A DNA stretch of 33,307 nucleotides. Origin: a virus. The DNA is taken from IMG/VR virus record IMGVR_UViG_3300027899_000004, positions 1 to 33,307 of that record; one strand, written 5' to 3'. This document shows, piece by piece, positions 1 to 33,307 of this stretch; positions within the stretch are counted from its first letter, which is position 1; the number at the start of each line of letters is the position of its first letter. Below the pieces are notes generated by a model. That model did no database searches, had not been told where the DNA came from, and was given only the letters and a program-made list of their open reading frames with translations. The position numbers were made by a program, and so were the translations under genes.

Positions 1-127
1 AACATTTACCATCTATTTAAATTAACTTCTGGTTAAAACAATAGCAGATGAATTTGTACCATCATAAATTGCTTCAAAAGGCATGTTAAGAACAATAGGG
101 TTATCATTTGTGATAGGATGATTTCCT
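1..127. repeat. Terminal overlap, copy 1 (contig circularity)
   Basis: Bases 1-127 are identical to 33181-33307, which makes the molecule circular with a unique length of 33,180 bp. The overlap holds the 3' end of the tail tube gene and the start codon of the next gene, so it is ordinary coding DNA. A length of exactly 127 equals a common largest k-mer in de Bruijn assemblers. The overlap is therefore more likely an assembly signature of a circular or circularly permuted genome than a biological direct terminal repeat. Confidence 0.95.
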
Positions 128-969
128 GCTGTATAATAGACATTAGGTAAAAGAATTTGTAAAGATCTTGTTCCATCTGACATCTTAATGTCTATAGAAG
201 TAGAAGTACCATTGATAAATTTATTAAGCAATGTTAGATCAGTAAAATAAGCAGTTACTGTTCCTGTTATTTTTTTCTTAGAACTTGTAATGTTTTGAGC
301 AGTATAAGAACCTAAAGAATAATTTGCATCTGCAGCTTTATTAATGTTTAAAGAAATACTTGTTATAATAGCAATAGTAGATCCACCTTCTTTAATGAAG
401 CCAGATGAATTGCCATGAACTAAAGGTTGTGAAGTAGAAGGAATTGCAGTATAAGTAGATGAAGCTATAGCTGATGTTGCTTCAGCAAAGCCCATACCAA
501 TAACACCCCATTTAACTGTAGCAGGACCTTGCATGTTTAAAGTTAATTGAGCTGAAGTAATTTCACAACCAGTGTATCTTGAATAAATTGAAGCTGCTAA
601 ACCAGTATCAGTTGATGTAGTTTCAAATGTAAATGATTTATGAGTAGTACCAATTTTAAGAACATTAGTTGTCCAAGAACTTTCTAATAAACTTTCCCAA
701 AATGGATCATACAACATGTTTCCAGATGTAGCAGTTTGAGCTAAAAGAATACTATCTACATCACCAGATACTTTATTATTACCATAAGTAAGATAATGAT
801 TTTGAGTATCTGAAACAATAGATGGATCACTGAAAGTATCACGTTGTCCAGAAATGTTAAATTGAGTGTAAGGAATTACACTAAAAGTTGGTGTTGCAGG
901 AGTAGTTCCAGGAGTTACTTCAGTAATGTATGCAACTCTATTGCTTATGCCTGAGGCGAATGTAGCCAT
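22..969 (-). CDS. Major tail tube protein (lambda gpV position)
   Basis: A 315-aa protein that should polymerise into the tail tube. It opens with an RVAYITEVTPGTTPATP segment typical of siphophage tail tube proteins that start with A-x-R-x-A-Y-x-x-E-x-T-x-G-T-T-P. The rest is Thr/Ser-rich and predominantly beta, with no membrane segment. A C-terminal block with NNPIVLNMPF-like spacing is usual for these subunits. It lies directly downstream of the small head-tail connector genes and directly upstream, across the circle junction, of the gp10-like and G/GT chaperone genes, which is exactly the tail tube slot. It starts with ATG 3 bp after the previous stop. The family call is from motif and position, and the assignment is firm. 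Confidence 0.85.
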   Translation of the reverse strand: MATFASGISNRVAYITEVTPGTTPATPTFSVIPYTQFNISGQRDTFSDPSIVSDTQNHYLTYGNNKVSGDVDSILLAQTATSGNMLYDPFWESLLESSWTTNVLKIGTTHKSFTFETTSTDTGLAASIYSRYTGCEITSAQLTLNMQGPATVKWGVIGMGFAEATSAIASSTYTAIPSTSQPLVHGNSSGFIKEGGSTIAIITSISLNINKAADANYSLGSYTAQNITSSKKKITGTVTAYFTDLTLLNKFINGTSTSIDIKMSDGTRSLQILLPNVYYTAGNHPITNDNPIVLNMPFEAIYDGTNSSAIVLTRS

Positions 970-972
970 GTT

Positions 973-1164
973 TTAAACCTCTTGTTGAGTTAATTGTAAA
1001 TTTTTAATTTCTTGAACTATTTCAAGCAATTCATTATAAGAGCAGAACCAGTAAGTAATAGGTTCTAAAGAAGCAGCATCTAAAAAGAATGATCTGTCTT
1101 CATTATTATCAGAAGGAATAATTTTATAATTACCATTCTTTTGTTTTTCAATTTGCCATTGCAT
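973..1164 (-). CDS. Small hypothetical protein between connector and tail tube genes
   Basis: A 63-aa soluble protein with many Gln, Asn and Glu residues and no recognised domain. The N-terminal half looks like a beta hairpin (MQWQIEKQKNGNYKIIP). The C-terminal half is a likely helix rich in Leu, Glu and Gln (NELLEIVQEIKNLQL). The ATG is preceded by an AGAGG Shine-Dalgarno-like stretch and sits 2 bp after the upstream stop, so it is a real member of the late operon. Its slot suggests a small virion or assembly protein; no function can be given. Confidence 0.7.
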   Translation of the reverse strand: MQWQIEKQKNGNYKIIPSDNNEDRSFFLDAASLEPITYWFCSYNELLEIVQEIKNLQLTQQEV

Positions 1165-1166
1165 TT

Positions 1167-1595
1167 TTAACCTCTATAATTCCAAGAATTCCATTCAATT
1201 TTAATAGGAGTAACATAGACATTCTCCATGAAATAAGTTGTTGCTATCCAAGTATTTATAACAATAACATCAATTCCATCTTTAGTTAATACATCACCAA
1301 CTTTAAAATAATCAACAATTAAATCAGAAATCTCTCTTCCTGAATTATAACCTTCACTTTTAGGGGTAAAGACATCAATTTGAAAAAGTCCTTGAGATTT
1401 AGATACTCCGCCTGGTCCTATTGTAGAAATTTCTGTCTTTGCAGGTAGAATTGTAGTCCTTAATTTATTTTGCCCAATTCCCTGTCTTGTTCTTGTATTT
1501 TCTTGTTGTTCATAAGAAGGAATAGAAGAATTACTAGTTTGAGCAAAAGCTACTCTATCTTCTAATGCTCCTAAAATACTTGTATTTATTCCCAT
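1167..1595 (-). CDS. Tail terminator/completion-like protein (DUF4128-like)
   Basis: A 142-aa protein with the look of DUF4128-type tail terminator proteins. An alpha/beta core carries an L-P-A-x-T pattern near residues 49-53, then beta strands around G-L-F-Q-I-D-V-F, a helix (ISDLIVDYF), and a terminal strand ending I-x-W-N-S-W. Proteins of this class cap the tail tube and help join it to the head, like lambda gpU. Its neighbours, a head-closure candidate upstream and the tail tube gene downstream, agree. It starts with ATG 2 bp after the previous stop. The family assignment is from recalled sequence pattern. Confidence 0.65.
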   Translation of the reverse strand: MGINTSILGALEDRVAFAQTSNSSIPSYEQQENTRTRQGIGQNKLRTTILPAKTEISTIGPGGVSKSQGLFQIDVFTPKSEGYNSGREISDLIVDYFKVGDVLTKDGIDVIVINTWIATTYFMENVYVTPIKIEWNSWNYRG

Positions 1596-1597
1596 AA

Positions 1598-1975
1598 TTA
1601 TCCTGCAATAGTTAGTTTAAATGCACAATTTATCTTTCCTTCTGGAATGTATTTTTCTACTTTAATAACTTTGTATGAATAACTTGAACCACCTACATTA
1701 TCATTAGATAAAGAAGTTATCTTTTTACTTTTATCAATTATTAAATCACCAACAACAGGTTCTAATGAAATGTCTCCAGGAACATAAAGAACTCTTGTTC
1801 TTGTTATAATCATTGCTGAAGTATTATTAGTATCTTCTAATTCAACTTCTTCATCTTTACCAAATACACCAATAAATGATACCTTTCTTTGAGTATCAAG
1901 ATTTTGAAGTTGTAATGAAGTTCCTAAAGAAGATAATGTCTTTTTAATTTGTTGTTGAATACTTGTATAATTCAT
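1598..1975 (-). CDS. Head-closure/head-tail adaptor-like protein
   Basis: A 125-aa protein. The N-terminal 20 residues form a helix (SIQQQIKKTLSSLG) and the rest is beta-rich. It includes a P-x-V-G-D-L-I-I-D segment near residues 73-81, typical of small phage adaptor proteins that describe a surface or stopper value in this way. It follows the gp6-like connector and precedes the tail terminator, the usual place for the stopper (lambda gpFII/SPP1 gp16 type). There is no transmembrane segment. Function rests on position and fold pattern rather than a diagnostic motif. Confidence 0.55.
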   Translation of the reverse strand: MNYTSIQQQIKKTLSSLGTSLQLQNLDTQRKVSFIGVFGKDEEVELEDTNNTSAMIITRTRVLYVPGDISLEPVVGDLIIDKSKKITSLSNDNVGGSSYSYKVIKVEKYIPEGKINCAFKLTIAG

Positions 1976-1978
1976 TTC

Positions 1979-2509
1979 TTATCTATTTAATGTTAAAGTT
2001 TTATTTTTTAACTTTAGAATTGTCCATAAGAATAATTCTATTGTATTAAAACCTTCTTTTTCTTCAGAAGATTTTTTAGAAGATGAAAAGTATTCTTTTT
2101 CAATTGCTAAATCACCAATTTTTGTTTTATTGATTTTAACATTATCGTCATTATTTGAAGCAGGAAATAGATTAAGTCCTAATGAAGACATTAAAGCAAC
2201 TTCACAAACAGCATTTTTAAGAGCTTTAGGAATTGTATTATCAGCAATCATTATGTTGTTATTATTTAAAAAAGCTAATCTTGGCCAACATAATTCATTT
2301 ATGTCATTCTTTTTAAGAGATAAAAATTTAGAAGCATAATTAGCATCAATAGAACGTGTAGCTAAGATTAAATGTTGTTCTTTATCAGCATCACTTAGTC
2401 CATCCCAATCAGAGTTATAATAAAGAGCATGATAAGTATCTGCTTCTAATAAAGAAACATAACTATTAGCATCTACAACACTTGCACCTGTTTCTACTAT
2501 TAAAGTCAT
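1979..2509 (-). CDS. Head-tail connector protein (gp6/'DnaT-like' family)
   Basis: A 176-aa protein starting V-E-T-G-A-S-V-V-D-A-N-S-Y-V-S, followed by A-D-x-Y and a W-x-x-L-x-D-x-D-K-E-x-x-L-I-x-A-T-R-x-I-D block. This is the signature of phage proteins often database-labelled 'DnaT-like ssDNA-binding'. Its slot between capsid and tail genes argues for the adaptor ring under the portal rather than DNA binding. W-P-R near residues 75-77 is also typical. The C-terminal third is Lys/Ser-rich and ends in a hydrophobic helix. The ATG overlaps the previous stop as ATGA (2506-2509), so translation is coupled. Confidence 0.7.
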   Translation of the reverse strand: MTLIVETGASVVDANSYVSLLEADTYHALYYNSDWDGLSDADKEQHLILATRSIDANYASKFLSLKKNDINELCWPRLAFLNNNNIMIADNTIPKALKNAVCEVALMSSLGLNLFPASNNDDNVKINKTKIGDLAIEKEYFSSSKKSSEEKEGFNTIELFLWTILKLKNKTLTLNR

Positions 2510-2694
2510 ACTAATTCTACCCTATTTTTTAGAAAATGATAAAAAGTCAAATTAATTTCTACAATTTCATTTTTCTTAAAAGAATAACTTTCATTGTTAA
2601 TCATTCCATTAACATCTTCTTTGAATTTGACATTGAATAATTCTTCATCAACTACTATCTCTGCATTTAAATTTTTATTTCTTCTTCTTGACAT
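2506..2694 (-). CDS. Small hypothetical protein downstream of capsid genes
   Basis: A 62-aa basic protein starting with an Arg/Lys-rich tail (MSRRRNKN) and ending in a compact domain with N-E-S-Y-S-F-K-K-N-E-I-V-E-I-N-L-T. That looks like a small beta-barrel followed by an aromatic-rich end (FYHFLKNRVELV). Comparable short proteins often sit between the capsid and connector genes of siphophages and may contact the head. It starts 1 bp after the previous stop and overlaps the next start as ATGA. Function unknown. Confidence 0.6.
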   Translation of the reverse strand: MSRRRNKNLNAEIVVDEELFNVKFKEDVNGMINNESYSFKKNEIVEINLTFYHFLKNRVELV

Positions 2695-2695
2695 T

Positions 2696-2902
2696 TTATC
2701 CTCTTTTAATTTTTTTATAAGAACTTGGATAACTTGTAGTTAAACCCATGTCTGTACCTCTACCATCTTTAAAGTTAAATGCATAACTTGTAGATAATAG
2801 TTTTTTTGTTTCAGATCCACACTTAGAACAAACTGGTTGAGTAGTTTGATAAAATCTTTCTTCAATAAACCCACATGAAGTACATTGTAAATCTGCTATC
2901 AT
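2696..2902 (-). CDS. Zinc-ribbon protein (FmdB-like fold)
   Basis: A 68-aa protein with two CxxC knuckles, C7/C10 and C25/C28, spaced as in FmdB-type zinc ribbons (D-L-Q-C-T-S-C-G-F and P-V-C-S-K-C-G-S). The C-terminal half is polar and probably flexible. Such small ribbons are frequent in phage head-gene clusters, where their role is unknown; they may bind nucleic acid or a virion partner. The ATG follows a clear AAAAGGAG Shine-Dalgarno about 10 nt upstream. The 73-bp gap before it contains a hairpin. The fold is seen in the sequence; the role is not. Confidence 0.75.
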   Translation of the reverse strand: MIADLQCTSCGFIEERFYQTTQPVCSKCGSETKKLLSTSYAFNFKDGRGTDMGLTTSYPSSYKKIKRG

Positions 2903-2928
2903 TATTATTTTTCTCCTTTTTGTAGATA

Positions 2929-2959
2929 AGAAGATAGGAGGTTTTAATTCCTATCTTCT
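2929..2959. terminator. Hairpin after the major capsid gene (weak terminator or attenuator)
   Basis: An 11-bp perfect stem (2929-2939 with 2949-2959) encloses a 9-nt loop in the gap between the capsid gene and the zinc-ribbon gene. On the minus strand no T tract follows directly, so it may be a partial terminator, a processing site or an mRNA stabiliser. Any of these could keep capsid mRNA more abundant than downstream messages. On the plus strand the stem is followed by a T-rich stretch, but no plus-strand genes exist. Confidence 0.5.
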
Positions 2960-2975
2960 TTTTCTATTTTACTTC

Positions 2976-3899
2976 TTAAGCATTAGCACCAACAGAAGAG
3001 GCACATTGTCCTAACCAAACAGCATCAGTATCAACAATACCGTATTTGAAAGTACCTTTCCAGTATACATTCAAGAAACGATCCATTTTGTCAGTTTTAG
3101 TAAAACCTACACTAACAGGTTGAGATACAGCTTTGCCTAAACCATTAGCACCCATAAAGTATGAGTTATAAAGATCTACAGTACCAGCGCCAGTTTGATC
3201 AGCATAGGTTGCATTGTTATTACGAACAATACGGAAACCAGCAAACATACCAACTTCACCAGAAAGAACTTCTGCAACATTTGAGTATTGATTTACACTG
3301 ATCCATGAACCAGCAGAGGTATCAGCTCTTAAGTCAGCAATAAGATCATCATGTAGAACAGCAACATACTCACCATTGATTTTTTGAACATTATTTCTTG
3401 CTAATTTATTATAGAAATAGTTAGCAAAAGTTCTGCTGAATACTTGACCAGAAGTTACAGAACCAGCAGCAGTTCCACCAATGATGTAAGCATTAGAAGA
3501 AGCATCTAAAGCAGCAATTGCTAATTTATCTTGAGTAGCACCAGCATTTAAACCAACAGCTTGAGCTGCAGCTAAATCAACTTTACCACCTGATTGTAAG
3601 CTAGATAATGTAGTAGTGGTTACAACATTACCATACTCTGCAGGAGTTAAAAGAATTTGAGAGTCACTCATTGCTTCAGAAGTTACTTCTTCTCTTTCAT
3701 TTAGAGGAGTAGTAGCTAATGCTAAACGAGCGTATTTTGTCATTTCAATTGATTTGGCACCAATGTCCACTTTCATTTGAGTTAATTGATCCATAACGTT
3801 ATCTTGCCCTGAAGCAATTAAGAACGCTTGGGAAAATGCTAGTACAGCACTGTTGTCTAATTGAGCAGTACCAGTTAAGTTTGTAGTAATGTCAGCCAT
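2976..3899 (-). CDS. Major capsid protein (HK97 fold)
   Basis: A 307-aa protein with the features of a compact HK97-fold coat protein. The N-terminus is Ala/Gln-rich and helical, followed by a L-T-P-A-E-Y-G-N-V-V segment, a long spine-type region with V-D-L-A-A-A-Q-A-V-G, a G-E-Y-V-A-V-L-H-D-D A-domain strand and helix, and a C-terminal G-T-F-K-Y-G-I-V-D block. No protease gene is present and the N-terminus lacks a long delta domain, consistent with a separate scaffold protein encoded just upstream. The codon choice and somewhat higher GC than its neighbours fit a highly expressed gene. AAAGGA lies 5-10 nt before the ATG. Confidence 0.9.
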   Translation of the reverse strand: MADITTNLTGTAQLDNSAVLAFSQAFLIASGQDNVMDQLTQMKVDIGAKSIEMTKYARLALATTPLNEREEVTSEAMSDSQILLTPAEYGNVVTTTTLSSLQSGGKVDLAAAQAVGLNAGATQDKLAIAALDASSNAYIIGGTAAGSVTSGQVFSRTFANYFYNKLARNNVQKINGEYVAVLHDDLIADLRADTSAGSWISVNQYSNVAEVLSGEVGMFAGFRIVRNNNATYADQTGAGTVDLYNSYFMGANGLGKAVSQPVSVGFTKTDKMDRFLNVYWKGTFKYGIVDTDAVWLGQCASSVGANA

Positions 3900-3926
3900 T
3901 TTTGTATCCTTTTATTAATTGATTTT

Positions 3927-4487
3927 TTAAAGTTTGCCGTATTTTTGCATAACAGCAATAATTTCAGATTGAGTTTTACATTTTACTATTTCTATCTCAT
4001 AACCTGATGATGGAGTTTCATCACCTACTTTAGCAGGATTAGGAGTTTTATCCTTAGAAATTCCAAATAATTCAGGAGCATCCTTCTGGATTTGAGCTAA
4101 CTGAGCTTCAATAGAAGATGTTTTAACTAAACCTTCTTCTGTAAATTCAAATTGAGATTTATCAAATAATCTTTTAACAGTATTAGAATTTTTAGCTCCA
4201 CTCTGTTTAATTAAATCATTTAATACTCCTTCAACTTGAGTATTTTTCAATTTTTCAAGCAATGAATTAGTTCTTTGTTGTTCTGTTTCATACAGCTCTT
4301 TGAACTTACCTTGTTCCTCTAAAGCTTTTTGATTTTCTTCTTTATAAGATTTTTCATACTTACGTAGATTTTTAATCAATGCTTTTGCTTCATTTAATTC
4401 TGCTTGTAAAGTTGATAACTGATTAGTATCTAAACCTTCTGATTTAGTTTCTTCAGTACTTACTTCATTGTTATTGTCTTCTGACAT
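3927..4487 (-). CDS. Capsid scaffolding protein
   Basis: A 186-aa acidic, charged protein directly before the capsid gene. Residues about 22-85 form an uninterrupted coiled coil rich in Glu, Lys, Leu and Gln (for example QAELNEAKALIKNL). A smaller helical region and a basic C-terminus (VMQKYGKL) follow, which in scaffolds docks to the coat protein. This matches gp20-type scaffolds of siphophages. It starts with ATG after an AAGGAA Shine-Dalgarno. Order portal-scaffold-capsid supports the call strongly. Confidence 0.85.
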   Translation of the reverse strand: MSEDNNNEVSTEETKSEGLDTNQLSTLQAELNEAKALIKNLRKYEKSYKEENQKALEEQGKFKELYETEQQRTNSLLEKLKNTQVEGVLNDLIKQSGAKNSNTVKRLFDKSQFEFTEEGLVKTSSIEAQLAQIQKDAPELFGISKDKTPNPAKVGDETPSSGYEIEIVKCKTQSEIIAVMQKYGKL

Positions 4488-4497
4488 ACTTTATTCC

Positions 4498-5922
4498 TTA
4501 GGCTTCTGCCTTGTTTTTACTATTTATTGTTAAAATTTCTTCATACTTTTTAATTGCTTCATCTTTTGAATAACCTTCAATTCTTTCTAAATAATCAACA
4601 ACACTTGCTCTATTTCCTGTAATTTTAAGATCCCAAATTTCTTCTGTTTGTTTTCCATCAACAGGTAAATTTGGGTTATTAAATTCAACATAAAGAGTGC
4701 TTGTATCACTAAATACTTTTCTTCCATAATGAGTATTTATCACTACTTTAATAACTTTGAATAGATTATTAAGAGATGTTGACATCATTTTTGCTCTTTG
4801 CTGTCTTAATTCTAAATTAGGTAATTCCTCAACAACTAATTGAAACCCTGATGTTGCAGATCCATTTCCTGCAGTATTTAATCTTACAGACCAATCATAA
4901 CTAAATTGATTTACCCAGTTTTGAACAACTAAATCTAAAGGTTCAATACTTACTTCAGGTGTTTTATAATCAACTTGAGCACTGTTAGATCCATTGCTTC
5001 TTAACATTATTGCTTTAGAAGGCCCTGCAGAAATTTCACCTGGGGTAAATGTAGTTCTTGGCATTTTATCTCCAGTATACAGAATTTCCTGCATTTGAAG
5101 ATTTTCACTATCAGATACTTCACAATCAATCATTATTAAGTTAGGAAATTTAGACCAACTAATTGCATACTCTGCATCAGTTAAGTGCAAATTATACAAC
5201 TCATTAATAGCAATTAGATCCATTCCTGGTTCATTCCAAATTCCTACACGTGGTAATCTTGTATCATTAAAAAATGTAATAGGAACAATACCATAAGGAT
5301 TAGGAATTCTGTTAGAAATAGAAACAATTTCAGTAGTCTCTGTTTCTATTTCTACTAAATCAATGTATTCATCTTGAGTAATTATTCTATAAGTTTCAAC
5401 TTTACCAAATTCTGATGTCTTATAAACTAAACCTAATACTTTCTTTCCAAAACTATCAGTAATTATAACACAATTTCCTCTATGAAGAGTTTCAAAAGAT
5501 AAACTATTATCTTCTGGATCAAATTGAGTTAGTACTACAGCAGTCTTTAATAATCTTAAAACAGCATCATGATTAGTAAAAAATTCTATCCAACCTGCTT
5601 TATCTAATTCTTCTTGCAATAAGTTAGATGTAAGCTCATTAACATTTTTTCCTTCATAAACGCTTAAAGTAGGTGGAACATCTTTAAATAATTTACCAGA
5701 TTTTTCAACTATCATTTGAGTTAAATTTCTAAATCTTGGTATAATACCTCGTTGTTTCCAATTCTTACGTCCTCTATCTGGATCATCAAGAAGTTTAGTC
5801 ATTTCTTCTTCTTGTTTTCCATCATAGTATTTAAGTGCTTTATTGGCTTTTTTTGCTTCACTTGTATCAAGCATTTCTACCCAATTTTGTAAAGTAAACC
5901 CTAAAATTTTTTCTTCTGTCAT
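4498..5922 (-). CDS. Portal protein
   Basis: A 474-aa protein forming the dodecameric ring at the capsid vertex through which DNA is packaged. The N-terminus has the typical Y-Y-D-G-K-Q-E-E-E motif (residues about 32-41) followed by R-x-x-x-P-R-F-R-N-L-T-Q-M-I-V-E-K-S-G. A central beta-rich region with N-P-Y-G-I-V-P-I follows, then a long C-terminal helical region. There are no membrane segments. It lies between the large terminase and the scaffold with an 8-bp spacer, the standard order. Length and motif order match SPP1 gp6-type and related portals. Confidence 0.88.
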   Translation of the reverse strand: MTEEKILGFTLQNWVEMLDTSEAKKANKALKYYDGKQEEEMTKLLDDPDRGRKNWKQRGIIPRFRNLTQMIVEKSGKLFKDVPPTLSVYEGKNVNELTSNLLQEELDKAGWIEFFTNHDAVLRLLKTAVVLTQFDPEDNSLSFETLHRGNCVIITDSFGKKVLGLVYKTSEFGKVETYRIITQDEYIDLVEIETETTEIVSISNRIPNPYGIVPITFFNDTRLPRVGIWNEPGMDLIAINELYNLHLTDAEYAISWSKFPNLIMIDCEVSDSENLQMQEILYTGDKMPRTTFTPGEISAGPSKAIMLRSNGSNSAQVDYKTPEVSIEPLDLVVQNWVNQFSYDWSVRLNTAGNGSATSGFQLVVEELPNLELRQQRAKMMSTSLNNLFKVIKVVINTHYGRKVFSDTSTLYVEFNNPNLPVDGKQTEEIWDLKITGNRASVVDYLERIEGYSKDEAIKKYEEILTINSKNKAEA

Positions 5923-5930
5923 TTTTAACC

Positions 5931-7130
5931 TTAATAAATGGTGAGAGTTGCAGGGCGCTTCTGCGTTATAATTGGTTCAAGAGCATACCTTAGTGCATCA
6001 ATACAATGATTATCTTTATCTTGAAGATCAGGTTTAATGTCTCCAGTTAATTTATCTACTTTAAAACTATACCTACTCATTTCATAAGCTACACTTTTAC
6101 AATTAGGATGAACAATTATTTCTTTAAATGATCGTAAAACTGAAATTCCATCTTGAACAGAACCTGGCCATTTTTTACATCCTACAACACCAGGAATTCC
6201 TAATTTTTGTAATAAAGAAATACTTTCTGGCCTTGAATTATCAGCTCTAATTTTGTATTTATCAATTTCTTGATCTACTTCTTTTAGTTTTAAAGCTAAT
6301 AAATCAATGTCAACACCTTTTTGGGCCCAATCTTTTTCAATGTATAAGACATTATCATAAACCCAACTTTTAACTAAAGCTGCAGGATCATTTGCAAAAC
6401 CAAAATCTAAACCGTAATAAGGACCATTCCACATGTTTTTTGGTTTAAATTCTTCAAGTCTCCATTTCTTATTAAAAACAATACTATCAGTATGTTTAAT
6501 ACATTCACCCATCCAAACATTTAAGTACTTATCATAATCTAATAATTTTTCTTGTTCCATTTCATCTTGGAGTTCTTTAGGAAACCATGGGTTATCAGAA
6601 AAATTAACTTGAGCTATAATTGCTCTATTATCACTATTTATAATAAATCTTTTATAAACAGGATCATCATCATACATTGGGTTTAAACTAAACCAAATTT
6701 CAGAACCTTCATTCCTAATTGTAGGAATTAGTATGTCTAAACTAAATTGACTAATTGTTTGTCCTTCTTCAACCCAACAATAATCAATACCTTGCATACT
6801 TTTAATCTTAGTAGCATTTGTTTTAATGCCAGAAAAAATAAATTCTGATCCAGTTTTAAGACAAGTTATTTTATTATTAGTAGTGTTAAAGAACTTTTCT
6901 AATTTATAAAGTTCAATTAAATCACATAATAACTTATGAACAGACTCACTAATAGAATTTTGAAATTCCCTAACACAAAGTATTCTTAATTTTCTTTGCA
7001 TACTAAACAAAAGCAAAGCAATGGCTATTCCTGTACTTTTACCAGATCCACGTCCTCCATGAAGTACTTTAAATCTTGACTTTTCAGTAAAAAGAAATAA
7101 TAACTTTTCTGGAATGTTAATGTCTATCAT
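5931..7130 (-). CDS. terL: Terminase large subunit
   Basis: A 399-aa packaging motor with both expected domains. The ATPase half has Walker A HGGRGSGKS at residues 24-32 and a Walker B/catalytic region IDYCWVEEG at 115-123. A coupling-type S-L-N-P sits near 148-151. The RNase H-like nuclease half has YYGLDFGFANDPAAL with Asp242, RADNSRPES with Asp297, and DNHCIDALRYAL with Asp378. The size and motifs match the Terminase_3/PBSX-type family. It is followed by the portal after 8 bp and directly abuts the small-subunit gene, forming a compact packaging cassette. Confidence 0.95.
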   Translation of the reverse strand: MIDINIPEKLLFLFTEKSRFKVLHGGRGSGKSTGIAIALLLFSMQRKLRILCVREFQNSISESVHKLLCDLIELYKLEKFFNTTNNKITCLKTGSEFIFSGIKTNATKIKSMQGIDYCWVEEGQTISQFSLDILIPTIRNEGSEIWFSLNPMYDDDPVYKRFIINSDNRAIIAQVNFSDNPWFPKELQDEMEQEKLLDYDKYLNVWMGECIKHTDSIVFNKKWRLEEFKPKNMWNGPYYGLDFGFANDPAALVKSWVYDNVLYIEKDWAQKGVDIDLLALKLKEVDQEIDKYKIRADNSRPESISLLQKLGIPGVVGCKKWPGSVQDGISVLRSFKEIIVHPNCKSVAYEMSRYSFKVDKLTGDIKPDLQDKDNHCIDALRYALEPIITQKRPATLTIY

Positions 7131-7574
7131 TTAAATTTTTTCTTTATTCTTTACAATTTTTTCCATAGCTTTTTCATTGGTATTTCCACCAGATTGTCCT
7201 CCTGCTATAGAAGTACCCTTTGCTATAATGTTAAAGGTTACTGCTCCTGTTTCTTCAAGTCCAGATGCATTTATTATAGTTTCTGTCTTTTCTGTTTGTC
7301 CTAAAAGAACTTTACCTAAGAAAATTAACATAGATACTTGTTGTTTATGGGAAGGATCTAAAGCTACTCTTAATTGTTCTTGTCTAATTTTAATCTTAAC
7401 TTCAGCTTTGGCTTTATCTACTTCATCTCTAAAAGAATAAAAGAATGTATCTTTAGAAACTTTAAAAAAGTCAGCCATTTCATCATAAGTAGCACCAAGT
7501 CTTGCTAAGTTATTAACATCTTCCTCTTTTATTAAGATAGTTTCACCAAGTTTATTTTTTAATTCTTTACTCAT
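7131..7574 (-). CDS. terS: Terminase small subunit (putative)
   Basis: A 147-aa protein when started at the ATG at 7574 (MSKELKNKLGE). A longer reading to 7619 would need a TTG start and overlap the upstream gene by over 50 bp, so the ATG is preferred. It then overlaps the ParB-like gene by 8 bp and has GGAT about 10 nt upstream. Residues about 20-60 form a helix-turn-helix (ARLGATYDEMADFFKVSKDT), as expected for DNA recognition by a small terminase. The C-terminus has a Gly-rich linker and a basic tail. Its position directly before the large terminase is the main support. Confidence 0.78.
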   Translation of the reverse strand: MSKELKNKLGETILIKEEDVNNLARLGATYDEMADFFKVSKDTFFYSFRDEVDKAKAEVKIKIRQEQLRVALDPSHKQQVSMLIFLGKVLLGQTEKTETIINASGLEETGAVTFNIIAKGTSIAGGQSGGNTNEKAMEKIVKNKEKI

Positions 7575-8151
7575 TCTTTTTATCCAAATTCTTTTCAAGT
7601 AATTTTCTATAATCTTCAATCATTTTAGTAAGGAATAGATTTTCAGCTAAAGAAATGTTTTTGATTTTAATCTCAAAACTTTCATCTTCTGAAACCCATA
7701 CATCTCCTTCTTTCAAAATTGCTAATTTTTCTTGTTTCTTAACTTTGTTTCTACCTTCTGTTAAAGTAAATAATTCTTTTTCAGAAAACCCTGTAGAAAT
7801 AAAATCAATTTCAGGAAGTTCAAAAATCTCTTCTAATTCAATAGCTAAAAGATTATTATCCCAAGTGCTAATTTCACCAACTTTATTATCTGCTATTCTA
7901 TAAGCTTTAATTAATTCTGGAGTAATTTCTTGATTAATTCTATGACAAGGAACTTCTTGAATTCCTAATTTTATTGCTGCTTTTAATCTTGTATGTCCTA
8001 CAACAATAACATTATCTTTATCAATTACTAAAGGTTGTCTAAAACCAAATGTTTTAATGCTATTTGCTACAGCATCTACAGCCTTCATGTTTTCACGAGG
8101 GTTTGTTTCATAAGGTATTAATTCTGAGGTTTTTATTATTTCTATGTCCAT
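7567..8151 (-). CDS. ParB/Srx-type nuclease-domain protein
   Basis: A 194-aa protein whose first 95 residues are a ParB/sulfiredoxin fold: N-P-R-E-N at 17-21, SIKTFGFRQPLVID at 31-44, and VVGHTRLKAAIKLG at 50-63 with the GHTR active-site-type loop. The C-terminal half is acidic then basic, with no recognised domain. In many phages this domain is fused to a DNA methyltransferase; here it stands alone. Its place just before the small terminase suggests a role in packaging or genome processing, which is inference. A plasmid-partition role is unlikely because no ParA-like gene is present. Confidence 0.85.
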   Translation of the reverse strand: MDIEIIKTSELIPYETNPRENMKAVDAVANSIKTFGFRQPLVIDKDNVIVVGHTRLKAAIKLGIQEVPCHRINQEITPELIKAYRIADNKVGEISTWDNNLLAIELEEIFELPEIDFISTGFSEKELFTLTEGRNKVKKQEKLAILKEGDVWVSEDESFEIKIKNISLAENLFLTKMIEDYRKLLEKNLDKKNE

Positions 8152-9251
8152 AATTCTTCTGTTTGTTTTGGTTTATTAAAAACTAAATTATTTAAGTATT
8201 CTAATAACTTAGCATAATCTTCTTTTTTTAGTTCCTCAATTTTATCATCAATTTTATCAACTGTTGTTATAAATTTTTCTATTAAACTTCTATCACCTAT
8301 CCATGAATTAATAGCTAAATTATTAATTTCTTGATCTTCTGTTAAAATAAAAATAGGAATAGTTCCTGCTGCTAAAACTTCACAAACTCTTAGCCATGAA
8401 ATAAATCTGGTATCATAAGAATTGAAAACTAAACAAAATTTAGATTTTTTAACAAACTGTTCATACTGATCTTTTGAAAGTGTAGTATCCACTTCTAAAA
8501 AACTATCTTTTACAAATAATTTATTTTCATCTTTCTTCCAGATCTCATTTTTTGCTATAGCTTGAAGATACAATCTTGGTTCTGATAGAATTGTATAGCC
8601 TGCAACTAAATTATAAATTTTCTTTTCTTTTGTCTTTCTTTTACTATAATAATGTTCAGCAAAATAGCATTCTTTAGCTTGTAAAATGTCTGATTGATGT
8701 CCGTAAAGAGTAGTAAATTCTTCATTAAAAGAACTCATTGTATGAAAGCAAGGATCAATAATAATTTCTGATTTATGTTTAATGAATTTACTAAATTCTA
8801 AAGCAATTAAATTAGTTAAAATTAAAATACTCATAGAACTAAAACCACCTTTCTGAGTAAAAAAGGTTTGTTGTTTAATTTTATTTTTGTTTAAATTAAA
8901 GAAAGGATAAAGTATTGAAATAAATTCAACATTTTCTGAAGCTAATTCAAAATTATTATGTTCTTTTAAATGTTCATAAAGAACTGTAGATTTATCTAAA
9001 AGTAAATCAGCATGACAAGTAAAATTGATTATTTTTGAGCAAAAAGATTTCATTGTTTTATAGACAGTTTTATTTAAATTAAAACCAGAAAAAACAATGT
9101 TAAATTGATTTTTAGTGCAATAATTTATGTATTCACAATAAGCTTCTGACATCCAAATTTTATCTTTTGCAAAAGCGCCGCCTAAATAAATTATAAAGTC
9201 TTTTTTGTTAGTATCATAATTATCAAAAAGTGTTTTTCTAAAAGTTATCAT
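8142..9251 (-). CDS. Glycosyltransferase-like protein (GT-B/exostosin-like)
   Basis: A 369-aa protein when started at ATG 9251, 7 bp after the previous stop. An upstream in-frame ATG at 9317 would overlap the preceding gene by 59 bp and is less likely. Residues about 269-303 read like the donor-binding C-terminal half of a GT-B enzyme: SKFCLVFNSYDTRFISW then R-V-C-E-V-L-A-A-G-T-I-P-I-F, with the Glu and the AAG-x-I-P loop typical of exostosin-like transferases. The N-terminal half has Rossmann-like strands but no clear acceptor motif. A role in modifying virion proteins or host surface glycans is plausible. The call is by motif only. Confidence 0.55.
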   Translation of the reverse strand: MITFRKTLFDNYDTNKKDFIIYLGGAFAKDKIWMSEAYCEYINYCTKNQFNIVFSGFNLNKTVYKTMKSFCSKIINFTCHADLLLDKSTVLYEHLKEHNNFELASENVEFISILYPFFNLNKNKIKQQTFFTQKGGFSSMSILILTNLIALEFSKFIKHKSEIIIDPCFHTMSSFNEEFTTLYGHQSDILQAKECYFAEHYYSKRKTKEKKIYNLVAGYTILSEPRLYLQAIAKNEIWKKDENKLFVKDSFLEVDTTLSKDQYEQFVKKSKFCLVFNSYDTRFISWLRVCEVLAAGTIPIFILTEDQEINNLAINSWIGDRSLIEKFITTVDKIDDKIEELKKEDYAKLLEYLNNLVFNKPKQTEELWT

Positions 9252-9258
9252 AAAATTC

Positions 9259-10224
9259 TTAAATAAATTGTCCTCTAATAATACATCTATGGGCAACAAG
9301 TGTAGAAAAATTATCATTTAATCTTAAAATAAATTTATCAGATTGAGCACCATCTAATAAAAGAGGAACTCCATAATCTTGTCTTAATTTAAATTGAATA
9401 ATTAAAGTTTGACTTGATCCTGCAAAAGTTGTTAAAGTTGAATAAGGTGTAGTTGCTAACCAATCATTATTATGTTTAATTACAAAACCACTCTGTAAAG
9501 GAGTTTCAGTTCCATTTTTTGATAACCATAAAGTTATTCCATTAGTTAAACCTCCAGCTATTGCTCCATAATCTGTTTGATTAAATGATGCATTATCGGA
9601 AAGTTGTATTTGAACTGTTTCTACATAAAATTTATTTGTTAAAGGTGGTTGATAATAAAAATCAGTTGAGACAGAAGAATAATTTCCTATTAAGTTATTT
9701 GTTCCTGTTCCATCACCTGCAGAAGTTAGAAATTTACTTAATGGAAGTCCTGGAACACTTGGGTTAATTACTCTTGAAGAAGGAGTAGTAATTGCTGTTA
9801 TACTTACAGAACCTGTCCATACTGTATCTATTGCAACAATTCTAACTTTATTAAAACCAGCAACATCTACTTGCCAAATACCTGTATGTCCGCTTTCAAT
9901 AAAATAAACATAAGAATTTATTTTTACTTCAAAAATGGAAGCATAACTTGATAATGAGATCCAATTAGTTCCATCTACAGAAGCTTGAACATAAAGTCCT
10001 CCAGATGAAGATACAGACCAAGTTCCTGATAATTGAAAGGATAAAGTATTTTTGCTTGTAGTATCTATTTCAAGAAAACTATTTGCAACTGGTGTAGTAA
10101 AACCTGGAGAGTTATTTGCTGAAATTTCACCAGTTGTAACTTCTTCTATTCCTAAAGTTCCTACAGGAATAAAGGAATTTTGATTAATTTGGGTTTGATT
10201 TCCTACTTGAGCAAAGATTGTCAT
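9259..10224 (-). CDS. Putative virion (head decoration or fibre) protein
   Basis: A 321-aa beta-rich protein. Residues about 50-150 resemble a domain seen in phage structural proteins: L-S-F-Q-L-S-G-T-W, V-Q-A-S-V-D-G-T-N-W, then G-I-W-Q-V-D-V-A-G-F-N-K-V-R-I-V. This is a carbohydrate-binding-like beta sandwich. The C-terminal domain ends F-I-L-R-L-N-D-N-F-S-T-L-V-A-H-R. No membrane or signal segment is seen. It is placed between small accessory genes and the glycosyltransferase-like gene, before the terminase. I infer a head-attached fibre or decoration protein. The domain pattern is recognised from memory; the location on the virion is not known. Confidence 0.55.
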   Translation of the reverse strand: MTIFAQVGNQTQINQNSFIPVGTLGIEEVTTGEISANNSPGFTTPVANSFLEIDTTSKNTLSFQLSGTWSVSSSGGLYVQASVDGTNWISLSSYASIFEVKINSYVYFIESGHTGIWQVDVAGFNKVRIVAIDTVWTGSVSITAITTPSSRVINPSVPGLPLSKFLTSAGDGTGTNNLIGNYSSVSTDFYYQPPLTNKFYVETVQIQLSDNASFNQTDYGAIAGGLTNGITLWLSKNGTETPLQSGFVIKHNNDWLATTPYSTLTTFAGSSQTLIIQFKLRQDYGVPLLLDGAQSDKFILRLNDNFSTLVAHRCIIRGQFI

Positions 10225-10254
10225 TAGTATTTCTTCTTATTTTTTTTAAAAAAC

Positions 10255-10264
10255 TATTTATACT
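10255..10264 (-). promoter_or_regulatory. AGTATAAATA motif upstream of the 321-aa virion gene
   Basis: Minus-strand AGTATAAATA, 31 nt before the ATG at 10224. The same 10-mer appears upstream of three other gene groups (12164, 15236 and 21073). It resembles an extended -10 box or a T4 late-type box. There is no clear -35 element. It overlaps the stop codon of the tiny ORF just upstream. Confidence 0.4.
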
Positions 10265-10347
10265 ATTAACAAATTTATAAACAATAAAATTATTAATGTT
10301 GTTATGTATCTAACTAAAAACCACCAAAGAGGGTTATCATTTATCAT
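10258..10347 (-). CDS. 29-aa single-span membrane peptide
   Basis: A very short ORF (MINDNPLWWFLVRYITTLII and on to LIV). It has a polar N-terminus, then Trp-Trp and a single hydrophobic stretch with one Arg, enough for one transmembrane helix. Its ATG overlaps the stop of the 40-aa ORF upstream as ATGA, which argues for coupled translation. Amino-acid order (polar head, interfacial Trp pair, hydrophobic span) is that of a real membrane peptide. The role is unknown; a pinholin-like or small membrane effector role is speculation. Confidence 0.5.
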   Translation of the reverse strand: MINDNPLWWFLVRYITTLIILLFINLLIV

Positions 10348-10466
10348 AGAGATTTTAAATACTCTTGATGAGCTTTAATACAATCTTTTGCTGATTGTTG
10401 ATCTAATTTATTTTCATAAATTGATCTTGCTTTTAGAAATTTTTCAAATTCTTTTTTTGTTTTCAT
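10344..10466 (-). CDS. 40-aa hypothetical protein
   Basis: A charged, wholly helical 40-aa peptide (MKTKKEFEKFLKARSIYENK then a Gln/Lys-rich end). The ATG overlaps the preceding stop as ATGA, and its own stop overlaps the next ATG in the same way. These two overlaps place it in a translationally coupled chain and are the best evidence that it is a gene. No function recognised. Confidence 0.55.
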   Translation of the reverse strand: MKTKKEFEKFLKARSIYENKLDQQSAKDCIKAHQEYLKSL

Positions 10467-10735
10467 TTTTGTTTCCTTAGCTTTTTTAGAGCAAGATTTA
10501 CTTTATCTATTTTTAAAGTGTTAAAGTAAATTCTTTGATTTAAAAATTTTAGTTCTTTTATAAGTTCTTCAACTTCAAGAGTTTTGTCTCTTTTAAATTT
10601 AATTAAAGATTGTTTTACTTCTTCATAATTTTCATTTTGTATTTCATTATTTAGAACATAATCTGACATTTGCTCAATTTCAAATTCAATAGGTTGATTA
10701 TTTAATACCATAAATTTTCTTATTTTTTCTTTCAT
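10463..10735 (-). CDS. 90-aa hypothetical helical protein
   Basis: A Lys/Glu-rich protein started at ATG 10735 (MKEKIRKFMVLNNQPIEFEI). A TTG two codons upstream is less likely, and ATG 10711 would give an 82-aa product with less overlap. The C-terminal 50 residues are a probable coiled coil (for example DKTLEVEELIKELKFLNQRI). It overlaps the end of the HNH gene by up to 38 bp and is coupled by ATGA to the next ORF. No domain is recognised. Confidence 0.6.
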   Translation of the reverse strand: MKEKIRKFMVLNNQPIEFEIEQMSDYVLNNEIQNENYEEVKQSLIKFKRDKTLEVEELIKELKFLNQRIYFNTLKIDKVNLALKKLRKQK

Positions 10736-11018
10736 GAGCAAATTGTTTATTATTAAGTTTGATTGTTTTAAATAAAGATAATTGTTTAAATCTCATTTTA
10801 TACCATGCAAATTCTAATTCATTATTATTTATAAAAATTTTATGTAAAAGGAAATGAGCTATAAAATGTTCTTCTGCTTTTAATTTAACAAGATTATCTG
10901 TTGAATTATCTCCACCCATACATCTTGGGATAATGTGATGAACTTCATAATAACCTGAGGAAAGGATGTCTGTCTTTCTTTTATTTATTAAATTTTCGTA
11001 GTGTTTTAAATAGTCCAT
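10698..11018 (-). CDS. HNH endonuclease (homing-type, short)
   Basis: A 106-aa protein with the HNH core YYEVHHIIPRCMGGDN at about residues 23-38, then NLVKLKAEEHFIAHFLL at 43-59. This is the pattern Y-E-x-H-H-I-I-P-R-x-x-G-G-x-N ... N-L-V-x-L ... E-H-x-x-A-H seen in free-standing phage homing HNH enzymes. Relatives are often longer and carry a C-terminal DNA-binding module. Here only a basic tail remains, so it may be a minimal or truncated form. It lies among small accessory genes, consistent with a mobile gene, and no strong Shine-Dalgarno is seen. It may also assist packaging, but it is not next to the terminase. Confidence 0.85.
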   Translation of the reverse strand: MDYLKHYENLINKRKTDILSSGYYEVHHIIPRCMGGDNSTDNLVKLKAEEHFIAHFLLHKIFINNNELEFAWYKMRFKQLSLFKTIKLNNKQFAHERKNKKIYGIK

Positions 11019-11048
11019 TATTTTTTAAAAAAATTATAAGTTTAGGAA

Positions 11049-11080
11049 ATGGAAGATAAGTGTAAAAGCTTATCTTCCAT
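11049..11080. terminator. Hairpin after the secreted-protein gene
   Basis: A 12-bp perfect stem (11049-11060 with 11069-11080) and 8-nt loop, 10 bp after the stop of the 90-aa secreted protein gene. The T tract on the minus strand comes only after about 14 nt, so termination would be weak. The arm shares GAAGATA with the hairpin after the capsid gene, which hints at a common processing or stability element. Confidence 0.45.
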
Positions 11081-11089
11081 GATTATTAT

Positions 11090-11362
11090 TTATTTAATCA
11101 ATAATTTACCATTTTTTACTATTTGTTCATTGTTTATAATTAAATTTGCAATACGTCCAAAAGCCATTTCTTGAGTTATTTTGCAAACTATACTATTATT
11201 ATCTTCATAATAATGTTCTTTTCCATCAATAGTGAATTGAGCACTACATGATTTAACTTCTTTACTGTAAAGATTAAATGCATTAAGACGTGTAGCTCTA
11301 AGATCAGCATAAGAGTTAAAAGATAATAGAATTAATGTTGTTATTAAAAATAATTTTTTCAT
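11090..11362 (-). CDS. Secreted/periplasmic small protein with signal peptide
   Basis: A 90-aa protein starting at ATG 11362, fixed by a strong Shine-Dalgarno (TTAGGAGA) about 7-14 nt upstream. A longer reading to 11392 would need TTG. Residues 1-19 are a textbook signal peptide: two Lys, a hydrophobic core LFLITTLILLSF, then S-Y-A before a cleavage site at Ala19/Asp20. The mature part is small, with Cys39 and Cys60 likely forming a disulfide in the periplasm. No family recognised. Phages export such proteins for superinfection exclusion or lysis control, but neither can be claimed here. Confidence 0.75.
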   Translation of the reverse strand: MKKLFLITTLILLSFNSYADLRATRLNAFNLYSKEVKSCSAQFTIDGKEHYYEDNNSIVCKITQEMAFGRIANLIINNEQIVKNGKLLIK

Positions 11363-11378
11363 GATAATGTCTCCTAAT

Positions 11379-11804
11379 TTAAAATTGAACAACTGAATTA
11401 AATTTAGTTGGTTGTTGTGTTGTTAATAATCTTTTTGGTTGTAAATTTGAAGATAAAGGAATGTTAGTAATAATAGTAGTTGAGTTTTTCTCTCTTGCTG
11501 CTATCCATACTATAGTTCCTTTTCCTTGGGTACCATTTCTTAATTGTTCAATAACTTTAATAGCAAGTATGTCATAATTTCTTCCAACTTCTAATTTATC
11601 AGCAATGTCTTCTTGTAAATTAGCAACTGAATAAAAATTATTAACACTATTTTGACTATAGAAGATTTTATCAACATTTTTTCCAGTTATTAAATGATTA
11701 GTAAAAGTTGGTTCAAATAAATTTAATTCTCCATCTTCTGTAATAAAATTTTTAGCAATTAAAGTTTCTAATGTTTGAGCTTTGAAAGGTGGTAAAATTC
11801 TCAT
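11379..11804 (-). CDS. Hypothetical protein, possible virion or accessory factor
   Basis: A 141-aa protein. Helical and acidic in the first half (for example NLQEDIADKLEVGRNYDILA), with a Thr/Gln-rich C-terminus (LQPKRLLTTQQPTKFNSVVQ) probably flexible. A short alpha/beta segment with G-K-G-T-I-V-W-I-A-A-R sits around 93-104. There is no signal peptide or membrane span. It lies 4 bp after the previous gene and ends just beyond the true start of the secreted protein gene. Not recognised. Confidence 0.6.
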   Translation of the reverse strand: MRILPPFKAQTLETLIAKNFITEDGELNLFEPTFTNHLITGKNVDKIFYSQNSVNNFYSVANLQEDIADKLEVGRNYDILAIKVIEQLRNGTQGKGTIVWIAAREKNSTTIITNIPLSSNLQPKRLLTTQQPTKFNSVVQF

Positions 11805-11808
11805 TGTC

Positions 11809-12105
11809 TTATTCTCCAGAGTTGTTAATAAAATAGTTATCTACAAATTCTTTAATAAAATCTAACTTTTTTTGTCCTTTACGATTTTTATAATCTTTTT
11901 TATCAAGATAATCAAATACTACAATAAATCTTGAATAAATTTCAGTTCCAGCTAAATTAGTAAATTGAACAACATTTTCTTTTTGAATAGCATAAAATTG
12001 ATCTTTTTGTTTATCATAAATTATTGATTTATTTTCATCCACTTCTTTAATTAAGTAGTGTAAAGCTTTTGCTAAGTATTGTTTGTCAAATTGTAAGTTT
12101 TTCAT
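11809..12105 (-). CDS. Hypothetical protein, first well-supported gene of the long late unit
   Basis: A 98-aa Lys/Asp-rich soluble protein (MKNLQFDKQYLAKALHYLIK and on), mixed helix and strand, with no known domain. The ATG has a good Shine-Dalgarno (CTGGAG, about 6 nt upstream). It lies 59 nt downstream of the AAAGTATAAATA element and is the first well-supported gene after the terminator at 12471-12506. That makes it the leading gene of the long transcription unit, a place often held by early or regulatory proteins. Function unknown. Confidence 0.65.
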   Translation of the reverse strand: MKNLQFDKQYLAKALHYLIKEVDENKSIIYDKQKDQFYAIQKENVVQFTNLAGTEIYSRFIVVFDYLDKKDYKNRKGQKKLDFIKEFVDNYFINNSGE

Positions 12106-12162
12106 TTTTTATCTCCAGTTGGTTAAAAGTGTTTTTTACAAATAATTATTTATTTGTTATTA

Positions 12163-12300
12163 TTATTTATACTTTTTTTCTTTAAAAAATAGTGCTTTTT
12201 TGTATACTCTGGTGAATTTTATTGTTTCATAATAGTTAACAATCTTTTTTGAATTTTGAACTACTATAAATAAGATTATAAAGGTTGCTACAGTTTTCAT
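12163..12300 (-). CDS. Possible 45-aa membrane protein overlapping the promoter-like repeat
   Basis: ORF with an N-terminal hydrophobic span (MKTVATFIILFIVV) and a Lys/Tyr-rich tail. It looks protein-like, but no good Shine-Dalgarno precedes it. Its 3' half lies in an 83-bp element whose homologue near 15.3 kb is open in the same frame for part of its length but has no start codon. One indel makes the DNA match better than the protein match. It may be a real tiny gene, or the conserved DNA may be regulatory. Confidence 0.3.
   Translation of the reverse strand: MKTVATFIILFIVVQNSKKIVNYYETIKFTRVYKKALFFKEKKYK
12164..12246 (-). promoter_or_regulatory. Promoter-like region A (start of the late unit)
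   Basis: An 83-bp stretch homologous to 15236-15317 (about 65 of 82 positions equal, counted by eye). It ends in AAAGTATAAATA on the minus strand, 59 nt before the first gene of the long unit. It follows a strong terminator. Placement and duplication argue for a promoter or operator; no consensus -35 is visible. Confidence 0.5.
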
Positions 12301-12353
12301 TAGTTTACTTTAATAAAAACGTGTGAAGCTGATGTTGTTTTTATTATAATTTT

Positions 12354-12398
12354 AGATTTTCTGTCTGTAGCGAACTTTTAAAAAATTGCAGAAAATCT
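12354..12398. other. Stem-loop in the leader gap
   Basis: A perfect 10-bp inverted repeat (12354-12363, 12389-12398) with a 25-nt AT-rich interior, in the 424-bp gap between the gene ending at 12530 and that starting at 12105. It lies between the terminator and the promoter-like element. No tRNA or known riboswitch pattern is seen. It could be an operator or a structured RNA. Confidence 0.35.
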
Positions 12399-12470
12399 AT
12401 CTCCAAACTTGTCTATAACAGGAAGACATGTGAAAAATCAGTTTCATTCTGTTGTTAAGTTAATACGCAC

Positions 12471-12506
12471 AAAAAAGCCAGATTACAAAAATAATCTGGC
12501 TTTTTT
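12471..12506 (-). terminator. Strong rho-independent terminator (end of unit 1)
   Basis: A 15-bp perfect stem (12471-12485 with 12492-12506) with a 6-nt loop; GCCAGATTA is flanked by an A6 and a T6 tract, so it works in both directions. It lies 23 nt after the stop of the gene ending at 12530, closing that operon. Confidence 0.9.
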
Positions 12507-12529
12507 GATTTTATAAGTAAATTAGCTTT

Positions 12530-13039
12530 TTAAACATAAACATGAGCAGAAGCAGCATTTATGTAAACATTTCCTATTCTAAGTTTTAATTTAGAGTTAA
12601 TTTCTTCTGTTATCATTTTTATTAAACATAAATCATAAGGTAAAAAATCTCTTAATTCTGAACTTCTTAAGTTTGCAATAACATTTAATTTTGTGTCTCT
12701 AATTATAAATTGTAAACTAATTAAACAAGGCTGAGTTAATTCTGGATCAGAAACAAATTTTATAATTGCTCTTCTTGAATTAAAATCTCTTATAAGTTCT
12801 TTTTGAACTTCTTTTACAAATTTAATGTATGATTTATGATAATCAATACTATAACGTTCAGAAATTTCACCAAATAATACACCTTCAGCTTCTTTTAACT
12901 GATCTTCTGAAAAATCTTTAAGATCAGAAAAAGGAATAGTTGTTGTAAAATTTATAACTTCAAAATAAAGTTTATCATCTAAATGAAATACTGGAGTATT
13001 TAAGATAAATGAGTTAATAAGATTATTTAAACTTTTCAT
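12530..13039 (-). CDS. Hypothetical protein, last gene of unit 1
   Basis: A 169-aa soluble alpha/beta protein with no recognised motif (MKSLNNLINSFILNTPVFHL and on). It has several amphipathic strands, for example P-C-L-I-S-L-Q-F-I-I-R-D-T near residues 108-120, and a C-terminus ending A-A-S-A-H-V-Y-V. Its ATG overlaps the previous stop as ATGA. A strong terminator follows 23 nt after the stop. It shares an operon with the polymerase-like gene, so a replication or early role is possible but unproven. Confidence 0.65.
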   Translation of the reverse strand: MKSLNNLINSFILNTPVFHLDDKLYFEVINFTTTIPFSDLKDFSEDQLKEAEGVLFGEISERYSIDYHKSYIKFVKEVQKELIRDFNSRRAIIKFVSDPELTQPCLISLQFIIRDTKLNVIANLRSSELRDFLPYDLCLIKMITEEINSKLKLRIGNVYINAASAHVYV

Positions 13040-13200
13040 TTTAAAATTCTATAATCAGAAGATAAGTATTCACCATTGTAAATAATGGGCCTTTTTATAA
13101 AAATTGATAGTTGTTGAGCTTTATCTTTTGTATCAACTGCTCCTTGAAAATTAGGTTGCAATTGTCCTTTTTTGTTTTCTATCATTTTAATTGTTTTCAT
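13036..13200 (-). CDS. 54-aa hypothetical protein, coupled on both sides
   Basis: A short ORF (MKTIKMIENKKGQLQPNFQG and on, ending YRILK). Its ATG overlaps the stop of the 92-aa gene as ATGA (13197-13200), and its TGA overlaps the ATG of the 169-aa gene as ATGA (13036-13039). Two such overlaps, with open frame throughout, make it a credible gene although it is short. Lys/Gln-rich, no membrane span, no family recognised. Confidence 0.65.
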   Translation of the reverse strand: MKTIKMIENKKGQLQPNFQGAVDTKDKAQQLSIFIKRPIIYNGEYLSSDYRILK

Positions 13201-13475
13201 TGTATTTCTCCTTTTACTAATTTAAATAATTTTTTTGCTAATGATAAATCATAATCTGTTAAATTATTTATAAAAAAATGTTGATTTAGACATTTTTTAA
13301 AACTTTCAAGAAAATTTAGTTTTTCTTCAAGAGTATCAAAATTATTAAAAATCTCAATTAATTCGTTAAATAATCTTTTTTGTTCCCATAAAAAGATTTG
13401 CTCTTGAGCTTTATCTTCTTCTGTTGTAGGATAGTAATTATCTTCTTCTTCTGTAAAAAATGAAAAAATAGTCAT
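13197..13475 (-). CDS. Hypothetical acidic helical protein
   Basis: A 92-aa strongly acidic protein, mostly helical (for example FNELIEIFNNFDTLEEKLNF), with aromatic residues and a short Cys-containing segment (KKCLNQHFF). The N-terminus is Glu/Asp-rich. AAAAAGGAG lies about 9-17 nt before the ATG, a strong Shine-Dalgarno. It is 2 bp after the 27-aa ORF and coupled by ATGA to the next ORF. Acidic phage proteins of this size are often DNA mimics or inhibitors of host factors, but nothing here proves that. Confidence 0.65.
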   Translation of the reverse strand: MTIFSFFTEEEDNYYPTTEEDKAQEQIFLWEQKRLFNELIEIFNNFDTLEEKLNFLESFKKCLNQHFFINNLTDYDLSLAKKLFKLVKGEIQ

Positions 13476-13477
13476 TC

Positions 13478-13561
13478 TTAATTCTCCTTTTTCTTAGGAA
13501 CACATTTAAATCTCCAGCCAATTGCTATTCCATTAATCTTTATAATAACTCTTTCTTTCAT
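13478..13561 (-). CDS. 27-aa basic peptide
   Basis: ORF MKERVIIKINGIAIGWRFKC followed by a Lys-rich end. It has the strongest Shine-Dalgarno in the area (AAAGGAG, 6 nt upstream), and the Shine-Dalgarno of the next gene lies inside its last codons. Arg/Lys-rich with one Cys. No function recognised. Peptide or leader ORF. Confidence 0.55.
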   Translation of the reverse strand: MKERVIIKINGIAIGWRFKCVPKKKEN

Positions 13562-13651
13562 AATTAACTCCTTTCTTTATGTTGTATAAATCTATTTATT
13601 AAAAGTATTTAAAAACCTTAATTTTAACTTTTTAGAAAAAGAAGTGTACAA

Positions 13652-13714
13652 CATAATAGTAGTTTATCCAGTTTTTTTTAAATAGATCAAAAAAGATGTA
13701 TAACTCATAATAGT
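13652..13714. repeat. Two CATAATAGT boxes (iteron-like) in the gap after the polymerase-like gene
   Basis: CATAATAGT occurs at 13652-13660 and 13706-13714, each set in a related longer context (a TGTA-A-C start and AGTAG/GTAGTA end). Further copies are at 13791-13799, 15146-15154 (inverted) and 15569-15577. The 278-bp gap 13562-13839 holds no convincing gene; it consists of these boxes and the longer repeats listed next. Confidence 0.6.
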
Positions 13715-13742
13715 GTAGTAGATCTTATTTTTTTAAATAAAA

Positions 13743-13799
13743 AAGAAAGGATAAACATACTATGCTAAATTATCAAAAAGAAAGGATAAACATAATAGT
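13743..13799. repeat. 57-bp inverted repeat, left copy
   Basis: Exact reverse complement of 15146-15202. It contains two copies of AAGAAAGGATAAACATA 35 bp apart (13743 and 13778) and ends in CATAATAGT. The two copies bracket the 396-aa polymerase-like gene. A perfect 57-bp match cannot be chance even in AT-rich DNA. Confidence 0.95.
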
Positions 13800-13850
13800 A
13801 TACTTCAGCTTAATTTTTTAAATGATAATTTTCTTCTTCTTAATAAAATT
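13775..13850. repeat. 76-bp direct repeat, copy 1
   Basis: Matches 15553-15628 with only a few changes and two 1-2 base gaps. It starts inside the inverted repeat and runs into the last codons of the polymerase-like gene. The partner lies just after the endonuclease I gene, so both copies lie downstream of a gene in the same orientation. Confidence 0.9.
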
Positions 13851-15030
13851 GTTCATAGGAGTATTTTACTTCAAAATTCAATTTTTCTTTTATTCTTTTT
13901 TCTAATTCATGTAAATCAATTTCTTCTTTACAGAAAAAACCATCATGAATTAATCTATAATCTAAAGAACTCATTTTTTCATCAAGAAATAAAATAACTT
14001 CATTAAGAACTTTTCTTTCTAATTGAAAATAAATTGCTGCTCTAAAAGAAGCTTTTGCTATTTTACTTTTAATTTCACCATCTTTTTCAATTTCTTTTGA
14101 GTATTTTTTAAAACCAGAAATTTCATTTGAATTATTATAATAAAGAAATAATCTTGGCCACATTATTTGAACTTCTTCTATTAGAGTTTGAAGTAAAATT
14201 GATTTTTTACATTTATCATAAAATTCATTTGTATCAATTCCATTTTTTTGAAGTTGTTGATAAAAGCCAGAAAATGGGTTTTCATAGAAGTTAGAATTAA
14301 ATAAAACTGTTTGCAACATAACTTTTACAAGATCAACTGAAATTCCAAGTTCTTTTGAAAAATGATTTCTAATTCTATTTTTTTCTTTATAAACTAAAGG
14401 AATTATTTTAAATTCTTCATTATTAGAAACAAATTTACCAAAACGTGGAACTACTACATTTTTATAATGTTCATGAGTTAAACAATAAGCTGCAGCTTCT
14501 ATGTCATAATCATGCCATTTTGAATAAAATTGTTTTCTTGCTTTTTTAGAGCAATTTTGAAATGGTGAATAAAGTCTTCCTGTTTCTTGTTCAATGTATT
14601 CTATCATTCCTTCTCCTATTTTATCATTTTTACATAACCATCTAAAATCAAAAATTTCTTTGGCTCTTTTTATTTCTTCTAAATTATTAAAATTATTTAG
14701 ATCTTCAATAAATGAAAAAGAACTATTATCAATAATTCTTGCTTTACTAAAACATACAGCTAAATTATTCCAGTTAAACCAATAACTTAAACTTTGTTTT
14801 CCTACTACATAATTTTTTTCTTGAGCTCTATCTCTTATTAAAAGTAATTTTACAAGATCTTTTGCTGTTTGTTTATTCTGTTGTCCAAAAAATTCAGCAA
14901 TTTGTTTTGATGAGCAAAAAGTACTTTCTTTTTTGAAAAAATGTTTCTTTGCAAAATCTTCAATTAATAATAATCTTTTCTTAATTCTTGTATCTGTAAA
15001 ATTAATGTTGTTATAAATAGTATTAGACAT
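13840..15030 (-). CDS. Putative replication protein with family-A-polymerase-like motifs
   Basis: A 396-aa protein, the only replication-enzyme candidate in the genome. Residues about 38-66 look like a winged helix-turn-helix. From residue 149 it carries, in order, motifs resembling the palm and fingers of family A DNA polymerases: ETGRLYSPFQN (149-159; compare T-G-R-L-S-S ... N-x-Q-N); D-Y-D-I-E-A-A-A with Asp176 (motif A); L-V-K-V-M-L-Q-T-V-L-F-N with Lys236 and Phe244 at the spacing of the O-helix Lys and Tyr (motif B); and R-L-I-H-D-G-F-F with His362-Asp363 (motif C). The usual O-helix Arg and HDE Glu are missing, there is no 3'-5' exonuclease domain, and it is half the usual size. It could be a minimal polymerase, a primase or an inactive initiator. 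It leads unit 1, and AAGGAA precedes its ATG. It is bracketed by repeats. Confidence 0.5.
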   Translation of the reverse strand: MSNTIYNNINFTDTRIKKRLLLIEDFAKKHFFKKESTFCSSKQIAEFFGQQNKQTAKDLVKLLLIRDRAQEKNYVVGKQSLSYWFNWNNLAVCFSKARIIDNSSFSFIEDLNNFNNLEEIKRAKEIFDFRWLCKNDKIGEGMIEYIEQETGRLYSPFQNCSKKARKQFYSKWHDYDIEAAAYCLTHEHYKNVVVPRFGKFVSNNEEFKIIPLVYKEKNRIRNHFSKELGISVDLVKVMLQTVLFNSNFYENPFSGFYQQLQKNGIDTNEFYDKCKKSILLQTLIEEVQIMWPRLFLYYNNSNEISGFKKYSKEIEKDGEIKSKIAKASFRAAIYFQLERKVLNEVILFLDEKMSSLDYRLIHDGFFCKEEIDLHELEKRIKEKLNFEVKYSYEQFY

Positions 15031-15065
15031 GTTTAATTCCTTCTTAATTAAATTTGTTTAGAAGA

Positions 15066-15094
15066 AAGAAAGATAATTTGCCGTTATCTTTCTT
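15066..15094. terminator. Leader hairpin before the polymerase-like gene
   Basis: An 11-bp perfect stem (15066-15076 with 15084-15094), loop TTTGCCG, about 35 nt before the ATG at 15030. On the plus strand a T tract follows, so it would stop plus-strand RNA. On the minus strand it is a 5' leader hairpin close to the ribosome site, able to act as an attenuator or translational control. Confidence 0.5.
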
Positions 15095-15145
15095 TTTTTG
15101 TTTTTAAAATCTTTTTTTATCTTATTAAAAAAATCAGGTTAAACC

Positions 15146-15202
15146 ACTATTATGTTTATCCTTTCTTTTTGATAATTTAGCATAGTATGTTTATCCTTTC
15201 TT
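15146..15202. repeat. 57-bp inverted repeat, right copy
   Basis: Exact reverse complement of 13743-13799, in the leader between promoter-like region B and the polymerase-like gene. Contains two inverted GAAAGGATAAACATA units and one inverted CATAATAGT. Confidence 0.95.
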
Positions 15203-15235
15203 CTTAAAAATAAAGATAAATTTATTTTATAATAC

Positions 15236-15317
15236 TATTTATACTTTCTTTCTTTAAAAAGAGGGACTTTTTGTATAACCAGAATAAATTTATTGTTTCT
15301 TCTATGTTAATAATCTT
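15236..15317 (-). promoter_or_regulatory. Promoter-like region B (start of unit 1)
   Basis: An 82-bp homologue of 12164-12246, ending AAAGTATAAATA on the minus strand, 206 nt before the ATG at 15030 and just after the terminator at 15457-15504. The long leader that follows holds the inverted repeat and a hairpin. No consensus -35 element is visible. Confidence 0.5.
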
Positions 15318-15354
15318 TCAAGAAAATTATTCATTTTTTCTTAATAAAATAAAT

Positions 15355-15433
15355 TTCCTTTATAAATCAATAACTTAGAGTTTTAGACATTGATTTAATC
15401 AAGAAAAAATTCCTTTATAAATCAATAACTTAG
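15355..15433. repeat. Pair of 24-bp direct repeats
   Basis: TTCCTTTATAAATCAATAAC plus TTAG occurs at 15355-15378 and again, exactly, at 15410-15433, 55 bp apart start to start. It lies between the terminator and promoter-like region B, in a 620-bp gap (15031-15650) without a convincing gene. A tandem protein-binding site is a fair guess. Confidence 0.8.
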
Positions 15434-15456
15434 GGATAAATTTTTATTTTTTGAAG

Positions 15457-15504
15457 AAAAACTCACTTTTTATTAATGATTATGTTATAAAAAAGTGAGT
15501 TTTT
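15457..15504 (-). terminator. Rho-independent terminator (end of the late unit)
   Basis: A 15-bp perfect stem (15457-15471 with 15490-15504): A5, CTCAC, T5 against its complement, with an 18-nt loop and T5 at both outer ends. It should work in both directions. It lies about 147 nt after the stop of the endonuclease I gene and separates the late unit from unit 1. Confidence 0.8.
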
Positions 15505-15552
15505 GTGAATTTTGAAGTTTTAATGATTTTCTAAATGATAATGATAATCAAT

Positions 15553-15628
15553 AAAAAGAAAGGATAAACATAATAGTATACTCAGCTTGATTTTTTAAAT
15601 GATAATTTTTTTCTTCTTAAGTAAAATT
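15553..15628. repeat. 76-bp direct repeat, copy 2
   Basis: Near-identical to 13775-13850, including AAGAAAGGATAAACATA and CATAATAGT (15569-15577). It starts 23 bp after the stop of the endonuclease I gene. Confidence 0.9.
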
Positions 15629-15650
15629 TTTTAAAAAGGAAAAGAAAAAA

Positions 15651-15986
15651 TTATTTTATCTTAAGTTTTTCTAATGTAGTCCATTTAATGTTATGTTTAT
15701 CACACCAATCTGAATAAGAAGTTTTTGATTTCTTGTTTATTTTAACAAAAGGGTTTTGAAATACAATTATGAATTTTTCTTTTAGATCTGGATTTTGTTC
15801 AAGGACAGCAAGAATTTTACTTCTATCAAAAACAGTAAATCTACCTTTTGTTTCTACTATCTTATCACCAAGTTCCCAATCAGGAGTATAAGTATGAGTT
15901 TTTGAATACTTAAATTTCTTTAACTCATACTTTGCATCAGGAAAAGCTTTTTGAAAATCTTCTTCAAATTTTGATTTATAAGCCAT
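15651..15986 (-). CDS. T7-type endonuclease I (Holliday junction resolvase)
   Basis: A 111-aa enzyme of the phage endonuclease I family. It has SKFEEDF with Glu8 matching T7 Glu20, HTYTPDW with Asp36 matching Asp55, and IVETKGRF with Glu45 and Lys47 matching Glu65 and Lys67. It ends with the conserved T-S-Y-S-D-W-C-D-K-H-N-I-K-W. All four catalytic residues are present. It is shorter than the T7 enzyme (149 aa), missing the N-terminal swap segment and the basic C-terminal tail. It resolves branched DNA before packaging and may degrade host DNA. It is the last gene of the late unit, after the lysis candidates, with a 1-bp spacer. Confidence 0.92.
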   Translation of the reverse strand: MAYKSKFEEDFQKAFPDAKYELKKFKYSKTHTYTPDWELGDKIVETKGRFTVFDRSKILAVLEQNPDLKEKFIIVFQNPFVKINKKSKTSYSDWCDKHNIKWTTLEKLKIK

Positions 15987-15987
15987 T

Positions 15988-16392
15988 TTATTTCTTCTGA
16001 ATTATTTGCTGAATAGGTTGATTTTGATTTGTATTTAAATCATTAAGTTTATCTGACATAAACCAAATAGCAGAAATTAAAGGAATAATTATAGCAAGAA
16101 ATGTTGGTATAAAGAAATGAAGAAATGAAGATCTTGCTGCTGCAACTGCTGCGATTTTTTCAACAGCAATTTTTAAATCAGAAATAGTATTTTGAAGAAC
16201 ATCAAATGTAGTTTGAAATTTTTGATCTGATTTTTCTAATTTTAATTTTATTTCATCAAGGTTTAAGGTATGCATACTTTTGATTGAATTTAATTCAGTT
16301 TCTAAAATTGCAATTTTTTTATCATGAAGATGGTGTATTTCAAAACATTCTTTTCCATGATTTGAGTCATCTTGTCTGCTTCTTGTTTCCAT
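15988..16392 (-). CDS. Coiled-coil, C-terminal membrane-anchored protein (lysis accessory candidate)
   Basis: A 134-aa protein. Residues 10-24 are rich in His and Cys (H12, C16, H20, H21, H23), perhaps binding metal. Residues about 22-84 are a coiled coil (ETELNSIKSM ... FDVLQNTISDLKIAVEKIAA). Residues 90-112 are a single transmembrane helix (FLHFFIPTFLAIIIPLISAI), followed by a Gln/Asn-rich tail. This layout recalls XhlA-type lysis accessory proteins. It lies 2 bp after the holin candidate, which supports a lysis role, but no family is certain. Confidence 0.5.
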   Translation of the reverse strand: METRSRQDDSNHGKECFEIHHLHDKKIAILETELNSIKSMHTLNLDEIKLKLEKSDQKFQTTFDVLQNTISDLKIAVEKIAAVAAARSSFLHFFIPTFLAIIIPLISAIWFMSDKLNDLNTNQNQPIQQIIQKK

Positions 16393-16394
16393 AA

Positions 16395-16589
16395 TTAAAA
16401 CCCCTCAACTTTTGATTTAGGACCTTGTTCTTCTACAAAAACACCTAAACAACCAAAGAACAAAGTTGCAACTGAAAACCAATTATCAAACTGTACTTGA
16501 TTAATTGAAAAGTAAGATAATAAAAAAGCAATTGCTACATGTGAGCTTGGCTCTTTTAGTCTGTTAAAAATGTAGATTAATTTGCCCAT
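16395..16589 (-). CDS. Putative holin
   Basis: A 64-aa membrane protein with two hydrophobic segments (about 17-30 and 37-52) separated by a short polar turn. The N-terminus has F-N-R-L-K-E-P-S-S, a pattern met in small phage holins (R-L-K-E-P-S), and the C-terminus is charged (EEQGPKSKVEGF). Both ends are predicted cytoplasmic, as in class II holins, which permeabilise the inner membrane at lysis. A GAGG Shine-Dalgarno precedes the ATG. It sits with a second membrane protein at the end of the late genes. No endolysin is recognised nearby. Confidence 0.7.
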   Translation of the reverse strand: MGKLIYIFNRLKEPSSHVAIAFLLSYFSINQVQFDNWFSVATLFFGCLGVFVEEQGPKSKVEGF

Positions 16590-16599
16590 AACAGGATCC

Positions 16600-18939
16600 T
16601 CATGTTGATAATTTAATTGTAGTTATCTCATCATTAGCTAATCTAACAGAAGTTTTAGGAATTGCTTGAAATTGAACATTTTCTTTTGAAACATCTGAAT
16701 AAACGATAGAAGATTTAGATGTAGAATTGTTTTTTATTTCTGAAGAGACAAATGATTTATTTGAATTTCTTTGTTGCAAATCATTCCAAGAAACATACAG
16801 ATTTAAAGCTTCTGTATTAAAAGGAAGAATTCTTATACTATTTACTGTTAATTCAAGCGTAGCAGATGGAATTTCAACTATAGTAGAAGCTAAAATTGAA
16901 ATGAATGGATCAAAATTTGTAAAAGTTAAACTTGCAAAATCTACACTAACATTTTTATTATCAGAAACAATAATTTGAGGTATTGAACCTAATACATTTA
17001 AATTAACACTATCAACATCTAAAAATTTATCATCAGAAATAACAAGTTGAGGATCAAAATCTGTAAAAGTTAAACTTGAAACAGGAATTGCTACAAATTT
17101 ATTATCAGATAAAGATACAACTGGGTTATTTTTAGTAAGAGATAAAGAAGCAGAATTTACTTGAGCCCAAACATTATCTGTTTTACTTACAACTGGAGTT
17201 TGAGTAGATAAACTTACAGAAGTAGAATTTACACTAACTGAAACATTATTAACAATCGTAGGAGCAAAAGAACTTAAATTAAGATTTGCTACTGGAATTG
17301 TTATTGAAACATTATTAACAATAACTGGATCAAAATTAGTTAAACTTAAAGCAGCAACAGGAACTTGAATTATTTTATCAAGTGAAGCAGAGACATTAGG
17401 AACAAAAGTTGTAAGTGATAAGTTAGCAACAGGAGGCTGAACCCATACATTATTTGTTTTACTAACAACTGGATCAAATTTAGTTAAACTTAAAGAAGAA
17501 CTATTTGGTTGAACCCATACATTATCTGTTTTGCTTACAATAGGAGTTTGAGCAGATAAACTTAAAGTTGAAGCAGGAATTGAGACAGATTTATTATCTG
17601 TAGTTAAAACTAAAGGTAAATTAGCAGTAAGTGATAAACTTGCAGAATTAACTTGAGCCCATACATTATTTGTTTTACTTACAACAGGAGTATTAGGAGT
17701 AAGTGATAAAGTTGTTGTAGGAATTGAAACAGATTTATTATCTGATAAAGTTGCTGTAGGAACAAAAGTTGTAAGTGATAAGTTAGCAACAGGAGATTGA
17801 ACCCATACATTATTTGTTTTACTTACTACAGGAGTTTGAGCAGATAAAGTTAAACTTACAGAATTTACTTGAACCCATACATTATTTGTTTTACTTACTA
17901 CAGGAGTATTAGAAGTAAGTGATAAAGTAGTAGTAGGAATTGAAACAGATTTATTATCTGTAGCAATTACAACTGGGTTGTTATTAGTAAGTGATAATGT
18001 AGCAAGTGGAACTTGAGCCCATACATTATTTGTTTTGCTTACAACTGGTGTATTAGAAGTAAGAGATAAAGTAGCAAGTGGAACATTAATTTCACCACCA
18101 GCAACCACAATTGAAGGGTTATAAGTTGTAAAATAAGAAGCAATAAGAGGAACACTAATAACACCTGGAATAGTGTATTGCATTTCAACATTAATGTAAT
18201 CTAAATCAATTGTTGAAGTAGCAAAACCTCCACCAAGAACATAAGCACCTTCTGTATTGAATAAAGATGCATCTCTTGTTGAACATCCTAAATCTGTAAT
18301 TACATCTTTCCACCCATAAAAACTTTCTTCTGTCCAAACACTTGCACCATTTTTTAGATCAACTGCATAATAAATGTTAGCAGCATCAGCTATCCAAACT
18401 CTAATTGATTGATTAAGAGTTGTTGCTGAAACAGAAGTTCTTGCTTTAGCAGTTATTCTTATTTTTTGAACTTGAGCACCAGCAGGTACTTCAAATTGTG
18501 AAGCAAATAGAAAAGATAATGGGTTACTTTCCCAAAGTGATGTACCAGATGTTGTTGCATAAGTTCCATCATTTGTTGAAGCATTAGTATCATTTGTCCA
18601 AGCATTTTGCGCCCAGTTTGCTTCAACAACTCCAGTCCAATTATCTCTTTCTATCCAAAAGTTATCATTATCTTTAACAATTGGCCTTGATTTAGTTATA
18701 GTTGAAGTAGCAACAGGAACTGAAATTACAGGACTATTAATTACAACATTAACTACAGGAGTTTGACTAGTTATAGTTAAAGTCGCTGACGGAACAGAAA
18801 TAAGTCCAGTAGGTAAAGGAGCAGGAAGAAATAAAGAAGATGCTAAATCTTTTGCAGATCCATAAAAAAGGCCTGGCACTGATAAATCAGTGCCAGGCCT
18901 TGCTAGTACTTTAGTAAAATTTTCAGTTGGTGCAGCCAT
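16600..18939 (-). CDS. Repeat-rich tail fibre/appendage protein
   Basis: A 779-aa beta protein. Residues 1-25 form a short N-terminal segment, 40-85 hold two degenerate repeats, and 88-255 form a globular beta-sandwich domain (ERDNWTGVVEANWAQNAW ... DYINVEMQYT). From about 256 to 705 there are about 18 repeats of 22-24 residues of the form V-P-x-x-x-L-S-L-T-x-x-x-P-V-V-S-K-T-N-N-V-W. The end, about 710-779, is a distinct domain (NLYVSWNDLQQRNSNKSF). It lies between structural genes and the holin, as receptor-binding fibres do. The start is fixed by AAAGGTG 7-13 nt upstream. A hairpin with a T tract lies inside codons 13-24. DNA repeats at the unit level suggest recent expansion and length variation. 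Confidence 0.7.
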   Translation of the reverse strand: MAAPTENFTKVLARPGTDLSVPGLFYGSAKDLASSLFLPAPLPTGLISVPSATLTITSQTPVVNVVINSPVISVPVATSTITKSRPIVKDNDNFWIERDNWTGVVEANWAQNAWTNDTNASTNDGTYATTSGTSLWESNPLSFLFASQFEVPAGAQVQKIRITAKARTSVSATTLNQSIRVWIADAANIYYAVDLKNGASVWTEESFYGWKDVITDLGCSTRDASLFNTEGAYVLGGGFATSTIDLDYINVEMQYTIPGVISVPLIASYFTTYNPSIVVAGGEINVPLATLSLTSNTPVVSKTNNVWAQVPLATLSLTNNNPVVIATDNKSVSIPTTTLSLTSNTPVVSKTNNVWVQVNSVSLTLSAQTPVVSKTNNVWVQSPVANLSLTTFVPTATLSDNKSVSIPTTTLSLTPNTPVVSKTNNVWAQVNSASLSLTANLPLVLTTDNKSVSIPASTLSLSAQTPIVSKTDNVWVQPNSSSLSLTKFDPVVSKTNNVWVQPPVANLSLTTFVPNVSASLDKIIQVPVAALSLTNFDPVIVNNVSITIPVANLNLSSFAPTIVNNVSVSVNSTSVSLSTQTPVVSKTDNVWAQVNSASLSLTKNNPVVSLSDNKFVAIPVSSLTFTDFDPQLVISDDKFLDVDSVNLNVLGSIPQIIVSDNKNVSVDFASLTFTNFDPFISILASTIVEIPSATLELTVNSIRILPFNTEALNLYVSWNDLQQRNSNKSFVSSEIKNNSTSKSSIVYSDVSKENVQFQAIPKTSVRLANDEITTIKLST
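18868..18901 (-). terminator. Intragenic terminator-like hairpin in the 5' end of the fibre gene
   Basis: A 16-bp perfect stem (18868-18883 with 18886-18901) with a 2-nt loop, rich in GC (GGCCTGGCACTGAT) in an AT-rich genome. On the minus strand it is followed by T6. This is the form of a strong rho-independent terminator for the coding direction, about 38 nt after the ATG. It would cut transcription of the fibre, holin and endonuclease genes unless RNA polymerase is modified or a leading ribosome opens it. Confidence 0.8.
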
Positions 18940-18949
18940 TATTGCACCT

Positions 18950-19756
18950 TTATCCTTGAGTTACTACAAATTGACCTTGAATAGTAGTTGCAGTAGTTGC
19001 AGATGGAAGCCATAATAATTGTGGAACAGTATTGTCATAAAGTTTTACAGCACCACTTGAAATAATGTCAACAAAGTTACCAACGTTTGCAGAAGTTATA
19101 GGAACTTGAGATAGAACCCTATAAGCAACTAAATGAATTGTTCCGCCACCATAAGAAGTTCCAAGAGTTAAAGATTGCACTGATCTAACACCTTCATCAC
19201 CTGCAGCTAATTGAAATGGTACAAATGTTCCAGCAACTGCTGTAGCTGGCCAAGAAGTAATTGTTGCTGTTCTACCAGCAGTACCAGCAGAATTGGTGTA
19301 AGACATTGTTGTATTAGTTACAGCTGAAGCATTGGTTGTTGCTGTAGAAACCTCAATACCAATCATCACATCCTCACCATCAGTTGTTCCGTATTCATCT
19401 CTTGCTGGAAAAGCTACAGAATTTATTGTTTGAGCTGTGGTTGTTGTGACCGTAATACCTGAATTGTGCCAAAGTCTATCAACTAAAATTAAAGTTCCAA
19501 CTACATTTGATGTACAAGCTAATCTCATTAATCTACTTTCACCTGAAGATGGATTTGCCCATGGTAATTGTCCTAAGTAAGTTGTAAGTGCAGCACCAGA
19601 TAGTCCAGGAGTAGGAGCAATTGCTGCGCCAGGACTACCAGAAGTATAGAAATAAGAATGCATTACACCTGCAGCTTCCATTGTAGCACCAACTTTTATG
19701 AAGTTATCAGGTGAGTTGGCTCCTGCTAATGCTAGATCCATTGTTGTTATAGCCAT
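18950..19756 (-). CDS. Conserved phage virion protein
   Basis: A 268-aa Thr/Ala-rich protein of a type widespread in phage tail-end clusters. It has P-G-L-S-G-A near 50, R-L-M-R-L-A-C-T-S, L-I-L-V-D-R-L-W-H-N-S-G-I, a T-Y-x-N-x-x-G-T-A-G-R-T-A-T-I block (about 150-165), and D-E-G-V-R-S-V-Q-S-L-T-L. These motifs match proteins annotated only as virion or structural in other siphophages. No catalytic motif or membrane span is present. A GAGG Shine-Dalgarno precedes the ATG. It probably forms part of the baseplate-like tip or fibre attachment. The family is recognised by pattern; the role is inferred. Confidence 0.6.
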   Translation of the reverse strand: MAITTMDLALAGANSPDNFIKVGATMEAAGVMHSYFYTSGSPGAAIAPTPGLSGAALTTYLGQLPWANPSSGESRLMRLACTSNVVGTLILVDRLWHNSGITVTTTTAQTINSVAFPARDEYGTTDGEDVMIGIEVSTATTNASAVTNTTMSYTNSAGTAGRTATITSWPATAVAGTFVPFQLAAGDEGVRSVQSLTLGTSYGGGTIHLVAYRVLSQVPITSANVGNFVDIISSGAVKLYDNTVPQLLWLPSATTATTIQGQFVVTQG

Positions 19757-19759
19757 TTA

Positions 19760-20146
19760 TTAACCTCGAATTTCTAAATAACGTTCAGAGGAAATTAGTT
19801 GTAAAGAAACAAAATACTCTAAAGCTTGAATTGTTAATGGGTGATTTAGATTTACTTTACTAATAACTGGTAGTGTTGCTAAAAAATCTTCAATAATGAC
19901 ATCTGATTTAGCAGCAGTTCTAATAGCCATTCTTTCTTGAATTGTAAATAATTGCAAGAAATCAATAGGATCTAACTCTACATTTGAAGAAACAGGAACA
20001 TAATCTTGAGTTTGATTATTCCATACACTTTGTCCTAAATCAACATCATTTATCTCTTTTTCTATAAGTCCTAATGAAACTTGTTCTTCAGACAAAGCTC
20101 CATTAGAAACAACATTCCCAGTAATAGGATCTATAATTACTTTCAT
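19760..20146 (-). CDS. Small tail-region hypothetical protein
   Basis: A 128-aa protein. The N-terminal half has the form of short fibre-assembly-like proteins (ITGNVVSNGALSEEQVSLGL). The C-terminal half has LDPIDFLQLFTIQERMAIRT, similar to the F-L-x-L-F-T-x-x-E-R-x-A-I-R pattern often seen in short phage tail-cluster proteins of unknown role. It is helical and acidic. It lies 3 bp before the next gene in the fibre cluster. It might be an assembly factor or minor tail protein. Confidence 0.55.
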   Translation of the reverse strand: MKVIIDPITGNVVSNGALSEEQVSLGLIEKEINDVDLGQSVWNNQTQDYVPVSSNVELDPIDFLQLFTIQERMAIRTAAKSDVIIEDFLATLPVISKVNLNHPLTIQALEYFVSLQLISSERYLEIRG

Positions 20147-20156
20147 AAATTTCTTA

Positions 20157-20603
20157 TTAAGCTAATGAAAAGATACCAGAAGCATTCCATTGTAATGTTA
20201 ATGTATTACCAGAAGTTACAGTTACATCAGCAGGAGTTGTATCAAGTAAGATGTAAGCAATAACTGGGTTAACAATAGCATTTGCAGTTCCTGATTTATA
20301 GATAACTGCATACCGTGCTACAATAGATCCACTAGAAGCAGTCCATGTAGTATCTGCTGCATCAAATGTTACTGTACCACCTGATCTATTCCAAGTAACG
20401 GAACCTAAAGTAGCTCCACCTGAAGTATAACCATTTGCAGTAGATAGTTCATTAGTTACATCTGCAAAAACAGTATGAGTTGAAGCATTTGGTGTATAAG
20501 TTGAAGTAGTTAGAGCTACTTTAAAAGTATCTGTATCTAAATCAATAGTACCATCTGCAATGTATTCTTTCATTGAGTTGTATAAAGTTATTGATGCGGC
20601 CAT
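20157..20603 (-). CDS. Tail-cluster virion protein, paralogue 1
   Basis: A 148-aa protein with the common phage pattern D-T-F-K-V-A-L, Y-T-P, V-F-A-D-V-T-N-E-L-S-T-A-N-G-Y-T-S-G-G, then W-T-A-S, Y-A-V-I-Y, and D-T-T-P-A-D-V-T. It is a small beta protein, likely part of the tail tip or a fibre base. A second copy at 21936-22382 is about 83 percent identical by eye, so the gene was duplicated. Two other virion genes lie between the copies. Confidence 0.65.
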   Translation of the reverse strand: MAASITLYNSMKEYIADGTIDLDTDTFKVALTTSTYTPNASTHTVFADVTNELSTANGYTSGGATLGSVTWNRSGGTVTFDAADTTWTASSGSIVARYAVIYKSGTANAIVNPVIAYILLDTTPADVTVTSGNTLTLQWNASGIFSLA

Positions 20604-20623
20604 AATTTTTCCTTTGTTAGTTT

Positions 20624-21013
20624 TTAACGAGTTGTATTTCTTGAGATGATGAAAGAACCTTGAACTACACGTTTGACAATAGAACCATTAACTAATTCTA
20701 AATCATAGACGCAATCTAAGCTTTCACCTGTAAATTTAATGTTTTCAGTATTTGCTGCACTGAAATTTATTGTTATTTCACCTGTAGAACCACCTAAAGT
20801 TATTCCAGATAGATTTGTTAAACTTAATTCAACAGTAGAACTATCATAAGTTTTTCTAACTTGCATTCTTGCTGAATAAGAAGTTAAATCAAAAGGAATG
20901 TAAGGGTTTGTAAGTGCATTATAAGGTTCTGTGGGATCAGTTAAAACTTCAACATTGAAAATTTCAACATGAGTGGCTCCCTGATCTATTTCTATGTTTT
21001 TAACTGCTGCCAT
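20624..21013 (-). CDS. Virion protein of the BppU-like/tail-cluster type
   Basis: A 129-aa beta protein with I-D-Q-G-A-T-H near residues 9-15, then F-D-L-T-S-Y-S-A-R-M-Q-V-R-K-T-Y-D-S-S, a G-E-I-T-I-N-F-S-A strand, D-C-V-Y-D-L-E-L, and a final V-V-Q-G-S-F-I-I-S-R-N-T-T-R. This is the signature of small proteins from tail-tip clusters that resemble the N-terminal domain of upper baseplate proteins. It follows an 86-bp gap with an AGTATAAATA box, so it may start its own transcript, with TGGAG before the ATG. Confidence 0.65.
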   Translation of the reverse strand: MAAVKNIEIDQGATHVEIFNVEVLTDPTEPYNALTNPYIPFDLTSYSARMQVRKTYDSSTVELSLTNLSGITLGGSTGEITINFSAANTENIKFTGESLDCVYDLELVNGSIVKRVVQGSFIISRNTTR

Positions 21014-21072
21014 TCAAAAATGCTCCATTTGAATAAGTATAATGGGATGAATAATTTGCTCTCTAATTCTTC

Positions 21073-21082
21073 TATTTATACT
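21073..21082 (-). promoter_or_regulatory. AGTATAAATA motif inside the fibre cluster
   Basis: Minus-strand AAAGTATAAATA, 60 nt before the ATG at 21013 in the only sizable gap (21014-21099) of the fibre cluster. The same box heads both transcription units. It could give extra transcription of the genes for the fibre and for lysis. Confidence 0.4.
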
Positions 21083-21099
21083 TTATTTATTAAGAAACT

Positions 21100-21930
21100 T
21101 TATCCATAAGTAGCACCTGCTAAAGTATCTCCCCAATTAGTATTTAGTGAAATAGTATAAGATCCTGTTGTTCCAGATGTTCTTTCTTTCTTTACTTCCA
21201 AATACATTCTATAAGTATGTCCTGAAATCAAATGTCCCATTAAATCAGAATTAAAGAAATAATTATGTTGAGGCACTTGATCTGGAATAAGTGTTGTCCA
21301 AGTTCCGGCAACTTTAACAAACTTTGCAATAACATAGTTATAAGTTCCACCTATAACATCTATTGAGTCAGTGGTATCATAAAGCCTAAATCTTGCATAA
21401 GCAGTCATTACATCACCATCAGATCCACTTGTAGGTAAAGTAGAGGTAAATTTAGCTCCAGAATAACCAGTAATTGTTCCTTTAACTGGAGCAGTAAAGT
21501 ATTCATACCTAACTTCATACCAAGTATCAAAATTAGTTATTGAAGGACTTGAAGAAGATGTACCACTTGAAACAGATGCAGATGAAGTACCACCACCTGG
21601 AACATTGCCATTTAAAGCAGTTGCACTAACTCCACCTGTAGAAGAAGTAGGTTCCCAAGCACCATTTGAAAAAAGAAAATCATTTTTTGCTTTTATCCAA
21701 AAGTATCTTGTATTCCCTCCATCTGTAGTATAAAGGTAAGTATTATCAAATGTTGAAAAAGCTAAAGTTGCAGAACTTCTGTCATTTGTAGTACTTACCC
21801 ATACCTCTGTTTGCCATAATGTTTTGTCATCAGGAGCATCCCATCTTAATTTAATACCTTCTGGAAGTGGATCAGCAATTAAATTTGAAAGAGTAGGTGG
21901 AGCAATGTTAGTTAAATTTATTGTTGTCAT
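21100..21930 (-). CDS. Fibronectin type III-like tail protein
   Basis: A 276-aa protein. Residues about 8-90 are a fibronectin type III-like domain: P-x-L-S-N-L-I-A-D-P-L-P-E-G-I-K-L-R-W-D, Q-T-E-V-W-V-S, and T-R-Y-F-W-I-K-A-K. A Gly/Ser-rich linker at about 110-130 leads to a beta-rich C-terminal domain (for example VRYEYFTAPVKGTITGYSGA). Such domains in tail proteins are thought to bind surface carbohydrate weakly. It lies between the duplicated 148-aa genes. Probable fibre or tip attachment protein. Confidence 0.6.
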   Translation of the reverse strand: MTTINLTNIAPPTLSNLIADPLPEGIKLRWDAPDDKTLWQTEVWVSTTNDRSSATLAFSTFDNTYLYTTDGGNTRYFWIKAKNDFLFSNGAWEPTSSTGGVSATALNGNVPGGGTSSASVSSGTSSSSPSITNFDTWYEVRYEYFTAPVKGTITGYSGAKFTSTLPTSGSDGDVMTAYARFRLYDTTDSIDVIGGTYNYVIAKFVKVAGTWTTLIPDQVPQHNYFFNSDLMGHLISGHTYRMYLEVKKERTSGTTGSYTISLNTNWGDTLAGATYG

Positions 21931-21935
21931 AGATT

Positions 21936-22382
21936 TTAACTAATGTCAAAAATACCAGAAGCATTCCATTGTAATGTTAAAGTATTACCTGATGAAGTAG
22001 TTACATCAGCAGGAGTTGTATCAAGTAAGATGTAAGCAATAAGTGGGTTAACAATAGCGTTTGCTGTTCCTGATTTATAGATAACTGCGTATCTTGCTAC
22101 AATAGATCCACCAGAAGCAGTCCATACTGTATCTGCTGCATCCCAAGTTGTAGTAGTTCCACTTCTATTAAAGGTTACTGAAGTAAGAGTAGCTCCACCA
22201 TTTGTATAGCCATTTGCAGTTGATAACTCATTAGTTATGTCTGCATAAACAGTATGAGATGAAGCAGAAGGTGTATAACTTGAACTAACTAAAGCTACTT
22301 TAAAAGTATCTGTATCTAAATCAATAGTACCATCTGCAATGTATTTTGAAAGTGAATTATAACGTGTGATTGATGCGGCCAT
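21936..22382 (-). CDS. Tail-cluster virion protein, paralogue 2
   Basis: A 148-aa protein of the same length as the product of 20157-20603 and about 83 percent identical to it by eye; differences cluster near residues 7-13, 32-49 and 67-91. The two DNA copies stay alike over nearly the whole gene, so the duplication is fairly recent or kept alike by conversion. Probably a tail tip or fibre-base subunit. Confidence 0.65.
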   Translation of the reverse strand: MAASITRYNSLSKYIADGTIDLDTDTFKVALVSSSYTPSASSHTVYADITNELSTANGYTNGGATLTSVTFNRSGTTTTWDAADTVWTASGGSIVARYAVIYKSGTANAIVNPLIAYILLDTTPADVTTSSGNTLTLQWNASGIFDIS

Positions 22383-22392
22383 TTAATTTCCT

Positions 22393-23199
22393 CTATGGAT
22401 TAATGATTGGTTCATAAGTTGAAATAGCAATACTGAACTTATCACTATTTATAAAATTATTTTTAGTTGAAATAATTGAAGGTATAGAATTATTTATAAT
22501 GAAGTTAAAGTTAGAAATTTCAACTAAATTATTTTCTGTTTTACTAACAACAGGAGTTTTCATTCCTAAAGAAATAGATGTCATTTTAGGAACTTGAACT
22601 AATTTAAGATCTTGGGAAATAACATTAACTTCTTTGAAAGATAAATTTAAATGTAAAGTATTGATTTCTATAAAATTATTTTTAGTTGAAATAATTGTAG
22701 GAATTTTTTCATCAACATTAATTGAAAAGTTAGGAACATTTACATAATTTATTGAACCTGAAACAAATGTTAAATTATGAACATACTCTTGATAAGGAAA
22801 TGCTTCTATTCTAATTGAATAATCACCTGAAACATTTGAAGTTAAAGAAACACTTCCTGTTGTTATTTGAGTATCTGAAATGTCTATTGAAGCATCTGGT
22901 GTTGCTATAGTGCATACAGCATTTGTAGGTAAAGAAGATCCAAATGTTAATGTATCTATTCCATCAGATTTTCCAACTGAATGGTTCCAATTAGAAGTTG
23001 GTTCAAATAGAGGTCTATCTGTTTTTGAACCAACAACATAGTAATGTTTCTTTTCATCAACATCTGTTTCTAAACTATAAGTTTCTCCAACACCAACATT
23101 TAAGTCTCTTAATTCATTACCATACTGATCATCATACTTAATAACTGATGAAATTTTTCCAGTTGTTGTATTATAAATTGCATACGTTACTATTGACAT
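22393..23199 (-). CDS. Tail fibre-type protein sharing the 24-aa repeat
   Basis: A 268-aa protein. Residues 1-85 form a small N-terminal domain like that of short tail fibres (Y-A-I-Y-N-T-T-T-G-K-I-S-S-V-I). Residues about 90-165 have an Ig- or PEGA-like beta pattern. The last 100 residues hold about four repeats like those of the 779-aa protein, with T-P-V-V-S-K-T-E-N-N, and I-I-S-T-K-N-N-F-I variants. It directly follows J, the classical place for a side or tip fibre. The shared repeat suggests exchange of repeat units between the two fibre genes. Confidence 0.6.
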   Translation of the reverse strand: MSIVTYAIYNTTTGKISSVIKYDDQYGNELRDLNVGVGETYSLETDVDEKKHYYVVGSKTDRPLFEPTSNWNHSVGKSDGIDTLTFGSSLPTNAVCTIATPDASIDISDTQITTGSVSLTSNVSGDYSIRIEAFPYQEYVHNLTFVSGSINYVNVPNFSINVDEKIPTIISTKNNFIEINTLHLNLSFKEVNVISQDLKLVQVPKMTSISLGMKTPVVSKTENNLVEISNFNFIINNSIPSIISTKNNFINSDKFSIAISTYEPIINP

Positions 23200-23202
23200 A
23201 AT

Positions 23203-26200
23203 TTACCTTAAAATTGTTATAGATGTTAATTGCCCAGCTTTAACAACAATTGAACCAGTAAATGATCCAGGCCCATTAGCTATAGCTGCTGTATTTTCTA
23301 TGTGAGTAGAAACAGTAGTTCCTTTATCAGCTTTTATGTTAAACAATAGTGGATAAGCATTTTCAACATTTGCTTGAGTCATTGGAATAGTTGCATACTT
23401 AACTATAGTAGTATAAACATTATTTAAAATGTAGTTTAAAGTAAATTTTACTAAAGCTGTTGCAGCAGTTGAAAAAGTTTTAGAAACTGTTGGGGCCCAA
23501 ATTATAGAAACATCGAATGGTCCATTAATGTTAGGAGGATTAGTTATTGTTGTTGAAGGTCCAGGGCCACTTGTAGTTGATGAAGATGTTTGAGTTCCAC
23601 CTATTGTTGCATTTGTATTGTTGTATCCTGAAGAAAATGAAGATCCAGAATTTACTATTCTAACATCATTTACAGAACCATACTTTAATTGAAGAGTATC
23701 AATTGTTGCATCAGTTATGTGAGCAGATCCACTAATTAGCTTGCCAATTTGGGCAGAATTTGTAATCAAAAGTCCAGAAGTTAATTGATTAACACCAATA
23801 GATTGAGCAATAATTTTATTACCATCAATAATAGGTTTGCCATTACTAACTAATAAATCATTTCCACCTTTATAAACAGCAACTATGTCATAACCAATTG
23901 ATAAAGCAAGTGAATAACTTGTAGTTGCGCTTAAAGTGGTACTTCCATACTGATAATAAATGTAAAGAATTCCAGATGTCCATGAAGCATTTCCAGAAGA
24001 AATGCTTTTTGAAGTATTAGTTCCACCGTAATTAGCATCAACTTGTCCTACAGACCAACTTACAGTATTTCCTGAAGTAGTAAAATCAAGTCCAGAGTAA
24101 ATGAATTTATACCCAGCATCAACAGAAGTTGTAGTATCTTGATAAGAAGAAGTAAAAGTTAAACCAGTTTTTCCAAAAGCATCATAAGCAGCTGCTTTAT
24201 AATAATAAGTAGTAGCAGGTTCAGACTTAATTGTAATTAATTTATCAGGACCATCATACACTAAATTTGCATCTGAAGGTGTAAATGTTGAAGAAGTAGT
24301 ATCTCTATGAACAACATACCCTGTTACATCTGTATCAGATCCACTATCAGCTAATCTAACATAAGAAGTATTATCAGTACTTTGAACTGTCATACTTATC
24401 ATTGCAGGTGCATCATTTGAAAAAGTTTTTGAAGCATAAGTAGTACTTTTTCTATTTATACCATCAACAGCATAAACTCTTACATTAAATGATCTCTGAA
24501 CTCCATTTTCTAAAACCATGTCATCATAGTAGTAAGTATAAGAAGTTATAGATTTATCAAGAAATTGACTTCTGATTAAAGTATCTGCTCCATTTCTAAT
24601 TTCAACATAGTATTGAGATGTTTTGTCATTGGGTAGATCAGCATTTCCAGGATTTTCTGTCCATTCAAATGATAAATCTTTAGTAGTAAAAGTAGTTCCT
24701 GTTGTTCCTAAAACAAATAGATCTGTAGGTGGTAAAATAGAAGTAATGTCTTCTTCTATTAAAACATCTACAGAAGCTGGTAAAGATACTTTACCATCAA
24801 CTCTAATTGCAACAACTTCAATTGTATAATTTCCTCTTGAAACATTTTTAATTGTAAAATCTTTTGAAGATACAGTTTCAAAAGCAGACCAAGGATTTAA
24901 TTCCCTATACCATCTAACTCTAAAATCAAGGACATTTGGATCATTATGTTCCCATCTTAATCTTAAATCAGCTTTTTTACCATAAATGTCATCATTATAA
25001 GTTATTGTTTGAAAAGTAAAATTTGAAGGTTGATCAACAGAAGGTGAAGAAAAAACATTTGTAGTTGGTTGAGCTTCTATTGTTATCCCTTGTTCAATAA
25101 TACTCCATTTATAAGGATCATAGATTTGAGCAGAAACATTATACTGTCCTTTTTCAGCTTCAGTAATAGAAATAATTTTAAACTTTCTTGGTTCTAAATG
25201 TCCTGTAGAATAACAGAAAAATTCTTTATTTGTATAAGAACCTGTAGGTAAAGCACTATCTATTGTTATAGTACTTACAGTTCCTGCTGCAGAAGTAATT
25301 GTTCTTTCAATTATTCCATCATTTGCTAAATTAGTAAAACCAATTTTATAAGTAAAACCACTATCTAAAGTAACTGGACATGAAAGAGTTATTGTTGTTC
25401 CTGAAACAGTATCTACTCTTCCTGCAAGATAAGTATTTTCAGATCCTATGTAGTCATTATCCATTATAGAAACAACATCACCAACTTGTAGATCAACAAT
25501 GTTTAATGAAAGTCCAAAAGAAACTAAATCACCTTGTTTAGCTTCAGAATACAAGATCCATCTACCCATACGTTGAGCATAACTTTCTGTTATACAACCA
25601 TAAGCAGTAAAATCTTCAACATTATAACCCCAAACTTCTTCACCATTACCATAATTTACAGTTGAAGTAGCTCCAGAAGTATTATTTTCTAAACTTATTG
25701 TTCTTGGTAAATAAAAATCATTTTTGTCATTGAATGTTATGTTAACCGCAGTAATTCTGTTAGAACTATCAACAGAAGAATAAGTAAAATTTCCTTCAAT
25801 TACATTAGCATTAGTTATAATTTTAGAAGATACTACAGGCCTATCTTGAATTAAAGAAATTTGATTTCCTGCTTGAACTAACATTGATCTCATGTTAGAA
25901 GCAATAGCATGGAGTAATTGCCAGGCATCTGATTGCATTTGAATTACACTATTGAAAGTATAACGTGCTTCAAACCCTCCTTTACCATCAGGAACCATTT
26001 CATTATTATAAACAGAGCAATTATAAAATTCCCATTTATCTACTAATAAAGTTTGATTTAAGTAAGTTGCTACACCATAACGATTATTTGTAAGTAAATC
26101 ATACAAGATCCAAGCAGTATCATCAGTCCAATCAGTTTTGAAAGTACCATCCCAAGATCCAGTAAAAACTCTTGTTATAGGATTATAATTAGTAGGAACT

Positions 26201-27519
26201 TGAACTTTAATACCTTGAACATCATAACCTCTTGTAGGAATTTGATTACCAACACTTTCTGCAGGAACTGTTAAACCAACTAAAGCAGTATTATCATAAG
26301 TTTCTGTTATTTCTTGTATTTCTGTCCATCTTGCAAATTTAAAAGTTGATCTTACAGAAGCAGCGCCATCATCTCCTGATAATCTTCTTACTCTAATGTC
26401 CCAGTTTGTTGCAGGAGCAGTTACTCTATGAGAGATTTCATAAGTAGTAGTTGTTTTTCCAGATAAAGTATGGGTTACTGCATTTGTCCAGGTTCCTGAA
26501 GAAGTAGGTTTTACATCAATTGCATAACTAACAGAATGTCCATTTAGATCACCATTTGAAGTATTTTGAGCCCATAGTCCATCTGGAAACATTAAAGTAA
26601 CACGTGCTGCATGAACTCCTGAACCTATTACTGTTTGAGTAGAAGGTGAAGCATAAGTAACATTTACACCTTTATTTTGTTCTGTTTCAATTTCAGAAAA
26701 ACCAGGAATGTAAGTTTGAGATGGAAGTCCAAATCTTTCATCATAAGTTACTTTATTAAAATTATAACTTCCATCTGAATTTAGCAAAGGTGTTCCATTT
26801 AGAAAGACACCTTTTGCTCCACCTACAATACCAACAATTTCACCTTCAGAGATTACTTCTAAAACTCTTACAACAGCAGATGATCTTAAAGTATTAGGAG
26901 CTTCTTGAGCTGCTCTTGCTTGACTATTTTTAGAACCACCACCACCACCATTATGAACTTTTATCCATGTAGCAGAACCAGTAGTAACTTCACAAGTTGT
27001 AGAAACAAAGTAAGTATGATGAGGAGTTACTTCAAAATTATAAACTTTAAAACCTTCTTCATAAGTTTCACAAGAAGTTCTTTTAATACTTTCAATAAGA
27101 ATTGTATTATTGTTTAGATCTGTTAAATAATCACCAACTTTAAATTCATGAGCCAATTTATGTTCATTTGTTTCATTATCATAAATTGCATGATTTCCTG
27201 TGCAAATAAGAATACCATCATTAAAATTAAATAAGTCATCTCTAATGTCAGGGTATTCATGAACGTTAACTTTAAGTATCATTGAATAATCAATTTCACC
27301 AAATCTATCATAAGAAAGAAGAATGTCTCCTTCTTTTAGATTTTCAATTGGTGTATAACCAGTTTGAGTTCTTACAAATGTTCCTGCAGGAAAACAAGAT
27401 CCACCACCACCTCCAGATCCAGTTATTTCTGGTTCTATGAATGTATGAGTGGCAGTATTATAATAATGAAAATCATAAAACCTATTTTCTACATTATGAA
27501 TTTTTTTAGATTTGCTCAA
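23203..27519 (-). CDS. J: Tail tip/host specificity protein J with embedded Hint domain
   Basis: A 1438-aa protein, central fibre and host-recognition unit. Residues 1-41 are a short leader ending in a Gly-rich stretch, 42-190 form a Hint domain, and 191-196 form a second Gly-rich linker. From 198 the lambda J-type sequence starts: A-R-A-A-Q-E-A-P-N-T-L-R-S, then V-L-E-V-I-S-E-G-E-I-V-G. The middle contains the tail-tip ring region (phage-tail_3-like). Fibronectin type III-like domains follow at about 850-1120. A J C-terminal-like part with KPIIDGNKIIAQSIGVNQL lies near 1230-1250, and the end is beta-rich. The frame is closed upstream by TGA two codons before a TTG, so TTG at 27519 is the likely start, overlapping the I gene by 14 bp. 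Without Hint the length would be near that of lambda J (1132 aa) plus an extension. Confidence 0.92.
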   Translation of the reverse strand: MSKSKKIHNVENRFYDFHYYNTATHTFIEPEITGSGGGGGSCFPAGTFVRTQTGYTPIENLKEGDILLSYDRFGEIDYSMILKVNVHEYPDIRDDLFNFNDGILICTGNHAIYDNETNEHKLAHEFKVGDYLTDLNNNTILIESIKRTSCETYEEGFKVYNFEVTPHHTYFVSTTCEVTTGSATWIKVHNGGGGGSKNSQARAAQEAPNTLRSSAVVRVLEVISEGEIVGIVGGAKGVFLNGTPLLNSDGSYNFNKVTYDERFGLPSQTYIPGFSEIETEQNKGVNVTYASPSTQTVIGSGVHAARVTLMFPDGLWAQNTSNGDLNGHSVSYAIDVKPTSSGTWTNAVTHTLSGKTTTTYEISHRVTAPATNWDIRVRRLSGDDGAASVRSTFKFARWTEIQEITETYDNTALVGLTVPAESVGNQIPTRGYDVQGIKVQVPTNYNPITRVFTGSWDGTFKTDWTDDTAWILYDLLTNNRYGVATYLNQTLLVDKWEFYNCSVYNNEMVPDGKGGFEARYTFNSVIQMQSDAWQLLHAIASNMRSMLVQAGNQISLIQDRPVVSSKIITNANVIEGNFTYSSVDSSNRITAVNITFNDKNDFYLPRTISLENNTSGATSTVNYGNGEEVWGYNVEDFTAYGCITESYAQRMGRWILYSEAKQGDLVSFGLSLNIVDLQVGDVVSIMDNDYIGSENTYLAGRVDTVSGTTITLSCPVTLDSGFTYKIGFTNLANDGIIERTITSAAGTVSTITIDSALPTGSYTNKEFFCYSTGHLEPRKFKIISITEAEKGQYNVSAQIYDPYKWSIIEQGITIEAQPTTNVFSSPSVDQPSNFTFQTITYNDDIYGKKADLRLRWEHNDPNVLDFRVRWYRELNPWSAFETVSSKDFTIKNVSRGNYTIEVVAIRVDGKVSLPASVDVLIEEDITSILPPTDLFVLGTTGTTFTTKDLSFEWTENPGNADLPNDKTSQYYVEIRNGADTLIRSQFLDKSITSYTYYYDDMVLENGVQRSFNVRVYAVDGINRKSTTYASKTFSNDAPAMISMTVQSTDNTSYVRLADSGSDTDVTGYVVHRDTTSSTFTPSDANLVYDGPDKLITIKSEPATTYYYKAAAYDAFGKTGLTFTSSYQDTTTSVDAGYKFIYSGLDFTTSGNTVSWSVGQVDANYGGTNTSKSISSGNASWTSGILYIYYQYGSTTLSATTSYSLALSIGYDIVAVYKGGNDLLVSNGKPIIDGNKIIAQSIGVNQLTSGLLITNSAQIGKLISGSAHITDATIDTLQLKYGSVNDVRIVNSGSSFSSGYNNTNATIGGTQTSSSTTSGPGPSTTITNPPNINGPFDVSIIWAPTVSKTFSTAATALVKFTLNYILNNVYTTIVKYATIPMTQANVENAYPLLFNIKADKGTTVSTHIENTAAIANGPGSFTGSIVVKAGQLTSITILR
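26932..26949 (-). repeat. Gly5-Ser linker after the Hint domain
   Basis: Encodes G-G-G-G-G-S at J residues 191-196. On the DNA level 16 of 18 bases equal the linker at 27397-27414 on the other side of the Hint domain. Confidence 0.8.
26950..27396 (-). other. Hint domain (bacterial intein-like, type A-like) within J
   Basis: J residues 42-190 (149 aa). Block A is CFPAGTFVRTQTGYTPIENL with Cys42 as first residue. Block B is L-I-C-T-G-N-H with Thr107 and His110 (TxxH). Block F is VYNFEVTPHHTYFVS (159-173). Block G is WIKVHN, with His189 and Asn190. No homing endonuclease is present. All residues for an N-S acyl shift and Asn cyclisation are there, but Gly191 follows Asn instead of Cys, Ser or Thr. 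This is the mark of bacterial intein-like domains that cleave rather than cleanly splice. Confidence 0.9.
27397..27414 (-). repeat. Gly5-Ser linker before the Hint domain
   Basis: Encodes G-G-G-G-G-S at J residues 36-41, directly before Cys42. Partner of 26932-26949; the two linkers differ at two third-codon positions only. Confidence 0.8.
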
Positions 27520-28132
27520 TTGTCATACCTGCTGAGATTACTGTTGAACCTGTTAAATGACGTCCATAAACAAGAGGAACTGGACCACCTTGTTCTACTG
27601 TATTAACTATTCCATTGAAAAGAAATGAAGGCCTTTGTTGAACTTCTGCATTTTGATAATTTCCTATTTTAGGAGGTTTAGACATTAATTGCATAGCTCC
27701 ACCCATAATTTGACCTAAACCAGCAGAAATTAAACCACCTGCAACCATACCACCAATACCTGTCCATCCAAAAAATACACCTACTACAATACCTACAATA
27801 ATTAAAACAACTCCTAAAATAATTTTACCAATACCATTTCCTGACCCAGCTAATAGTGGGAAAACATGAATTTCTTGTTCATTTACTACCATTTCAACTT
27901 CTTCAGAACTTTTGAAATTATCTTCTTCAATAGGTTTATCTTTTTTTGTTATTCTTTTTCCTGTAGTTACATGCCACATTCCATTTTTTATTGTTTCTTT
28001 AAATTCATGTCCAAATCTGCAACATAAACCTTTGAATACATCTTGAAGATTATAACCATAAATTGTAATTGCTTTCTTTCCGTATTTCTTTCCTAAGTTT
28101 CCATGTAAGTAAATTTTATGTTCTTTATCCAT
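27506..28132 (-). CDS. I: Tail assembly protein I (lambda gpI-like)
   Basis: A 208-aa protein of the lambda tail assembly I family. It has an N-terminal ubiquitin-like beta-grasp region (K-I-Y-L-H-G-N-L-G-K-K-Y-G near 6-18). A Gly-rich hydrophobic region at about 100-150 (GNGIGKIILGVVLIIVGIVV) is predicted as a membrane-like segment, and the C-terminus carries V-P-L-V-Y-G-R, then G-S-x-V-I-S-A-G (about 180-202), the usual end of gpI. It acts with K, L and J in building the tail tip. It overlaps K by 8 bp and J by 14 bp. Confidence 0.9.
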   Translation of the reverse strand: MDKEHKIYLHGNLGKKYGKKAITIYGYNLQDVFKGLCCRFGHEFKETIKNGMWHVTTGKRITKKDKPIEEDNFKSSEEVEMVVNEQEIHVFPLLAGSGNGIGKIILGVVLIIVGIVVGVFFGWTGIGGMVAGGLISAGLGQIMGGAMQLMSKPPKIGNYQNAEVQQRPSFLFNGIVNTVEQGGPVPLVYGRHLTGSTVISAGMTIEQI

Positions 28133-28856
28133 TAATAAGATCCTTATGTCTTAAAACTTTTGATAACTGTCTTTGCCATTTTGAAATAGTATCTTCACAA
28201 CTTTTTCTGTTATAAAGATGATGAATAAATTTATTATCACTAATTACAATACCGATGTGATTTATAGTTTTTGAGGCAATAGTGAACAAAAGAATGTCTC
28301 CTTCTTTCATTTCTTCTTTTTTAATTTCTACTAAACCTAAATCTTTAAAGTGATGATGAATGTAATGAGGGTTCCATTCATACCAATTAGGAGGACGTGG
28401 GTGATTTCCAAAATCAATGTTATAATTTAATTTATAATAATCTCTTGCTATAGTAAAACAATCATAAACATAACTAACATACTCTCTATTTAGTAAATCT
28501 GAAACCTCTTCTGTTCCAAACCATAAAATGTCTGTTAAATTTTCACCATCTGTATGAACAATTCCAAAAGGAACTTGAGCATTATCCTGAGATAGAGTAT
28601 CTTCATGTGAAGGTGTTCTGGGATCATAGCCAATAGGAACAGAATTCATAGTATGTGAATGAATTATAGCATAATCTTTGTCATAGTATTTTTCACTTTC
28701 TTTTAGTGAAATAGAAAAATAATTCACAGGATCATCAGCTAAATTGTCTGATGGAATGAATTTATTATCTATAAGAAAGCCACATGCTTCTTGAGGATAA
28801 CAACTTAAAACATGAGATTTAAATTCATCATAATTATCAATTGTAAATTTATTCAT
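28125..28856 (-). CDS. K: Tail assembly protein K: JAB/MPN plus NlpC/P60 domains
   Basis: A 243-aa protein with two peptidase-type domains. The first 110 residues are a JAMM/MPN domain: Glu23 in PQEACGF, HSH at 66-68, and S83-x-x-D86. The spacing between HSH and Ser (14 residues) is longer than the usual form. Residues 120-240 are an NlpC/P60 domain: Y-D-C-F-T-I-A-R-D with Cys133, and I-N-H-I-G-I-V with His200. In lambda K these domains are thought to process tail-tip proteins or open peptidoglycan during entry. It lies between L and I. It is the only peptidoglycan hydrolase-like protein found here. Confidence 0.93.
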   Translation of the reverse strand: MNKFTIDNYDEFKSHVLSCYPQEACGFLIDNKFIPSDNLADDPVNYFSISLKESEKYYDKDYAIIHSHTMNSVPIGYDPRTPSHEDTLSQDNAQVPFGIVHTDGENLTDILWFGTEEVSDLLNREYVSYVYDCFTIARDYYKLNYNIDFGNHPRPPNWYEWNPHYIHHHFKDLGLVEIKKEEMKEGDILLFTIASKTINHIGIVISDNKFIHHLYNRKSCEDTISKWQRQLSKVLRHKDLING

Positions 28857-28860
28857 AATC

Positions 28861-29397
28861 TTATCTTACCCTAACACGTGAAACACCAGGAAAACCTAAA
28901 TCTCTAAGAATTTGTCTTCTTGGTAATTTTAAACCAGGCCTATCAAGAGGAGAGCACATTTCAAAATGAAGATGAGTTTTTATAGAACTTGGCAATTTTT
29001 TAGTAATGTAGTATTCATCAACAGGAAAATAAGCAGAAGTATTAGGTTCAGTTCCATCATCTGTAAATTTATAGAATGTTCTCCATCTTGTAACCTTCAT
29101 ACCTACAAGATCACCTAAAGATAATACAGCAGCCATCATAAATTTATTAACATTGCTTAAAGAAATTTGAGGCCTTGCTGGAGCTGTTCCATCTATTTTT
29201 GTTTCATAACCACTAACTTCTATTGGTAAAGGATAATAATCATTTCCTCTCCAAGAAATAGGAGCAGTTGAACTACCAGTTGGTGTATTTGTATAATAAT
29301 AAGTTGTACCACCTATTGCAGTAGCATCAAAATCAAATAACTCTACATAAGCATCAGGGTTAAGAAGATTTCCTTCTTGTAAAATTGTATTAGCCAT
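28861..29397 (-). CDS. L: Minor tail protein L, lacking the Fe-S domain
   Basis: A 178-aa homologue of lambda L (232 aa). Diagnostic parts are LSNVNKFMMAAV, D-L-V-G-M-K-V-T-R-W-R-T-F, and the end F-E-M-C-S-P-L-D-R-P-G-L-K-L-P-R-R-Q-I-L-R. It stops at G-F-P-G-V-S-R-V-R-V-R, where lambda L continues into a C-terminal domain that binds a [4Fe-4S] cluster by Cys residues. Only one Cys remains. The next gene starts 4 bp later, so no lost 3' part exists. Its ATG overlaps the M stop by 1 bp (TAATG). Confidence 0.88.
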   Translation of the reverse strand: MANTILQEGNLLNPDAYVELFDFDATAIGGTTYYYTNTPTGSSTAPISWRGNDYYPLPIEVSGYETKIDGTAPARPQISLSNVNKFMMAAVLSLGDLVGMKVTRWRTFYKFTDDGTEPNTSAYFPVDEYYITKKLPSSIKTHLHFEMCSPLDRPGLKLPRRQILRDLGFPGVSRVRVR

Positions 29398-29759
29398 TAA
29401 GTTCCCAGATCAAATTGCTGTGTTATTGAAAAAGAAATAGTATAAAGATTTCCTGAAATAGGAGTTTCTTGAAATGAGTCTTTATCAATTCTCCATTTCT
29501 TTGAAGAACTATCTCCATTTGCAGTCCAAGTAAACCATACATCACTTCCTACTGTCTCATAAAATGTATTTATAGTTGATCTTTCAGAAGAAGTTAAATT
29601 TTCAAAAGATAAATTCCATTTATCAAATTGTGAATTAGGCCCATCTTTTGCAAATTGTCCAAAACCTTGACCAAATTGAACAGCTAAAATTCTATTAGAT
29701 CTTGTTTTTCTTGAAGATTGAGATACTCTTGAAGTAAGAGGTAAAGTAGGAGCTGCCAT
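29397..29759 (-). CDS. M: Minor tail protein M
   Basis: A 120-aa protein of the Phage_min_tail family (lambda gpM), about the same length as lambda M. It has N-R-I-L-A-V-Q-F-G-Q-G-F-G-Q (23-36), a helix with S-S-E-R-S-T-I-N-T-F-Y-E-T-V-G, W-F-T-W-T, and a final Y-T-I-S-F-S-I-T-Q-Q-F-D-L. It is a tail-tip component between the tape measure and L. ATG 3 bp after the tape measure stop. Confidence 0.92.
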   Translation of the reverse strand: MAAPTLPLTSRVSQSSRKTRSNRILAVQFGQGFGQFAKDGPNSQFDKWNLSFENLTSSERSTINTFYETVGSDVWFTWTANGDSSSKKWRIDKDSFQETPISGNLYTISFSITQQFDLGT

Positions 29760-29762
29760 GTT

Positions 29763-32180
29763 TTAAAATACCGTTTGAAGTTGAGTTGGGTTTAATTGAT
29801 TTCCAGATCTTTTTGCATTAGTTATTCTAGTATCAATTAAAGTTTTAAGTTGTTCTCTTACAGCTTTTGCAATTCTTGTAGATTGTTCTTCAGAAGTTTC
29901 ATCATCTTTAGATTGAAGTGTAACATTTATTGCTCCAATAGAAATACCACTATCTGCTCCACCTTGCATTCTAACACCTAATTTTCCATCTGCTCCTCTT
30001 GAAAGTGGCATAATAGCTTCTGGCCCTGCTTCACCCATAACTCCTAAACCTCTTGAGCTATTGAATAATGTTGGGTTATCAACAACACCACCATTTGCAA
30101 AGAATTCTACTCCATTATTAAATGCTCCACCATCTGCTTTTCCAAAATTTGGTCCCCATTGTCCTAAACCAGTAGAGGAATTGTATTGAGTAGAACCAGA
30201 CATTCCTCCACCTACCATACTAACTAACTGTTGAACAGCATACATAACTAACATTTTTGCTATTAACATTTCTATTTGTTTTATGATTGCCATTCCCATG
30301 TCAGCCCAAGAAGCTTTACCTGTTTCTGCCATTTCAACCATACTTTCTGCTATGTCATCAACAGCTCCAATAGTAATTTCTTTCATTCCTGTAGTAAATT
30401 GATCTGCAATAGAACCTTGAGCAGCAAAACTATCTTTATAATGTTGAGTTAATTTTTCAACATAAGATCCAGAAATTCTAACTTCATCTTGTCTTGCTTT
30501 TTCAAGTATAGCTCTTTTTTGACTTTCTGATGTAGCAAAAGCTTTTGTATCATCACCATACCTTTCTTTTAATTGCTTATACTTTTCATCGACTGCTTGT
30601 ATTTCTGCTTTAGCATTAGCTCTTATTATAGTAACTTTATTACCTTCAAGTTGAGCCCAAGATTTAGATGCATTAACTTCTAAATCAGAAATCATTTTTA
30701 ATTTTCTATAATTTTCTTCTGATTGTTTTTTACTTTCTTCTTTAGTTATTTTTTCTTTTTCAGTAGAAGCAACTTTTTGAAGCATTACTAACTTATCTTG
30801 ATGAAGTTTTTCTTCTTGTTCTGATTGTCCATGAGATTTAAGAAATTCTGAATGTCTTACATTTTCTGCTTGTAATTCTGCTTTTAATCTTAAATCTATC
30901 TGCTTAATTCTATCATTAGTTGTTTGAGCTTCAATTCTTGCTATGTCATTGGCAAGAGCTTCTACTGCTTTTCTTTCAGCATTAGCTTCACTTTCTGCTG
31001 CTTTTGCTAATGAAGAAGCAGATCTTGCAGAAGCTCTTGCAGGAGCAGCATCACGTTTATTTTCAGCAGCAACACGTTTTTCTGTTTCATCTCTTGCTCT
31101 TGTTAAAGCTTGAGTGTATTGTCCTACTGAAATAGCTCCTTTATTATAATCAGATGTTAATTGTTGCTGAACATCTTTTAATTTTTCCCATTCATTTCTT
31201 TGTCCCTTAATTATACCAGCGGTTTCTTTTGACATTTCAACTGAACCTTTATGAGCAGTTGAAGCTTTTGCATTTTTTTCATCTTCTTCTTGTTGAAGAG
31301 CTGTAAAGTATGTTTTAGAATTGTCTAATTTTTCTTTCCAAACTTTGGCATCTTCTGTTCTTCCATTTCTAAGAGCAGCATCATACCATCGCTGATAATC
31401 AGATTGATTTGATTTTAATTGATCAAGATGAGTTTTTTGAAGAATTCCAATTCTTTCACTTGCATGTATAGCTCCTTCTGCAATGCTATTTAAACTGTTT
31501 AGAACACCTACAACCCATTTGGTATCAACAAACTCACGTTTCATTTGTTCCCATGAGTTGCTTAATCTATTAAGAGATGCTTGAGCAGTTTCAGATGGAC
31601 CACCTGCACCATAAGTTTCTGCTAATGTTTGCGCAAATTTAGCAAGGGTGTCAATTCCTACTTCACCTTTGCTAATCATGTCATTTAATTTTTCAGTTGT
31701 TACACCCATTGATTTAGCATACAACTCAAAGGCACCTGGTAATCTTTCACCTAATTGTCCACGTAATTCTTCAGCTTGAACTTTACCTTTAGACATCATT
31801 TGTTCTAAAGCTTTAAATACACCTTCAGTATCTTGAGAGGATGAACCTAATTTAGCCATTGAGGCAGCAACATTTTCAAAAATTTCTTTCTGATCTTTTA
31901 AAGATAAATTAGCACTATTAGCAGCAATTTGAAATTTAGCAAAACCTTCTGCAGTTGATTGAAATTCAAGTCCTAATTTATTAGTAGTTTCAACTAAAAA
32001 TTGAAATTCAGATGCTGATTGAGATGCTGTACCTGCAGCTATACCTAATAAATTTGATAACTTATCAGATTTTACTGAAGTTTCAATCATCATTTCACCT
32101 AATTCTTTAATAGACTCAAGAGCTAAGCCTACACCAACCATTTCAGCTGTTATTTTTATTTGGGAACTAACTACAGACAT
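29763..32180 (-). CDS. H: Tape measure protein (lambda H-like)
   Basis: An 805-aa protein that sets tail length and is ejected ahead of DNA. Residues about 20-210 are the tape measure N-terminal domain (G-K-V-Q-A-E-E-L-R-G-Q-L-G-E-R-L-P-G-A at about 134-152). Residues about 330-560 are long charged helices with few prolines. A hydrophobic segment, about 635-665 (MGMAIIKQIEMLIAKMLVMY), may enter the membrane. The C-terminus has GEAGPEAIMPLSRGADGKLG, standard in H proteins. By the usual rule of about 1.5 Å per residue a tail of roughly 120 nm would be expected. Confidence 0.95.
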   Translation of the reverse strand: MSVVSSQIKITAEMVGVGLALESIKELGEMMIETSVKSDKLSNLLGIAAGTASQSASEFQFLVETTNKLGLEFQSTAEGFAKFQIAANSANLSLKDQKEIFENVAASMAKLGSSSQDTEGVFKALEQMMSKGKVQAEELRGQLGERLPGAFELYAKSMGVTTEKLNDMISKGEVGIDTLAKFAQTLAETYGAGGPSETAQASLNRLSNSWEQMKREFVDTKWVVGVLNSLNSIAEGAIHASERIGILQKTHLDQLKSNQSDYQRWYDAALRNGRTEDAKVWKEKLDNSKTYFTALQQEEDEKNAKASTAHKGSVEMSKETAGIIKGQRNEWEKLKDVQQQLTSDYNKGAISVGQYTQALTRARDETEKRVAAENKRDAAPARASARSASSLAKAAESEANAERKAVEALANDIARIEAQTTNDRIKQIDLRLKAELQAENVRHSEFLKSHGQSEQEEKLHQDKLVMLQKVASTEKEKITKEESKKQSEENYRKLKMISDLEVNASKSWAQLEGNKVTIIRANAKAEIQAVDEKYKQLKERYGDDTKAFATSESQKRAILEKARQDEVRISGSYVEKLTQHYKDSFAAQGSIADQFTTGMKEITIGAVDDIAESMVEMAETGKASWADMGMAIIKQIEMLIAKMLVMYAVQQLVSMVGGGMSGSTQYNSSTGLGQWGPNFGKADGGAFNNGVEFFANGGVVDNPTLFNSSRGLGVMGEAGPEAIMPLSRGADGKLGVRMQGGADSGISIGAINVTLQSKDDETSEEQSTRIAKAVREQLKTLIDTRITNAKRSGNQLNPTQLQTVF

Positions 32181-32519
32181 TTAACTTCCTTTATTAAGAG
32201 ATTTAATAAAAACATTATCTAAACGTTTTAATACTTTTATTAACCCTGGACTTATTTCTTCATCAAGCAATTCATTTGCTAATTTAAAGTCCATTAGGGT
32301 TAATGGGGAGATTTGAGAGGGTTTATACATTGCAATTCTATAGTATTTATTAAGAAGTGGAAGAACTTCATCTTCTACGATAGGTGCAATTAATTCAGGT
32401 GGAGTTTGTTTTGTTATTTTTTTAACATTTTCTAACATCATTCTTTTTGTATCACCAGCTTCATTTACAGAAGATGAAAGATCAACTTGCCATTCAATCA
32501 ACTTTTCTAATTGAGGCAA
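32181..32519 (-). CDS. Tail assembly chaperone T part, made as a G-T frameshift fusion
   Basis: A 112-codon frame downstream of G. Its only start-like codon is TTG at 32519, with no Shine-Dalgarno, so it is almost certainly not made alone. A -1 shift on the T8 run at 32530-32537 joins G to L-T-N-D and then this frame, for a 237-aa G-T product. The sequence is helical (ELIAPIVEDEVLPLLNKYYR ...). In lambda GT the T domain recruits the tape measure and the tail tube subunit. The tape measure gene starts 1 bp after its stop. Confidence 0.85.
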   Translation of the reverse strand: MPQLEKLIEWQVDLSSSVNEAGDTKRMMLENVKKITKQTPPELIAPIVEDEVLPLLNKYYRIAMYKPSQISPLTLMDFKLANELLDEEISPGLIKVLKRLDNVFIKSLNKGS

Positions 32520-32527
32520 ATCATTTG

Positions 32528-32893
32528 TTAAAAAAAATTTACTTTATTATAAATGTGTTGTAGCAATTGAGCATGCAACCAATCTAATTCTACATCATTT
32601 AATAATTCATTAAGAGCTTCTTCACTAAATTGTTTTTCAAAGAAACCATTATCTGTCCATCCTACAATACATCTTTTTAAGATCTCTTTATAATCTGACT
32701 TTTCATTTTTTTCAGAAATTTCACTAACATAATCAATAAACTGTTTTGAATGTCTTCCAACTAATTGAATTTCACCTGTTAATTGCTTTCCATCTTCATC
32801 TTCAAAAATAGGAAGTCCTGTTGCTTCATTAACTACAAAATAAGTAGAGATTTTAGGTTTTGTATTTTTTATGCTTGATTTAATTGAACTCAT
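32528..32893 (-). CDS. G: Tail assembly chaperone G
   Basis: A 121-aa protein. Beta-type N-terminus (TYFVVNEATGLPIFEDEDGK), then E-I-Q-L-V-G-R-H-S-K-Q-F-I-D-Y, an I-V-G-W-T-D-N-G-F-F motif (about 78-88) and a C-terminal helix. The I-x-G-W form is common in gpG/XkdN-type chaperones. It coats the tape measure during tail assembly and is normally made in excess over the G-T fusion. It ends N-F-F at TTT TTT TAA, the frameshift point. The ATG overlaps the previous stop. Confidence 0.85.
   Translation of the reverse strand: MSSIKSSIKNTKPKISTYFVVNEATGLPIFEDEDGKQLTGEIQLVGRHSKQFIDYVSEISEKNEKSDYKEILKRCIVGWTDNGFFEKQFSEEALNELLNDVELDWLHAQLLQHIYNKVNFF
32530..32537 (-). promoter_or_regulatory. Programmed -1 frameshift site (T TTT TTT in a T8 run)
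   Basis: On the minus strand the G frame reads AAT TTT TTT TAA. The T frame is blocked by TAA at 32544-32546, so a shift can only take place in the short window between that stop and the G stop. The heptamer T-TTT-TTT (32531-32537) fits X-XXY-YYZ and lies in this window. Confidence 0.88.
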
Positions 32894-33192
32894 TATAAAT
32901 TCCTTGTATTATTTTTTAAAATTTGATCTATTTCTATTAAAGATGTAGATACCATACCAACTGGCCTATTATGTATTGAACCTTCTTCAACATAACCTGC
33001 ATAAGAAGTCTCATTGTTTATTTCAAAGCCATTTTCATTATGATCTATTTTCCACGCATTTCTTAATTTACCAGAATTTACAGGAGTTTTACTTTGAATA
33101 GTATCTAATAATTCTTCACCTGAGTGTTGAAGAAGATGTTTTAAGTCTTCTTCAACAATTGATGAAATTAAATTTGGTGGAACATTTACCAT
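32893..33192 (-). CDS. Tail completion protein (HK97 gp10-like)
   Basis: A 99-aa protein of the HK97 gp10-like type: helix with E-E-L-L-D-T-I-Q-S-K, then T-P-V-N-S-G-K-L-R-N-A-W-K-I (34-47), N-E-T-S-Y-A-G-Y-V-E-E-G-S (59-71), and the H-N-R-P form before the last helix. Usually such proteins lie among connectors; here the gene is between tail tube and G. The start codon at 33190-33192 lies in the terminal overlap, so the first 12 bases are also at 1-12. It is likely a tail terminator or joining factor. Confidence 0.85.
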   Translation of the reverse strand: MVNVPPNLISSIVEEDLKHLLQHSGEELLDTIQSKTPVNSGKLRNAWKIDHNENGFEINNETSYAGYVEEGSIHNRPVGMVSTSLIEIDQILKNNTRNL

Positions 33193-33307
33193 CTATTTAA
33201 ATTAACTTCTGGTTAAAACAATAGCAGATGAATTTGTACCATCATAAATTGCTTCAAAAGGCATGTTAAGAACAATAGGGTTATCATTTGTGATAGGATG
33301 ATTTCCT
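33181..33307. repeat. Terminal overlap, copy 2
   Basis: Exact copy of 1-127. Closing the circle here removes this copy and restores a continuous operon from the tail tube gene into the gp10-like gene. Confidence 0.95.
33202..33307 (-). CDS. 3' end of the tail tube gene (duplicate by overlap)
   Basis: The last 35 codons of the gene at 22-969, present again only because the contig ends overlap. It is not a second gene. Confidence 0.9.
   Translation of the reverse strand, partial: GNHPITNDNPIVLNMPFEAIYDGTNSSAIVLTRS

What the first reader, a model, noticed from the sequence alone, without database searches (positions are those of the whole stretch)
23203..27519. Self-processing Hint (intein-like) domain embedded in the tail-tip protein J
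Residues 42-190 of J form a complete 149-aa Hint domain: Cys42 block A, T-G-N-H block B, a full block F, and terminal His-Asn. The residue after Asn190 is Gly, so canonical splicing with a +1 nucleophile is not expected. Known bacterial intein-like domains of this kind cleave at their ends. If active, J would lose its first 190 residues or expose a thioester at Ser41/Cys42 that an amine or thiol could attack. In a receptor-binding tail tip this could time maturation or make a covalent bond to a partner or the host surface. The last idea is speculation.
Basis: partly seen in the sequence, partly recalled or inferred. Interest (0 to 1): 0.85.

Follow-up and report, generated by a model that had tools for sequence, protein, structure and literature searches.

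The report
Self-cutting domain in phage tail-tip protein
A phage tail-tip protein carries, near its start, a complete intein-like domain that very probably cuts itself out after the protein is made; the same kind of domain sits at matching glycine-rich joints of two neighbouring tail-tip proteins in many uncultured phages, which I could not find described before.

Summary
Residues 42-190 of a lambda-type J protein (window 23203-27519, minus strand, TTG start) are a complete Hint domain. It scores above the Pfam PT-HINT cut-off, and a confident AlphaFold model matches a solved bacterial intein-like (BIL) domain best (2LWY, 1.9 A). All chemistry residues are present: Cys42, TGNH, His-Asn190. It is not a one-off. 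Thirty-five non-redundant relatives keep Cys1 and the block-B TxNH (35/35) and the terminal His-Asn (34/35). Nearly all lie in the N-terminal Gly-rich tail of J, and some lie in the neighbouring tail protein I, exactly between its ubiquitin-like domain and its plug. The domain is under the same purifying selection as the J core and has been co-inherited with J within the window's clade.

The most likely function is self-removal of a precursor segment: Asn cyclisation cuts at N190|G191, and the thioester at S41/C42 hydrolyses or is re-joined by Gly191, as in type A BILs. The cut J would begin where lambda J naturally begins. Activity itself is untested. It is a new variant of a known kind.

The parts
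23203..27519 (-). J protein precursor, 1438 aa, TTG start
   Evidence: phrog_31 E 2e-195, phrog_1727, phrog_2589; lambda_TipJ NF049904, E 9.6e-104, below its curated cut-off
27397..27519 (-). N-terminal peptide (N-extein), residues 1-41, ending ...EITGSGGGGGS
   Evidence: less conserved than the Hint (61% identity, dN/dS 0.32)
26950..27396 (-). Hint / type A BIL-like domain, residues 42-190
27394..27396 (-). Cys42, N-terminal nucleophile (intein position 1)
   Evidence: invariant 35/35, also in the 18 sequences caught only through the VHN pattern
27190..27201 (-). block B TGNH, residues 107-110
   Evidence: T, N, H invariant 35/35
26950..26955 (-). terminal His189-Asn190 (block G)
   Evidence: HN in 34/35, SN in one
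26929..26949 (-). Gly-rich start of the C-extein, residues 191-197 (GGGGGSK); lambda gpJ residue 4 aligns with residue 197
23206..26949 (-). predicted mature J, residues 191-1438
27397..27415 (-). left copy of a 19-nt direct repeat flanking the Hint (encodes GGGGGS)
   Evidence: 89% identity to the right copy; 17-nt exact in L042
26932..26950 (-). right copy of the direct repeat
27506..28132 (-). tail assembly protein I (ubiquitin-like domain plus plug), tail ...HVFPLLAGSGNG...; no Hint here, but relatives carry it at this joint
   Evidence: phrog_32 E 1.6e-41
28125..28856 (-). tail protein K, JAMM-like motif plus NlpC/P60
   Evidence: phrog_30, NLPC_P60 E 2.7e-10; JAMM residues read from the sequence

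Best explanation
J is made as a precursor with a self-processing type A BIL-like Hint in its N-terminal Gly-rich tail. Cys42 attacks the Ser41 carbonyl and makes a thioester, and Asn190 cyclises and breaks the bond to Gly191. The Hint leaves. The main product is J starting at Gly191, which is where lambda-type J proteins naturally start. The N-terminal peptide is lost by thioester hydrolysis or, in a fraction of molecules, re-joined by the free amine of Gly191 to give ...GSGGGGGS-GGGGGSK.... Shown here: the fold, the catalytic residues, their conservation, purifying selection, co-inheritance with J in the window's clade, and the position. Inferred: that the reactions happen, their balance, and that they serve tail-tip assembly, for example by keeping the J N-terminus blocked until it has folded.
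For: Complete active-site set with high-confidence BIL fold. The closest structure, 2LWY (C. thermocellum BIL), belongs to a class described as cutting and splicing without a +1 nucleophile. C1, TxNH and HN are kept at about 30-40% overall identity; 18 of the 35 sequences were caught only through the VHN pattern and all keep Cys1, and 6 of 7 caught only through the Cys pattern keep HN. Hint dN/dS 0.13 against 0.15 for the J core and 0.32 for the N-peptide. A 10-sequence clade holding the window is all-Hint and the same in the J-core tree and the Hint tree. Lambda J residue 4 aligns with window residue 197, so a cut at 190|191 yields a lambda-like N-terminus. Hint-free relative L010 reads IAGSGGGGGKGGGGGSRAAQEAPNTL, like a spliced or trimmed window J.
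Against: No biochemical or proteomic evidence exists. All 41 J relatives found through the J core, without selecting for the Hint, lack it, so the processing is not needed for J function in general. One relative (L117) has Ser in place of the penultimate His. Conservation of C1 and HN is partly built into the search patterns.
Confidence: 0.66

Rival explanations
1. The Hint is mainly a splicing element (mini-intein without +1 nucleophile): it excises and re-joins the flanks, so the mature protein keeps the N-peptide and a continuous Gly-rich tail.
For: Both ends, not only Asn, are strictly conserved. The joined product would resemble Hint-free J tails. Gly-Gly flanks are unhindered for aminolysis (chemistry, inference). 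Some relatives (L146, L149) carry Thr at +1, a canonical nucleophile. 2LWY belongs to a class that can splice.
Against: The N-peptide is poorly conserved in length and sequence. Review literature says cleavage dominates in type A BILs. +1 is Gly or Lys in 34 of 35 and Cys, Ser or Thr in none of that set.
Confidence: 0.2
2. The Hint is a mobile or drifting passenger that lands in Gly-rich repeats of tail genes and is tolerated there; it is lost and gained by recombination between GGN repeats, and its activity gives the phage nothing beyond self-removal.
For: 19-nt direct repeats flank it (17-nt exact in L042). It lies in at least three Gly-rich contexts: J, I, and a Gly-rich tail fibre (L100). 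The J-core tree needs 7 changes of presence, at least 3 forced by starred branches. Most J proteins lack it.
Against: No endonuclease domain is seen. It is retained as a whole clade with the J tree, and Hint and J-core distances correlate (Mantel r 0.42, 0 of 2000 permutations). The site is almost always the same tail motif rather than any Gly run.
Confidence: 0.22
3. The thioester is used to transfer the N-terminal peptide (or, in protein I, the ubiquitin-like domain) to a lysine or other amine of a tail-tip partner, as the Tetrahymena BUBL BIL2 does, making a covalent cross-link.
For: The second-best structural match is BUBL1 BIL2, which makes isopeptide bonds to lysine without ATP (PMC8616854). 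In protein I the layout is ubiquitin-like domain - Gly run - Hint. A Lys in the Gly-rich J tail is nearly invariant.
Against: That Lys is also present in Hint-free J proteins, so it need not be an acceptor. The BIL2 zinc ligand H125 aligns with Asn161 here (alignment). Nothing shows transfer.
Confidence: 0.07

Closest known systems
Type A bacterial intein-like (BIL) domains, e.g. C. thermocellum BIL (PDB 2LWY)
   Same: Hint fold at 1.9 A over 151 columns, Cys1, TxxH, terminal His-Asn, no Cys/Ser/Thr at +1, about 130-150 aa, no endonuclease
   Different: Sits in the N-terminal tail of a conserved phage tail-hub protein, and at the ubiquitin-like/plug joint of protein I, rather than in hypervariable bacterial proteins
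PT-HINT (PF07591) of polymorphic toxins
   Same: Best Pfam match, in 41 of 43 relatives
   Different: In toxins it sits just before a C-terminal toxin (PMC3482391); here it sits at the front of a structural protein and no toxin is present
BUBL BIL2 of Tetrahymena (6Y75, 6TMM)
   Same: Second-best fold match; ubiquitin-like domain upstream of a BIL, as in phage protein I relatives; His69-equivalent H110 and His48-equivalent H87 conserved
   Different: In J there is no ubiquitin-like domain before the Hint; zinc ligand His125 is Asn161
Phage inteins (TerL, RNR, DnaB, dCTP deaminase)
   Same: Hint superfamily, phage-encoded
   Different: Those lie in conserved enzymes and as a rule have a +1 nucleophile, often with an endonuclease; this one lies in a flexible tail with Gly at +1
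Lambda gpJ / T1 gp33 / F2-pyocin tail fibre
   Same: J residues 197 onward align with lambda gpJ from residue 4
   Different: Those lack the 190-residue N-terminal extension

Membership tests
Type A BIL domain | Hint (hedgehog/intein) fold | tested here: met
   AlphaFold pLDDT about 90-97, Foldseek 2LWY E 8.5e-11
Type A BIL domain | Cys at position 1 and TxxH block B | tested here: met
   C42, T107-G-N-H110; 35/35 in relatives
Type A BIL domain | C-terminal His-Asn | tested here: met
   H189-N190; 34/35
Type A BIL domain | no Cys/Ser/Thr nucleophile at +1 | tested here: met
   Gly191; Gly or Lys in 34/35 and a gap in one. Thr in the more distant L146/L149
Type A BIL domain | self-cleavage and/or splicing activity | not testable with these tools
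   needs expression of the protein
Type A BIL domain | location in hypervariable regions of non-conserved proteins | tested here: not met
   the host protein J is conserved (phrog_31 E 2e-195), although the insertion point is a variable tail. This is a descriptive trait in the literature, so I call it BIL-like rather than a plain member
Canonical (class 1) intein | +1 Cys/Ser/Thr | tested here: not met
   Gly191
Canonical (class 1) intein | insertion in a conserved catalytic site, often with homing endonuclease | tested here: not met
   Gly-rich N-terminal tail; no endonuclease domain in the Pfam scan
PT-HINT (PF07591) | score above the curated cut-off | tested here: met
   40.8 bits against 27.7
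BUBL locus | ubiquitin-like domain directly before the BIL | tested here: not met
   J N-peptide is only 41 aa; met only in protein I relatives such as L062 and L084
Lambda-type tail tip protein J | HDII/FNIII-A/Phage-tail_3 core | tested here: met
   PF24801, PF13550; lambda gpJ E 3.3e-68 over 365 residues

The most novel reading that the evidence does not exclude
Tail-tip proteins I and J share a ubiquitin-tail-like joint, [IV]-h-P-h-[IVL]-x-G-[AS]-[GK], that is a processing site. In many phages a Hint has been captured at this joint in J or in I, so that the tail tip uses intein-type thioester chemistry (release, ligation or lysine transfer as in ciliate BUBL) at a ubiquitin-like C-terminus during tail assembly.
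Probability: 0.15. Interest if true: 0.86.

Novelty: new variant of a known kind. Interest (0 to 1): 0.62.

Why it matters
If active, this is a phage structural protein that matures by intein-type self-processing rather than by a protease, and it recurs at matching joints of two adjacent tail-tip proteins. It gives a clean handle on two open points: what the N-terminal Gly-rich tail of J does, and whether the ubiquitin-like domain of protein I is cut from its plug, as predicted in 2006 for the JAB peptidase of K. It would also give new compact Hint domains that work between Gly-rich linkers, which are useful as protein-ligation tools.

Tried and rejected
Single-sequence AlphaFold of J 1-260 failed (pLDDT 32); the 43-row alignment gave the usable model. 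I expected the two zinc ligands of BUBL BIL2 (H48, H125) to be conserved; counting along the alignment, only the H48 equivalent (H87) is, and the H125 position is Asn161, so zinc control is not claimed. I considered that the Hint replaces the JAMM peptidase of K; rejected, because the JAMM-like motif is intact in the window and a (borderline) JAB hit is present in L062 (and sequence). Cultured phages: three of the tblastn searches gave only hits annotated as helicase, terminase, a P-loop ATPase or hypothetical protein, and the first (the window's own Hint) only Ruminococcus-phage and unannotated hits; no J-Hint was recognised among 50,697 phage records, but I did not inspect the Ruminococcus phage loci further. 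One viral scan failed because the alignment had no conserved stretch. One genome search failed for lack of a handle, and one repeat finder for the strand given. Literature searches found no report of a Hint in J or I, but only open-access papers are held.

Full report
What is there. The window is a 33,307-base virus record of unknown host. On its minus strand lies a lambda-type tail operon: tape measure, minor tail proteins, K (JAMM-like plus NlpC/P60), I, and J. J (23203-27519) starts with TTG at 27519; an in-frame TGA lies just upstream, so TTG is the only ordinary start. Residues 42-190 are a Hint domain; from residue 185 onward the protein is central tail fibre J, phrog_31, E 2e-195.

Is the fold real? 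PT-HINT scores 40.8 bits against a cut-off of 27.7. AlphaFold2 on an alignment of 43 natural relatives gives pLDDT about 90-97 across 41-190, with the peptides on both sides of low confidence. Foldseek against the PDB ranks 2LWY, a bacterial intein-like domain of Clostridium thermocellum, first (E 8.5e-11, target TM 0.86, rmsd 1.9 A), and Tetrahymena BUBL1 BIL2 next. A profile search by sequence gives the same two families (2LWY E 2.9e-23, BIL2 5e-20).

How widespread is it? Scans of viral contigs with the J front end, with the Hint alone, and with Hint-internal patterns gave over a hundred relatives (the best 80 kept in the last two). Nearly all of the close ones are J proteins with the Hint in the N-terminal Gly-rich tail. 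A second group (L062, L084, L161, L163, L166, L170, L171 and kin) carries it in tail assembly protein I: in L062 and L084 phrog_32 matches residues 1-114 before the Hint, and a second tail-protein match covers the plug after it. One more is in a Gly-rich tail fibre (L100). Prophage-like copies exist in Leptolyngbya (L121, L122), but only 1 of 292 cyanobacterial genomes has a full J-Hint match, and no J-Hint was recognised in 50,697 phage records. All 41 J proteins found through the J core are Hint-free, so the domain is facultative.

Is it kept active? In 35 non-redundant Hints, Cys1 is 35/35, block-B T, N and H are 35/35, block-F His is 33/35, and the last two residues are HN in 34/35. The -1 residue is Gly in 31, and +1 is Gly in 27 and Lys in 7. 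The search patterns included parts of both ends, so I split the set: 18 found only through the VHN pattern all keep Cys1, and 6 of 7 found only through the Cys pattern keep HN. Between the window and L042, dN/dS is 0.13 for the Hint, 0.15 for J residues 191-950 and 0.32 for the N-peptide. The window's clade of 10 J proteins is the same in the J-core tree (98*) and the Hint tree (99/95*). Distances in the two trees correlate (Mantel r 0.42, 0 of 2000 permutations). So within this clade the Hint has passed down with J for long enough to diverge to about 40% identity. Over the wider tree it is patchy: 7 changes, at least 3 forced by well-supported branches.

Where exactly does it sit? In the window, GGGGGS stands on both sides of the Hint, encoded by 19-nt direct repeats that are 89% identical; L042 has a 17-nt exact repeat. 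The Hint-free relative L010 reads IAGSGGGGGKGGGGGSRAAQEAPNTL at this place. Lambda gpJ residue 4 aligns with window residue 197. A cut after Asn190 would therefore make a J that starts within a few residues of where lambda J starts. Across J proteins the peptide before the Gly run follows h-[P/x]-h-[IV]-x-G-[SA]-[GK]; position -2 is Ile or Val in 59 of 74, against a background of 10.6%. It resembles the tail of the ubiquitin-like domain of protein I, [IV]-h-P-h-[IVL]-x-G-[AS]-[GK]. These rows are related and the motifs were anchored on Gly, so the p-value printed there should not be taken at face value; the resemblance is the point. A 2006 analysis predicted that the JAB peptidase of K cuts protein I at the last Gly of that domain (PMC1779556), and in the lambda virion only gpI 135-223 was modelled (PMC10721106).

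Mechanism. The best-supported reading is intein-type self-processing: thioester at Ser41-Cys42, Asn190 cyclisation, loss of the Hint, and either loss of the 41-residue peptide or its re-joining by Gly191. Reviews state that type A BILs can splice this way without a +1 nucleophile, with cleavage dominating (PMC4031507); another review says they cannot ligate (PMC7765530), and I give more weight to the first, which cites the primary trans-splicing work. A host-surface bond is unlikely: in lambda the N-terminal part of J (HDII) forms the hub ring with gpL around the gpI plug, and the receptor-binding part is at the C-terminal end. What is shown here is sequence, predicted fold and evolution; no reaction has been observed.

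What could still be more unusual. Ciliate BUBL BIL2, the second-best structural match, transfers a ubiquitin-like domain to lysine without ATP (PMC8616854). The protein I relatives have the same order, ubiquitin-like domain - Gly run - Hint. The conserved Lys in the J tail could be an acceptor, but it is also present in J proteins without a Hint, so I give transfer low odds.

Verdict. The domain is real, conserved and recurrent. It is a new setting for a known kind of self-processing domain, with an unusual link to ubiquitin-like tail proteins; activity is untested.

Noticed in passing
L062 4638-5957; L084 3688-4992; L161, L163, L166, L170, L171: Hint inserted in tail assembly protein I exactly between the ubiquitin-like domain (phrog_32 positions 4-98) and the plug, after PVLEGAGGGG.
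   Followed up: partly
L084 4994-9436 (J residues about 714-846): A second, different Hint (CFAKGT...VHNRSYV) lies inside J of the same phage whose protein I already carries one.
   Followed up: partly
J N-termini and protein I across loci: The J tail before the Gly run resembles the C-terminal tail of the ubiquitin-like domain of protein I; possibly a shared processing or docking motif.
   Followed up: partly
L146, L149: J-Hints with Thr at +1 (HNTGSG), which could splice by the canonical route; the RGAGGGGG motif appears both before and after the Hint. L120 and L154 show a similar duplicated tail motif with Gly at +1.
   Followed up: partly
L117: J-Hint with Ser in place of the penultimate His (LSN), a natural variant to test Asn cyclisation.
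   Followed up: no
L061 3549-7280: J-Hint with an insert of about 60 residues in the middle of the domain.
   Followed up: no
L074 4698-6908: Two tandem Hints in a broken tape-measure-like reading frame of an 81-kb phage contig, each followed by HNKGG.
   Followed up: no
L244 237-5498, L245 285-5498, L238 1224-7439: Proteins I and J fused in one polypeptide, without a Hint at the joint.
   Followed up: partly
window 20157-20603 and 21936-22382: Two close paralogues (148 aa each) of a tail-region gene lie about 1.3 kb apart; a duplicated gene.
   Followed up: no
window 16600-18939 and 22393-23199: Repeats of the type SLSLTxNTPVVSKTNNVWVQ in a 779-aa protein, echoed in the gene right after J; probably tail-fibre repeats.
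   Followed up: no
window 10698-11018: Small HNH-endonuclease-like ORF (EVHHIIPRCMGGDNSTDNLVKL) in the variable region, far from J.
   Followed up: no
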